From positions 1 to 64,000 of the forward strand of contig JAHBTJ010000030.1 in assembly GCA_019638595.1 (NCBI GenBank): a stretch of 64,000 bases of DNA, written 5' to 3'. The translations under genes were made by a program, and so were the position numbers. The stretch is from Chitinophagaceae bacterium. Lineage in GTDB: Bacteria; Bacteroidota; Bacteroidia; Chitinophagales; Chitinophagaceae. The notes beneath the pieces are model-generated. The model was given only the letters and a program-made list of their open reading frames with translations, had not been told where the DNA came from and did not search any database. Position 1 is the first letter of the stretch. Every line of letters begins with the position of its first letter. Below, one piece after another: positions 1 to 64,000 of the stretch.

Positions 1-674
1 ATCCTTACATCATCACCGGCTGTATTAACAAAGTACTTAACATTTACGCCATGTTTGTCAGCTTCCGAAGAAGCCGCTTCGCTGCCCACCCAGTTAGCTC
101 CGGGGGCGTAGGTAGTGGCAACGCGGTTGAGGGGTGAGGGCTCAAAATTGGTTTTGCTGTACGCCCAGTTGAGGTTATTGGCGCCGGTATTGGTCTCTCC
201 GGTTTGCCCGGCAAGTTGTGTATTGTAAAACGTTACCTGCTGGGCAAAGGGGTTGAGCTTGAACAAGCCGTTGTTTTTGGTCTCATCTCCGGCAGTGCTG
301 GCAAAGGGCAGGTATTGAATGGTTTCTCTTCCGAACTCGTCGTATACCACGGGCATCACCAGGTCTTTTGCCGCTCCTGAATAGGTGGGGCTGGTAGCAT
401 GGGTGATGAGCGATCCCTGCTTTACCACGGTTTGCAGGGGTCTGCCCAGCCCGTCGAAGTATTGGGTGGTCTGGTGCACCTCGCGCAGGGGGCGGGTGAT
501 AAGGTTATTGGCATCTCGTTCAGGCACCCGCGCAGACCAGGTACGGATATAGTTGACTTTGGTATTGCCGTCGTAGGTTGCGGGCAGGGGTTGCTGCGAT
601 AAAGCAAATACGGGCAGCAGCAGCAGGGCGAAAAACAGGTGTTTGATGGTATTGCGTATGAATAGCAGTTGCAT
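1..674 (-). CDS. DUF6443 RHS-repeat protein, N-terminal part (runs off the left edge)
   Basis: The first 224 codons of a minus-strand gene lie in the window; its 3' end is outside. It opens with ATG at 674 and a Sec signal peptide (FFALLLLPVFALSQ). Then comes the sequence RTWSARVPERDANNL followed by TTQYFDGLGRPLQTVVKQGS, which I recognise as the DUF6443 domain found at the start of Bacteroidota RHS-repeat-associated-core proteins. Such proteins are large secreted or surface shells made of YD repeats, often with a variable, sometimes toxic C terminus. That C terminus is not visible here, so toxicity cannot be judged. The gene starts 13 nt after the stop of the upstream RHS-like gene, so the two are almost certainly cotranscribed. 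One 60-base sample in this gene (421-480) has 36 G+C, much higher than the middle of its neighbour. Confidence 0.85.
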   Translation of the reverse strand, partial: MQLLFIRNTIKHLFFALLLLPVFALSQQPLPATYDGNTKVNYIRTWSARVPERDANNLITRPLREVHQTTQYFDGLGRPLQTVVKQGSLITHATSPTYSGAAKDLVMPVVYDEFGRETIQYLPFASTAGDETKNNGLFKLNPFAQQVTFYNTQLAGQTGETNTGANNLNWAYSKTNFEPSPLNRVATTYAPGANWVGSEAASSEADKHGVNVKYFVNTAGDDVR

Positions 675-687
675 AATGGTAGTGTTG

Positions 688-3600
688 TTATTGGTTATTG
701 TTTTGCTGGTACCGGTAATCGTAGGTCTTCAGCACATTACCCTCCTGGTCGCCGATGGTTTGCAGGCGACCGAAGCCGTCGTAGTGGTAATAAGTAATGC
801 GGTTATTGTTATCGCACCGGCTGGTCATGCCCACCAGGGGCTCGTAGGTGTAGGTCGTCATTTGGGCGCCGGAGGGGTAGAGGCGTACTTCGTCTATGCC
901 GCCTGTTCCGGTAATGGTGATAGTGGAAGAGGAAGCGGTGATCTTGTGTTGATGAAAGGTCCAGCCATTCACCGTTGAGCCCGCCTTGTGCGCGCCACTA
1001 CCGCCGTTGATGGTAAAGGGACTGGCATTGTTGCGCCAATAGGATACAATATATACCTGCCCGCTGGTGACTACCTTACTGAGGGTAGCTGTTGGCGTAA
1101 GACTATAGTATTTGTTCCCTGTGGGTGGCAGTGAACCGGTTGAAACGGTTATAATGTCGCCGGTATAGTTGTTCCAGTTGCCTTTGCCATCAGCTTCGAA
1201 AGAGGTGTGGGCAATGTCTGCTACATCGGAATTAATGACTTCGGCTATGGGATAGGAACTGTTGTAGTCCCAGATGTAGGATTGCTTGATATCATTTTCT
1301 TTAAGAAGTTCCAGAATATTGCCTCTGGCATCGTAAGAATTAAATCTAATTCTTGTTTCAAGTCCATTTGAATGGAGTGCACTTTGGATAATATCCTGTG
1401 CAAATAAGGATCCGATTTGTTTATATTCAGTAAAGACTGTCGATAACAGTTTTTGTTGAGTCCCCTCTACCTTAAATATCTTTTCCTCTATGAGAGGCGA
1501 AATAATATTTTTTTGAGCCATTGATCCAAGCACCGGATTACCTGTATAGTCGTAAGTGTATTTATATTGCGTTCTCGTTATTTTCTGCTCACTGTCATTT
1601 ACCTCAACACTGGTCGGTTGAAGGAATTGAGGATTAGAATAGTTATAATTGGTAATTTTTACCAAGGGATTTTCTCCATTTTCATCATAATAGGTTTCTG
1701 TAGTTGAAATATTTTGCACCCAACTGGTTATTAATGAATAAAAAGCATATGCAATATCAGGCCTCACCTCAAGCGCTGTTGGAGGAAACCGATAACCATC
1801 ATATAAAGTGCCACACTGATAATTTACTATTCTCATTCTTTTAACACGCAAGGCTTTTAACGTATTAAATCGATTGGCAGAATCGTTGTCGTTGAATTGG
1901 TAGCTATTTAATATCGAATGAATTTTTTTGTAAATCCCCAAATTGTTTCTTTTAAAGGTTGTTTTAGCAAATAACAGTCCTCTCTTATATTCATAGTTGT
2001 TCAATGGAACACAAGAGTTTTGTATATCGGTGCCCGGCCAATAACCGGGATCGATCTGAAAAGCGTTCAGAGCGTCTGGTGTAAAAGTAAAGTCAAACTC
2101 AGTATAACCTTCCTCCACTCCCTTTCCATCCAATTGCATTTCTTTTACAAAAGAATACCCAACAGATGCTCCTTGCGTAAAACCTAAAATTGCCTGGCTT
2201 GTACTTGTAACTTCCTTGTACTTCGCAAACAGATGCTGGCAATTGCCCACGCAATTCGGATTAGAAAAGCAAGTGGTAAGTTCAAAAACATCCTGCGCGT
2301 ACTCGTGTGTATACCGGGGATAAATTAATAGTTTACCCGGAGAATAGGTGTATTGCCTTTGGCTAACCAACGAACCTGAAGTATAGTTGTTAATCTGTTT
2401 TATACGCAGGCCACCGGCAATAGGCAACTGACCAGTATATGTTGAATAATTCAATTGACATGTTACGGATGGCTTTATTACAGGTGAGCCACAGTTCCCC
2501 GAACCACAGACAATATCAGCAGAAATTCTGTAATCGCCCGGTTCCAGGGAAAGTGTTTGTGTTAAATTAAAATCGATAAAGCCGTATTGATTTGGGGGCG
2601 GGGCGTTACCTACCGGGAAATTATCAAAGGCGTCCCAATAGTATAGAGTATGATAAGTTGATCCCGCCAGTTTCTCAATTTTTATCAATGGCAAAAAAGA
2701 CAACTCCTTTGAGGTTGCTTTATTATAGTTATTATACTGAATACTTAGTGGAAGATTATACTGAGTGAATGGAATATTAAACGTGGATGTCCGAAATACA
2801 CCGCCCGGCTGGGGATCTGCGGCAGTAATATTTACGGTTGATGAAACTATTTGGCTACCCGGACTTCCTCCTCCTAGAGGGCTGGCGGGATCATATCTAT
2901 GTGCTTCATAAACAAATTCCGTATACCCCCCTGTAGGATAATTTACCTTTTTCAATGAACCATATTGCATGTATGCCTCATTAGACTCCCTGTTTGCATT
3001 TAAACCGGGACTATTTACCGTAGTCTGTGGGGGAAGTAAATGCGTATTAGAATTAGCGCCATTATAATATCCCCAATGATCCTGGGCAAAAGACGAATTA
3101 AATCCCGCAGAATTCCTTACAGGCAAGCTTGCAGGTTGAATATACTCAAATGAATGAGCCCTTCGCTCCTGGTTAACCCCAACTTCGATAAGAGAATCGA
3201 GATAATATCTTGAATTCAGGTAGGAATATTTCAGTTGGATTTCTTTTAGTGTTTTTAAGGATCTATCAACAACCGTGACCTTTGTCAACAACTTTCCAAC
3301 AATATCCTGCCGATTTGTAGCAGCGGTAAAAACCACCTCTCCGTTTCGCCAACGAATTTTTTGAAGCATTGCCTTGCCATTAGAAGTAAATTGATTCGGT
3401 AGCCCATTGCCATTGATAACTATTTGATCAAGCTTTAATACATTAGTCCATGAGCCGCCGGATGGCATAAAGGGAGCCAGATCATTTGTTAATACCTTAA
3501 GAGATTGTGTTCCGGGCAATTCATATGTTTCATACTTATCAGCATAGTCGAAATAAATAGTATCAGCCTGGTTGGCAGAAATGATCTTTGTTAAATACCA

Positions 3601-4362
3601 GGCGCTTCTTCTCCTCTCAGAAATACTTGGCGCTCCATTCCAGACCTCTGTAGCTTCCAACCCGTTTCCTCCCTCCTGATAAGATCCAAAATGATAAACA
3701 GTTCCATTCTCATCAGCTAATTCCCAGTGCTCATCATTCGAATAAATAAGTGTATTATTCACAGAAGATCTTATCAATTTAATCGTATTGACAGGGATGC
3801 ATTGTAAAGTGCCAGTCTCATCAAAATAGAATTTCCCTGAGTTGCCGCAGAAATTGTAGAAAAACAGGTCAGGCTCAACATCAATTAACCTGTCAGATAC
3901 TTTCCTGAAAAAAACATAATCAGCACTATTGGTAACATCATAAGTTGATTTTAGCCCATCATTTCTTTGACTTCTATAGAGAAACCCTCCTGAAGTTTCT
4001 TCATCTCCAAGGCCCACAATCGACCTTGTAATTGCCCCTCCAGCATTTAACGTCCAATTGGTACTTACCCAAGCTGAAACATCATCAATTTTTACGCCTC
4101 CGGCGTGGTAACTGACGGTTATCGGCACCTTGATATCGCCAACCTTAACTTCATAAATCGGAACCGAAATATTGGGTACGCCGGTATACTGGGATACAGG
4201 CCATTCCCCATATTTTCCCAGGGAACTCGCCTCTGGTGAACTCGGTATCACTCTGGGCAATACACCGTTTGCCAAACTACCAGGCTGAAATTGAGGAAAA
4301 CTTGATAAGTGAAATGCCAAAAAAACTGCTAAGGCACTAAAAAATTTAATCTTACCAGGCAT
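688..4362 (-). CDS. Large secreted RHS/YD-repeat-like protein without a terminal core domain
   Basis: A 1224-residue protein. I start it at ATG 4362, because the frame is open to a TTG at 4374 but the ATG directly precedes a good signal peptide (KIKFFSALAVFLAFHLSSF). The N terminus has the VSQYTGVPNISVPIYEV and YHAGGVKIDD motifs seen at the start of many Bacteroidota RHS-family proteins. The C terminus has YD-type motifs (YYHYDGFGRLQTIGDQEGNV), but the protein stops there with no RHS core or toxin. The middle contains cysteine pairs (VCGSGNCG, NPNCVGNC). It lies 18 nt after the coiled-coil/barrel gene and 13 nt before the DUF6443 gene, so it is the middle gene of a three-gene operon. Base composition is mosaic: sampled 60-base lines have 31 G+C at 781-840 but 17 at 2701-2760. 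The function is unknown; it could be a shell partner for the DUF6443 protein. Confidence 0.85.
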   Translation of the reverse strand: MPGKIKFFSALAVFLAFHLSSFPQFQPGSLANGVLPRVIPSSPEASSLGKYGEWPVSQYTGVPNISVPIYEVKVGDIKVPITVSYHAGGVKIDDVSAWVSTNWTLNAGGAITRSIVGLGDEETSGGFLYRSQRNDGLKSTYDVTNSADYVFFRKVSDRLIDVEPDLFFYNFCGNSGKFYFDETGTLQCIPVNTIKLIRSSVNNTLIYSNDEHWELADENGTVYHFGSYQEGGNGLEATEVWNGAPSISERRRSAWYLTKIISANQADTIYFDYADKYETYELPGTQSLKVLTNDLAPFMPSGGSWTNVLKLDQIVINGNGLPNQFTSNGKAMLQKIRWRNGEVVFTAATNRQDIVGKLLTKVTVVDRSLKTLKEIQLKYSYLNSRYYLDSLIEVGVNQERRAHSFEYIQPASLPVRNSAGFNSSFAQDHWGYYNGANSNTHLLPPQTTVNSPGLNANRESNEAYMQYGSLKKVNYPTGGYTEFVYEAHRYDPASPLGGGSPGSQIVSSTVNITAADPQPGGVFRTSTFNIPFTQYNLPLSIQYNNYNKATSKELSFLPLIKIEKLAGSTYHTLYYWDAFDNFPVGNAPPPNQYGFIDFNLTQTLSLEPGDYRISADIVCGSGNCGSPVIKPSVTCQLNYSTYTGQLPIAGGLRIKQINNYTSGSLVSQRQYTYSPGKLLIYPRYTHEYAQDVFELTTCFSNPNCVGNCQHLFAKYKEVTSTSQAILGFTQGASVGYSFVKEMQLDGKGVEEGYTEFDFTFTPDALNAFQIDPGYWPGTDIQNSCVPLNNYEYKRGLLFAKTTFKRNNLGIYKKIHSILNSYQFNDNDSANRFNTLKALRVKRMRIVNYQCGTLYDGYRFPPTALEVRPDIAYAFYSLITSWVQNISTTETYYDENGENPLVKITNYNYSNPQFLQPTSVEVNDSEQKITRTQYKYTYDYTGNPVLGSMAQKNIISPLIEEKIFKVEGTQQKLLSTVFTEYKQIGSLFAQDIIQSALHSNGLETRIRFNSYDARGNILELLKENDIKQSYIWDYNSSYPIAEVINSDVADIAHTSFEADGKGNWNNYTGDIITVSTGSLPPTGNKYYSLTPTATLSKVVTSGQVYIVSYWRNNASPFTINGGSGAHKAGSTVNGWTFHQHKITASSSTITITGTGGIDEVRLYPSGAQMTTYTYEPLVGMTSRCDNNNRITYYHYDGFGRLQTIGDQEGNVLKTYDYRYQQNNNQ

Positions 4363-4380
4363 ATGATTGTACAATTAATT

Positions 4381-5907
4381 TTAAAACTCATACCCCACCC
4401 TCCACACAAGCATGGAGGTATTGGGTATATTTTTGCGATACATAAAATCTGCTAAAACCTGCATGCTGCCCTGCATCTTCTTACCCTTTTTCAGCGGCGA
4501 GCTCATGCTGTATTTTTTGCTCAACCCTGCCAGCGCGCTCTTGCTGTAGTTCGAGTAGTTCTTGAACTCCGCCAGGCTTTCAATGGTGCGGTGATGGTTC
4601 AGCTCCGCCCCGGCATAGAGCCAAAAGCCCCCTCCAACTCCCCCGAAGGGGGAGGGTGCCTTCCACTCGGCAAACAAACGTGCGCCGATAGATTCCCCGG
4701 TGAGTTTGATGTGCTTCCAGCCATTGCCCCAGCCCATTTTTCCGCTTAATCCTATGCCAATAATGCCTTTTTTATTTAGCCTGTATCCGGCAGTCACGGC
4801 TATGTCTGTTGTGGTGGGGAAATAGTTCGTAGCCCGCTGGCTTTGGATCGTAGCTCCCGCCTGTACCCGTTTTAAAAATGACTTCGTTTTTTCAGGGTTG
4901 GGCGTAAAGTTTTCAGGCATGGTCATATCACTGCTGCCGCCACTATTAATACCCAACTGGCTCATTTTGTCTTTCAGCTTTGAAAGTTCACCCTGCGCCT
5001 GCTGCATTTGCTGCTGCAGGTATTGGGCGGGATTGGCATTGGTTCCGCCGGTAGCAGGTATTCCAATCTGCTGTTGCAGTAATTGTTGCACATTCGCCCT
5101 GGTTTGTAAGCCTGCCAGCGCCTGCGGGGTGCCGTAATTGTCCGGCGTGGGGAACATCCGGCTTAACATGGAATGTTTTTTCCAGAAATTTGAAAAAGCC
5201 GGAATATTTTTCAGTACCGCCAGTGTTTTAGCAATGAGCTTATCGGGCTGGTCCAGGCTTTCCTTTAAATTGTTCAATTGTTGCGAATAGTAAAACGCTT
5301 CACGCTGGTATTTGCCAAAATATTTGCTGATATCCTTAGGCAGGTTGGAGTAATTGCCCAGTAACTGCTTGAGCTGTTGCTGCCGCTGCTGCACATACTG
5401 CTGAATGGCTTCGGCTTCGTTCAACTTACCTTGTAATATATCCAGGTTCTCCAGCGATTTGCCGAGCTGCTGCCGGATGTCTTTTGATTTCGAAACTACA
5501 TTGCCCGCGTCTTTTAAAAAGCTGAGCGAAGTAGCCAGCGAATCCATACCGGCCAGGTATTTACCGGGAAGTATTTTGCCGGCTTTGCCGTTGGCAGTGG
5601 TAAGCTTTTTATTGAGCTGTTGGTATTTCTTTTTGCCCGGCTTCAGCAGGGATGCCGCCGCGGATGAATCAACCGCTGAAAGCCTTTTGAGAAGCTTTTC
5701 TTCCTGGCGGGAAAGGCTTTTTAAATACTTTTCACTTTGCCGGGTGAGCTGGTGATCCAGCCCGTTTATTTTTTTGTCAACGGCAGGTATATAACCGGGA
5801 GGGAGCTCTATAACGGTTGCTGTGGCAGATTGCTCCTGCTGGGCATACAGGCTGCTTACACCTGTAAATACCGCAAAGCAAAACAACAGCTTAAAGTGTT
5901 TTATCAT
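4381..5907 (-). CDS. Secreted coiled-coil protein with C-terminal outer-membrane beta-barrel, RHS partner
   Basis: A 508-residue protein with an ATG start at 5907 and a Sec signal (LLFCFAVFTGVSSLYAQ). Residues about 45-330 are Gln/Lys/Leu-rich and predicted helical or coiled coil, with many QQ and LKQLL-type stretches. From about residue 350 the pattern changes to alternating aromatic beta strands (AVTAGYRLNKKGIIGIGLSG, FWLYAGAELNHHRT), ending in a terminal Phe (VGYEF) as outer-membrane barrels do. I do not recognise a named family. It is the first gene of an operon with the two RHS genes, 18 nt before the second. That suggests it anchors, exports or assembles the RHS proteins at the outer membrane; this is an inference from context. 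A palindromic repeat (4628-4656) is read in frame as SPFGGVGGG between two barrel strands. Confidence 0.8.
   Translation of the reverse strand: MIKHFKLLFCFAVFTGVSSLYAQQEQSATATVIELPPGYIPAVDKKINGLDHQLTRQSEKYLKSLSRQEEKLLKRLSAVDSSAAASLLKPGKKKYQQLNKKLTTANGKAGKILPGKYLAGMDSLATSLSFLKDAGNVVSKSKDIRQQLGKSLENLDILQGKLNEAEAIQQYVQQRQQQLKQLLGNYSNLPKDISKYFGKYQREAFYYSQQLNNLKESLDQPDKLIAKTLAVLKNIPAFSNFWKKHSMLSRMFPTPDNYGTPQALAGLQTRANVQQLLQQQIGIPATGGTNANPAQYLQQQMQQAQGELSKLKDKMSQLGINSGGSSDMTMPENFTPNPEKTKSFLKRVQAGATIQSQRATNYFPTTTDIAVTAGYRLNKKGIIGIGLSGKMGWGNGWKHIKLTGESIGARLFAEWKAPSPFGGVGGGFWLYAGAELNHHRTIESLAEFKNYSNYSKSALAGLSKKYSMSSPLKKGKKMQGSMQVLADFMYRKNIPNTSMLVWRVGYEF
4628..4656. repeat. REP-like GC-rich palindrome inside a coding region
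   Basis: A CTCCCCC arm (4638-4644), a GAA loop and a GGGGGAG arm (4648-4654), preceded by a second CCCCCTCC block. The word pattern resembles short palindromic elements that I recall as common between genes in Bacteroidota genomes. Here it is in frame and gives a Gly-rich loop in a barrel protein. Confidence 0.6.
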
Positions 5908-6229
5908 GAGCCCGGCAATTTAGAAATAAGGGATAACCTGAAGTATACAACCATTACACTTCAGAACAGTAACGCATAGGGATTACCTGATTAACTTTAA
6001 AAATACCAGCTTATCTGAGGGAAGGCGGATTAACGGGGGCGGGACTAAAAAGTGAGTGATGACCTGATTACGGGGCGAAGTTAATGGTTTGTTATTGACT
6101 TTTCCAAAAAATAATAAAAAGTTTTTAGCTGAATTGGATAGAAAAGCAGGTACGTTGCCGGGGCGCGGATCATCAGCAAAAAGCCCGGTCTCCATGCAGA
6201 CCGGGCTTTAACCTTAACCATTCTTAACC
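5908..6229. other. Intergenic region between the RHS operon and the L,D-transpeptidase gene
   Basis: About 320 bases. It contains the terminator at 6181-6208 and the upstream region of the RHS operon. A minus-strand frame (5983-6195) is open but has no family resemblance and covers the terminator, so I do not call it. A TTAACC-rich tract (6210-6240) contains CTTAACC words in two clusters and overlaps the end of the transpeptidase gene. I see no full TTG/TAnnTTTG promoter for the RHS operon. Confidence 0.6.
6181..6208 (-). terminator. Rho-independent terminator after the L,D-transpeptidase gene
   Basis: An 11-bp perfect stem, AAGCCCGGTCT (6181-6191) with AGACCGGGCTT (6198-6208), and a 6-nt loop. 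On the minus strand it is followed by a T run. It lies 22 bases past the stop of the minus-strand gene ending at 6230. Confidence 0.85.
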
Positions 6230-6979
6230 TTAACCGTTAAGCACCGTAGATTGTTTAATATATTTTTTATCGGGGGAATAAATGAACAGGCAGGACCCGT
6301 TTTTGATGGCGTCAATAATATCGGTATGCCCTTCCATCGGTATAGCGGGGCATCCAAAGCTCCTGCCAAGCATTCCTGTTTCGGTAAGGAACTTTTCGTT
6401 GGCGTAACTGGCCCCGTGTATCACTATACTCCTCCGGTAAGCCTTGTCGTTTATATTTCTTTCAACTCCGTGAAGCCGTAACGAATAACCGTTTTCTCCC
6501 CTGTATGTTTGATCGGTAATATAAAAGCCCAGGCTGCTTTTATTGGATGCCATTATATTAGAAAAGTTTCTCGCGTATTCTCCTCCTGAATTTCTCCCGT
6601 GCGCTACCCATGTATTGAACAAAAGTTTCGCGTTTTTCAGGTCAATAACATATAATCTTTTTTCGCGGGATGATTTTGAAAAATCAACAATGCTGAGAAT
6701 GCTGTCCCGGTTCAGCTTTCCCTTGAGGGACAGTTTACTGAAGCCCTGCAATGCCATTTCCAGCACATTTTTCTGGAGCCCCAGCTCATTCAGGTGAATG
6801 CTGTCGTACAGCCTGTCTGCAAAAACTTTTCGGGAGTCTTTTAAATCGGCTGGTAAATAATAAGTTATGGCCGGTAAAACAGGCGCGGAAAGCTTTTTTT
6901 TAAGAGAAGCCGCTACCAGTATGGGCAGCGAGAAAAAAAGGGCGATTGCCGTAATTTTTGGCAGGGAACGGATCTTCAT
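6230..6979 (-). CDS. Murein L,D-transpeptidase catalytic-domain family protein (YkuD_2 type)
   Basis: A 249-residue secreted protein. Proteins of this family cross-link or modify peptidoglycan through a catalytic Cys. The ATG at 6979 directly precedes a signal sequence (ITAIALFFSLPILVAAS); longer in-frame starts at 7003 (ATG) and 7045 (GTG) would add an unlikely leader. The catalytic domain is C-terminal: VAHGRNSGGEYA near residue 126, the SIVIHGASYAN block with His188, and GRSFGCPAIP with the candidate nucleophile Cys210. Substrate type is not predictable from sequence, and many YkuD_2 proteins are uncharacterised. The gene stands alone on the minus strand with its own terminator downstream. 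Confidence 0.85.
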   Translation of the reverse strand: MKIRSLPKITAIALFFSLPILVAASLKKKLSAPVLPAITYYLPADLKDSRKVFADRLYDSIHLNELGLQKNVLEMALQGFSKLSLKGKLNRDSILSIVDFSKSSREKRLYVIDLKNAKLLFNTWVAHGRNSGGEYARNFSNIMASNKSSLGFYITDQTYRGENGYSLRLHGVERNINDKAYRRSIVIHGASYANEKFLTETGMLGRSFGCPAIPMEGHTDIIDAIKNGSCLFIYSPDKKYIKQSTVLNG

Positions 6980-7246
6980 GGGATTAAAATTTCTGGAACA
7001 CATTATTAACGGAATCCGCTTTTTAATATTGTTAACAATAAACACAGGATCGCTTTTTACATCTAAGCCGTAATGCTTTGCCTGTCAGTTATTTTAGTTG
7101 GATTAATTACACCAAAAATGATGCTCAAATTTCAAAAAAGCCTGATCAGGCGTATATTAACACGTATATGGAAAAAGACGCAGTGTAAAAGGTACGAAAA
7201 CAAACCGGGAATTGAAAGGATTTCCAGTAGCAGTTCCCGCTCCGGG

Positions 7247-9466
7247 TCAGGCGCTCATTTTATGTAATACATTGTTCAGGTCGGTTGTAATGGTATTGAT
7301 GATCTCAAACTGGTCGGTTATGGTTTTATAAGCCGAGAGGCTTTTTTTTACGTCGCTTTTTTGAGCTCCTTCTTTCAGTTCGCTGAGCCGTTGTGCAAGC
7401 AGCTCCTTTATTTTATAGCGGATACCCGAAAAGCTTGTTTCCGTATTTCCTGCAGGCCCGGTAGCCCGGCCCTGTGCAAGATGAATTGCCGATTGCATTT
7501 GCAACTCAATGTTTTCGGCTACAGGCCTGAACGCGTTCAGCCGGTATTGAGGGGCAAGGGTTGCCGCGTAGGTTGCCAGTGTTGCAATATGCGAGGTAAG
7601 CATATGGTTGCTTACAACAAGCTGGTGCAGCAGTTGCTGGTAAGTGTTGTTTTTTTTCGGCTCAGACAGCAATCGCTGAAAAGCGTCGGAAAGATTGGCT
7701 AATGCCACATACGCTTCTTTGCGGGTCATTTTATATTCTGTAATATCTGCCGGGTTGCCGTAAAATGCTTTTGCCACCGCCGAAAAATACTTCATGTTCG
7801 CTTCCATAAGCTTTTGTATGTATTCGTCTACCTGCTCATGTTCCCAGCGCGGCAAAAAAAACAACGATCCGGTAAACGCGATCACGGATCCTATAATGGT
7901 GTCTATCACCCTGTCTGCAGCCAGGCTGCGAAAATCACCGGGGTGAAGGAAGTGAAAAGAAAAAAGCACGTATAAGGTAATGCCTGCTACAGCCACCAGG
8001 TACCGGATCTGCAAAAAGCTGTACCCGATGATCATTGAAAGTAACATGAACCCGAATATTACGGCGTCGTCCTTTACAAAGTACAGGAACATAAAGCCGA
8101 TGCCCACCCCGGCCAGCGTTCCCAGCAGGCGCTCGGCATTTCTTTTTTTGCTGATGCTGTAAGCGGGTTTTAAAATGGTTACTATTGTTAATAAAATCCA
8201 GTAGCTGTGCCCGAAAGGAAAAAACTGCGCTATGAGGTAGCCTGCTAAAATGCACAGGCTTACCCTCAGTGAATGCCTGAAAACATTGGAGTCAAGCGAT
8301 ATGTTCTCCTGCAACAGCTTACTATCTATTTCCTGGTGTGTTACAAATTTATCAACATCTACATCCTGCTTTACTTCTTTGCTTACTTCGCTGCTGTACG
8401 TGCTGTAGCGGTGCAGGCGCTTAATACGTTCAGCAATATCTTTTATAGAATTGAGAATATGCCGCAGGCTGATAAAGCCTTCAATGTTTTCTGCTTTGAT
8501 ATTCAACCGGTGATACGCGGTAAAAGCTTCATCGGTTTCGCGTATCATTTCGTCAAGGTCGCCGTTGTCTTTGGAAGGGAACCCGCTTTGTACAACCAGT
8601 CCTATTTTATCAAGCTCATTTGCCGCTTCAATGATCAGTACCCGGAACTTTTCAAGCATATTGCTCCCTTCAAAATAATCGTGCAGCGACTGGTAATCCT
8701 GTTGCGATGTCATTACCTGCTCAAACAGGTCAACAGAATCGAGGAACATCATCAATAAAATACGCCCCTTGGTGGTTGATTCGCGGGTAAACCCGCGGGC
8801 TTTGAAAAGCAGCTCCCTTAGCTGCTCGTGCTGGTTATGTATATGAATTTGCAGGGGCAGCAGCTCTTCATATACCTCGTTATAGTTTGCCGGTGTTTTA
8901 TACAACCGGGCTTTTGTTTTAAGATAAGAGGCGGTGGTAATGATGCACTCACCCAGCGCCTGCTGAATTAAGCGGTAAGGGCGCAACGAATACAAAGCAA
9001 GGCTTAACAACATATACCAGGCGCCGCCTGCCAGCATAAACAGGGCGTCCTGTAAAACACGTTCCTGCGCATGATGCACGTCAATATTCAGCACCATTAC
9101 AATAATGGCGATCAGTCCTACGGAGCCGGCACGGTTACCATAAATACCTATAATTGACAGCGCAAAGCTGAGCAGGGTAAGTTCTATAACAAGCAGCCAG
9201 GGGTGGTACCGGGTAAATCCAATAACGAGGGCAACAATAAAATTGATGATATTGCTTATCAGCATTCCGTTGCGGCGATGGTGGATTGGCCCGGGAGAAT
9301 CGGTAAGACTTACCATGAGCGCGCCCAGGGGTAGCGCTATACCTGCCGCAAGCATGTTGAACTCGTACAGTATCCATGCCGGTAATATGGCGCCAACGGT
9401 AATGCGTAATCCTTTGGTAAGATACTGACCGGTAATAAATTTTTTGAACTCGTTAATATAATTCAT
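7247..9466 (-). CDS. FUSC family membrane protein (YccS/YhfK-like)
   Basis: A 739-residue inner-membrane protein. The ATG at 9466 gives MNYINEFKKF; the frame extends upstream only through a TTG at 9514. There are two hydrophobic blocks, each with several predicted membrane helices: about residues 20-160 (with LTDSPGPIHHRRNGM between helices) and about 400-520 (HSLRVSLCILAGYLIAQFFP, then the ILKPAYSISKKRNAERLLGT signature). They are separated and followed by long soluble helical domains. This duplicated layout is that of the YccS/YhfK branch of the FUSC superfamily, related to aromatic-acid exporters and fusaric-acid resistance proteins. The transported substrate is unknown. The gene is separated from the DUF6089 gene by about 100 bases. 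Confidence 0.85.
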   Translation of the reverse strand: MNYINEFKKFITGQYLTKGLRITVGAILPAWILYEFNMLAAGIALPLGALMVSLTDSPGPIHHRRNGMLISNIINFIVALVIGFTRYHPWLLVIELTLLSFALSIIGIYGNRAGSVGLIAIIVMVLNIDVHHAQERVLQDALFMLAGGAWYMLLSLALYSLRPYRLIQQALGECIITTASYLKTKARLYKTPANYNEVYEELLPLQIHIHNQHEQLRELLFKARGFTRESTTKGRILLMMFLDSVDLFEQVMTSQQDYQSLHDYFEGSNMLEKFRVLIIEAANELDKIGLVVQSGFPSKDNGDLDEMIRETDEAFTAYHRLNIKAENIEGFISLRHILNSIKDIAERIKRLHRYSTYSSEVSKEVKQDVDVDKFVTHQEIDSKLLQENISLDSNVFRHSLRVSLCILAGYLIAQFFPFGHSYWILLTIVTILKPAYSISKKRNAERLLGTLAGVGIGFMFLYFVKDDAVIFGFMLLSMIIGYSFLQIRYLVAVAGITLYVLFSFHFLHPGDFRSLAADRVIDTIIGSVIAFTGSLFFLPRWEHEQVDEYIQKLMEANMKYFSAVAKAFYGNPADITEYKMTRKEAYVALANLSDAFQRLLSEPKKNNTYQQLLHQLVVSNHMLTSHIATLATYAATLAPQYRLNAFRPVAENIELQMQSAIHLAQGRATGPAGNTETSFSGIRYKIKELLAQRLSELKEGAQKSDVKKSLSAYKTITDQFEIINTITTDLNNVLHKMSA

Positions 9467-9563
9467 GCGGTGAGAACTCCCGGATGGTAAATGCAAAAAG
9501 ATCGCGTTCGGCAATATTAATTATTCCATGAGCTTCACATGGCAACTGTAAAGGTACCCTATA

Positions 9564-10421
9564 CTACCACTTGGCGGTAGGGCATTTGTACGATGTTAAT
9601 GTAAATGCCAGGCCAACTTCGGCTATTACATAGGCGTCGCGCTGAGAGCTGAATCCTCTTTGCCTGCCTTTGGTTCCAATACGTACGCCATCGCCTGTTT
9701 CGTAAGACCGGTCCTGCAGCAAGTACCATGCGGTAGGATCTCCATTAGGCAGAGACTGTGCAAATGCGTCGGGGGCGTAGGTAGTGCTTACATCGTCAAG
9801 ATAATCTGTTAATGCGAACCTGTAAGCTACTTCAAAAGAAAAATTGATATTAGGGCTGATATTGTATTTAACGCCCATGCCGAGCGGGGCGCATAAAGCT
9901 ACCGCGCCATATGCTTTACGTGCCGGGTAAACGGTTGAGCCCTGTCCTTCTGTTCCTAACGGGCGCAAAAAATATTTTTTTCCACCCAAATAAGCATAGG
10001 GGTCGTAGTTAAAAGCTCCCACCCCTAACGTTACATAAGGCGTAAACCTGAACTCAGGATCGCCGGGAATAAAACGCATGAAATTAAAATCGCCCTGCAG
10101 GGTAGCTTCCCAGATATTAGTATTAAAGCTGAGGTTCCTTCTTCTCTGGGTTTCGTTTTTACTATACACGTCTGAATATCCCAACTGGGCATAGTGTACG
10201 CCTAACCGTAATGCTATGTATTCGCCGAACTGTTTGCGGAAGAATACTCCTATTGCCGGTTTGGGCCGGTTAAGCGCTACGTTGGTATTAAGGTCTCCGA
10301 AATAATGCGCGGCGCCTATTGTAACCCCAAATTCGCCTTCCTGTACCACACCATCAACCTGTTGAGTACGGCCCCACAGAAAAGCTGCACAAAAAAGCAG
10401 CAACACGGTTAACTTTTTCAT
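9564..10421 (-). CDS. DUF6089 family outer-membrane beta-barrel protein
   Basis: A 285-residue protein with an ATG start at 10421 and a signal peptide (LTVLLLFCAAFLWGRTQ). The opening GEFGVTIGAAHYFGDLNT and the repeated aromatic beta strands (YIALRLGVHYAQLGYSD, FTPYVTLGVGAFNYDPYAYLG, NFSFEVAYRFALTDYLDD) identify the DUF6089 family, predicted small outer-membrane barrels of Bacteroidota. In many members of this phylum the gene sits beside nadK and BamA-like genes, as it does here. The exact role is unknown; an envelope-assembly or structural function is inferred. It follows nadK by about 140 bases on the same strand. Confidence 0.8.
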   Translation of the reverse strand: MKKLTVLLLFCAAFLWGRTQQVDGVVQEGEFGVTIGAAHYFGDLNTNVALNRPKPAIGVFFRKQFGEYIALRLGVHYAQLGYSDVYSKNETQRRRNLSFNTNIWEATLQGDFNFMRFIPGDPEFRFTPYVTLGVGAFNYDPYAYLGGKKYFLRPLGTEGQGSTVYPARKAYGAVALCAPLGMGVKYNISPNINFSFEVAYRFALTDYLDDVSTTYAPDAFAQSLPNGDPTAWYLLQDRSYETGDGVRIGTKGRQRGFSSQRDAYVIAEVGLAFTLTSYKCPTAKW

Positions 10422-10563
10422 CAGAACGATTATTTGTTTTACAATGACTGTTCAAAATGCCTGCAATGCTATTGCAACCCACACATTCCCGCAATGCAAA
10501 GTACAGGATTACCTGCTAACGACAATATTATATTAAGGCATTTTAATGAAATCTTAATTTTTT

Positions 10564-11439
10564 TTAATTTCTTTTATCTAATCCCCACGAAAGCTTATTT
10601 CGCAGCGTTTGCAGGAAGCTGTTTTCATTTAACCTCATCAGGTTCAATGTAAAAGCCTCTTTTTTAATGGCTAACTGAATATCCTTGCTTACTATTTCCT
10701 TTCTTGAATCCAGCGTGCAAATAAACTGGTCGGCCCGTCCTTCTACTTCAAAAGAAACAATATTGTTATCGGGTACAATTATAGGCCTTACGTTGAGGTT
10801 GTGAGGCGCCACAGGCGTAATTACAAAGCTGCCCGACTCGGGAAATACCACGGGACCATTGCAGCTTAGGGAATAACCTGTTGATCCTGTTGGCGTTGCT
10901 ACGATCAGCCCGTCTGCCCAGTAGGTATTTAAAAATTCACCGTTCAGGTAGGTGTGAATTTTGATCATGGAAGAAGTGTCTCTTTTGTGAATGGCAAATT
11001 CGTTTAAGGCATAGGGCGTGTTACCAAATAACAGCTTATCCGAATCAAGGTGTATCATGCTTCTTTTATCTATCAGGTAAGTTCGGTTAACCAGGGCAGT
11101 TACCGTGTCCTGCAATTCATGCCTGCCGATGGTAGCAAGAAAACCGAGTCTTCCGAGGTTAATGCCCAGCACGGGTATTTTGCTATCGCGTATAAACGTA
11201 AGGGTGTCCAGTAAAGTGCCATCTCCTCCCATGCTTATAATACATTCAAAGCTTTCGTCCAGGTCGTTGGCTTCCAGGAAGGTTTCATAATCATTGCCGG
11301 GCAGATCCTGTTTAACCTGCTCAAAATAATGTTTGTATATAAAACAGGTTATTTTATGCTTCGCGAGTTCTTTAAGCAACAGTAAAAGCTCGTCTTTTGT
11401 AACAGTTTCGCCGCCGCGGCTGTATATTGCGATTTTCAT
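10564..11439 (-). CDS. nadK: NAD kinase
   Basis: A 291-residue cytosolic enzyme that phosphorylates NAD to NADP with ATP or polyphosphate. Visible motifs are GGDGT at 71-75 (phosphate binding and catalytic Asp), the NE pair at 146-147 (ALNEFAIHK) and GSTGYS at 185-190. The length is normal for bacterial enzymes. It starts at ATG 11439. It lies in a minus-strand run with the POTRA barrel gene (upstream, about 90 bases) and the DUF6089 gene (downstream), a neighbourhood I recall as conserved in Bacteroidota. No change to the active site is visible. Confidence 0.95.
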   Translation of the reverse strand: MKIAIYSRGGETVTKDELLLLLKELAKHKITCFIYKHYFEQVKQDLPGNDYETFLEANDLDESFECIISMGGDGTLLDTLTFIRDSKIPVLGINLGRLGFLATIGRHELQDTVTALVNRTYLIDKRSMIHLDSDKLLFGNTPYALNEFAIHKRDTSSMIKIHTYLNGEFLNTYWADGLIVATPTGSTGYSLSCNGPVVFPESGSFVITPVAPHNLNVRPIIVPDNNIVSFEVEGRADQFICTLDSRKEIVSKDIQLAIKKEAFTLNLMRLNENSFLQTLRNKLSWGLDKRN

Positions 11440-11529
11440 CCGTTATGTTTTATATTGGGTGGTAAGCTTTTGGCACATGGTGCGGGAAATGCTTTTGCCC
11501 GTTCTTGCGCGGGTATTTTATAATACTAA

Positions 11530-12960
11530 CTAAAAACCAAGACGGGCTTGTAAAAATAGTCCCTTTTCTCCTAATTGGTTGAAGCTGTATTCAAGAAAAA
11601 TAATAGCATCGTAAATGGAAATAATATCCAGCCCCGCGCCACCGGAATACAGGAGCTTATTGTTCAGGGAATTGATGCCGGGCGTTTTTTTGCTGTAGGC
11701 ATAACCGGCATCGCCATACACTTTAAAGTAGAACTTAAATGGAATTACGCCGTACGACCTGGAGCGGAGCCCTGTTTTTAGTTTGGGGCTCCATATTTCC
11801 CTGGAAAAAGTGGCTTTGGTCAGTCCTCCGGCCACGCCATCCACCACGTAGTTTTCAAGTCCCCTTAAAAACAGGTCGTTATACCCCATTAGCTGCCGGT
11901 TAAAAAAGGGTTGATCGAACGGCAGTTTTACATTGCCAAGTGTTAGCATCGAAAAAAAGTATTTGGGCGCTACCTCCCAGTATTTGCCGGCCTTACCCGA
12001 AAACTCCCATACATTAAGGTCCCTGCTTATGCCTCTTTTCATAAAGTTAATATCCCATAAAAAGCCCTTTGTAGGGTAAGGAATATAGTTGAGGTTAAAG
12101 TGCTGGTATTGATAGCTCAGCTCCGGGTAATTTACCTTTTTAGCCTGGTTGCCAAAGTATTCAGGGTTCCTGTTGAAGATGGAATCGTTTATCCTTACAA
12201 TATTATAGCTGAGCTTAACATTGTGCCGGCGAATATACCCGGTCCTGTAGCTGTATCCCATGCCAAACCGCAAACGGTCGGTTACAAATTCCTTATCGTT
12301 TTTATAGAATTGCTGCTTATTGTTGCTGGTAATGTAATTCAGCTCTTTGTTCTGTGAAAACAAAAAGTCGAGGCTGATGCCGTTTTTAAGAGATTTGTCG
12401 AAGTTGGGCGCCGTGTAGTTTAATACAACCTGGCGTGAGTAGCCGGTAATAAGCCATATGTTCAGCTTGTCGTTTCTTCCGCTAACGTTGTTGGCGATCA
12501 GCTTCAGCCCGTAATTAACCCTCGATAAGCTGGCATCGTATTCCTTTATCCACACATTGAAGTTCCTGTCAACGGGTTTAAAATAAGGAACGGGAAAAAA
12601 GTACCAGCGTTCTTTTACATCCACCACTATGTCGAGCGAGTCGTTCATCCAGTTTGTAAAATCAACCGTGGCATCAATGAACAGCCCGGTATTGATCAGG
12701 TTTTCCCTTGCCTGCGGTATATTAGCAAGTATGGAAGAAATAGAATATTTCTCCCCTTTTTTTAAGGGCACTTCACGGGCTATGATATATTCTTTGGTTA
12801 TTTTATTGCCGCTTATGAACACATCGCGTATAGCAAGCTGCGATGATTTTAATACATCATCATCTTCATAAGTTGTTTCTTCTTTTTCCTGGGCACGGAG
12901 CGTACACCAAAAGCAAAGGAATAGTGCAAGGAACAATACATATTTATACAACCACCTCAT
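11530..12960 (-). CDS. BamA/TamA-family outer-membrane protein with one POTRA domain
   Basis: A 476-residue protein starting at ATG 12960 with a signal peptide (VLFLALFLCFWCTLRAQ). Residues about 42-118 form a POTRA-like domain (IRDVFISGNKITKEYIIARE ... NTGLFIDATVDF ... IVVDVKERW). The rest is a surface-antigen (D15) barrel of aromatic-ended strands, closing with LFLQARLGF. Full BamA has five POTRA domains, so this is a shorter relative in the TamA/Omp85 superfamily. Omp85 proteins insert or transport proteins or lipids at the outer membrane; the client here is unknown. It sits between the CBS gene and nadK. Confidence 0.85.
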   Translation of the reverse strand: MRWLYKYVLFLALFLCFWCTLRAQEKEETTYEDDDVLKSSQLAIRDVFISGNKITKEYIIAREVPLKKGEKYSISSILANIPQARENLINTGLFIDATVDFTNWMNDSLDIVVDVKERWYFFPVPYFKPVDRNFNVWIKEYDASLSRVNYGLKLIANNVSGRNDKLNIWLITGYSRQVVLNYTAPNFDKSLKNGISLDFLFSQNKELNYITSNNKQQFYKNDKEFVTDRLRFGMGYSYRTGYIRRHNVKLSYNIVRINDSIFNRNPEYFGNQAKKVNYPELSYQYQHFNLNYIPYPTKGFLWDINFMKRGISRDLNVWEFSGKAGKYWEVAPKYFFSMLTLGNVKLPFDQPFFNRQLMGYNDLFLRGLENYVVDGVAGGLTKATFSREIWSPKLKTGLRSRSYGVIPFKFYFKVYGDAGYAYSKKTPGINSLNNKLLYSGGAGLDIISIYDAIIFLEYSFNQLGEKGLFLQARLGF

Positions 12961-13042
12961 TCGCCCTTAATAATGCATTTGTTTTCATGAAAGAAATAGA
13001 AAGCGCCGATGTACCTTATATTCCAGGTGACAGCAAAATGAA

Positions 13043-13702
13043 TTATATGTTAAGATAATTCATTAAATGAACAAGATTGTTTTGTAATTCGTTTTGGTAC
13101 AGTTCTTCGCCGAAATAGTACCGTATGTTATATTCGTGGCGCTGAAGCGTGGCAATAATATCGGATATTTCTGATTTATTGATGCGAATGGTTACAGAAA
13201 GAAGTTGTGTTGAGGGGTCAGCATAGCTGTTGAGCTGTGTAATATAAGCATCGTTGGATTCTACCAGCCGGTTGAGCTCCCCCGCAGAAAAGTCGGTTTT
13301 CTCCATTTCCAGCACAATAATACCGCCCTGTTCCTCAATGCCCACAAACAGAGACAACTGCCTGAAAAGATCCTCTTCACTTATTACACCCAGCAGCTCG
13401 TATTCTTCCGAAATAACAGGCACCACCGATAAGCCCATGTCTTTCGCCACCTTTACGGCAAGCAAAAAGGAGTCGGGGTAACGTACAAAAGGGCGGGTAA
13501 AGAATTGCTGGAGGGCTCCTATACGCTCCTTTTCATCGTTATCCAGCAAAGTATCTTCGCTTATAATTCCAAGGTATTTTTCGTCGGCAACTACCGGCAG
13601 GTGCGATACATGAAAGTCATTCATTTCCTGCAGGGCCTTGCCGGCGCTATCATCCACATGCAAAGAGGGGATGCTCCGTGATATGAGTTGTCCTGCGAAC
13701 AT
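13043..13702 (-). CDS. CBS-domain pair protein
   Basis: A 219-residue soluble protein. Two CBS motifs are visible: residues about 1-58 (HVSHLPVVADEKYLGIISED) and about 70-118 (LSVVPVISEEYELLGVISEEDL). A C-terminal portion follows (IIVLEMEKTDFSAGELNRLV, then LLSVTIRINKSEISDIIATL) that resembles an ACT-like fold. CBS pairs bind adenine nucleotides and act as energy or ligand sensors; no enzymatic domain is attached. It ends about 80 bases before the POTRA barrel gene and begins 29 bases after the stop of the upstream hydrolase gene, so it is probably part of that operon. Confidence 0.85.
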   Translation of the reverse strand: MFAGQLISRSIPSLHVDDSAGKALQEMNDFHVSHLPVVADEKYLGIISEDTLLDNDEKERIGALQQFFTRPFVRYPDSFLLAVKVAKDMGLSVVPVISEEYELLGVISEEDLFRQLSLFVGIEEQGGIIVLEMEKTDFSAGELNRLVESNDAYITQLNSYADPSTQLLSVTIRINKSEISDIIATLQRHEYNIRYYFGEELYQNELQNNLVHLMNYLNI

Positions 13703-13731
13703 AAAAGCGCTTTAGAGGTAACAGATGCAAA

Positions 13732-14511
13732 TTAACCGGTAACCGCTGCAGGCTCATTCAATTTTGTGAGAAACTGATGCAAAATTTTGTTAAACTCCTC
13801 GGGCACTTCCATCATGGGAGCGTGTCCGCATTTATCAATAAAATGCAGCTCACTGTTAGGAATAAGCCTGTTAAATTCACGACCTACAAAAGGTGGAGTA
13901 ATGGTATCGTTATTGCCCCACACCAGCAGTGTAGGTTGTTTTATTTCATTTAGCTCTTCACCCAGGTTATTGCGTATGGCGCTTTTAGCCAGCGCAATTA
14001 TCTTAATAACCTTTAAGCGGTTAGAGGTAATTTCAAAAACTTCGTCTACCAGCTCCTTGGTAGCCATCTGGGGGTCGTAAAATGTAAGTTCCGTTTTCTT
14101 TTTAATGTATTCGTAATCTCCCCGTTTAGGATAGGTATCGCCCATACCGTTTTCAAACAATCCCGAACTTCCTGTAAGAATGAGCGATTTAACATTTTCA
14201 GGATGTTTCAAAATATGTAGCAATGCTACGTGCCCGCCCAGCGAGTTACCAAGCAGGTGGATGTTTGAATATTTTTTTTGTTCAATGAACCGCTGTACAA
14301 ATTTCTCAATTCCGCTAACAGAAGTATGCAGCAGATCAAGCTCCAGCAGGGGCAGCATAGGTACTACAACTTTATATTGCCGGCGAAAATATTCGATCAG
14401 GGGCTCAAAATTACTCAGGGCGCCAAAAAGGCCGTGTAGCAAAACCAACGGTTCGCCAACACCTTCTTCAATATATTTGAACTTACCATCTTGTTTAATC
14501 TCGTAACTCAT
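13732..14511 (-). CDS. Alpha/beta-fold hydrolase
   Basis: A 259-residue cytosolic hydrolase with a complete catalytic triad. The nucleophile is Ser90 in GNSLGG, the acid Asp202 in WGNNDTITP, and the base His230 in CGHAPMME. The oxyanion region is LLHGLFG (24-30). The fold resembles meta-cleavage-product hydrolases and small esterases, but the substrate is not predictable. It is the first gene of the minus-strand run through the CBS, POTRA and nadK genes and is divergent from the aldo/keto reductase gene. Confidence 0.85.
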   Translation of the reverse strand: MSYEIKQDGKFKYIEEGVGEPLVLLHGLFGALSNFEPLIEYFRRQYKVVVPMLPLLELDLLHTSVSGIEKFVQRFIEQKKYSNIHLLGNSLGGHVALLHILKHPENVKSLILTGSSGLFENGMGDTYPKRGDYEYIKKKTELTFYDPQMATKELVDEVFEITSNRLKVIKIIALAKSAIRNNLGEELNEIKQPTLLVWGNNDTITPPFVGREFNRLIPNSELHFIDKCGHAPMMEVPEEFNKILHQFLTKLNEPAAVTG

Positions 14512-14651
14512 CCGTTAATACCTCAATTAATTGCTAAAGTAATTTTTTTGCGCCAAATACTACACCGAACCTTACAAAGAAAAGGAAAAAACTTTGAAAT
14601 AAACTGTTATTGAGCAGGCTGGCGAAATTTACTTTAAAACACATAATCACT

Positions 14652-14659
14652 TACTTTTG
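14652..14659 (+). promoter_or_regulatory. Bacteroidota -7 promoter element for the aldo/keto reductase gene
   Basis: TACTTTTG matches the TAnnTTTG -7 consensus and lies 36 nt before the ATG at 14695. No TTG -33 element is present at the usual distance, so the support is partial. Confidence 0.4.
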
Positions 14660-14694
14660 AAACCTATTTTTTATTGATTCTTAATTTTTTAGCT

Positions 14695-15684
14695 ATGGAA
14701 TATCGCAGAATGGGCAAAACCGGGCTTCAGCTAAGTGTGCTTTCTTACGGCAGTTGGGTTACATTTCATAAACAGGTTAACGACAGCGCCGCTGATGAGC
14801 TGATGGGGATAGCATATGATAATGGTATTAATTTTTTTGATAATGCGGAAGTATATGCGCTTGGTGAAAGTGAAAAGCTGATGGGCCGGGTTTTAAAGCG
14901 GAAAAGCTGGGATCGTACTTCGTATGTTGTTTCTTCAAAAGCGTATTTTGGATGGAGGGGAGAAAAGAATAAACCCAATCAAACGGGGCTCAGCCGTAAA
15001 CATCTTACGGAAGCGTGTAACGAAGCATTGCAGCGATTGCAGCTTGAGTACCTCGACCTTTATTTTTGTCATCGTCCCGATGTAAATGTTCCCATTGAAG
15101 AAGTGGTTTGGACAATGAACCATCTGATACAGCAGGGTAAAATTTTATACTGGGGTACCAGCCAATGGAGCGGCGCTGAAATTATGGAAGCTCACCGGGT
15201 AGCCCGGCAGTATGGATTAATAGGGCCGGCTATGGAACAACCCCAGTACAATATGTTTGACCGGTTTAAGATGGAGCTGGATTATTTACCGGTATTTCAG
15301 AACGTGGGATTGGGTACTACTATCTGGAGCCCTTTGGCAGCAGGCTTTTTAACCGGTAAATACAACGATGGTATCCCAGAAGGCTCGAGGCTGGCTATTG
15401 AAGGATTTGACTGGTTAAAAGAGCGATGGGTGCAGGATGACAAGATAAAAAAAGTAAAAAAGCTTGCGGAGCTGGCCAAAAAGCTGGATGTATCGCTGGC
15501 TGCCTTAGCCATTGCATGGACCATTTACAATCCTAATGTAACAACTGCCATACTGGGTGCTACCAAAAGACAGCAGTTGGAGGAAAACCTGAAAGCGCCG
15601 GACGCCTTAAAAAAGCTGACACCGGAGGTAATAGAAAAAATAGAAGAAATTTTACAAAATAAACCCAGGCTGGACCTGGCATAG
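14695..15684 (+). CDS. Aldo/keto reductase, Kv-beta-like
   Basis: A 329-residue NADP-dependent oxidoreductase. I use the ATG at 14695 (MEYRRMGKTGLQ), which matches the usual family start; an in-frame start at 14674 would precede it. The catalytic tetrad is visible: Asp49 and Tyr54 in FDNAEVYALGE, Lys82 in VVSSKAYFG, His126 in YFCHRPD. The GWRGEKN loop and the ending VTTAILGATKRQQLEENL are typical of the voltage-gated potassium-channel beta-subunit-like branch (YghZ/KCNAB). No channel is attached. The substrate is unknown, probably a small carbonyl. It is convergent with the barrel gene ending at 15718. Confidence 0.9.
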   Translation: MEYRRMGKTGLQLSVLSYGSWVTFHKQVNDSAADELMGIAYDNGINFFDNAEVYALGESEKLMGRVLKRKSWDRTSYVVSSKAYFGWRGEKNKPNQTGLSRKHLTEACNEALQRLQLEYLDLYFCHRPDVNVPIEEVVWTMNHLIQQGKILYWGTSQWSGAEIMEAHRVARQYGLIGPAMEQPQYNMFDRFKMELDYLPVFQNVGLGTTIWSPLAAGFLTGKYNDGIPEGSRLAIEGFDWLKERWVQDDKIKKVKKLAELAKKLDVSLAALAIAWTIYNPNVTTAILGATKRQQLEENLKAPDALKKLTPEVIEKIEEILQNKPRLDLA

Positions 15685-15717
15685 ATACAGGTAACTTTTT
15701 TATGCCCTGCCCCTTCT

Positions 15718-18492
15718 TTAAAACATAAACAAACGTTCCTTACCGCCTACTTTGCCACCCAGGTTGCGGATATTATAAGTAAAGGTAAGCATGATATAAC
15801 GCCTGAGGATATTGGTTTCTACATCGTTAATATAGTTTTCGCTTACCTGGCGGTAAACAGTTATGTTCTGGTTCAGCAGGTCATATACCGATAGTTTCAA
15901 CTGTCCTTTGTCTTCCTTCAGGAACAGGAAGTTGACTGCCGCGTTCCAGCGGAGAGCGCTTTTCTGGATCCCGGGAGACACCTGCGGATTATAAAGGTAA
16001 TTCACGCTGCTTTCCCATACCCAGTGTTTAGGCATACGAACAATTATTTCGCTGCCCGAATTATGAGTAAGCACGTTTAACCCGGGGAAGCCATTGTTTC
16101 TGTAGTACGCTTTGTTCCATCCCAATCCATAATTCTGCCGCCACTCAAATTTGTCCTGCCAGTTGAAAGATATATTTAACCCGGGGTTGAGACTGATATT
16201 ATCCGTTACGCTCCTTTTTTCGTTGAGTATGATCAGTCCTTTCCGGTAGTTAGCCCAAATCCTTCCCCCGTATGTAAATTTCCAGGCGTTCGAAAATTTA
16301 AGTTGTTTGCTTATGTTCATACTGGCTTGCAGGAACCAGATGCCGTTGGCGTTTACAGGTGTAGAAACCTGCACTCCCTTCGCATCTATGGTCCTGCTTC
16401 TTATTATCGCATCCTTGCTGATGCTTCCATACAGGTAGGCGTTGTAATTGGTGCTTGTTTTCATATTGTATTTGTAAAAGTTCAGGTTAACAGCATGATT
16501 GATGGAGGGTTTTAAAAAGGGATTACCCATTTGTATAAATATCGGGTTGGTATTGTCCTCCACCGGCTGCAGGTCGTTTACATTGGGTTCGGCGGCATTT
16601 ACGGAGTAATTCACCTGGAACTGGTCATACCGGATATTTAAAGAAGGGAGTATGTAATTAAAGCGCTGCTGAACCGGCATGTTCTTTTCGAAGCTGTTAT
16701 TGATATGCAGAAGCTGGTAATTAATGCCCGGGGTGACCGATAATTTTTTGTGTGTAAAAACGAGCGCTCCCCGAACATTATTCCTTACACCGGCTCTTTT
16801 AAAGCCATTGCTCAGGCTTTCATCCGGCACATCGTATTCCTCGTTATTACCGGTAGTATAGGTATGTATATTATCGCGGTTGCTGAATTGTTCAAACCGC
16901 TCGCTGAACTGCAGCGAAAGCTTTTTGGAAACGGGTTCGGTGTAATTAATATGTACGCTTACCGCCTCGTTATGAAGGGCGCGCGCACGCAGTTGGTTAA
17001 GGTAGGTGGTCACCGGTTGCTGGTTTTCCATAAAGCTGTTTTCAACATCGTTGTACAGGTTGTTATCATTGCCCGACAGCCTGAAATCGCCGAATACAGA
17101 CAGGTTTCTGCCCTTTTTCCGGAAGTTTTTGCGATAGAAAAGCTGTTGGCCAAATTCAGTGCTGTTGTTACGGGTACGCTGCCTGTTACGGCTTTCGTTG
17201 AGGGTAGGATTATAATTGTCTGACGTGTGGTAATTCATATCGTTCTGTCCCTGGAGTTTCACAAAACCCAGGGAAGGACGAAGTTCAAGCGTTGATAAAG
17301 AGTCAATCGTCCATTTTACTACTCCTGCTATCCGATGGGTATAATTCGTATTATCATCCATGCTGCGATTTGAGGTAATCATAGTGGTGTCACCAAAAAA
17401 TTGTTTCCTGTTAGTCAGTTGCTGCACGTTACTGTTGATCTCTCCATAAAAATACTGGAGGTTAACGGTGAGCTTTTTTCCAAACTGGTTGTTGATATTG
17501 ATGCCGCCGCCTCCCGAGCGTTGTATCCCCTGCCCGGTTCCGCCGAACGATACCCCGTTCAGTGCAAATCCTCCATCGCTCATTACCATCATGCTGTTAA
17601 TGCCACTCCTGTTGAAGCCGCCTATACTGTTAATATCGGAAAAGCCGAACCCCGGGCGGTTCAGGTTGTTGGTATAGCCTAATAAGCTTACCTGCAGCGT
17701 ATCGCGGAACAGGTTGGCAATAGCGCCTGCTTCATAACGTTCATCTGTACCCGCGCCCGCGTACGCCTTGCCGAACCACCCCTTTTTGATCGCTTTTTTC
17801 AGCTTGAGATTGATCACCTGCCCTACCTGCCCCGGCGCTATATCGGGGTTTTGAGCCAGTTGGTCCTTGTCGTCCGTTACCTGTATTTTGTCTATAATAT
17901 TGGCAGGAAGATTCCTGGTGGCCATTTTTGGATCGCTCCCGAAAAACTCTTTTCCGTCTACGTACAGCCGGTTTACTTTTCGCCCGTTTACAGTTATATT
18001 GCCTGTTTCATCCACTTCAACGCCGGGTAATTTTCGTAAAAGGTCTTCTACCAGCGCCGATGGCAATGTTTTAAACGCCTCCGCGTTAAATTCAATCGTA
18101 TCTCTCCTTACCAGCACAGGTGGACGTTCAGCTACAACCAGCACTTCTTCCATCATTCTTGCATCGGGTTCCAGCTTCAGCACACCCAGGTCAAGTTCGG
18201 TTTTACCGGGTGTAAGCATAAATGTACGGCGATAAGGGGCTGAGCCTGCATGTGTTATAATAACACGGAACGAATCGTCTACAGGAATGCCGGGTACTTT
18301 GAAAGCGCCGGCGGGATCGCTTAACCTGTAACTGACCAGCACGGTGTCTTTAGCGTGAAATATGGCTACGGTAGCAAAAGCAAGCGGCTGTTTGCCCGTA
18401 GTATCTGTAAGCTTTCCTGTAACAGATCCTTTCTGCGCCCAACTGTACGAAAAAAATAAAACGGCAAACAAAAGCAGTACTGGTTGTTTCAT
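15718..18492 (-). CDS. TonB-dependent-receptor-like outer-membrane protein (CarboxypepD_reg plus OMP_b-brl_3)
   Basis: A 924-residue protein with a signal peptide (PVLLLFAVLFFSYSWAQ). Residues about 20-105 are a carboxypeptidase-regulatory-like domain (GSVTGKLTDTTGKQPLAFAT). A plug-like region follows at about 120-220 (LVEDLLRKLPGVEVDETGNI, NRLYVDGKEFFGSDP, IIDKIQVTDDKDQ). The remainder is a large beta-barrel of the OMP_b-brl_3 type, with a Gly/Asn-rich stretch near residue 290. No SusD partner is adjacent, so this is not a classic SusCD pair. The substrate is unknown. A 9-bp inverted repeat lies 8 nt before the start codon and may be regulatory. Confidence 0.85.
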   Translation of the reverse strand: MKQPVLLLFAVLFFSYSWAQKGSVTGKLTDTTGKQPLAFATVAIFHAKDTVLVSYRLSDPAGAFKVPGIPVDDSFRVIITHAGSAPYRRTFMLTPGKTELDLGVLKLEPDARMMEEVLVVAERPPVLVRRDTIEFNAEAFKTLPSALVEDLLRKLPGVEVDETGNITVNGRKVNRLYVDGKEFFGSDPKMATRNLPANIIDKIQVTDDKDQLAQNPDIAPGQVGQVINLKLKKAIKKGWFGKAYAGAGTDERYEAGAIANLFRDTLQVSLLGYTNNLNRPGFGFSDINSIGGFNRSGINSMMVMSDGGFALNGVSFGGTGQGIQRSGGGGININNQFGKKLTVNLQYFYGEINSNVQQLTNRKQFFGDTTMITSNRSMDDNTNYTHRIAGVVKWTIDSLSTLELRPSLGFVKLQGQNDMNYHTSDNYNPTLNESRNRQRTRNNSTEFGQQLFYRKNFRKKGRNLSVFGDFRLSGNDNNLYNDVENSFMENQQPVTTYLNQLRARALHNEAVSVHINYTEPVSKKLSLQFSERFEQFSNRDNIHTYTTGNNEEYDVPDESLSNGFKRAGVRNNVRGALVFTHKKLSVTPGINYQLLHINNSFEKNMPVQQRFNYILPSLNIRYDQFQVNYSVNAAEPNVNDLQPVEDNTNPIFIQMGNPFLKPSINHAVNLNFYKYNMKTSTNYNAYLYGSISKDAIIRSRTIDAKGVQVSTPVNANGIWFLQASMNISKQLKFSNAWKFTYGGRIWANYRKGLIILNEKRSVTDNISLNPGLNISFNWQDKFEWRQNYGLGWNKAYYRNNGFPGLNVLTHNSGSEIIVRMPKHWVWESSVNYLYNPQVSPGIQKSALRWNAAVNFLFLKEDKGQLKLSVYDLLNQNITVYRQVSENYINDVETNILRRYIMLTFTYNIRNLGGKVGGKERLFMF

Positions 18493-18499
18493 ATAACGA

Positions 18500-18519
18500 T
18501 AAACTAAATTTTTAGTTTA
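18500..18519. promoter_or_regulatory. Inverted repeat just upstream of the barrel-protein start
   Basis: TAAACTAAA (18500-18508) and TTTAGTTTA (18511-18519) form a 9-bp palindrome with a 2-base centre. It lies 8 nt before the minus-strand ATG at 18492. It could be an operator or an mRNA hairpin covering the initiation region. It is A/T-rich, so chance is possible. Confidence 0.35.
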
Positions 18520-18614
18520 ACAAAGGAAAGGAATTTTCTTTTAAAAGACGTAAATTTCTGATCATTGCTGCTGTAACAGCCTTTTTGAAAATGATCACGC
18601 TCAAAAAATAAGCG

Positions 18615-19142
18615 ATGCTTAGTAAATCAGGAATAGAAGAATATTTTCTTGCAGAAAAGAACGCCGGGTTATTGTTTTTAATAATTGGCACAGCGGGTAT
18701 AGTGCTGGCTGTAGTTTTTTTCTTTTTTTTGAAGACAGGTTTTTATAAAGGCGCCGCTTATGTGTTAATTATTGCTGCGCTTGTTCAATTGGGGGTTGGG
18801 TATACAATATACAACAGGAGCGACCAACAGCGCATAGACAATGTATACGCGTTCGATATGAACCCGGGTAAGCTTACGGCAAATGAGCTTCCCCGCATGG
18901 AAAAAGCGATGTCGGGCATACGGGCATTTATGTGGATAGAGCTGGCATTACTGGTTACGGGCATTGTACTGGTTTTGAAAAACAAGCCACATCCGCCCGC
19001 CGGTATAGCGCATTCGTTGTGGGCTGGTGTGGGCATTGCGCTGATAGTGCAGGCTTTATTGCTTGCGGGCGCCGACTATTTTGCCTATAAAAGGGGTAAA
19101 ACCTATCTCGAAGATCTCCGCGTTTTTACCGGTTCAAAGTAG
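18615..19142 (+). CDS. Four-helix integral membrane protein of unknown function
   Basis: A 175-residue protein with four clear hydrophobic segments: about residues 19-40 (LLFLIIGTAGIVLAVVFFFF), 46-64, 102-121 (AFMWIELALLVTGIVLVL) and 133-152. A polar loop between helices 2 and 3 contains NRSDQQRIDNVYAFDMNPGK. I do not recognise a named family. It is divergent from the TonB-receptor-like gene and convergent with the glycosidase gene, ending about 20 bases from it. It is probably in the inner membrane. Confidence 0.7.
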   Translation: MLSKSGIEEYFLAEKNAGLLFLIIGTAGIVLAVVFFFFLKTGFYKGAAYVLIIAALVQLGVGYTIYNRSDQQRIDNVYAFDMNPGKLTANELPRMEKAMSGIRAFMWIELALLVTGIVLVLKNKPHPPAGIAHSLWAGVGIALIVQALLLAGADYFAYKRGKTYLEDLRVFTGSK

Positions 19143-19161
19143 GCTTGTATTTCCTGCACCA

Positions 19162-20724
19162 TTACCTAACGATTTCCCAGGCAGCATTTGCTCCCTTTCG
19201 CCGAAGCTTTTGCAGGTCGCCCGTATCACTTTCCATATTATTGGCGTCTACGGTTGTAAATGCAAGAAACAATTCTGTATCGGCCTTCAGCAACTTTAAA
19301 ATGTCTGCTATTTTTAACCTGTATTCAATCGCGTCGTTTAAAGCAGGAATGATCAGTACCGGTGGAATATCGGCGGTATTGATCTTATCGGCAGAGGTAA
19401 AAGCATACAAGGCAAACTTGCGGATAGCTATTTCGCGGTCGCTGTTCGCTATATTGATGATAATTTCCTGCTGGCCCGATGCCTGCGAGGAAGAGATAGA
19501 TGTAATAACAGGCGGAGTAGGTTTTGCGCTGTCTATCCAGTACATGGGAGGAATAAGCGCCGGGTATTTGTAGTAACTATTCCGCAGGCTGTCGTTCCAG
19601 CCGTTGGGGTTTGATACAAACGATTTGCTGCTAAAATATACCTGCCCCTGCAGGGTTGCATATTTTCGCGCATCTCTTATCTGTTCGGGTATGATATTTT
19701 TGTCTTTCCACCGGGTATTGCTGCCGCCTTTGTAATATCCCAGTCCTATATAGCAATGCTTCCCAAAGCTATTATTGGCCCACCAGTCAACCAGCACTTC
19801 GTAGGGGGCGGCCCTGTGGCCATGTTCCCAATACAACTGGGGTACTACATAATCTATGTATCCTTCTCTTAACCACAATAAAATATCGGCATACAGGTCG
19901 TCGTAGTTGGTTTGCCCCGCGCTGGTATTGCTGCCCAGGCTGTCCTGGCTTTTATTGCGCCATACCCCAAAAGGACTTATACCAAACCTGCAGTACGACT
20001 TTTCTTCTTTTATAGCCCTGTTCAGCTTAACAATAATAGAGTCTACATTACTTCTGCGCCAGGCGTTTTTATCCATGCCCGCGCCATATTGCGCGTATGT
20101 TTTATTGTCTGGAAATTCCTTTCCGGCTATCCGGTAAGGATAAAAATAATCGTCAAAATGCAGGGCGTCTACATCATAACGGCTTACAATGTCCCGTATC
20201 ACTTTTACTACAAAGTCCTGCGCCTGCTTGTTCCCCGGATCAAAATACCGTTTGCCTCCATATGCTAAAAACCATTCGGGATGAACTCTGGTAATGTGGG
20301 TGGGCGCTATAGACGACTTCCCGATAGAGAACTCGGCCCTGTATGGATTGCACCACGCGTGAAACTCAAGCCCTCTTTTGTGCGCTTCTTCAATCATGAA
20401 CTCAAGCGGATCGTAGTAGGGCGCCGGCGGTTTGCCCTGCTTACCGGTAAGCCACTGGCTCCAGGGTTCGTATTGAGAAGGATAAAAAGCGTCGGCGGCG
20501 GGCCGTATCTGCATAACTACCGCGTTCATGCCGTTCTGCACATGCATGTCGAGTATTTTTATAAACTCGGCTTTCTGACTGTCGGAATTATAGTTTCCTC
20601 TCGAAGGCCAGTCAATATGATCCACAGTGGCTATCCAGGCAGCCCTGAATTCATATTTAGGCTGCGCGAAGCATATGGAAATAAGACAGGAAACCAGGAT
20701 CCAGGAAATAGGAACAATCTTCAT
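19162..20724 (-). CDS. Secreted GH10-like glycosyl hydrolase (GHL10/DUF187 family)
   Basis: A 520-residue protein with an ATG start at 20724 and a signal peptide (ISWILVSCLISICFAQ). The catalytic barrel covers about residues 25-370 and shows the family blocks EFRAAWIATVDHIDWPSR, NAVVMQIRPAADAFYPS, DALHFDDYFYPY and YIDYVVPQLYWEHG. A C-terminal Ig-like region of about 120 residues follows (PTPPVITSISSSQASGQQEI). GHL10 proteins act on envelope or extracellular polysaccharides, but the substrate here is unknown. It ends about 20 bases from the convergent membrane-protein gene. Confidence 0.85.
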   Translation of the reverse strand: MKIVPISWILVSCLISICFAQPKYEFRAAWIATVDHIDWPSRGNYNSDSQKAEFIKILDMHVQNGMNAVVMQIRPAADAFYPSQYEPWSQWLTGKQGKPPAPYYDPLEFMIEEAHKRGLEFHAWCNPYRAEFSIGKSSIAPTHITRVHPEWFLAYGGKRYFDPGNKQAQDFVVKVIRDIVSRYDVDALHFDDYFYPYRIAGKEFPDNKTYAQYGAGMDKNAWRRSNVDSIIVKLNRAIKEEKSYCRFGISPFGVWRNKSQDSLGSNTSAGQTNYDDLYADILLWLREGYIDYVVPQLYWEHGHRAAPYEVLVDWWANNSFGKHCYIGLGYYKGGSNTRWKDKNIIPEQIRDARKYATLQGQVYFSSKSFVSNPNGWNDSLRNSYYKYPALIPPMYWIDSAKPTPPVITSISSSQASGQQEIIINIANSDREIAIRKFALYAFTSADKINTADIPPVLIIPALNDAIEYRLKIADILKLLKADTELFLAFTTVDANNMESDTGDLQKLRRKGANAAWEIVR

Positions 20725-20756
20725 ACGTAACCGCTGTTATAAACGGTGAAGATACG

Positions 20757-21212
20757 TTAATACGACTTTCTGATTTTGTCTAAAAGATGATTCAATTGCT
20801 TTAATTCATCGGGCTGCAGTTCACTCATAATGGCATCCATTTCATGGTTCCTGTTATCAAGTCGTTCCAATACGGCCATTCCTTTTTCGGTAATGGATAT
20901 ATCCACCAGCCGTTTATCGGATTCGCAGGTTTTTTTGTTAGCTAATCCTTTGGTTACCAGCCTGTCAACGATCCGGCTGGTATCACTCATTTTATCAAGC
21001 ATGCGTTCCCTTATCTGGAGTGTGGAAATAGGCCTGGGAAATGAGCCGCGCAGAATGCGAAGTATATTAAATTGTTGGGGAGTTATATTTTCCGAGTCAA
21101 AAATAACCTTCTGTTGTTCGCCGATCCAGCTTGTAGTGAAGATTAAATTCACGATTGCTTTTTGGTGCTCGTTCAGGAATTTAGGCTGCCTTATATCTTC
21201 TTCTAAAGACAT
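20757..21212 (-). CDS. MarR family transcriptional regulator
   Basis: A 151-residue DNA-binding protein. The winged-helix core is visible: ITPQQFNILRILRG, STLQIRERMLDKMSDTSRIV (recognition helix) and LVDISITEKGMAVLERLDNR (wing). Family members bind as dimers to palindromes and often respond to phenolic or oxidative ligands. It is transcribed away from the aminotransferase gene, with 124 bases between the start codons, so it may control that gene and itself. A -7-like element (21229-21236) lies just upstream. Confidence 0.9.
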   Translation of the reverse strand: MSLEEDIRQPKFLNEHQKAIVNLIFTTSWIGEQQKVIFDSENITPQQFNILRILRGSFPRPISTLQIRERMLDKMSDTSRIVDRLVTKGLANKKTCESDKRLVDISITEKGMAVLERLDNRNHEMDAIMSELQPDELKQLNHLLDKIRKSY

Positions 21213-21228
21213 TTAAAAAACTTTGCTG

Positions 21229-21236
21229 CAAAAATA
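21229..21236 (-). promoter_or_regulatory. -7 promoter element for the MarR gene
   Basis: CAAAAATA on the plus strand reads TATTTTTG on the minus strand, matching TAnnTTTG. It is 17 nt before the MarR ATG. A possible TTG lies at 21252-21254 with a short 15-nt spacer, so only the -7 element fits well. Confidence 0.4.
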
Positions 21237-21299
21237 GACTATTATATTATTCAAAACAGCTATACGCGCACACTTCATGCCTGGCAATTGAAAATAATC

Positions 21300-21330
21300 T
21301 TGGCTCCTCTTTGTACACGCAATAATTTTG
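21300..21330 (+). promoter_or_regulatory. Promoter for the aminotransferase gene
   Basis: TTG (21300-21302), a 20-nt spacer, then TAATTTTG (21323-21330), a close match to the Bacteroidota sigma-A consensus. The -7 element ends 6 nt before the ATG at 21337, so the transcript would have little or no leader. Confidence 0.6.
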
Positions 21331-21336
21331 TATTAT

Positions 21337-22647
21337 ATGAAACAAACAACGCAGCAGTTGCCCAATGATAATATAGCGGCACAGCAGGCAGGTCTTTCCA
21401 GATTAGCTGAAACACTTATAGGATCGGAAATTATAAAACTGGGAGGAGAGATCAGGGAAAAGATAAAGCAGGGCGCCAAAATTTATAATTTTACGATTGG
21501 CGATTTTGATCCCGCGGTTTTTCCTGTTCCTCAAAAGCTCGAAGACGAAATTGTGGATGCCTACAGGAAGCATTTCACCAATTATCCCGCGGCGGAAGGT
21601 AATGCCGACCTTCGCGAAGCAATAGCTACATTTCTCGAAGAAAAAGAAGGATTAAGGTATTCACCGTCTGAAATTTTGGTCGCATCCGGTGGGCGGCCGC
21701 TGATCTATGGATTTTTCAGGACCATTGCCAATAAGGGCGATAAGATTATTTACGCGGTTCCATCGTGGAATAACAATCACTACACACATTTTGTAGAAGG
21801 CGTTCATTGCGAAGTGGAGGCGAGCGTGGAAAACTATTTTATGCCTACGGTTGATGATATAAAGCCGCACTTGCAGGGCGCTGTGATACTGGCCCTTTGT
21901 TCGCCGCAAAACCCAACAGGCACCACTTTTAAAAAAGAAACCCTGGAAGCTATATGTGATATGGTGTTGGAAGAAAATAACAGGAGGGGAGCGAACGAAA
22001 AGAAATTATATGTTTTATACGACCAGATGTACTGGCAGCTTACCTATGGCAATATCAGGCACTATGATCCCGTTTCTTTACGAAGCGAAATGAAAGCATA
22101 TACGGTATATGTGGATGCCATTAGTAAATGTTTTGCCGCTACGGGTGTAAGAGTGGGCTGGGCGATGGGACCGGAGCCTATCATGAATAAAATGAAAGCT
22201 ATCCTGTCGCATATCGGCGCCTGGGCGCCTATGGCAGAGCAGAAAGCCGTGGCTAAGTTTTTAGGACACAGGGAGGCAATAGAAGAATACCTGCAGCATT
22301 TCAGGGCAGAAGTGTCGTACAGGCTGCAAAAAATTTATGAAGGATTTATGCAGCTAAAAGCGGACGGGCATCCCGTAGACGCGGTTGCTCCACAGGCTGC
22401 TATTTACCTTACCGTGCAGGTAAACGCGGCAGGGAGTAAAACTGAAAAAGGAACCTTACTTGCCGAACAAAAGGATGTTACAGGCTACCTGCTGGATGAG
22501 GCGGGGTTGGCGCTGGTACCCTTTTACGCGTTTGGCGCGCCGCAGGATTCGAGCTGGTACCGCCTGAGTGTGGGTACCTGTAAAAAAGAAGACATACCGG
22601 CAATGCTGAACGCGCTTGGCACTGCATTAAAAAAGCTACAGAAATAA
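21337..22647 (+). CDS. PLP-dependent class I/II aminotransferase
   Basis: A 436-residue cytosolic enzyme. The ATG at 21337 is chosen; a TTG at 21328 overlaps the promoter. Fold-type I landmarks are visible: NPTG at 192-195, Asp229 and Tyr232 in YVLYDQMYWQL, the PLP-binding Lys264 in DAISKCFAATG, and Arg272 in the following GVRVGW. Overall it resembles aspartate or aromatic aminotransferases. The donor and acceptor cannot be fixed from sequence. It is divergent from a MarR regulator and followed 45 bases later by a DUF4197 lipoprotein gene, possibly cotranscribed. Confidence 0.9.
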   Translation: MKQTTQQLPNDNIAAQQAGLSRLAETLIGSEIIKLGGEIREKIKQGAKIYNFTIGDFDPAVFPVPQKLEDEIVDAYRKHFTNYPAAEGNADLREAIATFLEEKEGLRYSPSEILVASGGRPLIYGFFRTIANKGDKIIYAVPSWNNNHYTHFVEGVHCEVEASVENYFMPTVDDIKPHLQGAVILALCSPQNPTGTTFKKETLEAICDMVLEENNRRGANEKKLYVLYDQMYWQLTYGNIRHYDPVSLRSEMKAYTVYVDAISKCFAATGVRVGWAMGPEPIMNKMKAILSHIGAWAPMAEQKAVAKFLGHREAIEEYLQHFRAEVSYRLQKIYEGFMQLKADGHPVDAVAPQAAIYLTVQVNAAGSKTEKGTLLAEQKDVTGYLLDEAGLALVPFYAFGAPQDSSWYRLSVGTCKKEDIPAMLNALGTALKKLQK

Positions 22648-22692
22648 TGATCCTGATTTAATTCAATAGTTATAAACAGAAAAACAAATACT

Positions 22693-23400
22693 ATGAAAAT
22701 TTCCTTCCGGCTGCTGCTGGCCGTATTTACATTGTTTTCGTTTACAGGTTGCGAAACCGCGCAACAGGTACTTAGCGGTATGAACACGGGTGGCGGGGCG
22801 CTAAGCACTACTGAAATTGCAGCAGGGTTAAAAGAAGCGTTAAGCATAGGTACCCAAAACAGCAACGCAAGGCTTTCGTCGCTGGATGGCTTTTTCGGTA
22901 ATGCCGCCATTAAAATACTGATGCCGGAAGAAGCGCAAAAAGTAGAAAGCAGCTTAAGAAGTATAGGATTAGGCAGCCTGGTGGATAAGGCCATTCTTTC
23001 TATGAACCGCGCAGCGGAAGACGCCGCCAAATCCGCTACGCCTGTTTTTGTAAACGCCATTAAGCAAATGACCATTACCGATGCGGTAGGAATTTTGAAG
23101 GGAGGCGATTACGCGGCTACGGATTATTTTAAAACCAAAACAACCGAACCGCTTACCAACGCTTTTCGCCCGGTAATTGAAAAGGCGCTTACTAAAACGG
23201 ATGCTACCAAATACTGGAACGATGTGTTTTCCGCATACAACAAGTTCGCCGCCAAACCCATTAACACAGACCTGGCAGGATATGTGACCGAAAAATCGCT
23301 TGCCGGCATATTTCATGAAGTAGGGCAGGAAGAGCAAAAGATACGTAAAGACCCCGCGGCAAGAGTTACCGAGCTGTTGAAAAAAGTGTTTGGAAGCTAA
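22693..23400 (+). CDS. DUF4197 lipoprotein
   Basis: A 235-residue protein with a lipoprotein signal: the hydrophobic stretch LLLAVFTLFSFTGC puts the lipidated Cys at residue 20. The mature part is helical and has DUF4197 motifs (LKEALSIGTQNSNARLSSLDGFFGN, then ILMPEEAQKVESSLRSIGLG, and TDAVGILKGGDYAATDYFKTKT). The function of the family is unknown. It ends only 7 bases before the stop codon of the convergent helicase gene. The only hairpin there is a weak 6-bp stem across the two stops. Confidence 0.85.
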   Translation: MKISFRLLLAVFTLFSFTGCETAQQVLSGMNTGGGALSTTEIAAGLKEALSIGTQNSNARLSSLDGFFGNAAIKILMPEEAQKVESSLRSIGLGSLVDKAILSMNRAAEDAAKSATPVFVNAIKQMTITDAVGILKGGDYAATDYFKTKTTEPLTNAFRPVIEKALTKTDATKYWNDVFSAYNKFAAKPINTDLAGYVTEKSLAGIFHEVGQEEQKIRKDPAARVTELLKKVFGS

Positions 23401-23407
23401 GCCCTGT

Positions 23408-26400
23408 TTAACTGAACAGGTATTCCACGTCTTCCCTGGTCAGGCTCTTAACAAATGTAGAGTCGTCTGCGATAAGATCCCTGGCCAGCGATCTTTTCCG
23501 TTCCTGCAACTGTAGTATCTTATCTTCAATAGTATCCTTGCAGATCATCCTGTAAGCAAAAATGTTTTTTGTTTGACCGATGCGGTGCGTACGGTCAATA
23601 GCCTGTTGTTCCACCGCGGGATTCCACCAGGGGTCTACTATGTAAACATAGTCGGCGGCCGTGAGGTTTAAACCAACGCCGCCGGCTTTTAACGATATCA
23701 GGAACACCCTGCAGGTATCATCGTTCTGGAAACGGGTAATGGCTTTTTCCCTGTCGGTGGCCGAAGTGCTGCCGTCAAAATATTCGAAGGGCACTTCCAG
23801 CTCCCTCAGCTTTTCTTTAATAAGCGCCAGCATGCCCAGGAACTGCGAAAAAATTAGCGCTTTATGGTTGCTTATATTTTCCGTAAGCTCCCTTCCTATC
23901 TCTTCGAGCTTAATGGAATGATTGGGATATTTTTCCGGCTCGTTCATAATAGCAGGCGAGTCGCATATCTGCCTAAGCTTCATTAAACCCTGTAAAATGG
24001 TGAGCTGCGACTTTTCTATGCCCTGCTCATTGATAACCCCCAGTATTTTGTTCCGGTAATCGTTGCGGTATGCATCGTATATCTCTCTTTGATCGCCCTG
24101 CATTTCGCAAAACAAAATGGTTTCCGTTTTTTCGGGCAGGTCTTTGGCTACCTGCTCTTTCGTTCTTCTTAAAATAAAAGGATACAGGAGCTTTTTCAGG
24201 TGCTCCTTCCTGTCCTGCTCACCAAACTTATCAATGGGCGTGGCAAATTCATTGCGGAAATATTCCACTGTGCCTAACATGCCCGGGTTCAGGAAGTTCA
24301 TTTGCGCGTATATGTCAAATGTATTGTTTTGCAAAGGGGTACCGCTCAGGCAAAGCCTGTTCCTGGCTATTAATAAGCCCGCTGCTTTGGTTACCTTGCT
24401 CTGCGGGTTTTTAATGGCCTGCGATTCATCCAGCACCACATAATCGAACTGGATGTCGGTAAGCAGCTTAATATCGCTGCGCAGTGTACCGTAGGTTGTA
24501 ATGATAACGTTGTAAGGAGCAAAAGCATCTTTGTCTCTCGCCCTGTCTGGCCCATGATGAATATAATACGTAAGGTCGGGCGTGAACTTTTTGATTTCGT
24601 TCTCCCAGTTGAACATCAATGTGGTGGGACAAACCACAATGGCTTTCAGCATATTGTTGTGATCGCGGTAAAACTGCAGGAAAGACAAAGCCTGCACGGT
24701 TTTTCCCAAACCCATATCATCGGCCAGTATACCGCCCCAGCCTACTTCGCTTAAATAGTTCAGCCAGTGATATCCTGCCACCTGGTAGGGGCGAAGAATA
24801 TGCGCCAGCCTTTCGGGGGGATCAATTTCGTTGATGCGGTTAAAGCCGCGCAGCCTGTTGTACTTTTCTTCCAGCTCGATCATCACCTCGGTTTCATCCC
24901 GCTCCTGGTGCAGCTCATCAATTACACTTAAGTGATATTTGGAAAGCCGCAGCGAATTGCTTTTACCTTCGCCTACCCGGAACAGTAAGGAATATTTCTT
25001 GAGCCAGTTTTCGGGTAAAATCCCCAGCGTTCCATCGTTCAACTGTACAAACTGCTGTTTATTGGCCAGGGCGCGTTTAATTTCCGCAACGCTTACCTGT
25101 TGTTCACCAAATACCACATTTACCTTAGCGTCGAACCAATCCATACCGCTGCTGATGTGTATTTGAGTGGCAGGACGGGCAGTATTGAACCGGAAATTTT
25201 TCAGCACATCAAACCCCGCAACAGGTACGCTCATTTCCTTCATGCTGTCTACAAAAAGAAAAAACCAGTTGTTCTTCAATACATCTGCTCCCTTCAATGC
25301 AAGCGTAGCCGAACCTTCGGGGTAAATAAAGTTAGAATGCAGGCTTTCCAGCTTTTTAATAAATTTCAGCTCCGCTTCCCTGTTCCTGCGTATTTCCAGC
25401 ACTTTGCCATCCACCGGAATGGTGATAACATCTTTGGCATTGAACCTGGTTTCAAATCCCTTGTATGTAAAAACCGGCACAAAGATCAGGTAATCGCCTT
25501 TTTCCTGCAGCAATACCTTAATGTCCGGGTCTCCGTCTTTAATTTCCTGTACAAGGGTATTGCTGAATTTTACTTTGTAATCACGCGTTAACGGAATAAT
25601 GTTTTTTTGCAGGTAAAACGGCCAATCCTCATTTTCTATCTCTATATCTTCCTTGTTCACGAACCGCTCTACCTCTAATATATCTTCCTGCTTTGCCCAG
25701 TTATAAAAAGTATCGGCATATTTAAACAGCAGCGAACTGCTCCATTCGTTTTCTTTGAGCGGTATCTCCGCTCCGTTCACCTGCACAAAACAAGATACCA
25801 CCACCTTGTTTTTGGCAGGGGTTACATGAAATACAGGGCTTACGCCTTCTTCAGATAATTGTGTGGCCTGCAGGTTGCCGGTTACAAAATTCTTTTTCTT
25901 CGGCAGATAAAATACCAGGGGATTTTCTTTTTGTTCGCTGAAGAGCTTCTGGAGCTTGGGATACCAGTATTCTGTAATAAGCGACTTGGTTTCTTCAGGA
26001 AGATCGTCGTCTTCGTTATGTACTATATTTTCCCATATGCCGGAAAACGGAGAATTCCTGCTTACGTATTTATTTACCTCGGTATCCTGTAATTTCCTGA
26101 TCTGTTGCAGCAAATGCTTGTCCTGGTCGGGGAAAGTATCGGCATTTACAAACTTTACAAGATCCAGCTTCTCCACTTTTCCTGAAAAGCCGGTCCCTAC
26201 TTCATTTATTTCGCCGGCTACCGCGTCTAAAGAAAAGCAGGGGTATGAACCATTAGTATGATTAAAAACAACACCTATCCTGCGTCCTGGAACAAAATCA
26301 TTACCGGCAGTATCAGCCTGTTCAGCCTCTGTTGTTACCGCTTCTTTTTCCGCAACAACAGGCTTGGGCTTTGACAGGCCCGTTACAGGCTCAATTCTTT

Positions 26401-27181
26401 TTATAGAAGTATCAAGCACGCGTAAGAACGGCTTACCGTCTTTATACGTAAACTCAAATTTGCCGGTCAGATCATCGTCAAGCGAATACCCGTACATTTC
26501 CAGCAGCTTGTTTTTTTGCTTGTCCCAGTTGCGGATGGTATCAAAGTAGTAAGGACCGTATGCATTCAGCAACTGGAGGAACAAGGCTACTTTGTGAATG
26601 CAAAGCGGGTGTCCCTGCTCATCGCATTTGCAGGAGGTATCAAAATTCCTTTCTTCGTTCTTTTGTATTACCAGCGGAAAGTCTTCGCCATCCAGTGTAA
26701 GCGTTGCTTCTACCCTTTCGTTAGCGGCAGACAGTATATTGGCTTTTTGTGTGCGTAATATTTTTTCCACTTCCGCATAGCTATCGGGCGAACTGAGCAA
26801 TTTGATCGTTTTCAGATCAATATCCTTCATTTTTACAACCGTGTGCCGCTGCTGGTAAACAATGTCTTTTTCGCCCAGTACATTTTTGTCGAGCAGCTCC
26901 TGCAACTGCAGCAGGGCTGCTGTTTCATGCCTGCAGATATCCCCCAGGTTATACGGGCAGGTACATCTCACCGATAAGCTCCTGGGGTCTTTGTATTTCT
27001 GAATATATACTTTATAGAAAGTAGCGTAACTGTCGTCTTTTACCCTGAAGGTAACAGAGCCCAACAGGTCATCATGCTCAACCAGTTCTACGTACCCGAT
27101 CGAATGGATTTTTTTACCCCGCCGGATTACTTCATCAGTGCCATTATTGTATACGAATTTGATAAGGTGTGGTAAGGCCAT
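23408..27181 (-). CDS. SNF2-family helicase with two SWIM zinc fingers
   Basis: A 1257-residue ATP-dependent DNA translocase. The N-terminal third holds two SWIM-type CxC...CxH fingers: Cys73, Cys75, Cys83, His85 and Cys184, Cys186, Cys194, His196. A long middle region of unrecognised fold follows. The SNF2 motor starts at about residue 794 (LRPYQVAGYHWL). Walker A is DMGLGKT at 822-828, the Walker B variant DESQ is near 918, motif III is SGTPLQN, and the helicase C domain has FDGSTSATDREKAI, SLKAGGVGLNLTAAD and QAIDRTHRIGQ near 1193-1203. Bacterial members are thought to remodel or repair DNA-protein complexes; no specific role is known. It is a single gene on the minus strand, with comB about 120 bases upstream. 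Confidence 0.9.
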   Translation of the reverse strand: MALPHLIKFVYNNGTDEVIRRGKKIHSIGYVELVEHDDLLGSVTFRVKDDSYATFYKVYIQKYKDPRSLSVRCTCPYNLGDICRHETAALLQLQELLDKNVLGEKDIVYQQRHTVVKMKDIDLKTIKLLSSPDSYAEVEKILRTQKANILSAANERVEATLTLDGEDFPLVIQKNEERNFDTSCKCDEQGHPLCIHKVALFLQLLNAYGPYYFDTIRNWDKQKNKLLEMYGYSLDDDLTGKFEFTYKDGKPFLRVLDTSIKRIEPVTGLSKPKPVVAEKEAVTTEAEQADTAGNDFVPGRRIGVVFNHTNGSYPCFSLDAVAGEINEVGTGFSGKVEKLDLVKFVNADTFPDQDKHLLQQIRKLQDTEVNKYVSRNSPFSGIWENIVHNEDDDLPEETKSLITEYWYPKLQKLFSEQKENPLVFYLPKKKNFVTGNLQATQLSEEGVSPVFHVTPAKNKVVVSCFVQVNGAEIPLKENEWSSSLLFKYADTFYNWAKQEDILEVERFVNKEDIEIENEDWPFYLQKNIIPLTRDYKVKFSNTLVQEIKDGDPDIKVLLQEKGDYLIFVPVFTYKGFETRFNAKDVITIPVDGKVLEIRRNREAELKFIKKLESLHSNFIYPEGSATLALKGADVLKNNWFFLFVDSMKEMSVPVAGFDVLKNFRFNTARPATQIHISSGMDWFDAKVNVVFGEQQVSVAEIKRALANKQQFVQLNDGTLGILPENWLKKYSLLFRVGEGKSNSLRLSKYHLSVIDELHQERDETEVMIELEEKYNRLRGFNRINEIDPPERLAHILRPYQVAGYHWLNYLSEVGWGGILADDMGLGKTVQALSFLQFYRDHNNMLKAIVVCPTTLMFNWENEIKKFTPDLTYYIHHGPDRARDKDAFAPYNVIITTYGTLRSDIKLLTDIQFDYVVLDESQAIKNPQSKVTKAAGLLIARNRLCLSGTPLQNNTFDIYAQMNFLNPGMLGTVEYFRNEFATPIDKFGEQDRKEHLKKLLYPFILRRTKEQVAKDLPEKTETILFCEMQGDQREIYDAYRNDYRNKILGVINEQGIEKSQLTILQGLMKLRQICDSPAIMNEPEKYPNHSIKLEEIGRELTENISNHKALIFSQFLGMLALIKEKLRELEVPFEYFDGSTSATDREKAITRFQNDDTCRVFLISLKAGGVGLNLTAADYVYIVDPWWNPAVEQQAIDRTHRIGQTKNIFAYRMICKDTIEDKILQLQERKRSLARDLIADDSTFVKSLTREDVEYLFS

Positions 27182-27301
27182 GCGTACGAAAAGTCAGGTG
27201 CACCCTGTGTTTGGTAAAAAAAAGATTAATTGGCGAAATTACGGAAAAAACTTACAGTAGAAAAATGACGGATAAGTTAACAATGGACATTCCCTGCCAG
27301 G

Positions 27302-28036
27302 CTATATCCGGGTGATCACTAATCTGCCTTCGCGGTAAACGGGTAAAATATTGGCTGTATCGGGTGCCATACAGTGCTGGATATCTTTTTCAAGACCATA
27401 GCCGCTCAATCTTACATAATGCGAAGCTTTTTGAGCTTTGATGAAACCAAACAGGTCCGGCTTTGCCTGTTGATACAGCCCTTTCGCGATACTGCAGGCA
27501 TCGCAATCAATAGAAAAGAGGTTGCCGATCCTGTCAATTACCGCGCCGGCAAAAAGCGTATCTTCCAGGTTTATCCTGTCTTTCCAGGCCGCGCATGCCA
27601 GTATAACATTCCTGTTTTGTTTTGCCAGGTAGTTACATACGGCCGTAAGGTTAGCAAACGACCCGGTAATAATGTCTTTTGCTCCTTTGGCAGCCGCCAT
27701 ATGAAGCAGTTTGGTACCATTGGTGGTAGTAAGCACCATTGGTTTTCCGTCTATAAAATCGCGGCTGTATTCGAAAGGAGAATTGCCATATTGCAGACCG
27801 GGAGCTACTTTGCCATCCCGTTCACCGGCTGTAATAGCCCCTGTTTTTTTTCCTGTTTCTATACATTTTTCCACGCTGTTTACCGGAATAATAAAGCTGG
27901 CGCCGTTGAACAGGGCGGTAGCTATGGTAGAAGTGGCGCGAAGCACATCAATGATCACTACAATCGCATCGTTCACATCGTATAAATGAAGCAACGCCGG
28001 AGAAAGAGAAGCATATAATGTGGGTTTGTTATTCAT
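27302..28036 (-). CDS. comB: 2-phosphosulfolactate phosphatase (ComB-like)
   Basis: A 244-residue enzyme of the ComB family, which removes phosphate from 2-phosphosulfolactate to give sulfolactate. Family motifs are visible: IIDVLRATSTIATAL (Asp30, Arg33), GERDGKVAPGLQYGNSPFE (71-89), TTTNGT at 103-108, and LACAAWKDRINLEDTLFAG. The length is normal. The classical pathway leads to coenzyme M, which this kind of organism is not expected to make, and no other pathway gene is adjacent. The physiological substrate is therefore uncertain; a link to sulfonate or sulfonolipid metabolism is only a guess. Confidence 0.85.
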   Translation of the reverse strand: MNNKPTLYASLSPALLHLYDVNDAIVVIIDVLRATSTIATALFNGASFIIPVNSVEKCIETGKKTGAITAGERDGKVAPGLQYGNSPFEYSRDFIDGKPMVLTTTNGTKLLHMAAAKGAKDIITGSFANLTAVCNYLAKQNRNVILACAAWKDRINLEDTLFAGAVIDRIGNLFSIDCDACSIAKGLYQQAKPDLFGFIKAQKASHYVRLSGYGLEKDIQHCMAPDTANILPVYREGRLVITRI

Positions 28037-28116
28037 GCCAAAAAGTAAACCTGTTTAAATTATAAAGCCAGTAAATTGTAATGCAAGCGTAATATGGTAC
28101 AAGCGATGCAACCCTG

Positions 28117-29112
28117 TTATCCTTTATTGGCCGGTATCCAGAAATTGAGCGCAACAATAAATGCAACCAGTAACCAGTGTATTACCAACGGTACCCATTT
28201 CTTTTCGGCATTCAAATAAGTATATGCGTGAAACGCAGCAAAGGGTAATGCGCACAATATCCAGTATTCGAATGTTGAATTAAAATTGATGAAGGGGATC
28301 AGCAGGGCAATGATCAGGTAAACCAGCATAAGCGTCCAGCCTTTACGTACCTGTATCAGCATGCGGAGAATATTGCGCTGGATATAAAAACCGCTGATCA
28401 GGAAGGGAATGATCATTAGCAGGATGGCTATTGCCGCCCAAATGTCCTGCTGAAACCTGGGCAGGCTTATAGAAACGGAGGGCAGGTAAGTAAGCGGGTT
28501 CCAGTTGTTTGCGAGAAACAGAAAAGCAAACAGGAAATAGTAAGGGGTAAGTACACCCAGTATGGCTATCAGCCATTCGCTTAGCTGGAAAGGCCGCATG
28601 GATATAAGCGCGAAAAATATTAGCAGGATAAAGCCAATTGCCGGGAAATAAAAAAAAGAGGCCAGCCCTACCATCATTGCCGTATTAAATACCAGCGTTT
28701 TAGGGCGGGAATGATTGAACAGCTTGCACAACGTGCCCCAAACCCATACCAGTAAGGTGTTGATAAGCAGCGTAGACGATAATTGCCACCACTCAGGAAA
28801 AAGCGACGTGATGAGGATGTACGACATTGCCGGCAGGTAGTTGGGCCGGTGCAGCAGCTTTTCGTTATTAATAATGCCGTTAAAAGAAATTGCCTGAGTT
28901 AAGGTAAGGAACAGTACGATCAAAGGATAAATAATAGGCGCCGATTTGCCAACAGGCGATAACAGGTTTAAAAACCAGTGGTATAAAAAACCATCGGTAG
29001 GCTGCGCAACCGGCGCATGAGGCTGGAGAAATGAATATACTTTAAGTAATAAAGCATATAGCAGTAAATAAATAATATTAACCGGCGAACTCTTCTTAAA
29101 AAATCCCGTCAC
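28117..29112 (-). CDS. DUF6427 family membrane protein
   Basis: A 331-residue protein with about eight to ten hydrophobic segments across its whole length, for example IIYPLIVLFLTLTQAISFNG, LASFFYFPAIGFILLIFFAL and YYFLFAFLFLANNW. I recognise the pattern as DUF6427, an uncharacterised Bacteroidota inner-membrane family. Some features resemble polyprenyl-dependent glycosyltransferase-type membrane proteins, but no catalytic motif is evident. The start is GTG at 29112, 11 bases after the stop of the upstream secreted-protein gene, which implies cotranscription. Confidence 0.75.
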   Translation of the reverse strand: MTGFFKKSSPVNIIYLLLYALLLKVYSFLQPHAPVAQPTDGFLYHWFLNLLSPVGKSAPIIYPLIVLFLTLTQAISFNGIINNEKLLHRPNYLPAMSYILITSLFPEWWQLSSTLLINTLLVWVWGTLCKLFNHSRPKTLVFNTAMMVGLASFFYFPAIGFILLIFFALISMRPFQLSEWLIAILGVLTPYYFLFAFLFLANNWNPLTYLPSVSISLPRFQQDIWAAIAILLMIIPFLISGFYIQRNILRMLIQVRKGWTLMLVYLIIALLIPFINFNSTFEYWILCALPFAAFHAYTYLNAEKKWVPLVIHWLLVAFIVALNFWIPANKG

Positions 29113-29123
29113 AGGCAGAAAGT

Positions 29124-30650
29124 TTAAAAATCAATTTTTGCAAAGCAAATATAATTTCTGTACATACACGGTAATATTACCTGGCGCGCACCTACCTGCT
29201 TACCGTATTTGGGAAGAAATTCGTAATCACGATCAAGATTCTTTAACGTAGGAGCACGGTTGATCTTACCGTCCGGTGTAACGGATTGTTCTGTCAAAAG
29301 CCGCACCCTGCGTTCCAGTTGATTGTACAGGAAACTGATCTCCCCTCCCGTATTATAGATCATATAGGATAAACCATTGTCTGAATTATCATCAAACTGG
29401 CTTTTGTGTAAAATATTGCTCCATTGCATGGAAGCATCGGGATCGAACGAAAAAACAGCAATGTTTTCGCTGTAATACCTGGTACTGTTGCCGTAATTCC
29501 AGCGGTTCCAGGGGCTTCCGTACCCATAAGGGCTCCAATAGCTGTTGTAAGGCGAATAGGGATAAAATCCATAAGGACTGTACAGGTAGTCGTACCGGTT
29601 CCAGTTGCCGCCCCGCGAAGAAGTAAAGTACAACTCGCTTACTACAATAAACCCGCCATCCTTTTTGGGCAGAACCTGTTTTATGAAATAGTCGTTGAAA
29701 GCTGTTTTGGCATTGGTGTTTTCCGATTTGGCCTCTTGTTTCAGCTCATCATTGAAAATATTATAGCTCTCGGCTTTTATTTGCGACGATGCTTTGTCCC
29801 ACACGGCAATATACAATCCTTCAACATTGCCCCTGCGCTGCTTATAATACAGGGAGCTGATGAGGTAGGTACGGTTGATATTATCAGCCTTCAGCTTTAC
29901 TTCATCCAAAAAATTATTGGTGAGTGGAATATTATTTACAATAAAGCTGTCAGACTGCGCGGGTTTCATCATCAGGTCCATGTGCGAAATATTATCCCTG
30001 CTCCCGTTCCTGCCGCAGCGGGTAAAAACAAAATCGCCCTCATTGTCTACAATAAAGTCGCTGAACACGGCATCTCTTTGCTGCATGGTAACGGCAAGCC
30101 TGCTTTTTTTCTGGAATTCCATTTTGTCGTTATACAGCAGGGTGGTGAACACATAATTCTTTTCGTTCCGCTTATTGATCTTAAAAACCATAATGCGTTG
30201 CTTGTTCTCGCTGTAAATGGTAGTATATATTTTATTATCGCTCGAGCCGCCGATCTGGGTAGTGTCTATTTCAACAGGGCCTATCAGCTTTTGCCCGGCA
30301 GCATCCATTTTAACTACGTTGCAATACACGATATTCCTCTTTTCGTATTGATATATCATGTAAAAAAAATCAGGATAGGCTACAAAATCTACATTAATAA
30401 GCTTATCGGGTAAAAAATCAAGCACAATTTTGTTTTTGAGCTTCATTTCATTGTCAAAGATCGAAAGGTCGTTTTTAGAGCGTTGATTCTTATAAATTAA
30501 AATATCGCCGCTCACCTTACCAATGATTTCAAAATTTACCTGCCGGTAGTCATCGCGACCCGGGTCGGAATAGTAAATACGCTGCGCGAAACTCCAAACA
30601 GGCAGGCTCAGTATCACGATGGCAGCGATCATTTTTTTTATTTGCAGCAT
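29124..30650 (-). CDS. Large secreted protein, beta-propeller-like, with a Tyr/Pro/Trp-rich insert
   Basis: A 508-residue protein starting at ATG 30650 with a signal peptide (MIAAIVILSLPVWSFAQ). The mature protein is built of repeated short beta segments with D/N turns (KNDLSIFDNEMKLKNKIVLD, RNIVYCNVVKMDAAGQKLIG), suggesting a propeller. I do not recognise a named family. Near residues 350-390 there is a low-complexity insert dominated by Tyr, Pro, Ser and Trp (YSPYGFYPYSPYNSYW, then SPYGYGSPWNRWNYG). It ends 11 bases before the DUF6427 gene, so the two may form a functional pair at the envelope. Confidence 0.75.
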   Translation of the reverse strand: MLQIKKMIAAIVILSLPVWSFAQRIYYSDPGRDDYRQVNFEIIGKVSGDILIYKNQRSKNDLSIFDNEMKLKNKIVLDFLPDKLINVDFVAYPDFFYMIYQYEKRNIVYCNVVKMDAAGQKLIGPVEIDTTQIGGSSDNKIYTTIYSENKQRIMVFKINKRNEKNYVFTTLLYNDKMEFQKKSRLAVTMQQRDAVFSDFIVDNEGDFVFTRCGRNGSRDNISHMDLMMKPAQSDSFIVNNIPLTNNFLDEVKLKADNINRTYLISSLYYKQRRGNVEGLYIAVWDKASSQIKAESYNIFNDELKQEAKSENTNAKTAFNDYFIKQVLPKKDGGFIVVSELYFTSSRGGNWNRYDYLYSPYGFYPYSPYNSYWSPYGYGSPWNRWNYGNSTRYYSENIAVFSFDPDASMQWSNILHKSQFDDNSDNGLSYMIYNTGGEISFLYNQLERRVRLLTEQSVTPDGKINRAPTLKNLDRDYEFLPKYGKQVGARQVILPCMYRNYICFAKIDF

Positions 30651-30818
30651 TGGATATGATTTTTCACTTTAAATATATACATCCCTTTGCAAATTAGAGT
30701 GTTTTTGCCATTGTGCCTTGCCGATAAGTTTTTTTTAACCAAAACTATACTAAAACCCGGGCAGGGTTGTATCCGGTTCATTTATAAACATTTCATATTA
30801 CAATTGTAATTTACCGTA

Positions 30819-30826
30819 TACCTTTG
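30819..30826 (+). promoter_or_regulatory. -7 promoter element for kup
   Basis: TACCTTTG matches TAnnTTTG and lies 45 nt before the GTG start at 30872. A TTA rather than TTG sits at 30798-30800, with an 18-nt spacer. Confidence 0.4.
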
Positions 30827-30871
30827 GCGTTTGTTTTATAGTTACAGAAATACTTTAACCTGTATTAAGCC

Positions 30872-32833
30872 GTGGGCAAACATACTAACAAAGCCACTGT
30901 AGCCGGGCTGGTTATAGCGCTGGGTATCATATATGGCGATATCGGAACTTCCCCTCTCTATGTATTCAATGCTATTATAACCGACAGGGCAATTACCGAA
31001 GATCTGATCATTGGAAGCCTCTCCTGCATTATATGGACCCTTACATTACAAACTACCATTAAATACGTTATACTGGTTTTGCAAGCCGATAACAAGGGGG
31101 AAGGTGGCATTTTTGCACTGTACGCGCTGGTGAGGCGACGAAAAAAATGGCTTGTATTGCCTGCCATGATCGGGGGCGCTGCCTTGCTTGCCGACGGTAT
31201 GATCACACCGCCCATTACCATTACTTCCGCTATTGAGGGGTTACAAAAAAATCCCACATTCCACAATCTGCACCAGTATATCATTTATATAGTAATTGCC
31301 ATTTTATCACTTTTTTTCTTTTTACAGCAGTTCGGCACCTATTCCATAGGCCGGTTTTTTGGGCCGGTAATGGGGGTATGGTTCACTATGCTGGCCGTGC
31401 TGGGTGTGTGGCATTTGTTCGACGATATGTCAATACTAAGGGCTTTTAATCCTTATTATGCCATAAAGCTGCTTGCCTCCAACCCGGGTGCCCTATGGAT
31501 TTTGGGAGCGGTTTTTTTGTGTACTACGGGAGCGGAAGCTTTATACAGCGACCTGGGGCATTGCGGGAGAGAAAATATACGCATCTCCTGGATATTTGTA
31601 AAATCGTGCCTTTTGCTCAATTACCTGGGGCAGGGCGCCAGCCTGTTAAAGAATAATCTTGATACGCCGGCGGGAGCTCATTCGAGCATCAATCCTTTTT
31701 TTGACCTGATGCCCGAGTGGTTTATTATACCCGGCGTATTGATCGCTACCGCTGCAGCCATTATTGCCAGCCAGGCAATGATATCGGGGTCGTTTACGCT
31801 GATAGGCGAAGCCATGCGCCTGAACCTTTGGCCGCGGCTGAAGATCAGGTACCCATCGGAAGAAAAGGGGCAATTGTTCATTCCCTGGCTGAATACCATG
31901 ATGTATCTTGGCTGTGTAGGGGTGGTGCTTTATTTCCAGACCTCATCGCGTATGGAAGCCGCCTATGGCCTGGCTATTATTGTTACCATGCTGATGACCA
32001 CTATCCTTTTTGCCAATTACCTGGTAAGTCACCGCGTAAAAGCAACCTGGATATGGCTGTTTTTAATAGGTTATCTTATTATTGAGGGGGGCTACCTGAT
32101 AGCGTTACTGCAGAAGTTTGCACACGGGGGGTATATAACCGTAATTATCGGGGGATTGATGTTCCTGATCATGTATATATGGTACAGGAGCAGGAAGATC
32201 AAGAACCGCTATGTTGAATTTGTACGGCTGGAAGACTATTTGCCCATGCTGCAGGAGCTCAGTAACGATCCCTCCGTTACTAAATATGCCACACATCTCA
32301 TTTATCTTACCAGCGCCAACAACCCAAAGGAAATTGAACATAAAATAATCTACTCCATTTTAAACCGTAAGCCCAAGCGGGCCGATATTTACTGGTTTGT
32401 ACATGTAGATACGCTGGATAATCCCTATACCTGCGAGTATGAGGTGCAAACCATTATACCCAACGAAGTGATACGGGTTGAATTTCGCCTCGGGTTCCGT
32501 GTAGAGCCCCGCATCAATATTATGTTCCGTAAAGTGGTGGAAGATATGGTTACCAATAAGGAAGTAAATATTACCAGCCGTTACGAAAGTCTTCAGCGCA
32601 ATAACGTAGTGGGAGATTTTCAGTTTATTGTGATGGAGAAATTCCTGAGCATGGATAATGAGCTCCCGTTCTGGGAAACCTTAATTATGCGGGGGTATTT
32701 CTGGATCAAGGAAGTAAGCCTGTCGGAAGAAAGGGGCTTTGGACTGGACGCGAGCTATGTTACGGTAGAAAAATTTCCACTGATCGTTGCACCTGTATCT
32801 AACCTCAATTTAAAAAGGATCTACAAAGATTAG
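30872..32833 (+). CDS. kup: KUP-family potassium uptake transporter
   Basis: A 653-residue membrane protein that imports potassium, probably with protons. It shows the family signature GIIYGDIGTSPLYVF at about 18-32, then ADNKGEGGIFALYALVRRR, LLADGMITPPITITSAIEGL (with the DGMITP core) and TGAEALYSDLGHCGRENIRI. About twelve membrane helices fill residues 10-440, followed by a cytosolic C-terminal domain of about 210 residues. The start must be the GTG at 30872, because an in-frame TAA lies two codons upstream. It heads a plus-strand run, but the next gene starts about 100 bases later with its own leader. Confidence 0.93.
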   Translation: MGKHTNKATVAGLVIALGIIYGDIGTSPLYVFNAIITDRAITEDLIIGSLSCIIWTLTLQTTIKYVILVLQADNKGEGGIFALYALVRRRKKWLVLPAMIGGAALLADGMITPPITITSAIEGLQKNPTFHNLHQYIIYIVIAILSLFFFLQQFGTYSIGRFFGPVMGVWFTMLAVLGVWHLFDDMSILRAFNPYYAIKLLASNPGALWILGAVFLCTTGAEALYSDLGHCGRENIRISWIFVKSCLLLNYLGQGASLLKNNLDTPAGAHSSINPFFDLMPEWFIIPGVLIATAAAIIASQAMISGSFTLIGEAMRLNLWPRLKIRYPSEEKGQLFIPWLNTMMYLGCVGVVLYFQTSSRMEAAYGLAIIVTMLMTTILFANYLVSHRVKATWIWLFLIGYLIIEGGYLIALLQKFAHGGYITVIIGGLMFLIMYIWYRSRKIKNRYVEFVRLEDYLPMLQELSNDPSVTKYATHLIYLTSANNPKEIEHKIIYSILNRKPKRADIYWFVHVDTLDNPYTCEYEVQTIIPNEVIRVEFRLGFRVEPRINIMFRKVVEDMVTNKEVNITSRYESLQRNNVVGDFQFIVMEKFLSMDNELPFWETLIMRGYFWIKEVSLSEERGFGLDASYVTVEKFPLIVAPVSNLNLKRIYKD

Positions 32834-32935
32834 TTGCCCGCCCGGACTCGCAAAGTCAGTTCCCCGGGCATAATTTGCCCGAAAAGCAGGAATAGCAAAT
32901 GCTTTATACTAAATTCACGGGCATAAACTTTTGTC

Positions 32936-33724
32936 TTGCCTGTATTTGTATTATACGTTTTGGGTGGTATTACCGGCCTGTTGCTGATCCTGTATTTTGC
33001 ACAGGAGCGTTTTATATTTAAGCCCGAAAAGCTACCGGCAGATTTTAAATTTGTGTACGATGCGCCTTTCGAAGAGCTTTTTTTTGATGTGGAACCGGGC
33101 GTTCGTATCAACGGGTTACACTTTTTTGTAAAAGAGCCGTTGGGGCTGATCCTCTACTTTCACGGCAACACCAGGAGTATAAAAGGCTGGGCGAAATATG
33201 CGCGCGATTTTTACCGCTACCAGTATGATGTGGTGCTGGTAGATTACCGCGGCTTTGGAAAAAGTACCGGCAAACGCAGCGAGCGAAAAATGCTGGACGA
33301 TATGCAGTTTGTATACACACAACTGGCGGCCCAATACCAGGAGCATCATATTATTGTATACGGAAGAAGCATTGGGAGCGGGTTCGCCGCAAAAGTAGCA
33401 TCCGATAATAAGCCGCGCTACCTGATACTGGATGCGCCCTACTATAATTTCCGGAAGGTAGTTGAACGGTTCCTGCCGCTCATTCCCGTTAAATATGTGC
33501 TGCGCTATCATTTACGCACCGACCGTTGGATACGCCGCGTTAATTGCCATACCTACATTATTCATGGAACAAAAGATATGCTCATCCCTGTCAGGCACAG
33601 CGAAAAACTGCAACGCCTTAATCCGCATAAAATTACCCTTATCCGTATTACGGGAGGCGGGCATAATAATTTACCTTCGTTCCCCGAATACCACAATTTT
33701 GTGCGGGATATTCTCAAATACTAA
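32936..33724 (+). CDS. Membrane-anchored alpha/beta hydrolase, first of a tandem pair
   Basis: A 262-residue hydrolase with an N-terminal signal anchor (LYVLGGITGLLLILYFAQ). The triad is Ser145 in GRSIGSG, Asp214 in HGTKDMLIP and His243 in GGGHNN; the oxyanion loop is YFHGN (74-78). It resembles ABHD13/BEM46-like and S33-type serine hydrolases. The substrate is unknown, probably a lipid or peptide ester at the membrane. The only usable start is a TTG at 32936, because a TAA lies 10 nt upstream in frame. A TTTTG stretch ends 2 nt before it. The stop TAA overlaps the ATG of the next gene (TAATG), so translation is coupled. Confidence 0.8.
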   Translation: MPVFVLYVLGGITGLLLILYFAQERFIFKPEKLPADFKFVYDAPFEELFFDVEPGVRINGLHFFVKEPLGLILYFHGNTRSIKGWAKYARDFYRYQYDVVLVDYRGFGKSTGKRSERKMLDDMQFVYTQLAAQYQEHHIIVYGRSIGSGFAAKVASDNKPRYLILDAPYYNFRKVVERFLPLIPVKYVLRYHLRTDRWIRRVNCHTYIIHGTKDMLIPVRHSEKLQRLNPHKITLIRITGGGHNNLPSFPEYHNFVRDILKY

Positions 33725-34557
33725 TGAGTGTGGCAGATATAAAAAAAGCCGGGCGTAAAAAATGGCTTCGCTGGCTGAATGTAATCCTGGTGATCTATCT
33801 TTTAACAGGCATAGCTGTTTATTTCTTCCAGGATGCTATATTTCTTCGTCCGCAAACATTGCCGGCCAATACGAAATATGCTTTTCCAATGCCTCATCGC
33901 GAAATAGATGTAAAGCTTGACAAAGCATATAGTATGAACGTGGTGCAGTTTCTTACGGATCATGATCCCGTAAAAGGAGTAGTGCTGTATTTTCACGGAA
34001 ACATGAAAAACATTGGCAGGTATGCCGAATATGCCGGACTGTTTACAGGCAACGGGTATGAAGTATGGATGGTGGACTATCCCGGTTTTGGAAAAAGCAC
34101 CGGCAGGTTAACCGAGCAAAAAATGTATGAGTATGCGGAACAGTTGTACCTGATGGCAGCTTCCAGGTTTAAAGCTAATAATATTGTTATTTACGGGAAA
34201 TCGCTGGGCACAGGGGTTGCCGCATGGCTCGCCGCCAAAAAAAGCAGCAAACAACTGATACTGGAAACTCCTTATTACAGCTTTCATTCCCTGGCTGCTC
34301 ATTATATGCCCATGTATCCCGTAAGCAAGCTTATCCGGTTAGAGCTGCCGGTATACAAATACATCAGCATTGTAAATGCCCCCGTTGCTGTTTTTCATGG
34401 AACGGAAGATGATGTTATACCCTATAGCAACGCGGAGAAGCTGAAAGAAAGCTTAAAACCTGCCGACCATTTTTTTACTATTGAAAATGGCGCGCATAAT
34501 AACCTCGCGGGATTTCCTGTATTCAGGCAAAAGCTGGATAGCTTGCTGGCAGATTGA
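33724..34557 (+). CDS. Membrane-anchored alpha/beta hydrolase, second of a tandem pair
   Basis: A 277-residue paralogue of the preceding gene, overlapping its stop codon by one base. The anchor helix is at about 16-35 (RWLNVILVIYLLTGIAVYFF). It shares the YFHGN oxyanion motif (89-93), DYPGFGKSTGR, the nucleophile Ser160 in GKSLGTG, an acid at Asp229 or Asp230 in HGTEDDVIP, and His258 in GAHNN. Sequence similarity to its partner runs over the whole length, so the pair arose by tandem duplication. Divergence is large enough to suggest different substrates. The next gene is acetyl-CoA synthetase, 165 bases away. Confidence 0.87.
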   Translation: MSVADIKKAGRKKWLRWLNVILVIYLLTGIAVYFFQDAIFLRPQTLPANTKYAFPMPHREIDVKLDKAYSMNVVQFLTDHDPVKGVVLYFHGNMKNIGRYAEYAGLFTGNGYEVWMVDYPGFGKSTGRLTEQKMYEYAEQLYLMAASRFKANNIVIYGKSLGTGVAAWLAAKKSSKQLILETPYYSFHSLAAHYMPMYPVSKLIRLELPVYKYISIVNAPVAVFHGTEDDVIPYSNAEKLKESLKPADHFFTIENGAHNNLAGFPVFRQKLDSLLAD

Positions 34558-34722
34558 TACCCGGCAATGGCAAACTTATCCTGACCTGCTCAATTTTAAG
34601 AGCGTACAGTTGAGGGTTTTTACACAAACGAATGCGTATTAATTACAAATATTTGCACAGCATTCAACCAAATCTGGCTAATTTTAAGGCAGTTTAAAGA
34701 ATCAAAACCATTTATAACGATT

Positions 34723-36654
34723 ATGTCTTACCCTTACCAATTAAAAAGCCTGGAAGCCTACCGGGCAGCATATAAGAAAAGCGTAGACGATCCTGAAACT
34801 TTCTGGGGAGAAATAGCGGAAACCTTCCAATGGCGTAAAAAGTGGGATAAAGTGCTGAACTGGAACTTTAAAGAGCCAAAAGTAGAATGGTTTATCGGAG
34901 GCAGGCTGAACATTACCGAAAACTGTCTTGACAGGCATTTAGCTACCATGGCCGATAAGCCTGCTATTATATGGGAGCCTAATAACCCCGAGGAAAGAAC
35001 CAGGGTTGTAACCTATGAACGGTTACACAAAAGGGTTTGCCAGTTCGCCCAGGTACTGAAAAATAATGGTGTAAAAAAAGGCGACAGGGTTTGTATTTAT
35101 ATGGGTATGGTTCCTGAGCTGGCATACGCGGTGCTTGCCTGCGCCCGCATCGGCGCTATCCACAGCGTAATATTCGGTGGGTTCTCTGCTCAAAGCATTG
35201 CTGACCGCCTTGAAGACGCTAAAGCCGAATTTATTGTTACATGCGATGGCGCTTACCGTGGCGGAAAAGATATTCCATTGAAAAGCATTATTGATGATGC
35301 GCTGATTGGAAATAAAGTAGTAAAAAAAGTAATTGTATATACGCGCACACGCACCCCCGTTAGTATGATAAAAGGCCGCGATGTATGGTGGGAAGACGAA
35401 ATGCTGAAAGTGACCGACACCCTGCCTGTAGAAGGATTTGGAGAGGCGGAAGAGATGGATGCCGAAGACTCGTTATTTATTTTATACACATCCGGAAGTA
35501 CAGGTAAGCCCAAAGGTGTGGTACATACTTGTGGCGGCTATATGGTATGGACAAACTATACGTTTGTAAATACCTTCCAGTATCAACCGGGCCAGGTACA
35601 TTTTTGTACAGCCGATATTGGATGGATCACCGGGCACAGCTATATTATTTACGGACCATTAAGCGCCGGCGCCACCAGCCTGATGTTTGAAGGAGTGCCC
35701 ACCTGGCCCGATGCAGGTCGTTTTTGGGATATTATTGATAAATACAAAGTAAATATTCTGTATACGGCGCCTACGGCTATCAGGAGCCTGATGAGCTATG
35801 GGCTTGATCCGTTGAAGAATAAAGATCTTTCTTCGCTGGAAGTTTTGGGAACAGTGGGCGAGCCTATTAATGAAGAAGCCTGGCATTGGTACAACGAGCA
35901 CATAGGAAAAAAGAAATGCCCGATCGTGGATACCTGGTGGCAAACAGAAACAGCCGGTATTTTAATTACCAATCTTGCCGGTGTTACACCGGCTAAGCCC
36001 TCGTGGGCTACCCTGCCCCTGCCTGGTGTGCAACCGGTATTGGTAGATGACAGGGGAAATGAGGTAACCGAAAAAGACGAAGATGGTTTGTATAAAGGCA
36101 ACCTTTGCATGAAAGCTCCCTGGCCGGGTATTTTGCGCACTACGTATGGCGATCATGAGCGTTGCAGAACCAATTATTTTGCCGCATATGAGAACCTGTA
36201 TTTTACCGGCGATGGCGCTTTAAAAAATGATGATGGATTTTTCCGCATTACCGGGCGTGTAGACGATGTGCTGAATGTGAGCGGGCACAGGATCGGTACG
36301 GCAGAAGTGGAAAATGCCATTAACATGCATGCCAGCGTGGTAGAAAGCGCCGTGGTAGGGTTCCCCCATGAAATTAAGGGGCAGGGCATTTACGCGTATG
36401 TAATTGTGAATGCCATGCACGGCGACGAAGAGCATACCCGTAAAGACATCAGCCAGACAGTATCGCGTATTATCGGACCCATTGCAAAGCCCGACAGGAT
36501 ACAATTTGTGAACGGGTTGCCCAAAACCAGGAGCGGTAAAATAATGCGGAGGATCTTACGCAAAATAGCGGAAGGTGAAATGGACAAGCTGGGCGATACT
36601 TCCACATTGCTGGATCCGGCAGTTGTGGATGAGATCAAGAGCGGAAAATTATAA
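34723..36654 (+). CDS. acs: Acetyl-CoA synthetase (acetate--CoA ligase)
   Basis: A 643-residue enzyme making acetyl-CoA from acetate, ATP and CoA through acetyl-AMP. Motifs: the phosphate-binding loop YTSGSTGKPKG at 255-265, the A5 region DTWWQTETAGILITN with the tryptophan typical of acetate-specific ligases, TGDGALKNDDGFFRITGRVDDVLNVSGHRIGTAEVE in the C-terminal hinge region (given here as one family block), and the catalytic Lys606 in TRSGKIMRR. That lysine is the residue acetylated for control in characterised Acs proteins. The length is normal. It is followed by a strong terminator shared with the convergent glycosidase gene. Confidence 0.95.
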   Translation: MSYPYQLKSLEAYRAAYKKSVDDPETFWGEIAETFQWRKKWDKVLNWNFKEPKVEWFIGGRLNITENCLDRHLATMADKPAIIWEPNNPEERTRVVTYERLHKRVCQFAQVLKNNGVKKGDRVCIYMGMVPELAYAVLACARIGAIHSVIFGGFSAQSIADRLEDAKAEFIVTCDGAYRGGKDIPLKSIIDDALIGNKVVKKVIVYTRTRTPVSMIKGRDVWWEDEMLKVTDTLPVEGFGEAEEMDAEDSLFILYTSGSTGKPKGVVHTCGGYMVWTNYTFVNTFQYQPGQVHFCTADIGWITGHSYIIYGPLSAGATSLMFEGVPTWPDAGRFWDIIDKYKVNILYTAPTAIRSLMSYGLDPLKNKDLSSLEVLGTVGEPINEEAWHWYNEHIGKKKCPIVDTWWQTETAGILITNLAGVTPAKPSWATLPLPGVQPVLVDDRGNEVTEKDEDGLYKGNLCMKAPWPGILRTTYGDHERCRTNYFAAYENLYFTGDGALKNDDGFFRITGRVDDVLNVSGHRIGTAEVENAINMHASVVESAVVGFPHEIKGQGIYAYVIVNAMHGDEEHTRKDISQTVSRIIGPIAKPDRIQFVNGLPKTRSGKIMRRILRKIAEGEMDKLGDTSTLLDPAVVDEIKSGKL

Positions 36655-36667
36655 GCAAGTTTTACTA

Positions 36668-36703
36668 CAGGGTTCCGAACCTTTTAAAAGGTTCGGAACC
36701 CTG
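36668..36703. terminator. Bidirectional terminator between acs and the MGH1-like gene
   Basis: A perfect 36-base palindrome with two 18-nt arms centred at 36685/36686; the left arm is CAGGGTTCCGAACCTTTT. It is followed by T-rich sequence on the plus strand and lies between convergent stops (36654 and 36713). A related copy occurs at 56744-56771, so it may also be a dispersed repeat. Confidence 0.8.
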
Positions 36704-36712
36704 TTTCTTATT

Positions 36713-39313
36713 TTATCCCTGCATTAAATTGGCGATCAGACCTGTCCACCCTGTTTGATGCGAGGCGCCCAAACCCTTTCCGTTATCACCATCAAAATAT
36801 TCATAAAATAAAATGTGCCTGTTAAACAACGGGTCGGTTTGCATTTTACCTGCTTCCCGGTAAATGGGGCGTTTTCCCGTTTCGTCCGGCACAAAAAGGC
36901 TTTTCAACCTTTTTACCAGCTCATCGCTTATTTGCCACAGCGAAAAATAATTTCCCGACCGGGACGGGTATTCGATCTTAAAATCATCGCCATAATACAG
37001 GTGGAAGCTCCGCAAGGATTCGATGATGAGATAGTTTACCGGCATCCATACAGGACCGCGCCAGTTTGAGTTTCCGCCAAAAACAGGTACGGGCGATTCG
37101 CCGCCGGCATATTTCACTTCAAAGCTTTTGCCGTTGAAATGAAAAGCAAACGGCTGGTCGTGGTATACCCTGGAAAGGGAGCGTATACCGTACGGACTTA
37201 AAAACTCCGTTTCATCCAGCATACGATACAATATTCTTTTCATGCGGTGCCCTCTTAGCAGCGATAAAAGATGCTTTTCATCTTTTCCTTTCTCACCCCA
37301 GCGGGAAACCAGTTTGGCCAGATCGGGCCTGTAGTTCAAAAACCAGCGAAGACGTTCTGCAAAAGCCGGCTGCCGTGCCAGCAAAGCTTCATCAATTATT
37401 TCCACTACAAATAACGGAACCAGCCCCACCATTGAGCGCAGCTTCATTTTTTTCCTGCTACCGTCTTGTGAAACAAGAGTATCGTAATAAAACTCGTCTT
37501 CTTCATCCCAAAGTCCTTCATTCTTTTCTCCCATTACCTCCATTGCGCCGGCGATATACATGAAATGTTCAAAGAACTTTGTTGCCATATCCTGGTAAAC
37601 AGGATTTACGTCTGCCAGCTCCAGCGCTATGCGCATCAGGTTTAGCGAATACATTGCCATCCAGCTTGTGCCATCCGATTGTTTTAAAGTTTCTCCATCG
37701 GTCAGGCGCTCATTGCGGTTGAATACACCAATATTATCCATTCCCAGGAAGCCGCCTTCAAATACATTGTTCCCTGTTTCGTCCTCACGGTTCACCCACC
37801 AGGTAAAATTGAGCGTGAGCTTGTGAAAAATGGTTTCAAGAAAAGCGATATCACCCTTTCCGGCGTTCTTATTTTTTTCTGACTGGTATATTTTATAAGC
37901 GGCCCATGCGTGCACGGGAGGATTTACATCTCCCAAAGCCCACTCGTATGCGGGCAACTGGCCGTTAGGATGCATATACCATTCGTGTGTTAATAAAAGC
38001 AGTTGCTTTTTTGCGAATGCCACATCAATGGTGGCAAGCGTAATGCAATGAAAAGCAAGATCCCATGCGGCGTACCACGGATATTCCCATTTGTCGGGCA
38101 TAGAAATGATGTCGGCGTTATTAAGATGCTTCCACTGGAAGTTCCTTCCATGCTTTCGTTCGGGTGGCGGCGGTGGCTGCGCCGGATCGCCATTCAGCCA
38201 TTCCGTTACATCGTAATAATAAAACTGCTTATTCCATAACATACCCGCGAAGGCCTGCCTTTGAATATTTTTCTCCTCTTCATTCAGCTCAGGTTTTTGA
38301 ATGTTCGCATAAAATTGATCAGCTTCTGATTGCCGGTCGTTGAAGATGCTGTCAAAATCACTGAAGGGGGTATCCAGGTCTATATTGCCAAGCCGCAACC
38401 GTATGGTATATTGTTCCCCGGCAGGTATAGCTATATCATAGTTCAATGCTGCTTTTGTTCCCCTCATATCCTTGTTTACCGACTGGCTGCCGTTGACTAT
38501 ATAATCATTGATCCCGTCTTTGTAAAACCTGCGATCGCTTTTATAGTTGTATAGCTTTTCGGTATTGGTTTCATTATCGCAAAACAACAGTTCCGGTATT
38601 TGTTCGTAATATAATTTGTAAGAAGAAAGCAGCGGGTGACAGATCCCGATCGCGTTATTACTTTTTACCTGCAGTTCCGGTTGCTGGTTATCATACCCGA
38701 GGTTCCATGTATTACGGAACCATAATGTTGGTAATATGTTTAAAGCGGCTGTTTTATTGGAGCGGTTGCAAAGGGTTAACCTCACCAGGATGTCCTGCGC
38801 TCCTGCCTTGGCATACTCAATAAAAATGTCAAAGTATTCATTGGTATCAAAAACAGGGGTATCTGTAATTTCAAATTCCGGATGCGCCCGGTTGCGGTTT
38901 TTATTTTCATTTACCAGCAAGTCGTAAGGATAAGCGGATTGAGGATACTTGTATAGCATCTTCATATACGAGTGTGTGGGAGTTGAATCCAGGTAATAAT
39001 ACAACTCCTTTACGTCCTCGCCATGATTACCCTCATAGCCCGATAAGCCAAAAAAGCGTTCCTTGATGATGCTGTCTTTTTTATTCCAGAAAGCCGGTGC
39101 AAAACAAATCAATTGCCGGTCGTCCGATATTCCTCCTATGCCTTCTTCACCCCAGCGCCATGCTTTACTTCTTGCCATTTCATGCGTGGTATACAGCCAG
39201 GGCTCCCCGTTCTTACTGTAATCCTCCCGCACGGTGCCCCATTGCCTGTCAGACAGGTAAGGTCCCCACTTTTTCCATTTCCTATCCTGTAATCGTTCCT
39301 GCTCTTTGTTCAT
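36713..39313 (-). CDS. MGH1-like / GH63-related glycoside hydrolase
   Basis: An 866-residue cytosolic protein without a signal peptide. I start it at ATG 39313 (MNKEQERLQDRKW); the upstream extension begins with TTG. The second half is an (alpha/alpha)6-type barrel with the blocks MPDKWEYPWYAAWDLAFHCI, NGQLPAYEWALGDVNPPVHA and WRGPVWMPVNYLIIESL, as in mannosyl-oligosaccharide glucosidase-like (MGH1/GH63) proteins. The N-terminal half is a beta-sandwich. Bacterial relatives act on glucosides such as glucosylglycerate or trehalose-like compounds, but the substrate here is not predictable. It shares a terminator with acs on the other strand. Confidence 0.82.
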   Translation of the reverse strand: MNKEQERLQDRKWKKWGPYLSDRQWGTVREDYSKNGEPWLYTTHEMARSKAWRWGEEGIGGISDDRQLICFAPAFWNKKDSIIKERFFGLSGYEGNHGEDVKELYYYLDSTPTHSYMKMLYKYPQSAYPYDLLVNENKNRNRAHPEFEITDTPVFDTNEYFDIFIEYAKAGAQDILVRLTLCNRSNKTAALNILPTLWFRNTWNLGYDNQQPELQVKSNNAIGICHPLLSSYKLYYEQIPELLFCDNETNTEKLYNYKSDRRFYKDGINDYIVNGSQSVNKDMRGTKAALNYDIAIPAGEQYTIRLRLGNIDLDTPFSDFDSIFNDRQSEADQFYANIQKPELNEEEKNIQRQAFAGMLWNKQFYYYDVTEWLNGDPAQPPPPPERKHGRNFQWKHLNNADIISMPDKWEYPWYAAWDLAFHCITLATIDVAFAKKQLLLLTHEWYMHPNGQLPAYEWALGDVNPPVHAWAAYKIYQSEKNKNAGKGDIAFLETIFHKLTLNFTWWVNREDETGNNVFEGGFLGMDNIGVFNRNERLTDGETLKQSDGTSWMAMYSLNLMRIALELADVNPVYQDMATKFFEHFMYIAGAMEVMGEKNEGLWDEEDEFYYDTLVSQDGSRKKMKLRSMVGLVPLFVVEIIDEALLARQPAFAERLRWFLNYRPDLAKLVSRWGEKGKDEKHLLSLLRGHRMKRILYRMLDETEFLSPYGIRSLSRVYHDQPFAFHFNGKSFEVKYAGGESPVPVFGGNSNWRGPVWMPVNYLIIESLRSFHLYYGDDFKIEYPSRSGNYFSLWQISDELVKRLKSLFVPDETGKRPIYREAGKMQTDPLFNRHILFYEYFDGDNGKGLGASHQTGWTGLIANLMQG

Positions 39314-39359
39314 TGATAAAGGTTTAAGCAACTTTATGGAAAGCCTGAATATATAAAGT

Positions 39360-39390
39360 AAAAAGCGGACTTGCTGAGGGTCCGCTTTTT
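39360..39390 (-). terminator. Terminator after the OmpA gene
   Basis: An 11-bp stem, AAAAAGCGGAC (39360-39370) with GTCCGCTTTTT (39380-39390), and a 9-nt loop. It lies 24 bases beyond the stop of the minus-strand OmpA gene. Confidence 0.8.
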
Positions 39391-39413
39391 ATTGAACAAT
39401 TTCGTTGAACAAA

Positions 39414-40271
39414 TTATTGCATTAAGCGGTACAGCTCATCAAGATTGGGCGAAAGAATAATTTCTGTTCTGCGATTCAGTGCTCTTCCCTCAGGAGTAGC
39501 ATTGGTATCGCGCGGATCAAAATAGCTGTGCCCCGACGCGATGACCCTGGCCGGGTCTACCTGGTAGTTTTTTGTGAGAATACGCACGATAGATACTGCC
39601 CTTGCCGTGCTTAGCGCCCAGTTGTCTTCAAACGTTCTGCGGATAGGAATACTGTCTGTATGCCCTTCTACCACGATCTTTATTTTAGGATCGTTGTTCA
39701 GCACCTGGGCTATCTTACCCAATGCTTCTTCTCCCTCCTTTCCTACAACGGCGCTGCCTGATTTAAACAATAATTTTTCCTGGAGCGACACATACACTTT
39801 TCCGTCCTTTACAAAAACATCCAGGTCTTCCGCTTTGTATTGCCCTAAAGCGTTATCAATTGATTTACGAAGGTTTTCTACCACGTTTCGTTGCTGATCA
39901 ATTAATTTCTGCAAGGCTTCCAGCCGCTTTTGCTGCTCTTCTACAGTAAGGGCGGAGCTGCTGAGCCTTTCCTGTGTACTGTTTAACTGTTGCTGGGTGT
40001 TGCTTAACTGCTGTTGGGCGCTGCTCAATTCCTGCTCTTTCAGTGATTTTACAGACATAAGATCATTGTACTTTTTCTGGAGATCTTCCACCGACTGCCT
40101 TGTATCGCGCAGGTTATTGCGAACAGAGGCGAGGTCATTTTCAAGGCGCAGGCTGTCTTTTCGTAACTCGATAATGGAATTGGTCGCTTCCACAAATTTT
40201 TTCTTTGAAACACAAGCAACAAAAAGAGAGGAAGAAAAAACAGAGATAAGGACTAATTGGATAAATTTCAT
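39414..40271 (-). CDS. OmpA-family lipoprotein with coiled coil
   Basis: A 285-residue peptidoglycan-associated lipoprotein. The ATG at 40271 gives a lipoprotein signal with Cys20 (LVLISVFSSSLFVAC). An in-frame extension to 40343 overlaps the -7 element and is not used. Residues about 28-140 form a long coiled coil (Ser/Gln/Leu repeats such as LSSAQQQLSNTQQQLNSTQ). The C-terminal OmpA domain has KIKIVVEGHTDSIPIRR, NWALSTARAVSIVRIL and ATPEGRALNRRTEI, which bind diaminopimelate in the cell wall. It probably links the outer membrane to peptidoglycan. It is a single gene with a terminator on each side. Confidence 0.9.
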   Translation of the reverse strand: MKFIQLVLISVFSSSLFVACVSKKKFVEATNSIIELRKDSLRLENDLASVRNNLRDTRQSVEDLQKKYNDLMSVKSLKEQELSSAQQQLSNTQQQLNSTQERLSSSALTVEEQQKRLEALQKLIDQQRNVVENLRKSIDNALGQYKAEDLDVFVKDGKVYVSLQEKLLFKSGSAVVGKEGEEALGKIAQVLNNDPKIKIVVEGHTDSIPIRRTFEDNWALSTARAVSIVRILTKNYQVDPARVIASGHSYFDPRDTNATPEGRALNRRTEIILSPNLDELYRLMQ

Positions 40272-40340
40272 ACTTCGATAGAATTTTGCCTGGCTAAAAC
40301 CAGTGGCCGGCTCTAGCACAGAGGTTATGAACTGGAAATC

Positions 40341-40348
40341 CAAAAATA
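40341..40348 (-). promoter_or_regulatory. -7 promoter element for the OmpA gene
   Basis: CAAAAATA on the plus strand reads TATTTTTG on the minus strand. It lies about 70 nt before the ATG at 40271. No TTG is found at the expected -33 distance. It supports the shorter start for the OmpA lipoprotein. Confidence 0.35.
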
Positions 40349-40400
40349 AAGAAAATTATTGTGGCACGGGGTTAACAGCTATTAACACACAATAAAAAAA

Positions 40401-40420
40401 CCTCCCGTGCAAACGGGAGG
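40401..40420 (-). terminator. Terminator after the sigma/anti-sigma/barrel operon
   Basis: An 8-bp stem, CCTCCCGT (40401-40408) with ACGGGAGG (40413-40420), and a 4-nt loop. On the minus strand it is followed by seven Ts. It lies 37 bases after the stop at 40457. Confidence 0.85.
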
Positions 40421-40456
40421 CAATCAAACAACAGGAAAAACGGTAACTGAAAAATA

Positions 40457-41314
40457 TTACCAACTGCTGAACCGTACACCTACTGTGTAAGGATGCTGGT
40501 CCACGCCATACTGGTGCAAAGGAGTAATGGCGTAAGAGCCATACAGGCGAACGGGCCCCAGTCCTAACTCTCCTACATATGCGAACTTCCATCTTTCCAG
40601 GTTAAAGTCGCTTTTGAACTTTTCTTTTCCGGATGCTTCGCTTTTCTGTTTATTGCGCGCACCGTACAAATAGCCTGCACTAATACCCGCGCTGATGTTC
40701 AGTCCTCCGTTTTTGCGATGGGGAGTAGGATTTATATTCAGCATCAGCGGTACTGTAACGTAGTCGAAGGCAAATTTGTTCCTTTTATAATCAATGCCCA
40801 GTCTTTCAACATAAGGTTCGGGGCCATCAATATACCGGATATCCGATTTGTAATAGTATTTGTACAGCTCAACCCCCAGCCCGTATTTCAGGTTAACAGC
40901 CTGCTTATATAAGCTCGTGCGCTGCATGAACAACCATATATTCAGGTTGAAGGACAGAGGTTTTACATTGAAATCTGTTTTGCCGGCAGGATGCCCGCTT
41001 ACCTGCCCGTGTACAAAATTTTGCGCTTCGGCAGAAGCATAATTTGTGCGGTCATCATGATTGGCAAAGCCAAGATCTACCACAAACCAGTTGGTGGAAA
41101 CTTTATTACGGCGGCGCGGATTATTATTCTGCCGCTTTTTAGGCGTTTCCGTTACATTTTCACTTTTATTTTCTTTTCCGTTCTTAATGATCAGGATGCT
41201 GCCTACCCTTATTGTATCTGATTCTTCCACAGGTACGGAGGTGGTATCTGTTTGTGCTTTCCCCGCAAAACACAGCAATAGTGCGCCCATCAGCAGCAGA
41301 TGTACTTTTTTCAT
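40457..41314 (-). CDS. Outer-membrane beta-barrel protein of a sigma-factor operon
   Basis: A 285-residue protein with an ATG start at 41314 and a signal peptide (LLLMGALLLCFAGKAQ). A basic, Asn-rich linker (RQNNNPRRRNK, about 60-72) precedes a barrel of about eight to ten strands (NLKYGLGVELYKYYY, DYVTVPLMLNINPT, ISAGISAGYLYGARN), ending in VGVRFSSW. It resembles the OMP_b-brl_2 (PorT-like) group. It is the third gene of an operon after the ECF sigma factor and the anti-sigma-like gene (20-base gap), so it may be a target or sensor component of that system. Its ligand is unknown. Confidence 0.8.
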   Translation of the reverse strand: MKKVHLLLMGALLLCFAGKAQTDTTSVPVEESDTIRVGSILIIKNGKENKSENVTETPKKRQNNNPRRRNKVSTNWFVVDLGFANHDDRTNYASAEAQNFVHGQVSGHPAGKTDFNVKPLSFNLNIWLFMQRTSLYKQAVNLKYGLGVELYKYYYKSDIRYIDGPEPYVERLGIDYKRNKFAFDYVTVPLMLNINPTPHRKNGGLNISAGISAGYLYGARNKQKSEASGKEKFKSDFNLERWKFAYVGELGLGPVRLYGSYAITPLHQYGVDQHPYTVGVRFSSW

Positions 41315-41334
41315 TGTTCCTTATTTATAGTGAT

Positions 41335-42447
41335 TTATTTTTTTACGATCTCAAAGCTTGCTATTCTTACAATAGATTCTTTTCCTTCCTTATCATCGGC
41401 ATTTGTTGCCCTGTTTACAAAGCGGGAAGCTTTCCTGAAAAGACCACGGAATGCTCCTTTCGATTTCTTTTCAGTGTTGTCTGTATCTAAAAATGCGAGC
41501 TCATTTTTATGGATGTCCTCCTCCTCTTTACCGTTAAAAGCCGCTTGATCGAGAATTACAGGCTTTACAGTGCCGGGTAATTTATTTTCGGCTTCTACCT
41601 GGTTAATGGCTACAGGCAGCATAGGCTCAGGTATTGTATTTTTAATAGCAGGCTTTGCAATGCTGTTTTCAGTTTCCCGCAAATCATCTTCCATTACAGG
41701 TTTAGCTGCTTCTTCAACAATAGTATTACGATAGGTTTGCTGTTTTTCGTTTACAGCAGGGGTATTTTGTAATGCCGCTGCTGTGTTATTCCGGCTTTCA
41801 GCGGGCTCGTGTTCGTTTTTTTGAACAGCAATTGTATTGACATTTTTAATTGCAGGGACTTCTTTCACTTCGGGAGCGGGATCCGCGGCGCTTATTCCGG
41901 TTGCTTTTACAAAAGGTTCAGATGGCTTTTTTATCCTGCCGGTATTGGTCCATATCAGCGCACCGGTTAAAATAATAGAAGCAGCCGCCACTATTTTTCT
42001 CCAGGGGATGGCTATGCTTACTACAGGTTTTTCGCGGCGGTATAGTACCGTTTTGCCTGTAAAAACAACTTCATTATCCGGCTGCAGCTTAACCCGTAGC
42101 AAAAGATCCAGTTCAGTTTTTTTATCCGGATGGGCCATTATAAAATTTTCGACCCATTCTCTTTCCTGTCCCGTTAATTCATTGTCGGTATACAATAAAA
42201 AATACGACTCATAGTTAGCTGCATTGATAGCGCCGGAAGTTGTTCCGGATCTGAAAAGCATTTCCTTATTGAACAAAAACGGGCTCTTTTCCAAAGGAAG
42301 CCGGGTTTGCAGGAGAGCGCTTAGCTCTTCTTTCAGGCCGGAATGCATTGCTACAAAATCCTCTACTGCTTTCCGGTCTTCGGCATTCAGCTCATTGTCT
42401 GTATACAGCAGAAAAAATTCTTCGTAGTTATGTTTGTTAATTTTCAT
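41335..42447 (-). CDS. Anti-sigma-factor-like single-pass membrane protein with duplicated N-terminal module
   Basis: A 370-residue protein. Residues 7-50 and 78-121 are two copies of one module (NYEEFFLLYTDNELNAEDR and NYESYFLLYTDNELTGQER), each followed by a similar F-x-x-K-x-x-L-[FY]-R element. A single membrane helix lies at about 151-168 (KIVAAASIILTGALIW). The remaining 200 residues are Pro/Glu/Lys-rich and probably unstructured and periplasmic. There is no HxxxCxxC zinc motif, so it is not a classical ZAS anti-sigma factor. Its place 39 bases after an ECF sigma gene argues for a role in sigma control; this is an inference. Confidence 0.8.
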   Translation of the reverse strand: MKINKHNYEEFFLLYTDNELNAEDRKAVEDFVAMHSGLKEELSALLQTRLPLEKSPFLFNKEMLFRSGTTSGAINAANYESYFLLYTDNELTGQEREWVENFIMAHPDKKTELDLLLRVKLQPDNEVVFTGKTVLYRREKPVVSIAIPWRKIVAAASIILTGALIWTNTGRIKKPSEPFVKATGISAADPAPEVKEVPAIKNVNTIAVQKNEHEPAESRNNTAAALQNTPAVNEKQQTYRNTIVEEAAKPVMEDDLRETENSIAKPAIKNTIPEPMLPVAINQVEAENKLPGTVKPVILDQAAFNGKEEEDIHKNELAFLDTDNTEKKSKGAFRGLFRKASRFVNRATNADDKEGKESIVRIASFEIVKK

Positions 42448-42486
42448 GTAGCCGTTTTTTCACTGCCTGTTAAAAGGCCTGTTTAC

Positions 42487-42969
42487 TCAAATTACATTTT
42501 CAATTTTAACCAGGTATTCTTTTAACTGTAATCTTGCCCGGTGCAGGTATACTTTTACCTGGCTGTCGCTCAGTCCGGTTATCTTTCCTATTTCTTCATA
42601 CGAATATCCTTCATAGTCTTTCAGCATTACCAGCGAGCGCTGGGTTTCATTCAGGCGATCCAGCGCTGCTTCTAATATTTTCTTTAAGTTATGTTTAGGA
42701 GCATCTACTATCAACTCTTCCCTGAGTTCTTCTTTCAGAACTACCCGCTTCCCTTTTCTTATCTGATCTATCATTTGGTTATAGGCAACGGTAAAAAGGT
42801 ACGATTTGCTTTTTTCGTAAATAATGTTTTCCCTGTTGCGCCATAATTTTTCAAACGCACACTGTACCACATCGCGCGTGTCTTCTTCGTTCCTGAGATT
42901 CTTCAGTATAAACCTGTAAACATTATCCGCATAGCAGTTAACGCATTCATTATATTCTTTATCAGTCAT
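42487..42969 (-). CDS. ECF-type RNA polymerase sigma-70 factor
   Basis: A 160-residue sigma factor with only regions 2 and 4. Region 2 is visible as VYRFILKNLRNEEDTRDVVQ and FEKLWRNRENIIYEKSKSYL. Region 4 is YEGYSYEEIGKITGLSDSQV followed by KVYLHRARLQLKEYL. The short region between them is typical of ECF factors. It starts at ATG 42969 and heads a minus-strand operon with the anti-sigma-like protein and the outer-membrane barrel. It is divergent from the isopentenyl-diphosphate isomerase gene. Confidence 0.92.
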   Translation of the reverse strand: MTDKEYNECVNCYADNVYRFILKNLRNEEDTRDVVQCAFEKLWRNRENIIYEKSKSYLFTVAYNQMIDQIRKGKRVVLKEELREELIVDAPKHNLKKILEAALDRLNETQRSLVMLKDYEGYSYEEIGKITGLSDSQVKVYLHRARLQLKEYLVKIENVI

Positions 42970-43084
42970 ACAGTCAGTTAAACAGCCCTAAAATTACTCC
43001 CCGGATGTGTGATTTTGTATGTTATACGGTTAAGCGGCCGGAAAGTTACAGCAACGCGAAAAAATGCGTTTATACAGAATTGTA

Positions 43085-43092
43085 TAGGTTTG
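43085..43092 (+). promoter_or_regulatory. -7 promoter element for idi
   Basis: TAGGTTTG matches TAnnTTTG and lies 25 nt before the ATG at 43118. No TTG occurs at the usual -33 position. Confidence 0.4.
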
Positions 43093-43117
43093 CATACAAA
43101 TATCCATATCACTATAT

Positions 43118-43879
43118 ATGACGGATCAGGCTCATGATATTATACTGGTGAATGCGAACGATGAGCAGGTTGGCACCATGGAAAAGATGGAAACTCATCG
43201 TAAGGCATTGCTGCACAGGGCATTTAGTGTTTTTATTTTTAACAGTAAAGGAGAAATGCTTTTGCAGCAGCGGGCTAAAGAAAAGTACCACAGCCCGGGG
43301 TTATGGACCAACAGTTGCTGCAGTCATCCCAAACCCGGAGAAGAAACCATAGCCGGTGCACAGCGAAGGTTGCAGGAGGAACTGGGCTTTTCCGTGCCTT
43401 TGGAAAAAGCGTTCGATTTTATATACAGGGCTGAGTTTGATAACGGGCTTACGGAGAATGAATATGACCATGTTCTCCTGGGCGGATACGAAGGAGTTAT
43501 TACTCCCAATCCCGCCGAGGTGGCAGACTACCATTATAAACCCATGGATGAAATAAAAGCGGACATGGTGAACCATCCTGAAAAATATACAGCCTGGTTT
43601 AAGATCGCTTTTCCCAAACTCGAAGCCTATTTCCGGCAGAAAGACCTGCAAAGAGGCGTCAGCGGGATAGAGCCTGAAGTAAAGATTTTTTTCGGGAAGA
43701 TCATTCATGCAGTTTCCGCCCTGGTATTGTGGGCCATCATCTCTATGTTTTTCGGGCTCTATCTTAATTGGGCGGTTGTGTATGAAACAGTCAACGTGCT
43801 GAATATTATTTTTTATGCCTGGTTTATTATCAGCCTGGGCGGCCTGATTTATTATCTTACCCGGGTATGGAAAAAGTAA
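43118..43879 (+). CDS. idi: Type I isopentenyl-diphosphate isomerase fused to a two-helix membrane domain
   Basis: A 253-residue protein. Residues 1-180 are a type I (Nudix) isomerase that interconverts isopentenyl and dimethylallyl diphosphate in isoprenoid synthesis. Motifs: His27/His33 (THRKALLHRAFS), the catalytic Cys in TNSCCSHP (Cys68 by position, with Cys67 beside it), a Nudix-like GAQRRLQEELG and the acidic ENEYDHV (Glu113, Glu115). Ordinary enzymes end near 180 residues. Here about 70 more follow, with two membrane helices at about 195-217 and 223-245. The extension is in frame with no sign of error and would tether the enzyme to the inner membrane. It is divergent from the ECF sigma operon. 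Confidence 0.9.
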   Translation: MTDQAHDIILVNANDEQVGTMEKMETHRKALLHRAFSVFIFNSKGEMLLQQRAKEKYHSPGLWTNSCCSHPKPGEETIAGAQRRLQEELGFSVPLEKAFDFIYRAEFDNGLTENEYDHVLLGGYEGVITPNPAEVADYHYKPMDEIKADMVNHPEKYTAWFKIAFPKLEAYFRQKDLQRGVSGIEPEVKIFFGKIIHAVSALVLWAIISMFFGLYLNWAVVYETVNVLNIIFYAWFIISLGGLIYYLTRVWKK

Positions 43880-43888
43880 CCGGCAGGG

Positions 43889-44317
43889 CTAACTGCTATG
43901 GTCTGAAATGATCTTCCACTCACCGTTAATTTTTTGGAACAGTAAAGTAAAATATCCCGACAGGTCGCCCACGGCGCGTTTTAAATCGAAGCGGCCGGTT
44001 AAAAAATAATATTCGGGTGAAAGCTTTTTAAGATGCAGTATGGTAAATCGTAGCTGCCCCATTTGTTCCGCGCTGCTGTAACTTTTTTTATAACGCTCCA
44101 GCGTATTGTTATAACCATACACAATGCCTTTGCTTCCAACAAACATTACCGAATCGCTGTTCCAATATCCTTTTACAAAATTATCCAGGTCGCCTTTGTT
44201 CCAGTAACGTACCTGGTCGTCCATAATTTTCAGGATGGATTTTTCATCTGGCGGTTGCGCGTAACCGGAGCTGCATATACCAATAGAAATGAATAATAAT
44301 AAAGCGATCCTTTTCAT
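43889..44317 (-). CDS. Secreted NTF2-like (DUF4440/SnoaL-type) protein
   Basis: A 142-residue protein with a signal peptide (IALLLFISIGICSSGYAQ). The mature part is a cone-shaped NTF2-like fold: KSILKIMDDQVRYWNKGDLDNFV, GYWNSDSVMFVGSKG, and the ending GYFTLLFQKINGEWKIISDHSS, typical of DUF4440-type proteins. Its function is unknown; such domains bind small ligands or act as simple enzymes. It is convergent with idi (9 bases) and lies 59 bases downstream of the GldB gene on the same strand. Confidence 0.85.
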   Translation of the reverse strand: MKRIALLLFISIGICSSGYAQPPDEKSILKIMDDQVRYWNKGDLDNFVKGYWNSDSVMFVGSKGIVYGYNNTLERYKKSYSSAEQMGQLRFTILHLKKLSPEYYFLTGRFDLKRAVGDLSGYFTLLFQKINGEWKIISDHSS

Positions 44318-44376
44318 GCCGGGAATGTTTTATACTGCGAAAGATAAAAACATTCCGTTAATATACAGGCAGATCG

Positions 44377-45417
44377 CTATTTGGGTTTGTATTTTGAATC
44401 CTGCAGGATCTGCCTGGCATTAAGGCTCAATAATGTTTCAGGTGAAGTATCCGGAAACATTTCCATATATTTTTTTACTATTTGCCATCCTGTAAAAAGG
44501 GAAATATTACCGGGAGAACCTTCTCCCAGTTCCTGTGTGTAGGGCCCTTCCTCCACATAGGATTGTATGCGAAGCGGGTCGCTATTGTAAATAAGATCGT
44601 TCTGTATGATAAAGCTCCATATAAAGCCTTCGTTTTTATAGCAGCCCTGCAATTGATCCTGCGTATAGCCGGTTTTAAGAGAGTCGGCGGTAAAAGGTAA
44701 AAACTTATCCAGCAGGTAAAGCCGTTTACCCTTATCAACCATCAGGTCGAGCAGGGTTTTGTCGCCGGGGTTCACAGGAAATACATCGTCTACAATATTT
44801 TTTATGCAGTTTACGGCTATGTACGACGGTTCAAATTTGCGGGAAACATATGTAGGAAAGATAGACTGGGCTGTTTGTCCCTGGTATAGCGACGCGTTTT
44901 TGCCCAGGTGCAGCTGAAGCCCCGCAGCCAGCGCGTCCTGCGTAATTACATCGCCGGTTTTACCCATAGCTGTTTGAAAGATGGCATCCAGGGGGCCGAT
45001 AAACGTAATTAATTTTTCAGGCGCTTCATATTGCGGAAAATAGTACCTGGCAAAGCGGATACCCTGTTTAATCTCTTCCTGCACGGAAGCCATATTTTTA
45101 AATACCTTATCCGCCGTATCCTTTACCACCCTGTAATCGCGGATAAACATTTTAATGGCGGAATCGGCGTTTCCCCCGTTTTCAGTAATAGAAAGACCAA
45201 GGATGTTTTGTACGAAATCCGCCAGGAATAAAGGATATTTCTGATGCAAAGCGGGCAGCGATGCACGTATATTATTGGTATCTATTGAAAAAAAATCCTG
45301 CTCAAAACGTTGTACTTCCAGCTTTACTTCAATACCCGATACATCGGGCACTTTCCTGTTTTGGTTGCAACCTGCTATTACAAAAGCCGATAGTAGAAAA
45401 CAGATCCATTTTTGCAT
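44377..45417 (-). CDS. gldB: GldB-like lipoprotein
   Basis: A 346-residue lipoprotein; the signal ends at Cys17 (FLLSAFVIAGC). I choose the ATG at 45417, because a well-formed promoter at 45457-45486 lies over the longer possible N termini. The body matches the GldB family (VQRFEQDFFSIDTNNIRASL, TFIGPLDAIFQTAMGKTGDV, ETLLSLNARQILQDSKYKPK), which is related to DUF2268 putative zinc proteases. GldB is needed for gliding in flavobacteria, but the gene also occurs in non-gliding relatives, so motility is not implied here. It is probably attached to the inner or outer membrane facing the periplasm. Confidence 0.87.
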   Translation of the reverse strand: MQKWICFLLSAFVIAGCNQNRKVPDVSGIEVKLEVQRFEQDFFSIDTNNIRASLPALHQKYPLFLADFVQNILGLSITENGGNADSAIKMFIRDYRVVKDTADKVFKNMASVQEEIKQGIRFARYYFPQYEAPEKLITFIGPLDAIFQTAMGKTGDVITQDALAAGLQLHLGKNASLYQGQTAQSIFPTYVSRKFEPSYIAVNCIKNIVDDVFPVNPGDKTLLDLMVDKGKRLYLLDKFLPFTADSLKTGYTQDQLQGCYKNEGFIWSFIIQNDLIYNSDPLRIQSYVEEGPYTQELGEGSPGNISLFTGWQIVKKYMEMFPDTSPETLLSLNARQILQDSKYKPK

Positions 45418-45456
45418 AGCCTGTGTAACGTGATATTTATGAAATTGTTGCATTTT

Positions 45457-45486
45457 CAAAACTACCAATGATGCAGGCCTGTACAA
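45457..45486 (-). promoter_or_regulatory. Consensus promoter for the GldB gene
   Basis: On the minus strand: TTG (45486-45484), a 19-nt spacer, then TAGTTTTG (45464-45457), an exact match to TTG-N19-TAnnTTTG. Transcription would start near 45453, giving a leader of about 35 nt before the ATG at 45417. Confidence 0.65.
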
Positions 45487-45511
45487 AATATTTTACAGCA
45501 GCTATACAAGT

Positions 45512-45541
45512 AAGAAGGCAATGAAAAAACATTGCCTTCTT
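45512..45541. terminator. Terminator after the minus-strand 3-keto-sugar operon
   Basis: A 12-bp stem, AAGAAGGCAATG (45512-45523) with CATTGCCTTCTT (45530-45541), and an A6 loop. It lies 24 bases after the stop of the TIM-barrel gene at 45565. The T run is better on the plus strand, so it may act in both directions. Confidence 0.65.
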
Positions 45542-45564
45542 TTGTGTAAAAACCAAATAGTTTG

Positions 45565-46434
45565 TTAAAACGCCAGCTTGTTCATATAGTCGGCGCATGC
45601 TTTAGCGCTTTTAAGAGGCGTAGAGCCCGTGTATTTTTCCTGCTCAACGATGTAATAATAAACACCTTTCTTTTTTGCCACCTGTAAAATTTTCCCGTAA
45701 TCTATACTGCCTTTTCCCAGGTCGCAGGAGGCATCCTGGTTATCGGGTCCGGCGCCTTTTTCCCTGTCTTTAACATGGCAAAGCTTGAACCTGTAGGGAT
45801 ATTTTTCAAGCCATGCAACAGGATCTTCGCCTGCAGTAACTACCCAATACATGTCCATTTCAAAATCTACGGTATCGGGGTTGGTATTTTCCATCAGTAC
45901 ATCCTGCGGGTAAACGCCATCAACCGGCTTGAACGTGTATCCATGATTGTGGTACGCGAACTTCAGTCCGTTTTGCTTGCAGATGTCGCCGCAGGCGTTA
46001 AATTTCTCAGCGAATTTTTTATAGTCGTCCAGCGTTTTTTGCGCTCCTATATATGGGCAAATCAGGTACTTCATTCCTATTGCACCTGCTTCTCCCGCCT
46101 TTTTCTCAAAGTCTTTATTAATATCGCAATGACTGGAAACAATGCTCATTCCAAGCTGGTCCATGTATTTTTTAAATCCTGTATTGCCCAGTCCCCAGAA
46201 CATGCCCTGCGCTCCTTCAAAGCTTTCTACTTGATTATAACCGAACCCGGCAACCTGTTTCAATATTCCTTTGGGGTCTTTAGGAAGATCATCCCGCAGG
46301 GAATACAATTGCAGCCCGAAATTTTTTGTAATGATGTTATTACCGGCAAGAGCTTCCAGGCTCTTTGCAGACAAAGCTATACCCGTGCCGAACAACGCAC
46401 CTGCTTTTAAAAACTGTCTTCTGTTATACGTCAT
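45565..46434 (-). CDS. Tat-exported sugar-phosphate-isomerase-like TIM-barrel protein
   Basis: A 289-residue protein of the xylose isomerase-like / AP-endonuclease-2 superfamily (PF01261). The ATG at 46434 directly precedes a twin-arginine signal (NRRQFLKAGALFGTG); a longer frame upstream is only repeat sequence. Metal-site residues are visible in QVESFEG, FAYHNHGYTF, DTVDFEMDMYWV, CHVKDREKG and YYIVEQEKY. No phosphate is expected in the periplasm, so a keto-glycoside lyase, hydratase or epimerase role is more likely than sugar-phosphate isomerisation (inference). It is the last gene of the minus operon with the GMC oxidoreductase and its small subunit. Confidence 0.85.
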   Translation of the reverse strand: MTYNRRQFLKAGALFGTGIALSAKSLEALAGNNIITKNFGLQLYSLRDDLPKDPKGILKQVAGFGYNQVESFEGAQGMFWGLGNTGFKKYMDQLGMSIVSSHCDINKDFEKKAGEAGAIGMKYLICPYIGAQKTLDDYKKFAEKFNACGDICKQNGLKFAYHNHGYTFKPVDGVYPQDVLMENTNPDTVDFEMDMYWVVTAGEDPVAWLEKYPYRFKLCHVKDREKGAGPDNQDASCDLGKGSIDYGKILQVAKKKGVYYYIVEQEKYTGSTPLKSAKACADYMNKLAF

Positions 46435-46461
46435 GGTTATTTTATTAAATTGAATTACCTG

Positions 46462-46512
46462 GTGACCAGGTTGCAAGTTACAAGTTTCAGGTTGCAAGTT
46501 TCAAGGTTCTCA
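46462..46512. repeat. GTT/CAAG-type degenerate repeat tract
   Basis: Between the TIM-barrel gene and the small-subunit gene. It holds a 7-bp palindrome (ACCTGGT G ACCAGGT) and repeated words GTTGCAAGTT and GTTACAAGTTTCAGGTT (46477-46493). A 16/17 inverted match lies at 51470-51486, on the other side of the operon pair. Confidence 0.55.
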
Positions 46513-46573
46513 CCTATAAACTCCAAACTATTAACTATAAACCCCAGCCCTGCCACTTCTTCTTATCACTATA

Positions 46574-47155
46574 TTATGTAGCCCATGCCCTGTCGCCTTT
46601 TTTGTAGGGAATGCAGCCTTCGTATTTTCCGGGTACCTGCATGTAACGCAATGTTTGTGTAGCACCCGGTTCCGAAGTAAAAAAACCCAGCAGGGTCAGT
46701 TCCTTCATCATGCGGAAATAATGCCGGGGCTCATTTTCCTTTTTGGTTTTCATGTATTCTTTGGCTTCCTTGTCTATTTCCGTCAGCAGCTCTTTTTGCT
46801 GCCCGGCATCCGCTTCTACAAATGGTTTGCTGAACTTTTGCCGGCTGGCCGCGTTTAATGATTTCATGCCTTCCAAAAAAACTTTTTGATCGTTTTCCTC
46901 GTAGCAATCGGTTACCATTACGGTCATGAAGGCGCCTACTTTAGCGGCTTTTGCACCCGGCGTATCGGTTGCGGGAATAATGGTTTCTGCAATAGCGTCC
47001 AGGTAAGTGATATCATCGGCATTGAACAACCCGGCAGTGCCGGCATCTGCCTTTTTATCTGCACCGGGCTTACAACCTTCCAGAAAAGCGCCGGCGCCTA
47101 CAACGGTACCCCCCAGTATCAGGGCAACTCTGGAAACGGCTTCGCGTCTGTTCAT
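46574..47155 (-). CDS. Gluconate 2-dehydrogenase subunit 3-family protein (small subunit)
   Basis: A 193-residue protein. The signal has twin arginines at 3-4 and then ALILGGTVVGAGAFLEGC with a lipobox-like Cys28, so it is probably Tat-exported and lipid-anchored. The mature part has the subunit 3 motifs NADDITYLDAIAETIIPATDTPGAKAA (read here as a block) and FFTSEPGATQTLRY, with the ending VPGKYEGCIPYKKGDRAW. In characterised sugar dehydrogenases this subunit escorts the flavoprotein through the Tat system. It follows the GMC gene by 44 bases, as expected for a complex, and precedes a Tat-exported TIM-barrel gene. Confidence 0.9.
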   Translation of the reverse strand: MNRREAVSRVALILGGTVVGAGAFLEGCKPGADKKADAGTAGLFNADDITYLDAIAETIIPATDTPGAKAAKVGAFMTVMVTDCYEENDQKVFLEGMKSLNAASRQKFSKPFVEADAGQQKELLTEIDKEAKEYMKTKKENEPRHYFRMMKELTLLGFFTSEPGATQTLRYMQVPGKYEGCIPYKKGDRAWAT

Positions 47156-47199
47156 ACATTGAGTTTTATGTTAAAAGAAAGATCGGTTTTATGGATCCG

Positions 47200-49017
47200 T
47201 TATAAATTTCCTTTTTTCAATTCACTTACGGCATGGTCTGCCGCCCTTGCGGTGAGCGCCATATAGGTAAGCGATGGATTTACGCAGGCGGCGGATGTCA
47301 TACAGGCGCCGTCGGTAACAAATACATTCTGTGCGTCCCATACCTGGTTCCATTTATTCAATACCGAAGTTTTGGGATCTTTTCCCATTCTCGCGGTACC
47401 CATTTCATGAATACCTCTTCCCAGGGTGCCATCGCCGTTCCAGCTATTTACTTTTTTTACCCCCGCGGCTTCCAGCATTTCCTGGGCGTCACTCTGCATG
47501 TCTTTGCGCATCTTCTTTTCATTTTCCTTGTGCTCTACGTCAAAAGCCAGTACAGGTAAGCCCCATTTATCCAGCCGCTGTCTGCCGTTTTTGTCGGGTA
47601 CCGGGCGTGAACCCAAATCCTTTCCTGTAACCGGGTCTTTAAATGGTTCCGTTTTGTCGGAGTAGGTATTTTTATCAAGGAATATTTTGTTTTCATGATT
47701 GGGTAATACTTCACCAAAGCCGCCGATCGACATGGTCCAGATACCCGGTTCAACAAGCGCTTCTTTTAAGTCAATGCCCAGGGCTACTTCTTCCGCAGAA
47801 CGACTCCAGCCCTGCCGCGAGCCGCCACCCTGGTAGCCGAAACCACGCAGGTAATCTCTTTTATCGCCATTAATGTTCTGGTACCGGGGAATGTAAATGC
47901 CGTTGGCCCTCCTTCCAAAATAGTACTGGTTTTCGTATCCCTCAACAATACCTGAAGCGCCCACGCCAAGGTGATGATCCATTACATTGTGCCCCAGTTC
48001 GCCGCTGCTGCTGCCCAGTCCATCGGGCCAAATATCCGTAGCGGAATTAAACAGTATCCAGGTGCTGTTTAAGGCCGATGCGTTCAGGAAAACTATCTTC
48101 GACTTATATACATAAGTTTTGTTGTTTTCAGCGTCCAGCACTTCAACGCCGGTGGCTTTTTTAGTGTTTTTATCGTACAATACTTTTGTAACAATAGACC
48201 AGGGGCGTAGTGTAAGATTGCCTGTTTTTCTTGCAGCAGGTAATGTGGACGACTGAGTGCTGAAATAAGCGCCATAGGGGCAACCCAGCCAGCACTTGTT
48301 CCTGAACTGGCAGTTGGCCCTGCCCTGTTCGTTATAAGGTACGGTAAGATTAGCCGTACGGCCGATGATCATGGTTCTTTTTCCGGCATATTTTTCTTTT
48401 ATGCGTGCGGCAACATCCTTTTCCACGCAGGTCATTTCCATGGGAGGTAAAAACTGTCCGTCCGGTAACTGCGACAAGCCTTCTTTTGATCCGCTGATGC
48501 CCGCAAAACGTTCTGCGTGGTCATACCAGGGAGCAATATCTTTATAGCGGATCGGCCAGTCTGCTCCAATGCCTTCTTTCGCATTGGCTTCAAAATCAAG
48601 ATCGCTGAAACGATAGCTTTGTCTTCCCCAGGTTAAAGAACGTCCGCCTACGTGATAGCCCCTGAACCAGTCGAATCTTTTGATTTCGGTATAAGGACTG
48701 TCCTTATCGCTGCACCAATAATCGAGGTTGGTTTCATTTAAAGGATAGTCGCGCTTTAATACCGGGTAATCTTTAATCATCTGCTGGGTACGGCCACCCC
48801 TGTGCGGATACTCCCAGGGATCTTTGTTGGCGTTCAAATAGCCCGATTTGTGCTCAATGTGTCTTCCCCTTTCGAGCATTAATACTTTCAATCCCTTTTC
48901 TGTGAGTTCTTTGGCGGCCCATCCGCCGCTGATGCCCGAACCCACTACAATCGCATCATAGGTCATGCTTTCATCGGCCTTGCCATTGATGTTTACATTA
49001 CTGCTATCGCCCGGCAT
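47200..49017 (-). CDS. GMC-family FAD oxidoreductase, probable glucoside 3-dehydrogenase catalytic subunit
   Basis: A 605-residue flavoprotein. The FAD-binding motif is VVGSGISGGWAAKEL at about 24-38, with LERG at 49-52. The active-site His is in GIHEMGTARMG, and the second catalytic position is Asn in ACVNPSLT near the C terminus. Three cysteines, Cys236, Cys242 and Cys246, form C-x5-C-x3-C, the spacing I recall for the 3Fe-4S cluster of Burkholderia FAD glucose dehydrogenase. It has no signal peptide of its own and is expected to cross the membrane bound to the Tat-exported small subunit encoded next. Relatives oxidise C3 of glucosides. The genes around it (DUF1080, Gfo/Idh, TIM barrels, cytochrome c) support that role over simple glucose oxidation. 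Confidence 0.87.
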   Translation of the reverse strand: MPGDSSNVNINGKADESMTYDAIVVGSGISGGWAAKELTEKGLKVLMLERGRHIEHKSGYLNANKDPWEYPHRGGRTQQMIKDYPVLKRDYPLNETNLDYWCSDKDSPYTEIKRFDWFRGYHVGGRSLTWGRQSYRFSDLDFEANAKEGIGADWPIRYKDIAPWYDHAERFAGISGSKEGLSQLPDGQFLPPMEMTCVEKDVAARIKEKYAGKRTMIIGRTANLTVPYNEQGRANCQFRNKCWLGCPYGAYFSTQSSTLPAARKTGNLTLRPWSIVTKVLYDKNTKKATGVEVLDAENNKTYVYKSKIVFLNASALNSTWILFNSATDIWPDGLGSSSGELGHNVMDHHLGVGASGIVEGYENQYYFGRRANGIYIPRYQNINGDKRDYLRGFGYQGGGSRQGWSRSAEEVALGIDLKEALVEPGIWTMSIGGFGEVLPNHENKIFLDKNTYSDKTEPFKDPVTGKDLGSRPVPDKNGRQRLDKWGLPVLAFDVEHKENEKKMRKDMQSDAQEMLEAAGVKKVNSWNGDGTLGRGIHEMGTARMGKDPKTSVLNKWNQVWDAQNVFVTDGACMTSAACVNPSLTYMALTARAADHAVSELKKGNL

Positions 49018-49118
49018 AATTGTTTGTATTAAATTATGAATGAAAAATGTTTGTTTATGAAAAGGAGCTGAAAAAATGTTCAGCTATCCTGCAGATGGTA
49101 TTCTTACCGCTATTTTCT

Positions 49119-50033
49119 TTACACATCGCAAATCTGTACGGCTTTTTCAAGCGACGCCAGTTGTCCGGCCGCGTCTTTGGGTGTTGGAATAAATTCCTGG
49201 GCTACATATCCTTTAAAGTTCACCTCTGTAATAGCTTTCATGATAGCGGGGTAATATAGTTCCTGCGAATCGTCTATCTCCCTTCTGCCGGGTACGCCGC
49301 CCGTATGATAATGTGAAATATAAGGATGGTATTCGCGGATAGTCCTGATCACATCCCCCTCATCAATCTGCATGTGGTAAATATCGTACAGCAGCTTAAA
49401 GTTTTCTGAACCCACGCGTTTTGCAAGTTCCACGCCCCAGGCTGTTTTATCGCACTGGTAATCTTTATGGTCTATTTTGCTGTTCAGCAGCTCCATTACC
49501 AGCACCACCTTGTGTTTTTCCGCAAGCCCTATAATTTTTTTCAAACCCTCCGCGCAGTTATTCCATCCTTCCTCATCGCTTAATTTTCTTTTGCTTCCGC
49601 TAAAGCATATCAATTGTTTATATCCCGCTTTGGCCACCACCGGTATCATTTCAGAATAATTCTTTACCAGCTTTTCATGAAAAGCCTTTTCATTAAACCC
49701 GTCTTCGAGGTTTATTTCGGCGCCATTACACATGGAAGAGTAGAGCCCGTATTTTTTTAGAACAGGCCAGTCTTTAGGACCCACCAGGTCAATGGCGGAA
49801 ATACCTATTTTTTTTGCTGCCGCACAAAGCTCCTCTAAAGGAATGCTGCCGTAGCACCACCTGCATACGGAATGATTGATATTTCCTTTCATAGTATGAT
49901 CTGAATATTCTTTGCTTTTTGTTGAAGATGAAAAACCGGCAAGTGCCGAAGGGGCTGCTCCCACAGCAAGCGATCCGAGTACAATATTTTTAATAGCGCG
50001 CCGGCGCGGCTGCGATGAAGATGAAGTGGACAT
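49119..50033 (-). CDS. Tat-exported hydroxypyruvate-isomerase-like TIM-barrel protein
   Basis: A 304-residue protein with an N-terminal twin-arginine-like signal (PRRRAIKNIVLGSLAVGAAP). The TIM barrel begins near residue 50 (NHSVCRWCYGSIPLEELC). Metal-site residues are visible in KVVLVMELLNSKIDHKDY, YDIYHMQIDEGDVI, YHTGGVPGRREIDDSQE and YVAQEFIP. It resembles hydroxypyruvate isomerase, but its export argues against that central-metabolism role. It is the first gene of the minus operon, 101 bases before the GMC gene, and is divergent from the Gfo/Idh gene across 216 bases. Confidence 0.85.
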   Translation of the reverse strand: MSTSSSSQPRRRAIKNIVLGSLAVGAAPSALAGFSSSTKSKEYSDHTMKGNINHSVCRWCYGSIPLEELCAAAKKIGISAIDLVGPKDWPVLKKYGLYSSMCNGAEINLEDGFNEKAFHEKLVKNYSEMIPVVAKAGYKQLICFSGSKRKLSDEEGWNNCAEGLKKIIGLAEKHKVVLVMELLNSKIDHKDYQCDKTAWGVELAKRVGSENFKLLYDIYHMQIDEGDVIRTIREYHPYISHYHTGGVPGRREIDDSQELYYPAIMKAITEVNFKGYVAQEFIPTPKDAAGQLASLEKAVQICDV

Positions 50034-50249
50034 AGCTTACAATAAAGTGGTTAAGTTAGGGAATGTTTTACAAATGCATCCTTTTAAATTGTTAAGGCAA
50101 CGGATAGAATGTATAGCTACCCGCGTGGTAGTATAAAGCAATGCCTTCCGTTACTAAAATGCATGATAAAAAACAGGCGGGCGGTTAGTGTAAATGTTTT
50201 ATTTTTAAACCCGCTTCTGGAATTTTTTAACTACGTTAATACTTTTTTC

Positions 50250-51407
50250 ATGAACAGAAAACTAAGAATGGGAATGATTGGTGGGGGCAAAGACGCCTTC
50301 ATCGGCGCCGTTCATCGTATTGCCGCTAATATGGATGGACTTATTGAATTATCGTGCGCAGCGCTCAGCTCAAGGCCGGATGTTGCCAAGGAATCGGCGA
50401 AAGCTTTGTTCCTGCCCGATAGTAAGGCGTATACAAGCTACGAAGAAATGATAGAAACCGAAAGCAAGCTTCCGGCGGATGAAAGAATGGATTTTGTTTC
50501 GATCGTTACACCCAATTTTGCCCACTTTGGACCGGCAATGCTGGCTTTGGAAAAGGGTTTTCATGTAATGATTGAAAAACCTATGACGTTCACGCTGGAA
50601 GAAGCAAAGCAATTACAGAAAAAAGTGGAGGAAACCGGTTTATTGCTGGGACTTACGCATACGTATGCGGGTTACCCTATGGTAAAGCAGGCTAAGCAAA
50701 TGGTAAGGGAAGGCGCTTTGGGTAAGATCAGGAAGATATGGGTGGAATACCCGCAGGGATGGCTGAGCAACCTTACCGAACAAACAGGAAATGTGCAGGC
50801 CGCCTGGAGAACCGATCCCAAAAGATCGGGAAAAGCCGGCTGTATGGGAGATATAGGCACGCATGCCGCACATCTTGCAGAATATATATCGGGGTTAAAA
50901 ATTTCAAAGCTTTGTGCTGATTTGAATATTATGGTGCCCGGGCGCCCGCTGGATGACGATGGGAACGTGCTGCTGCGGTTCAACAACGGAGCTGCAGGCG
51001 TATTAATGGCTTCGCAGGTTGCTGCGGGAGAAGAAAACGCGCTGAAAATAAGAATATATGGTGAGAAGGGCGGACTGGAATGGGCGCAACACGAACCCAA
51101 TACGCTGATCGTAAAATGGCTGGATAAACCCACGGAAATTTATCGTGCAGGCGGGGGATACCTCGGCGGCTTTGCCAAACACAATACCCGTACGCCGGGA
51201 GGGCATCCCGAGGGATACCTGGAGGCTTTTGCCAATATTTACCGCAACTTCGCGCTTACGTTGTCGGCAAAACTGGATGGTATCCAACCCACCCCGGAAA
51301 TGCTCGACTTCCCAACCGTTCAGGAAGGAGTAAGGGGCATGGCGTTCATTGACCTGGTGGTAGCCAGCAGTGCCAGCACCGAAAAATGGACCGAGTTCGA
51401 GGTATAA
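50250..51407 (+). CDS. Gfo/Idh/MocA-family NAD(P)-dependent oxidoreductase
   Basis: A 385-residue cytosolic enzyme. The ATG at 50250 (MNRKLRMGMIGGGK) places the Rossmann motif GMIGGGKDAFIG at the expected N-terminal position; the longer upstream frame lacks support. The family EKP motif is at 109-111 (MIEKPMTFT). A further family block, GCMGDIGTHAAHLAEYI, contains the conserved D and H residues near the substrate. Members oxidise or reduce sugar carbons, often C3 of glucosides. It heads the plus operon of the divergent locus and would recycle or convert 3-keto sugars in the cytosol. Confidence 0.9.
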   Translation: MNRKLRMGMIGGGKDAFIGAVHRIAANMDGLIELSCAALSSRPDVAKESAKALFLPDSKAYTSYEEMIETESKLPADERMDFVSIVTPNFAHFGPAMLALEKGFHVMIEKPMTFTLEEAKQLQKKVEETGLLLGLTHTYAGYPMVKQAKQMVREGALGKIRKIWVEYPQGWLSNLTEQTGNVQAAWRTDPKRSGKAGCMGDIGTHAAHLAEYISGLKISKLCADLNIMVPGRPLDDDGNVLLRFNNGAAGVLMASQVAAGEENALKIRIYGEKGGLEWAQHEPNTLIVKWLDKPTEIYRAGGGYLGGFAKHNTRTPGGHPEGYLEAFANIYRNFALTLSAKLDGIQPTPEMLDFPTVQEGVRGMAFIDLVVASSASTEKWTEFEV

Positions 51408-51409
51408 AG

Positions 51410-51540
51410 TAAGGTATAGGGGGGAAGGTGTAGGGTGTAAGGTAGAAAGTGATAAGTGATAAGATGTAAAACCTGAAACCTGTAACCTGCATTTCTTTAG
51501 CCCTATACCCTAAACCTTATGCCTTCCACTAATTAATAAT
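51410..51540. repeat. AAGGTGTAGGG-type degenerate repeat tract with inverted halves
   Basis: Between the Gfo/Idh and TIM-barrel genes. The left part has repeated AAGGTATAGGG and AAGGTGTAGGG words; the right part has CCCTATACCCTAAACC, their reverse complement in kind. Between them, 51470-51486 matches in inverted form the tract at 46477-46493 at 16 of 17 positions. It is non-coding. Confidence 0.55.
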
Positions 51541-51562
51541 CTTTTTAAAAAATCTTACAATC

Positions 51563-52618
51563 ATGACAAATATCCAGGGGCCTGCCATATTCCTGGCCCA
51601 GTTTTTAGGAGATCAAGCACCCTTTAACAGCTTAAAGTCTGTTTGCGAATGGGCGGCCGGTTTAGGTTATAAAGGCGTTCAGCTTCCTACATGGGATCCG
51701 CGTATTATTGACGTTCAAAAAGCGGCAGAAAGTAAAACCTATGCCGATGAAATAAAAGGAACAGTAAATGCTGCCGGGCTGCAAATAACCGAGCTGGCTT
51801 CTCATATTATTGGCCAACTGGTAGCAGTACACCCGGCCTATAACGAGCTTTTTGACGGATTTGCTCCCGAAGCGTACCGTAATAATCCAACAGCCCGTAC
51901 CGAATGGGCGGTACAGCATCTTAAAAATGCCGCTAAAGCATCTAAAAACCTGGGGTTGAACGCGCATGGCACTTTCAGCGGATCCCTGCTGTGGCATACG
52001 GTATACCCCTGGCCCCAGCGCCCTGCCGGACTGGTAGAAACCGGTTTTACGGAACTGGCAAAACGCTGGTTGCCCATATTGAACGCGTTTGACGAACAGG
52101 GGATAGACCTTTGCTACGAAATTCACCCGGGAGAAGATCTGCATGATGGCATTACTTATGAAATGTTCCTCGAAAAAGTGAATAATCATACAAGAGCCTG
52201 TTTGTTGTACGACCCAAGCCATTTTGTGCTGCAATGCCTGAACTACCTGGATTATATAGACAATTACCACGAGCGCATAAGAATGTTCCATGTAAAAGAC
52301 GCTGAATTTAATCCTACCGGCAAGCAGGGAGTATATGGCGGCTACCAGGGCTGGGTAGAAAGGGCGGGACGTTTCCGTTCGCTGGGCGACGGGCAGGTTG
52401 ATTTCAAATCTGTTTTCAGCAAACTTGCGGCATATAACTATAAGGGATGGGCGGTGCTTGAATGGGAGTGTGCTATAAAACATCCCGAGGCCGGGGCGGC
52501 AGAAGGGGCTCCTTTCATCAAAAACCACATTATACGCGTAACCGAGCGTGCATTCGATGATTTTGCCGGAACAGGCAGCGATGAAAAATTTAATCGTAAA
52601 GTTTTAGGGCTGGAGTAA
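51563..52618 (+). CDS. Cytosolic sugar-phosphate-isomerase/epimerase-like TIM-barrel protein
   Basis: A 351-residue protein without a signal peptide, starting at ATG 51563. The PF01261 fold shows GYKGVQLPTWDPRIID, ELASHIIGQLVAVHP, NAHGTFSGSLLW, DLCYEIHPGEDLHDG, LLYDPSHFVLQ, MFHVKDAEFNPTGKQG and WAVLEWECAIKH, which include the usual Glu/Asp/His metal ligands. It differs from the other two TIM-barrel proteins of the locus in being cytosolic and longer. Its position right after the Gfo/Idh gene suggests it acts on the intracellular sugar product, as lyase, epimerase or isomerase (inference). Confidence 0.87.
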   Translation: MTNIQGPAIFLAQFLGDQAPFNSLKSVCEWAAGLGYKGVQLPTWDPRIIDVQKAAESKTYADEIKGTVNAAGLQITELASHIIGQLVAVHPAYNELFDGFAPEAYRNNPTARTEWAVQHLKNAAKASKNLGLNAHGTFSGSLLWHTVYPWPQRPAGLVETGFTELAKRWLPILNAFDEQGIDLCYEIHPGEDLHDGITYEMFLEKVNNHTRACLLYDPSHFVLQCLNYLDYIDNYHERIRMFHVKDAEFNPTGKQGVYGGYQGWVERAGRFRSLGDGQVDFKSVFSKLAAYNYKGWAVLEWECAIKHPEAGAAEGAPFIKNHIIRVTERAFDDFAGTGSDEKFNRKVLGLE

Positions 52619-52659
52619 GTTTTCTTCGGATATTTACCCCCTAAAATTTTGACAATACG

Positions 52660-53112
52660 ATGACATTAAAAAAGCTTAGTATGAAGAAACTGGCAGCAGC
52701 AGCTATGGTGCTTACTTTTTTTTATGCCTGTGGAAGCGGTCCGCAGGAGGCTAAAGCACCTATCAGTGTTAGTGTGAATCCCCAAATTGGAGCCAAAGCT
52801 CCTTCCGTGGCGGCTACTACGGGCAGCGGCGATGGAGCGCAGAAGCCTGCGGCGGCAGCTCCCGCAAAAGATGGTAAAGCGTTGATAGCGGCTTCCGACT
52901 GCCGCGCCTGCCACAGCGATAAAGATAAACTGGTAGGCCCCGCCTATGCGGAAGTAGCCCAGAAATATAAAGAAAAGGATATCCCCGCATTGGCAAAGAA
53001 AATAATTGATGGTGGCTCAGGAGTGTGGGGACCTATACCCATGGCGCCGCATGCCGCGTTAAGCACAGAAGATGCCGAAGCAATGGTAAAATACATTCTC
53101 ACCATTAAATAG
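52660..53112 (+). CDS. c-type cytochrome lipoprotein
   Basis: A 150-residue protein with a lipoprotein signal ending at Cys24 (AAAAMVLTFFYAC). ATG 52660 is used, but ATG 52681 (MKKLAAAA) is equally possible. An Ala/Pro-rich linker (residues 50-70) leads to a class I cytochrome c domain with the haem motif CRACH at 81-85 and a likely axial Met128 (IPMAPH). It would accept electrons from the GMC flavoprotein outside the inner membrane and pass them to the respiratory chain. In known glucoside 3-dehydrogenases a cytochrome is the third subunit; here it is on the opposite, divergent operon. It lies 7 bases before the DUF1080 gene. Confidence 0.92.
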   Translation: MTLKKLSMKKLAAAAMVLTFFYACGSGPQEAKAPISVSVNPQIGAKAPSVAATTGSGDGAQKPAAAAPAKDGKALIAASDCRACHSDKDKLVGPAYAEVAQKYKEKDIPALAKKIIDGGSGVWGPIPMAPHAALSTEDAEAMVKYILTIK

Positions 53113-53119
53113 GCATATA

Positions 53120-53854
53120 ATGAAAACAGAAAGACATATCATAGCCGCGCTGTTCCTGTTCGCGATGACCATCAGTTATAACGCAGAGGCGCAAAAGCGG
53201 GGTGCTGACAATACACTTACCAAAAAGGAAAAGAAAAACGGCTGGCAGTTGTTGTTTGACGGATCTACCACCAATGGCTGGCATTCGTTTAACAAGCCGG
53301 GTTTAGGCGCTGCCTGGGAGGCCAGCGAGGGAACATTCCATCTTGGAAAGAAAGCCGATAAAGACAGTGGGGGAGATGCTGTAACCGCTGAAGAGTATGG
53401 TGACTTTCACCTGAAGCTTGAATGGAAAATATCACAAAATGGTAACAGCGGGGTCATGTTCCTGGTGAAAGAAGATCCTACATACAAATATGCTTATTAT
53501 ACCGGTCCTGAAATGCAGGTGCTGGATAACAACGGGCATCCGGATGCTAAAATCCAAAAACACCGTGCGGGTGATCTGTACGATCTTATCACCAGCGTAC
53601 CGGAAACCGTAAAGCCTTATGGCGAATGGAACAGCATTGAAATAAAGCTGGAAAAAGGAAAGCTGGACTTTTGGCAGAATGGTGTGAACGTGGTATCAAC
53701 CACTTTGTGGAACGATAACTGGAATACATTGGTAGCCGGCAGCAAGTTCAAGTCGCTGGAGGATTTCGCGAAGTTTAAAACCGGGCGTATCGTATTGCAG
53801 GATCATGGAGATGAAGTATGGTACCGGAATATCAAGATCAAAAAACTGGATTAA
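53120..53854 (+). CDS. DUF1080 protein (3-keto-disaccharide hydrolase family), secreted
   Basis: A 244-residue protein with a Sec signal (IIAALFLFAMTISYNAEA). The mature domain is the concanavalin-like DUF1080 fold: NGWQLLFDGSTTNGWHSF, EYGDFHLKLEWKISQNGNSG, YKYAYYTGPEMQVLDNNGHP, KPYGEWNSIEIKLEKGKL and GRIVLQDHGDEVWYRNIKIK. The family is annotated as 3-keto-disaccharide hydrolase and often occurs with GMC and Gfo/Idh genes. It would cleave the 3-keto-glycoside made by the dehydrogenase in the periplasm. It is the last gene of the plus operon and is followed by a terminator. Confidence 0.9.
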   Translation: MKTERHIIAALFLFAMTISYNAEAQKRGADNTLTKKEKKNGWQLLFDGSTTNGWHSFNKPGLGAAWEASEGTFHLGKKADKDSGGDAVTAEEYGDFHLKLEWKISQNGNSGVMFLVKEDPTYKYAYYTGPEMQVLDNNGHPDAKIQKHRAGDLYDLITSVPETVKPYGEWNSIEIKLEKGKLDFWQNGVNVVSTTLWNDNWNTLVAGSKFKSLEDFAKFKTGRIVLQDHGDEVWYRNIKIKKLD

Positions 53855-53882
53855 CGCTATCCATATTTGCTTTCAAATTTTT

Positions 53883-53911
53883 AAAGCCGGTGTATAGTAT
53901 GCACCGGCTTT
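53883..53911 (+). terminator. Terminator of the plus-strand 3-keto-sugar operon
   Basis: A 10-bp stem, AAAGCCGGTG (53883-53892) with CACCGGCTTT (53902-53911), a 9-nt loop, then TTATTTT. It lies 28 bases after the stop of the DUF1080 gene. Confidence 0.85.
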
Positions 53912-53994
53912 TATTTTGGCAGATGTTAATGATATTGGAACAGGAAAAGGTCTTTTATAGTAAAACCGCATTTTGTACCGTTGTAAATTGCATA

Positions 53995-54435
53995 ATGCCC
54001 CGCATAGAACTAAACACAAATATTCATGCACCCATACAGGTTTGTTTTGATCTTTCTCGTAGCGCGGAGCTGCACATGATCTCTACCCGGCATACCCGCG
54101 AAACAGTTGTTAAAGGAAGAAGCAAAGGCTTATTTGAGAAAAATGATATTGTTACCTGGCGCGCCAAACACTTCGGCATATACCGGCAACTTGAAATGGA
54201 AATATCGGGAATGGATTTCCCTTTCAGCTTTGAAGACAGGATGGTAAAAGGGATTTTTAAAAGCATTACTCATCAGCATATATTTTCGGAAAAAGACGGA
54301 ATTACTACAATGAAAGACATCTTTGTTTATGAAGAATTTGTACCCCTGGTTGAGCGGGCAATCCATGAAAATCTATCGCCCGGCGCTATTAAAAAAGCTA
54401 TTAAAAACTGGCAGCCGGACAATATGCGGGTATAA
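53995..54435 (+). CDS. SRPBCC-family protein
   Basis: A 146-residue protein. The ATG at 53995 gives MPRIELNTNIHAPIQVCFDL, the usual opening of SRPBCC (START/Bet v 1-like) ligand-binding proteins; the longer upstream frame crosses the terminator. Further family blocks are GLFEKNDIVTWRAKHFGIYR, FPFSFEDRMVKGIF and FVYEEFVPLVERAIHENL. It has no signal peptide, so it is cytosolic. The ligand is unknown. It is separated from the 3-keto operon by a terminator and followed by a non-coding repeat tract. Confidence 0.85.
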   Translation: MPRIELNTNIHAPIQVCFDLSRSAELHMISTRHTRETVVKGRSKGLFEKNDIVTWRAKHFGIYRQLEMEISGMDFPFSFEDRMVKGIFKSITHQHIFSEKDGITTMKDIFVYEEFVPLVERAIHENLSPGAIKKAIKNWQPDNMRV

Positions 54436-54560
54436 TTCAAACATTTCAATCAGGCTTATCGAAGGAATTGATCCGGTTATCGAAACAAAATGCCGGTCTG
54501 GCGAAATAAGTTCCGCAGCCGCGGGATATTGAACATCTTTGTACTGTCATTAATGATAAC

Positions 54561-54785
54561 GATATCCTGAAAGAAAGACCAACAACCCAAATCCCGGAGA
54601 ACCGCCCCCGATCCCTTGAAAACCCTGAACCCTGAGAAAAGATAATCCAGATCCCTGCAAGACCAAACCAGTACCGTGAAAGCCGTAATCCAGATCCGAT
54701 GAAAGAAATAATATCCAGGTCCATCGAAAACCGTATCTCAATCTTTTGAATGATCACTGTCCAAATCCCGAAAAACCAGGCCATA
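54561..54785. repeat. Array of about ten degenerate ~22-nt tandem repeats
   Basis: Units start at about 54561, 54590, 54610, 54627, 54650, 54671, 54693, 54718, 54740 and 54764. Each opens with a GATCC-like word followed by CCTGAAAG or a close variant, for example GATCCCTGCAAGACC and GATCCGATGAAAG. TAATCCAGATCC occurs exactly at 54643-54654 and 54686-54697, 43 bases apart. The spacing varies from 17 to 29, so coding is unlikely. Confidence 0.6.
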
Positions 54786-54860
54786 ACTGAAGTCCGTCAA
54801 CCTTTGTTAAAACCGTTAATTGCTAACGATCTAACCTCTGACAAGATTTCAAAATATTGA

Positions 54861-54886
54861 GCCCCGCCTAAAAGCGGGGCTTTTTT
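54861..54886 (+). terminator. Terminator between repeat array and MBL gene
   Basis: A 7-bp G/C stem, GCCCCGC (54861-54867) with GCGGGGC (54874-54880), then TTTTTT on the plus strand. It is also 12 bases past the stop of the minus-strand MBL gene, so it may work in both directions. Confidence 0.8.
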
Positions 54887-54892
54887 ATGCTG

Positions 54893-55606
54893 TTAACGCC
54901 ATTGCATCAGTGCCGCATTAAGCGCCTCTTCCACCCGGCGGCGGGGCTTATAAAAATAGCTCATACCATGTCCGGGCAGCATTACATCTGTATCAATTGC
55001 AGAAAATCGCAAAAGAGATTCCATGTATTTCTTTTTATCAAAATCAATAGAGCCGCTCCAGCCGAAATCTCCTGCTAAAAGTGTACCTATTACATCGCCG
55101 CTGATAACAACCCGTTTATCATCCCAGGTAAATAAGTACGCGGTGCATCCCATGCTATGACCAGGCAAATGCATGGCTGTAAAGCTGGTGCCACATAAGT
55201 TAAAAACTTCCCCGTCTGTAATAAGCCTGTCAACCGTTACAGGAGTAAATGTTTTATGATACAAATATCCGCAGCAACGTTCATCGCCCGAAGCTACCGC
55301 GTCGGCGGTTTCCCTGATTGAAATAAGCTGAACGCCTTTTTTCTTTAAAAGGTGAGCGCCTCCCGCATGATCGTAATGCGGATGTGTTAACACACAATAA
55401 CGGATATCGTCAGGCGAAAGTTGCCAGTACAACATATTGGCGAATATCTGGTCCATCGTGTCGCCGCAGCCGCAGTCGAACATGATCAATCCCTGGCCTG
55501 TTTTAATTATATAGGAGTTGGCATCGTTCCATAAGGCGCCGGGCTCATCAAAAGTAAGCCCGTTGATATCGCCCCCCACCTGGTAAATATTCCTGAGCAA
55601 CTGCAT
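54893..55606 (-). CDS. MBL-fold metallo-hydrolase
   Basis: A 237-residue soluble enzyme with a binuclear metal site. The motif THPHYDHAGG gives His75, His77, Asp79 and His80. Other ligands are in AMHLPGHSMGCTAYL, VISGDVIGTLLAGD and MLPGHGMSY. The spacing resembles glyoxalase-II and lactonase-type members more than beta-lactamases. No signal peptide is present. It has an unusual GDERCCGYLYHKTF insert with two adjacent Cys. The substrate is unknown. It is a single gene on the minus strand, with a -7 element at 55660-55667. Confidence 0.87.
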   Translation of the reverse strand: MQLLRNIYQVGGDINGLTFDEPGALWNDANSYIIKTGQGLIMFDCGCGDTMDQIFANMLYWQLSPDDIRYCVLTHPHYDHAGGAHLLKKKGVQLISIRETADAVASGDERCCGYLYHKTFTPVTVDRLITDGEVFNLCGTSFTAMHLPGHSMGCTAYLFTWDDKRVVISGDVIGTLLAGDFGWSGSIDFDKKKYMESLLRFSAIDTDVMLPGHGMSYFYKPRRRVEEALNAALMQWR

Positions 55607-55659
55607 GCCTGTTCTTTTAGATAAAGATATCCTTTGTTTGGTTATGATCGCCGGGTAAC

Positions 55660-55667
55660 CAAAGGTA
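55660..55667 (-). promoter_or_regulatory. -7 promoter element for the MBL gene
   Basis: CAAAGGTA on the plus strand reads TACCTTTG on the minus strand, matching TAnnTTTG, about 54 nt before the ATG at 55606. There is no clear TTG upstream. Confidence 0.35.
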
Positions 55668-55680
55668 AGTTCATGTCTGC

Positions 55681-56511
55681 TCAGTTATAATAAGAATAAG
55701 TGGTGCGCAATTCATAGTGTTGTCCCGTGCCGGGGCCGCTGGTATTAACAAAATCACCAATCTTCACCAATGGCCTGCCGCTGTTGTCATAAGTATATGT
55801 ATAATTTACTTCGTATGTTACGGCTGCGCCGCCGGTGCGTACTACGCGGCCTGCGTTATTGACCTGGACATTAATGCCCGGGATCAGGATAGGGATTCTG
55901 AGGCGTCCTGGCTCCATCAACGTAAATCCGTCTGCATTTTTCTTATTGTCATAGTTTTCATACCGGTCAGTAAAAGCAGCCTCCGGCAATTGCCCGGCGG
56001 GAAAATATTGCTGTAAAACTTCCTTTACGTTTCCATCAGGATAATAAGTAAATGTATAAGACTGGTCTTCCGCAAACAGTCCATTATCGAGCTTTAGTTC
56101 CCATTCGATCTTTTGTAACTGGCCGGAAGGATAATACCATAAGAATGCTCTTCGGTAAGTTATACCTTCGTCCGTAACGGTAATATAGGAAAGTTGGTTA
56201 TTAATATAGCTGTAACTGATACGCTCCGGGCTGGCGCCCGCCGTATTGTTCTTCATCAGTGTAAGATCGTCTCCCGTATAGTCCATCTCATAGATCAATC
56301 CGTTTGAAAAATTGAAACCGGATATATATTTATCGTCCCTGTATTCGAAATGATAATAAGGAGATGGTAGTCCCGTAATTTGAATGTTCTTCAGCTTTAA
56401 GTCCACAAAAGAAAACGGCTCAGCGGGAGTTCCGGGCGAATGATTGTTTTCCTTACGACAGGAAAAAAGAACAGAGAGCATAAAAACCGGTAACAGGTAT
56501 TTTGATTTCAT
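55681..56511 (-). CDS. Lipoprotein with YD-repeat-like beta segments, unknown function
   Basis: A 276-residue lipoprotein. The ATG at 56511 gives a lipobox Cys18 (LLPVFMLSVLFSCRK); a longer frame to 56808 runs through non-coding sequence and is not used. The body has repeated short beta elements with Tyr/Asp/Gly turns (YYHFEYRDDKYISGFNFSNG, TFTYYPDGNVKEVLQQYFPA, YTYTYDNSGRPLVKIGDF), like single YD repeats of RHS proteins and the DUF4595-like lipoproteins. It is outer-membrane or surface located by inference. No partner gene is evident. Confidence 0.75.
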   Translation of the reverse strand: MKSKYLLPVFMLSVLFSCRKENNHSPGTPAEPFSFVDLKLKNIQITGLPSPYYHFEYRDDKYISGFNFSNGLIYEMDYTGDDLTLMKNNTAGASPERISYSYINNQLSYITVTDEGITYRRAFLWYYPSGQLQKIEWELKLDNGLFAEDQSYTFTYYPDGNVKEVLQQYFPAGQLPEAAFTDRYENYDNKKNADGFTLMEPGRLRIPILIPGINVQVNNAGRVVRTGGAAVTYEVNYTYTYDNSGRPLVKIGDFVNTSGPGTGQHYELRTTYSYYN

Positions 56512-56743
56512 ACAATATTGCTGACAGGCCATTTTAAAAAAACGTGGCTTTTGAAGCAGGGATTTTATGTAACTGCAACTGTTGCTTCTTGGTGTTGTAC
56601 GGGGGGCGTGAAAAGCCTTACCCAAAAAATATGGAAGGAAGATGTGCTTCCCGCAATGGGTCACCGGATGGGTATCTATAACAGGGGCGACGGACCTTCT
56701 ATTATTGTTTTGGAAAATACTACGCGCTAAGTAAACAGGATTT

Positions 56744-56771
56744 CCAACCTTTGAAAGGTTCGGAGCCCTGC
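56744..56771. repeat. Second copy of the AACCTTT-AAAGGTTCGG palindrome
   Basis: AACCTTTGAAAGGTTCGGAGCCCTG here matches in order the right half of the 36668-36703 palindrome (TTTTAAAAGGTTCGGAACCCTG) with few changes. It is not next to a gene end, so it behaves like a dispersed element rather than a simple terminator. Confidence 0.5.
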
Positions 56772-56955
56772 CGGCACTTATTATAGAAAACGCCTTATAA
56801 TATTCCATTTCGCCGTTTTATAGCCTAAGTGGTTGAGCTTACCCTTTTTATGTCAATTCATATACAGCTTACTGTAATTTCAGCTTTTCATAGGTATTTT
56901 CCCTACATTTTGGCAGTTTTTATATATAAATACGTGGAGTTGCATACTTTAAATA

Positions 56956-56963
56956 TAAATTTG
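56956..56963 (+). promoter_or_regulatory. -7 promoter element for the small barrel gene
   Basis: TAAATTTG matches TAnnTTTG and lies 30 nt before the ATG at 56994. The nearest upstream TTG (56940-56942) is only 13 nt away, too close for the usual spacing. Confidence 0.4.
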
Positions 56964-56993
56964 ACGTTTATTCACACCTAAACCATCAAATTT

Positions 56994-57584
56994 ATGAAGA
57001 AGATCTTTTTTCTCTCAGTTTTTACTGCTGCTGCATTTATTGGTCAGGCTCAAATCAAGTTCGGTATAAAAGCCGGGGCTAATTTCTCAAAGTTCTCCGG
57101 TGAAGATGCTAAAATAGAAGACCTATCACCAAAGTTCAGAACAGGATTTGCCGGCGGCGGTTTTGTTAATATCGGCCTCAATGAAATGTTCAGTCTTCAG
57201 CCGGAATTGCTTTACTCCATGGAAGGCACTACATATAAAGAGTCCGGAGAAAAAGCAACGTATAAAACTGATTATATTAATGTTCCTGTTCTTGTCCAGT
57301 ATAACAATCCAAGCGGGTTTTATGCAGAAACAGGTCCGCAGATAGGCTATTTGGTGTCGGCTAAAATAGCTTATGATGGTAATTCAGTAGACATAAAAGA
57401 CAGCTTTAAAAAGATAAATTTTTCATGGGGACTGGGCGCCGGCTATAAACTTTCTAATGGGCTTGGTATTGGCGCACGTTACAATTTGGGTATTACTAAA
57501 ATTGCCGATAATACTGATGCGAACATTAAGGTAGGAGGCTTCCATGTAGGATTATCTTACACCTTTGGAGCAGGCAAAGAATAA
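56994..57584 (+). CDS. Small outer-membrane beta-barrel protein (porin-like, OMP_b-brl_2)
   Basis: A 196-residue protein with a signal peptide (IFFLSVFTAAAFIGQAQ). The mature part opens with IKFGIKAGANFSKFSGED and has about eight alternating strands (EMFSLQPELLYSMEGTTYK, YINVPVLVQYNNPSGFYAE, SWGLGAGYKLSNGLGIGARY), the pattern of PF13568 eight-stranded barrels. The end HVGLSYTFGAGKE lacks the terminal aromatic by four residues. The ligand is unknown. It is a single gene with its own -7 element and a strong terminator. Confidence 0.87.
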   Translation: MKKIFFLSVFTAAAFIGQAQIKFGIKAGANFSKFSGEDAKIEDLSPKFRTGFAGGGFVNIGLNEMFSLQPELLYSMEGTTYKESGEKATYKTDYINVPVLVQYNNPSGFYAETGPQIGYLVSAKIAYDGNSVDIKDSFKKINFSWGLGAGYKLSNGLGIGARYNLGITKIADNTDANIKVGGFHVGLSYTFGAGKE

Positions 57585-57613
57585 TTTAAACGGAATTTTT
57601 AAAACAAATAAGC

Positions 57614-57651
57614 ACACAAAAGCCCCGCGGAGTAACGCGGGGCTTTTGTGT
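57614..57651. terminator. Strong terminator after the small barrel gene
   Basis: A 16-bp perfect stem, ACACAAAAGCCCCGCG (57614-57629) with its complement at 57636-57651, and a 6-nt loop. It lies 29 bases after the stop at 57584 and before the convergent S41 gene end, so it may serve both. Confidence 0.85.
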
Positions 57652-57743
57652 TTATTGCAAGGAGGTTTTATCGTGCATCTGTATCTTAGAGTGTAGTTTA
57701 GGGGATGGTAAGTTGTCAAAAATTTCTGCGTATGGCTATTCTA

Positions 57744-59135
57744 TCACCTGGTTCTTGAGAACGGACGACTGCTTACCATGCCATTAAAGCGATTGCTACC
57801 GATTTGCTTATTACCTGAATTGATTAATACATCTGAAGCGTTGCGCGAAGCGATATTGGAAAATACACCGTTGCTGATGTAGTTGAGCGCGCTACCCAGG
57901 CAATCTTCTGCCACATCACCCCATTGTTTTTCCAGCCCGTCGTTTACAACTGCGTCGGTCGTCATACCATCAAAATAATTGCCTTCTCCGTTCCTGTTCA
58001 CACTTCTGAATGAAATGGGGAAAATATACCAATCACCGTCGGGAATTCCAAAATAACCAACAGGCTTGCCGTAAGTGCTTCTTCCAACAAGCTTCACATC
58101 CATATATGGCTTAAGGCTGTTGATGAGCAACTCGCTTGCAGAAGCCGTATTCGTTGCCGTTATGAAAAATATCCTTGAAAGATCAAGCGACCCTTTCTTT
58201 GCATAATAAATGGTTGTATCATAATAACGGCTGTATTTATCATTAAACTCTTCTGTAAGCATAAGTCCGCCATTACCTGCAGCCGGAACCAGGTAATTCG
58301 CCAGCTCATTTTGCAATTCCACATATCCCCCGCTGTTATAACGTAAATCAACAATAAGGTCGGTAACGCCTTTGCTGTTGAAATCACTGAATAAAGCGCT
58401 GAACCGGTTTTTTACAGAGGTCACATCACCCAAAAAAGAATTGTATACGAGGTATCCAACTTTTTTGGAGCCGGCGGTATATATCGTATCAAGCAAAAAA
58501 GGTTCAGCGGTATAAGTTGCCGCGGTAAGCGTAACAGCGGTATCCGTATTATCCGGTCGCCTGAATACAAATTCGGTAGATGAACTGTTATATACAGCAG
58601 TAGAGATCCGGTTGATGGTTGCATCTTCCGTATTAATTGTTTCATTGCCGTTAACAGACATGACGCGCCAGCTTCTTATAATACCGGCGCCGGCAGCGGG
58701 TGAGGCAGGTTCAACATAAGATACGCGAAGATCATTAGCTGCATTAAAGAAAATACCTAGTCCGAAATCGCCGCTTACACCGGAGCTTACATCATCCCAC
58801 TCTGTTTGTTTCATAGCAAAGCTCCATTTGTCAACAGGATCACTGAAACCCGGTTCCGTACTGTAGGCGCGTATGGCTTCCATTACGGCATTGGGGTTGC
58901 TGTAGCTTTGCTGATTAAATGAGGATGGCAAATAATTATACCACAGGTAAATTTCCTGGGTATACCACCAGGCCGTGTCATTTACGGCACTATTAGCGGC
59001 GCTGGTACTATCAGTGGTGGTGATGCTGCTACCGGTAATGTCTTTTTTACAGGAAGCAATCAACAATACGCCGGAGAATAATAAAGAAAATAGCAGGAGC
59101 GCATTTTTGGGGAAATGATTATTGGCTGATATCAT
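57744..59135 (-). CDS. S41-family C-terminal-processing-type peptidase lipoprotein
   Basis: A 463-residue lipoprotein with a signal ending at Cys29 (LLLFSLLFSGVLLIASC). An N-terminal helical region (55-115) is followed by a PDZ-like domain (about 125-200, GDFGLGIFFNAANDLRVSYV, VEPASPAAGAGI) and the S41 core: DLIVDLRYNSGGYVELQNEL, then TNTASASELLINSLKPY with the probable nucleophile Ser332 and GRSTYGKPVGY with Lys357, 25 residues apart as in Prc. It would degrade or process proteins in the periplasm or at the surface. A full-consensus promoter ends 1 nt before the ATG at 59135. Confidence 0.9.
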   Translation of the reverse strand: MISANNHFPKNALLLFSLLFSGVLLIASCKKDITGSSITTTDSTSAANSAVNDTAWWYTQEIYLWYNYLPSSFNQQSYSNPNAVMEAIRAYSTEPGFSDPVDKWSFAMKQTEWDDVSSGVSGDFGLGIFFNAANDLRVSYVEPASPAAGAGIIRSWRVMSVNGNETINTEDATINRISTAVYNSSSTEFVFRRPDNTDTAVTLTAATYTAEPFLLDTIYTAGSKKVGYLVYNSFLGDVTSVKNRFSALFSDFNSKGVTDLIVDLRYNSGGYVELQNELANYLVPAAGNGGLMLTEEFNDKYSRYYDTTIYYAKKGSLDLSRIFFITATNTASASELLINSLKPYMDVKLVGRSTYGKPVGYFGIPDGDWYIFPISFRSVNRNGEGNYFDGMTTDAVVNDGLEKQWGDVAEDCLGSALNYISNGVFSNIASRNASDVLINSGNKQIGSNRFNGMVSSRPFSRTR

Positions 59136-59136
59136 A

Positions 59137-59166
59137 CAAACATATTTAAAACGTTATCGCCTGCAA
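59137..59166 (-). promoter_or_regulatory. Consensus promoter abutting the S41 start codon
   Basis: On the minus strand: TTG (59166-59164), a 19-nt spacer, then TATGTTTG (59144-59137), an exact fit. The -7 element ends one base before the ATG at 59135, so transcription would begin at or about the start codon. Confidence 0.55.
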
Positions 59167-59238
59167 CATACAGGCTGGATAGTAGAGATATAACCAATAA
59201 AATGGGTTTACAAATTATGAAACAAGAACGCATAGATG

Positions 59239-59323
59239 AATGGTGCAGGCTGTTCACGCATAACAGGCGTCACTAAAACTGTTGGTCCAATCAACACCAG
59301 GCATGATCAGCCTGTTCACCATT
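59239..59323. other. Structured intergenic segment with an imperfect inverted repeat
   Basis: AATGGTGCAGGCTG (59239-59252) pairs with CAGCCTGTTCACCATT (59308-59323), except for two extra bases. A small GTTGG/CAAC hairpin lies inside. It is upstream of the S41 gene and downstream of the EF-hand gene stop. No T run follows. Confidence 0.35.
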
Positions 59324-59349
59324 AAATCCTCCAGGGTAAATGTCAAGTA

Positions 59350-59634
59350 TCAGCCTTTCTTGCGAGGGCTGCCTTTGGGCTTAAAAGCTTTAAATTCTTC
59401 TTTGCTGATATAGTCATCAGCATTTGTATCCATCTCACTAAAATGGTCTTTGATCATTTTGTGTTCCGCCTTATCCGCTTCGTCTTTACTAATCTTTCCA
59501 TCTCCATCGGTATCCAGTTTTTTAAAAAGCTCTTCCGGGTCACGCCTGGGGGGCTCTTTTCTTTCCTGCGCATACGAAGAAACGGTAGCAAAGCCGGTAA
59601 CCAGCATACAGATAATAATGCTTCTTTTGATCAT
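59350..59634 (-). CDS. Secreted two-EF-hand protein
   Basis: A 94-residue protein with a signal peptide (IIICMLVTGFATVSSYAQ). Two calcium-binding loops are visible: DTDGDGKISKDE at 41-52 and DTNADDYISKEE at 69-80. The second lacks Gly at position 6 (Asp instead) and may bind calcium more weakly. The N- and C-terminal tails are Lys/Pro/Arg-rich. It is probably periplasmic. The target is unknown. Confidence 0.85.
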   Translation of the reverse strand: MIKRSIIICMLVTGFATVSSYAQERKEPPRRDPEELFKKLDTDGDGKISKDEADKAEHKMIKDHFSEMDTNADDYISKEEFKAFKPKGSPRKKG

Positions 59635-59949
59635 AAGTAAAAGATTAAAATGATGAATAAAAATTTATTTGTTGTTGCAGCGTACTTCTATACTACCTGG
59701 ATAATCAACAACATCATAAGCGTGAGTTTGATACGGCAAAATTATCGGGGTAGTTTGCAGTGAAACTTTAAAATAGGTGAACGCCTGTTATTAGTCGGTG
59801 AATCATAAGCGAATGCAACCAAAACAAGATCAGCAACGGTTCACCTAATGTGGGAACCGTTATTTGCGAAATTCATTAACGAAGATTAACGATGTGCCAA
59901 TAAACCAATTGCTGTATAGAACCCTCTGATAAAATATAAAAGAAGCATT
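59635..59949. other. Intergenic region upstream of the EF-hand and DUF6515 genes
   Basis: About 315 bases between divergent genes. It contains a -7-like element for the EF-hand gene (CAAAATTA, 59737-59744) and a hairpin at 59835-59861. No gene is visible. Confidence 0.5.
59835..59861. promoter_or_regulatory. Hairpin in the DUF6515 upstream region
   Basis: An 8-bp stem, AACGGTTC (59835-59842) with GAACCGTT (59854-59861), and an 11-nt loop. It lies about 90 nt before the ATG at 59950. It could be an operator or a leader structure; it is not followed by a T run. Confidence 0.35.
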
Positions 59950-60564
59950 ATGAAAAAGAATAAGTTAATCGGAACGATGTTTATGTTCGCTATAGCTGCA
60001 GGTGCATTAAGCGCCTCCGCCCAGGACAGAAACAGGGGGCAATCCAATAGCAGGCCGGAAGTCAGATCAAACAGGCAACCTGCTTCTCCTCAAATAAACA
60101 ACAGGAAAAATATTGGAACTATCAGCAGGGACAATGCACATTTCAAAAAAGAGAAAACAAAAGTAGTAGCTACAAGGCAAAGACCATCCGGTGCTGAACG
60201 TGTTGTATACAATAACCGCACCTACGATTATAATAATGGACGTTTTTATATTGAAAACAATGGCAGATATATCCAGGCTCCTCCTCCAAGAGGCATGCGT
60301 ATCAAAACGTTGCCTCCCAACTATGTGAGGGTTAATGCTGGAAATTCATTATACTATTTTTTTGAAGGTGTGTTTTATTTTGATCGTAACGGCTATTACG
60401 AAGTAGTAAACCCGGAAATAGGAACAATTGTTGATGCGCTGCCGGCAGATTATGAAAAAGTAGTTTACAACGGGTATACATATTACGAATACAATGGAGT
60501 ACTTTACGACAGGGTAACCACATCTTTTGGCAGAGGATACCAGGTTGTCGGGTATATCAATTAA
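59950..60564 (+). CDS. DUF6515 family secreted protein
   Basis: A 204-residue protein with a signal peptide (TMFMFAIAAGALSASAQ). A basic Arg/Asn-rich linker (residues 26-85, RNRGQSNSRPEVRSNRQ) precedes the conserved part: MRIKTLPPNYVRVNAGNSLY, FFEGVFYFDRNGYYEVVNPE and IGTIVDALPADYEKVVYNGY. These Tyr-rich G-V-x-Y repeats define DUF6515. The function is unknown; it is probably periplasmic or surface bound. It is a single gene with its own terminator. Confidence 0.85.
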   Translation: MKKNKLIGTMFMFAIAAGALSASAQDRNRGQSNSRPEVRSNRQPASPQINNRKNIGTISRDNAHFKKEKTKVVATRQRPSGAERVVYNNRTYDYNNGRFYIENNGRYIQAPPPRGMRIKTLPPNYVRVNAGNSLYYFFEGVFYFDRNGYYEVVNPEIGTIVDALPADYEKVVYNGYTYYEYNGVLYDRVTTSFGRGYQVVGYIN

Positions 60565-60589
60565 CAGGATTAATATTTAAAAAGGTCTT

Positions 60590-60623
60590 AAAGCAGGCTA
60601 TTGATACAATCATAGCCTGCTTT
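60590..60623 (+). terminator. Terminator after the DUF6515 gene
   Basis: A 12-bp stem, AAAGCAGGCTAT (60590-60601) with ATAGCCTGCTTT (60612-60623), and a 10-nt loop, then TTCAATT. It lies 25 bases after the stop at 60564. Confidence 0.85.
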
Positions 60624-60747
60624 TCAATTATATCACATTCCGGCAGCTATCCCGGCCAAGCCATCTCTTATTTTCTGCTCAGCCGCCGGAGGAGAAACTC
60701 TCCGGAGAACTAAGATTAATCCGTCCTCGACGCATATAACATACCTG

Positions 60748-63700
60748 CTAACTATTTCCGGCTCTCCACTCCTGCGGCGTCGCGCCATATTCCTGTTTGA
60801 ACACACGTGCAAAATACCCGGGATCATTATACCCGCAGTCCAATGCCACTGATGCTATACTATTGGAAGCGTCCTGTAATAATTCCTTTGCTTTTTTAAG
60901 CCGGATCATCCGGATGAATTTATTGGGAGAATACCCGGTGAGCGCTTCCAGCTTGCGATGCAGTTGCGAATGACTCATAAAAATAAGCTTACTCAACTTC
61001 TCTACTGTAAAATCTGTGTCCGTTAAATTTTGCTCCACCGCTTCTCTTACCCTTTTTACAAAAGCATCTTCTAAAGCATGATCGCTTATTTCAACAGGAA
61101 CAATAACCGGTTTTACAGGTGTTTCTTCATATATACCTGCCTTTTTAAGATAATACTGTTGCAGGTTTTTACGCATCTCCAGTAATTTCTTTATCCTTAC
61201 CAGCAACTCTTCTTTGTTAAATGGCTTTTCCAAATATGCATCGGCGCCCTGTTGCAGGCCTTCTATCTTACTGCTCATATCAGCTTTGGCGGTGAGCATA
61301 ATTACAGGAATATGACTGGTGCTTTCATTGTGGCGCAATTTGTTCACCAGCTCAAAGCCGTCTACAAAAGGCATCATCACATCGGTGAGTATAAGATCCG
61401 GGATCATTTCCGCAGCAATGTCAAAACCTTCCCTGCCATCTTTGGCTACGGCAAGCCTGTAATCAGGAAGGCAGGATGCCGTATAGGCTACTACATCAGC
61501 ATTATCCTCCACCAGTAATAACAGCGGTGCACTGGTATTTTTTTCTTCCTTATCCGGTATCCATTCGCTGAAATCCGGCTTTGCAACAACAGGAGAAGAT
61601 GACTGATTTTTCAGATCATACGTCGTTGACTCTTCCGCTGCTGCTACTCTTTTCAGCGGAAGCGATACCGTAAATTCGCTGCCCTTAAGGGCTCCGGCCG
61701 GCGGGCTTTTTACCACTATCTCTCCATCCATTAATTTAACCAGCTCTTTTGTGAGTGCCAGCCCGATACCTGTGCCTTCTGTTTTGCGGGTATGACTGTT
61801 ATCCAATTGATAAAACCTGTCGAAAACGTATTGCAACTGATCTCCGGGTATGCCAATGCCGGTATCTTTCACTTTAATTATTAAAGTAGCATTATCACTA
61901 TTGCCGGATGGCACATTTTCCATTACACTGATATAAATATTCCCCTTTTCCGGGGTGAACTTAATGGCATTGGAGAGCAGGTTGGAAATGATCTGTCTTA
62001 TTTTCTCCCTGTCAAATTCCATATACAAAGCATCAATATCCGTTAAAAGATGTAGCTGCTTTTGCTGGCTTTCTGCCAGTGAATGAAAGGATTCAACTAT
62101 ATAACGCAGAAAATGTATAACATCTCCATGCGATAACTGCAATGGCATTTTACCCGTCTCAAGTTTGGAGAGGTCAAGGAGTTGGTTTACCAGGTTCAGC
62201 AGGCTTCGTCCATTACGTACGATCATATCCATACGGGTTTCAAACTGCTCGGTTGGTTTTTCTGCAACCTGCTGCGCCATGCCCAGTATAACAGTAAGGG
62301 GGGTACGAAATTCGTGGGTTATATTAGTGTATAATTGTGTTTTAACAGTATCTAATTCTTTCACTCTTTTGGCTTCCAACTGTTCAAAGCTTAACTGCGA
62401 TTGCAGCTTTGCTTTATTTACCTTAAACCGGAGATAAGCGTGTATAGCCAATGCGATCAGTGAAGCATATATCATGTATGCCCACCAGGTTCGCCACCAG
62501 GGAGGTAGTACACGTATTTTTAATTCGGCGGTTTTATCACTCCATATGCCCTGGCTATTGCTGCCCTGCACCTTAAAAGTATAGTTGCCCGATGGAAGGT
62601 GGAGATAAGTAGCCGTTCGTCTTGTGCCGCTTTCTACCCATTCCTTGTCAATGCCGGCCAGTTGATACCGGTATTTGTTTTGTGTGGGCGCTGTAAAATC
62701 AAGCGAAGAAAACTCAAGGGTGAGCACATCCTGCAAATGACTGAGTGTAATGGATGCTGCTTGCTCAATCGTTTCATGCAGCACACCTGTTTTATCGCCG
62801 GGGGCTACTGCTTTATTCCCAATTTGTATGGCGGTGATATACACATTGGGCGAATAACTGCCGGACAATACTTTTTTCGGATCAAAAATATTGATACCGT
62901 TCACTCCTCCGAACGCAAGATCACCATTGGATAGCGCCGCCAGCGCGTTGGTATTGAATTCGTCTGCCTGCAAACCGTCGCTTGTACTGAACACCCTGAA
63001 TACCGGTGAGGAATTGTTTGTTTCTTTTGCTGCCATCATACAGAATATTCCACGGTTGGTGCTTCCCCATATATTACCGGCCTTATCAGCCAGTATTCCA
63101 TATACCACATCATTGGGCAATCCCTGTTGAGTAGTGTAATGAATAAATTTTCCGGTTGATTTTTGCATACGGTTGAGCCCGCCACCCTTGGTACATATCC
63201 ATAAATAATCATTATTAACAGGATCGTCCATAAACCAGGAAACATAATTATAACTGAGGGAATTACTGTTGCCCGGAATATTTTTAAACCATTTTACGCC
63301 CGGCAACGATGTATCGTTCGTAAACTCCAGTCTTGCAAAACCATGCTCAGTGCCCAGCCAGAAAATGCCCTGCCCGTCTTCGTAAAACGCGTTGGTTTGT
63401 GTGAGCGCCGTTGTGCCGGTATATTGCTCTATATCTATTACAAACTTTGAAAGCTTGCCGGTGACAGGATCAACTCTTGCCAGCGTACCATTAGCGCCAC
63501 AAACCCATACCCGGCGCCTGCTGTCTTCTATTAAGGGCGGGAGTTGCTCCGTAGGAGTTGTATTGGCCGGTTCATCGTAGGTAGCAACTAATTTCATATC
63601 ACCAGTGTACCTGAACATTTTCTTTTGCCCCCAGTTCCAATAAAGCCAGTAGTCGCCGTTTTTCGTTTGCAATACATTTGTATAAGCAAGGCCCCCTGTA

Positions 63701-64000
63701 ATAAAAGGTTCCACCGGGCTCACGCTTTCTTCTCCTGCCGGGGTTAATAATTTTGCCGTCCTCCACCCCTGCACATACACCCTGTCATTATTCCAGGTTG
63801 TTATCCGCTGTATGCTCATGTTGGGCAATGCAGGATGAAAACGATTGTTACTGATACGGTATTTGTAAATGCCGTGTCCCATGGTGCCCACCCATAACAC
63901 ACCCGACCGGTCCAGCAACAGGCATTTAACATTCTGATCTTTCACATCGGTTTTAAGATTGCGGGCATATACATCATTGGTACTATTCCCCGCTCTTATA
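60748..64000 (-). CDS. Hybrid two-component sensor/regulator (propeller, histidine kinase, receiver, AraC), N terminus outside the window
   Basis: About 1084 codons are visible and the frame stays open to the right edge, so the N terminus is missing. The order is: propeller repeats of the two-component-regulator type (GVLWVGTMGHGIYKYR, GNIWGSTNRGIFCM), a Y_Y_Y domain (FSSLDFTAPTQNKYRYQLAG), a membrane helix (AYMIYASLIALAIHAYLRF), HisKA with THEFRTPLTVILG, HATPase with ISNLLSNAIKF and DTGIGIPGDQL, a receiver domain with the phosphoacceptor Asp in LILTDVMMPFVDG, and a C-terminal AraC domain (SHSQLHRKLEALTGYSPNKF, YNDPGYFARVFKQEYG). Such regulators sense oligosaccharides in the periplasm and activate a nearby glycan locus. 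Its target is probably beyond the right edge, or could be one of the sugar genes here; the sequence does not decide. Confidence 0.92.
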   Translation of the reverse strand, partial: IRAGNSTNDVYARNLKTDVKDQNVKCLLLDRSGVLWVGTMGHGIYKYRISNNRFHPALPNMSIQRITTWNNDRVYVQGWRTAKLLTPAGEESVSPVEPFITGGLAYTNVLQTKNGDYWLYWNWGQKKMFRYTGDMKLVATYDEPANTTPTEQLPPLIEDSRRRVWVCGANGTLARVDPVTGKLSKFVIDIEQYTGTTALTQTNAFYEDGQGIFWLGTEHGFARLEFTNDTSLPGVKWFKNIPGNSNSLSYNYVSWFMDDPVNNDYLWICTKGGGLNRMQKSTGKFIHYTTQQGLPNDVVYGILADKAGNIWGSTNRGIFCMMAAKETNNSSPVFRVFSTSDGLQADEFNTNALAALSNGDLAFGGVNGINIFDPKKVLSGSYSPNVYITAIQIGNKAVAPGDKTGVLHETIEQAASITLSHLQDVLTLEFSSLDFTAPTQNKYRYQLAGIDKEWVESGTRRTATYLHLPSGNYTFKVQGSNSQGIWSDKTAELKIRVLPPWWRTWWAYMIYASLIALAIHAYLRFKVNKAKLQSQLSFEQLEAKRVKELDTVKTQLYTNITHEFRTPLTVILGMAQQVAEKPTEQFETRMDMIVRNGRSLLNLVNQLLDLSKLETGKMPLQLSHGDVIHFLRYIVESFHSLAESQQKQLHLLTDIDALYMEFDREKIRQIISNLLSNAIKFTPEKGNIYISVMENVPSGNSDNATLIIKVKDTGIGIPGDQLQYVFDRFYQLDNSHTRKTEGTGIGLALTKELVKLMDGEIVVKSPPAGALKGSEFTVSLPLKRVAAAEESTTYDLKNQSSSPVVAKPDFSEWIPDKEEKNTSAPLLLLVEDNADVVAYTASCLPDYRLAVAKDGREGFDIAAEMIPDLILTDVMMPFVDGFELVNKLRHNESTSHIPVIMLTAKADMSSKIEGLQQGADAYLEKPFNKEELLVRIKKLLEMRKNLQQYYLKKAGIYEETPVKPVIVPVEISDHALEDAFVKRVREAVEQNLTDTDFTVEKLSKLIFMSHSQLHRKLEALTGYSPNKFIRMIRLKKAKELLQDASNSIASVALDCGYNDPGYFARVFKQEYGATPQEWRAGNS

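Follow-up and report, generated by a model that had tools for sequence, protein, structure and literature searches.

We analysed a window of 64,000 nucleotides (positions 1 to 64,000 of the forward strand of contig JAHBTJ010000030.1, GenBank assembly GCA_019638595.1) from a Chitinophagaceae bacterium, which carries a gene cluster at 45565..53854. This cluster consists of eight intact open reading frames in two divergent groups, at the positions and on the strands listed in Table 1. The first-pass annotation had described the cluster as a divergent locus encoding a GMC flavoprotein with its subunit 3, a cytochrome c, a DUF1080 protein, a Gfo/Idh oxidoreductase, and three TIM-barrel proteins, and such a locus is indeed present: every family scores above its Pfam curated cut-off. 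Three proteins, which we refer to as TIM-A, TIM-B, and TIM-C, match the TIM-barrel family AP_endonuc_2 at 48, 87, and 124 bits, respectively (cut-off, 31.1 bits).

Table 1. Features of the locus, with strand and the main basis for each assignment
Feature	Position	Strand	Basis
TIM-A, AP_endonuc_2 protein with Tat-type start (exported), predicted beta-eliminase of 3-keto-glucosides	45565..46434	-	Pfam 48 bits, PDB, active-site residues
Subunit 3 of GMC dehydrogenase, Tat and lipobox-like start	46574..47155	-	PF13618, 138 bits
GMC flavoprotein, predicted glycoside 3-dehydrogenase large subunit	47200..49017	-	PF00732 and PF05199
TIM-B, epimerase/isomerase-like TIM barrel with Tat-type start (exported)	49119..50033	-	PF01261, 87 bits
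Divergent intergenic region, presumably holding both promoters	50034..50249	.	Gap between the two start codons
Gfo/Idh oxidoreductase, no signal, predicted to reduce 3-keto-glucose in the cytoplasm	50250..51407	+	PF01408, PF22725, PF02894
TIM-C, probable 2-hydroxy-3-keto-glucal hydratase, no signal	51563..52618	+	PDB 8ro4, 583 bits
Single-haem cytochrome c, lipobox-like start, predicted to accept electrons from the dehydrogenase	52660..53112	+	PF00034, 38 bits
DUF1080 (3keto-disac_hyd) protein, Sec-type start	53120..53854	+	PF06439, 161 bits

Two of the start codons required a choice. TIM-A most likely begins at the ATG at 46434 (MTYNRRQFLK) rather than at the TTG at 46497, to which the open frame extends. 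Gfo/Idh likely begins at the ATG at 50250 (MNRK) and not at 50109, based on its orthologues, which are mostly 385 to 388 amino acids long as called; the query used in homology searches began at 50256, two codons inside this start. When N termini were read by eye and with a hydropathy scan, twin-arginine signal-like sequences were seen in TIM-A and TIM-B, a twin-arginine and lipobox-like sequence in subunit 3, a lipobox-like sequence in the cytochrome, and a Sec-like sequence in the DUF1080 protein; the same reading found no signal-like start in GMC, Gfo/Idh, or TIM-C. On this reading, the earlier statement that two of the three TIM barrels are exported is correct. The element TANNTTTG, which we take to be the -7 consensus of Bacteroidota, has no match within the intergenic gap, and none of the 20 further window proteins scanned for a neighbouring polysaccharide locus matched a SusC or SusD model.

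Predicted dehydrogenase and downstream enzymes

By our working definition, a LacABC-type glycoside 3-dehydrogenase is a GMC flavoprotein, a Gluconate_2-dh3 subunit, and a cytochrome c encoded together; the components of the lacABC-encoded lactose 3-dehydrogenase presumably belong to these same three families. The locus holds all three together, as judged by Pfam families and not by LacABC sequences: the flavoprotein has both GMC domains (N-terminal, 58 bits; C-terminal, 76 bits), subunit 3 belongs to Gluconate_2-dh3, and the cytochrome contains a single CRACH motif. We infer that the complex oxidises glycosides at C3; sequence does not reveal the regiochemistry, and the closest relative of the flavoprotein in the PDB, the large subunit of fructose dehydrogenase (118 bits), oxidises fructose.

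TIM-C aligns over its full length with PDB 8ro4 (residues 2 to 350 versus 2 to 349), a structure deposited as 2-hydroxy-3-keto-glucal hydratase, and is 70% identical to a rhizobial orthologue. Its assignment as a hydratase of the AtHYD type is strongly supported by this homology.

TIM-A matches PDB entries 8tcd, 8tcs, and 8tct (125 to 134 bits) and 8bvk (61 bits). The available text on the Agrobacterium eliminase AtOGE gives its metal ligands as His132, Asp163, His189, and Glu233 and its catalytic residue as His134 (PMC10628242). These correspond to H183, D215, H241, E285, and H185 of TIM-A (310-aa frame) in an alignment made via a rhizobial OGE-like protein and not with AtOGE itself; the rhizobial numbering is offset from that of AtOGE by 7 at the HNH motif, Asp, and His and by 6 at Glu. 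All five residues are kept in 11/11 aligned orthologues and in 9/9 sequences of a broader set, the rhizobial protein among them. We predict that TIM-A is a beta-eliminase of the AtOGE type, a reading against which its identity of only 28% to the rhizobial OGE-like protein must be counted.

The Gfo/Idh protein, with Pfam domain scores of 53 to 97 bits, matches PDB 3v5n (372 bits) and is 48% identical to the Gfo/Idh protein adjoining the rhizobial OGE/HYD-like pair. It may serve as a cytoplasmic reductase that converts 3-keto-glucose to glucose; counted against this role are an identity of only 31% to the counterpart beside a Xanthomonas copy and a best NCBIfam model, levoglucosan dehydrogenase, that reaches 115 bits where the cut-off is 650. 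We also considered and rejected an oxidase of the BT_2158 type (NCBIfam BT_2158_fam glycoside 3-dehydrogenase; 37 bits against a cut-off of 750). The DUF1080 protein is a member of 3keto-disac_hyd (cut-off, 26.8 bits) and resembles PDB 4jqt (169 bits) and 8tda (149 bits). Many relatives have an MFS transporter gene in the corresponding locus, which this one lacks; the homologues in the genome are all more distant and lie on other contigs, two being 45% and 42% identical to one transporter type and one, with an in-frame stop, 47% identical to the other type.

The kinship with fructose dehydrogenase could also mean that the substrates of the GMC complex are free sugars, oxidised at a carbon other than C3 as by fructose- or gluconate-type enzymes, with its neighbours serving inositol-like or keto-acid catabolism. 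The myo-inosose dehydratase IolE is the top NCBIfam model for TIM-A and TIM-C, as it is for the rhizobial OGE- and HYD-like proteins, which would suit this explanation; however, TIM-A and TIM-C score far below its 290-bit cut-off. Given in addition the closeness of TIM-C to 8ro4, the membership of DUF1080 in the cassette, and the presence of GMC in 67/67 TIM-C genomes in a draw across the phylum and 58/60 in a draw at the order level, we regard oxidation of free sugars as very improbable.

C3 oxidation followed by elimination or hydrolysis in place of a classical glycosidase, as originally proposed for this DNA, thus finds good support in homology, through the hydratase match of TIM-C, the site residues of TIM-A, and the LacABC-like parts with DUF1080. 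It does not stand as a novelty, since the available text of three papers describes the oxidative pathway in A. tumefaciens (PMC10628242), in levoglucosan degradation (PMC7676230), and in lactose use by Caulobacter and Pedobacter (PMC9007349). Because the pathway is already published, the lyase and the hydratase are not new activities, and of the three TIM barrels suspected of holding such activities, only TIM-B, which appears epimerase/isomerase-like, stays without an assigned reaction. The locus is a Bacteroidota copy of a recently described kind of gene set, in which known steps account for two of the three similar TIM-barrel enzymes.

Conservation of the cassette

Failure of these families to stay together in relatives had been named beforehand as grounds for refuting the proposal. 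They do stay together, from Chitinophagaceae to plasmids of Pseudomonadota. Among 29 neighbourhoods from the host's family (own genome excluded), 25 keep TIM-B, GMC, TIM-C, and Gfo/Idh at 60% identity or more, and 11 hold all eight genes, with TIM-A at 45% or more; a twelfth, L069, falls just short. The arrangement is therefore not due to chance. Within the best 80 TIM-B loci among the matches listed, a set biased toward close relatives of TIM-B, 57 are longer than 20 kb, and these contain GMC (55), subunit 3 (55), TIM-C (55), Gfo/Idh (55), the cytochrome (54), a TIM-A-type gene (54), and DUF1080 (41). A crude motif search found an open frame with HNH plus Asp in 46 of the 57 and in none of the other 11.

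The cassette is common in Bacteroidota, recurring in Chitinophagaceae, Pedobacter, Flavobacterium, Mucilaginibacter, and Hymenobacter, and copies occur on three Pseudomonadota plasmids. In the plasmid records examined, several enzymes of oxidative cleavage still carry the annotation sugar phosphate isomerase.

Occurrence and sequence of TIM-B

TIM-B is usually found where the oxidising step is found. In the phylum draw (345 Bacteroidota genomes, of which 85 have TIM-B, 67 TIM-C, and 104 GMC), GMC is present in 81 of the 85 TIM-B genomes, and in the order draw in 54 of 55; neither count allows for shared ancestry. The four TIM-B genomes without GMC hold a BT_2158-like Gfo/Idh protein (473 to 888 bits), resembling glycoside 3-dehydrogenases. 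The same search gave 205 to 561 bits in four genomes with both TIM-B and GMC and at most 156 bits in 20 comparison genomes, which were chosen from those without GMC and none of which has TIM-B. Other observations count against a strict association: 11 of 54 fetched order-level neighbourhoods have TIM-B and no other cassette gene, as in Parabacteroides L172, and of three neighbourhoods examined from genomes with TIM-B but not GMC, one (L183) lacks a TIM-A gene adjoining TIM-B. TIM-B is also not indispensable, because 26/85 TIM-B genomes lack TIM-C, while 8/67 TIM-C genomes and 23/104 GMC genomes lack TIM-B.

The sequence of TIM-B suggests an epimerase or isomerase rather than a lyase or hydratase. 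Isomerase and epimerase models rank first in NCBIfam (hydroxypyruvate isomerase, 91.5 bits; psicose epimerase, 61.6; IolO, 58.9), with TIM-B below every cut-off; a plain hydroxypyruvate isomerase (TIGR03234; cut-off, 353.45 bits) was rejected. In alignments of 26 and 36 sequences, E181, D217, H220, H243, R250, and E280 are invariant. The E181, D217, H243, and E280 columns are shared with 3vnk, 3vni, and 2hk0 and give TIM-B the Glu, Asp, His, Glu site, presumably a metal site, of the superfamily of ketose 3-epimerases (D-psicose/D-tagatose 3-epimerase) and hydroxypyruvate isomerase. Unlike those enzymes, to which it scores 50 bits at best in the PDB, TIM-B has a Tat-type start of its own.

TIM-B might instead be a second 3-keto-glycoside lyase acting on other substrates, such as alpha-linked or C-glycosides, which would leave the locus with two TIM-barrel lyases and no isomerase. 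TIM-B does belong to the same TIM-barrel superfamily as the lyases and adjoins TIM-A-type genes in many relatives, and C-glycoside eliminases, in the available text of PMC10628242, have Glu at a metal-binding His of AtOGE, where TIM-B has Glu181. We nevertheless judge a second lyase unlikely. The NCBIfam ranking speaks against it, and the column of the catalytic His134 of AtOGE holds Leu183 in TIM-B and Leu or Phe in all aligned orthologues (26/26 and 36/36), on which ground a lyase of the AtOGE type was rejected. Moreover, TIM-B of the three plasmids is 53 to 57% identical, versus 24 to 28% for TIM-A and DUF1080; a shared intermediate would therefore fit TIM-B better than a variable aglycone.

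Another explanation makes TIM-B a repair enzyme, a ketol isomerase that would restore the 3-keto form of glycosides after their spontaneous conversion to 2-keto-glycosides. Hydroxypyruvate isomerase, its best NCBIfam model, catalyses a ketol shift, and a repair function would fit the co-occurrence of TIM-B with different C3 oxidases. For a C-glycoside, spontaneous isomerisation of the 3-keto to the 2-keto form, which the lyase does not use, is reported in the available text of PMC13273386. That dead end is documented there for C-glycosides only, however, and sequence cannot separate an isomerase from an epimerase; we consider repair unlikely as the role of TIM-B.

Proposed pathway

Taken together, these results make it probable that the eight genes form a catabolic cassette for cleaving O-glycosides through oxidation, elimination, hydration, and reduction; we propose that TIM-B acts in it as a 3-keto-sugar epimerase or isomerase. 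In the periplasm, GMC, subunit 3, and the cytochrome would oxidise the sugar at C3. TIM-A, using a metal ion and a histidine as its active-site residues suggest, would remove the aglycone to yield 2-hydroxy-3-keto-glucal, and DUF1080, judging by its family, might do the same, or hydrolyse, on other linkages. The proposed periplasmic role of TIM-B would be to act on the 3-keto sugar, for example by turning its epimers at C2 or C4, or its 2-keto isomer, into the form accepted by the lyase. An MFS transporter would bring the product into the cytoplasm, where TIM-C would hydrate the glycal, a step strongly supported by homology, and Gfo/Idh may reduce 3-keto-glucose to glucose.

We further suggest, tentatively, that TIM-B defines a new family of periplasmic 3-keto-sugar epimerases/isomerases, providing an unrecognised fifth step alongside C3 oxidation in Bacteroidota and some Pseudomonadota, regardless of which dehydrogenase (GMC or Gfo/Idh) or lyase takes part. 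Cleavage of glycosides by oxidation instead of hydrolysis has only recently become known, and TIM-B stands out in this locus and its relatives as a conserved exported enzyme. If TIM-B moves a proton at C2 or C4 beside the C3 ketone, one gluco-specific set of lyase and hydratase could consume galactosides and mannosides. Epimerisation of 3-keto sugars could also explain the fate of 3-ketogalactose in Caulobacter, stated as unknown in the available text of PMC9007349, and could be tested with one purified protein. A literature search found no recognisable treatment of TIM-B in a glycoside-oxidation setting, Kastner 2024 (Angewandte), Nasseri 2024 (Nature), and Arellano 2010 lying outside its reach, and the reaction is missing from the published pathway schemes examined in the available parts of PMC10628242, PMC9007349, and PMC7676230.

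Relation to known systems

The 3-keto glycosidase system of gut Bacteroides described by Nasseri et al. in Nature in 2024 reportedly oxidises with a Gfo/Idh enzyme, not GMC. TIM-A resembles 8tcd, 8tcs, and 8tct and DUF1080 resembles 8tda, structures reportedly from that work. GlycDH of A. tumefaciens is, we assume, of the GMC family. The available text on its operon (GlycDH/AtOGE/AtHYD/Gfo) describes the same flavoenzyme glycoside dehydrogenase, beta-eliminase TIM barrel, hydratase, and Gfo/Idh reductase, GMC being likened to GlycDH by description only; that operon includes an additional oxidoreductase and has two isomerase-like genes, versus three here, whereas the present locus has an exported eliminase and adds TIM-B, DUF1080, and cytochrome c (PMC10628242). 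The levoglucosan pathway of Bacillus smithii (LgdA/B1/B2/C) likewise proceeds by oxidation, elimination, hydration, and reduction, and two isomerase-annotated proteins eliminate and hydrate; it differs in an NAD-dependent oxidase in place of GMC, and no TIM-B or DUF1080 is described in the available text (PMC7676230). The lacABC cluster of Caulobacter crescentus and its Pedobacter counterpart have, near each other, a three-component lactose 3-dehydrogenase, DUF1080, a transporter, a sugar reductase, and two "sugar epimerases"; the latter, which may include a TIM-B orthologue, are given no reaction in the available text (PMC9007349). These epimerases and the reductase matter for growth on lactose, according to the same text (PMC9007349).

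Organization of the cassette

Eight intact genes lie at 45565-53854 of the window in two divergent groups (see the table), and every encoded protein exceeds the Pfam cut-off of its respective family. Starts of TIM-A and Gfo/Idh were reassigned to ATG codons that agree with orthologues. Read by eye, the N termini of TIM-A and TIM-B carry twin-arginine (Tat)-type signals, subunit 3 and the cytochrome are lipoprotein-like, and the DUF1080 protein has a Sec-type N terminus; no signal was seen by eye at the N termini of GMC, TIM-C, or Gfo/Idh. A signal-less GMC subunit can be exported in the company of a Tat-bearing small subunit.

Genes of the cassette and other features noted in the window
Feature	Position	Strand	Placement
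TIM-A	45565-46434	-	leftward group, outermost
Subunit 3	46574-47155	-	leftward group
GMC flavoprotein	47200-49017	-	leftward group
TIM-B	49119-50033	-	leftward group, nearest middle
Gfo/Idh	50250-51407	+	rightward group, nearest middle
TIM-C	51563-52618	+	rightward group
Cytochrome c	52660-53112	+	rightward group
DUF1080	53120-53854	+	rightward group, outermost
Open frame	53818-54435	+	overlaps DUF1080 gene end
Metallo-beta-lactamase-fold protein	54893-55606	-	
Hybrid two-component regulator	60748-63945	-	

The overlapping open frame matches PF20136 with its last 34 residues only, so its true start may be further downstream. The metallo-beta-lactamase-fold protein (top NCBIfam model subclass B3, 109.5 bits against a cut-off of 240) is probably another hydrolase. 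The regulator combines sensor propeller, kinase, receiver, and AraC domains in one protein.

Predicted pathway enzymes

In a phmmer search of the PDB, TIM-C matches 8ro4, deposited as a 2-hydroxy-3-keto-glucal hydratase, at 583 bits over residues 2-350; a Rhizobium plasmid orthologue adjoining a gene resembling the Agrobacterium tumefaciens 3-keto-glucoside beta-eliminase AtOGE (OGE-like) is 70% identical. By homology, assignment of TIM-C to this hydratase is firm.

The nearest PDB relatives of TIM-A are 8tcd, 8tcs, and 8tct (125-134 bits), followed by 8bvk (61 bits), which we take to be AtOGE because it has 259 residues and the accessible text on AtOGE names residues up to Gln259 (PMC10628242). 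That text places the metal at His132, Asp163, His189, and a weakly bound Glu233, with His134 catalytic (PMC10628242). Aligned via the rhizobial OGE-like protein, whose numbering is offset from AtOGE by 7 at the HNH motif, Asp, and His and by 6 at the Glu, these positions are H183, D215, H241, and E285 (metal) and H185 (catalytic) in TIM-A, unchanged in 9/9 aligned sequences. Overall identity to the rhizobial protein is just 28%, so the call is based on the active site, not on orthology. TIM-A is thus a predicted eliminase, exported in this cassette, unlike the rhizobial protein, in which no signal-like start was seen.

PF06439 matches the DUF1080 protein at 161 bits, and its scores against solved members reach 169 bits. 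At 37 bits, Gfo/Idh is far from the BT_2158 model of Gfo/Idh-type glycoside 3-dehydrogenases, and it shares 48% identity with its counterpart adjoining the rhizobial pair of OGE-like and hydratase-like (HYD-like) genes; together these suggest 3-keto-glucose reduction as its natural role. Against a reductase counts its top NCBIfam model, levoglucosan dehydrogenase (115 bits, cut-off 650), also the top model of the rhizobial Gfo/Idh (98 bits). The Rhizobium plasmid stretch itself (L173:4003-9435) encodes the OGE-like and HYD-like proteins, Gfo/Idh, and a sugar ABC transporter, and its annotation includes neither GMC nor TIM-B; a second Gfo/Idh there may be the oxidase.

TIM-B is set apart from the other TIM-barrel proteins

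By sequence models, TIM-B is set apart from TIM-A and TIM-C. TIM-B and its orthologues from Hymenobacter and Xanthomonas have either hydroxypyruvate isomerase or 2-oxo-tetronate isomerase as their top NCBIfam model, and the models that come next include psicose epimerase and IolO; for TIM-A, TIM-C, and the rhizobial OGE-like and HYD-like proteins, the top model is IolE, a dehydratase. NCBIfam cut-offs are reached by none of these proteins.

TIM-B residues E181, D217, H220, H243, R250, and E280 do not vary among 26 sequences (the window's and 25 orthologues, 43-71% identity), nor among another 36 that again contain the window's. Psicose-epimerase-type structures 3vnk, 3vni, and 2hk0 align at E181, D217, H243, and E280. 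In this superfamily, such residues bind the metal and shift a proton adjoining a ketone. Two residues past the first metal ligand, where an eliminase requires its His, all aligned TIM-B sequences have Leu or Phe.

TIM-B accompanies genes of probable C3 oxidation

TIM-B occurs once each in 55/198 genomes of the order (E of 1e-40 or better) and in 30/35 of the host's family. When 54 neighbourhoods of the order (the window's own excluded) were searched with the cassette proteins, GMC lay near TIM-B in 41, and in 27/29 of the host's family; TIM-B, GMC, TIM-C, and Gfo/Idh (at least 60% identity) occurred together in 25/29. All eight genes, with TIM-A at 45% or more, were found in 11/29 and in 12/54 overall. 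No GMC was found near TIM-B in 13/54, and in 11/54, ten of them outside the host's family, TIM-B stood without any other cassette gene. Isolated TIM-B genes of two genomes (loci L078 and L085) share a seven-gene neighbourhood that lacks the rest of the cassette. In two relatives (L043 and L052), TIM-B is followed by tandem arrays of five GMC genes with 44-74% identity to the window's gene, a pattern that would fit a wider substrate range gained through dehydrogenase duplication.

A genome-contig scan placed the best 80 TIM-B loci, a sample favouring close TIM-B relatives, in Chitinophagaceae, Pedobacter, Mucilaginibacter, Flavobacterium, Hymenobacter, Pontibacter, and others, with MAGs of Chitinophagaceae (80%) and Niastella (74%) at the top; these two best loci make Chitinophagaceae the most likely family of the host. 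Among the 57 of these loci longer than 20 kb, GMC, subunit 3, Gfo/Idh, and TIM-C each occur in 55, the cytochrome and a TIM-A-type gene each in 54, a nucleoside-permease-type transporter in 48, and DUF1080 in 41; Pedobacter and Flavobacterium loci carry the genes on a single strand. Median identity in the Bacteroidota set is 37% for TIM-A, the lowest of the eight, 66% for TIM-B, 67% for GMC, and 73% for TIM-C. Either of two MFS transporter types, one of them in the nucleoside-permease family, lies beside TIM-B in many relatives (clusters in 15 and 9 loci); the window's locus has none, and a host genome search returned only more distant homologues elsewhere.

In raw counts that ignore shared ancestry, GMC is present in 54/55 and TIM-C in 53/55 TIM-B genomes of the order, and TIM-B is missing from 8/62 GMC and 7/60 TIM-C genomes; this holds although TIM-B is often not adjacent in a second family of the order. 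Among 345 Bacteroidota genomes (completeness at least 95%, likewise raw counts), TIM-B is found in 85, GMC in 104, and TIM-C in 67. GMC accompanies 81/85 TIM-B and 67/67 TIM-C genomes, and TIM-C accompanies 59/85 TIM-B genomes; 8/67 TIM-C and 23/104 GMC genomes lack TIM-B. The four TIM-B genomes without GMC encode a BT_2158-like Gfo/Idh at 888 bits (above the model's cut-off) or 473, 492, and 496 bits (below it); the model scores no higher than 156 bits in any of 20 genomes lacking both TIM-B and GMC, and gives 205, 501, 508, and 561 bits in four having both. These counts, with Gfo/Idh in the GMC-less genomes, suggest that TIM-B tracks glycoside C3 oxidation more closely than hydration. TIM-B neighbourhoods were read in three of the four GMC-less genomes: in two, from a distant Bacteroidota family, a TIM-A-type gene (31-32% identity) directly follows TIM-B (L184:17106-18996 and L185:942-2796), and in the third no TIM-A-type gene lies next to it.

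Plasmid-borne and host genome copies

On plasmids of Xanthomonas sacchari, Palleronia, and Paracoccus, TIM-B directly precedes GMC, subunit 3, and DUF1080, and the same stretches carry TIM-C, Gfo/Idh, another isomerase-like gene, and a transporter. A Hymenobacter volaticus plasmid bears the Bacteroidota form of the cassette; a Parabacteroides plasmid TIM-B has no partner gene within about 8 kb. The three Pseudomonadota copies are 64-68% (GMC), 61-62% (TIM-C), and 53-57% (TIM-B) identical to the window's, and 31-45% (Gfo/Idh) and 24-28% (TIM-A and DUF1080 alike), which suggests a stable core of dehydrogenase, hydratase, and TIM-B around which cleaving enzymes diverge or are exchanged. TIM-B would thus fit an enzyme acting on the common 3-keto sugar, not one shaped by the leaving group.

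Oxidative-glycoside families are greatly expanded in the host genome (7.06 Mb, 52 contigs): it has 25 DUF1080 matches, some two per frame; seven GMC genes related to the cassette's (from eleven matches, some genes matching in two parts); and 38 hits for the BT_2158 model, none above cut-off and two, on contigs C1 and C7, above 500 bits.

Proposed mechanism and relation to known systems

From residues and gene company, we infer that glycosides are oxidized at C3 in the periplasm and then cleaved through elimination by TIM-A, with DUF1080 cleavage in parallel. After import, hydration of 2-hydroxy-3-keto-glucal, shown for TIM-C by homology, and reduction would yield glucose inside the cell. TIM-B may be a periplasmic epimerase or isomerase of a 3-keto sugar. 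As a C2/C4 epimerase, it would convert 3-keto sugars of the galacto and manno types so that they join the gluco stream; the accessible text of one study calls the fate of 3-ketogalactose unknown (PMC9007349). Alternatively, it could be a repair isomerase acting on 2-keto-glycosides, which arise spontaneously from 3-keto-glycosides and which, in the case of a C-glycoside, the lyase does not use (PMC13273386).

Kastner 2024 and Nasseri 2024 reportedly describe a pathway and gene set of this kind. The accessible literature leaves TIM-B unexplained; both of those studies fall outside it, and we therefore claim no priority. Pathway and gene set are already known in kind (PMC10628242, PMC7676230, PMC9007349), and the locus is a new member.
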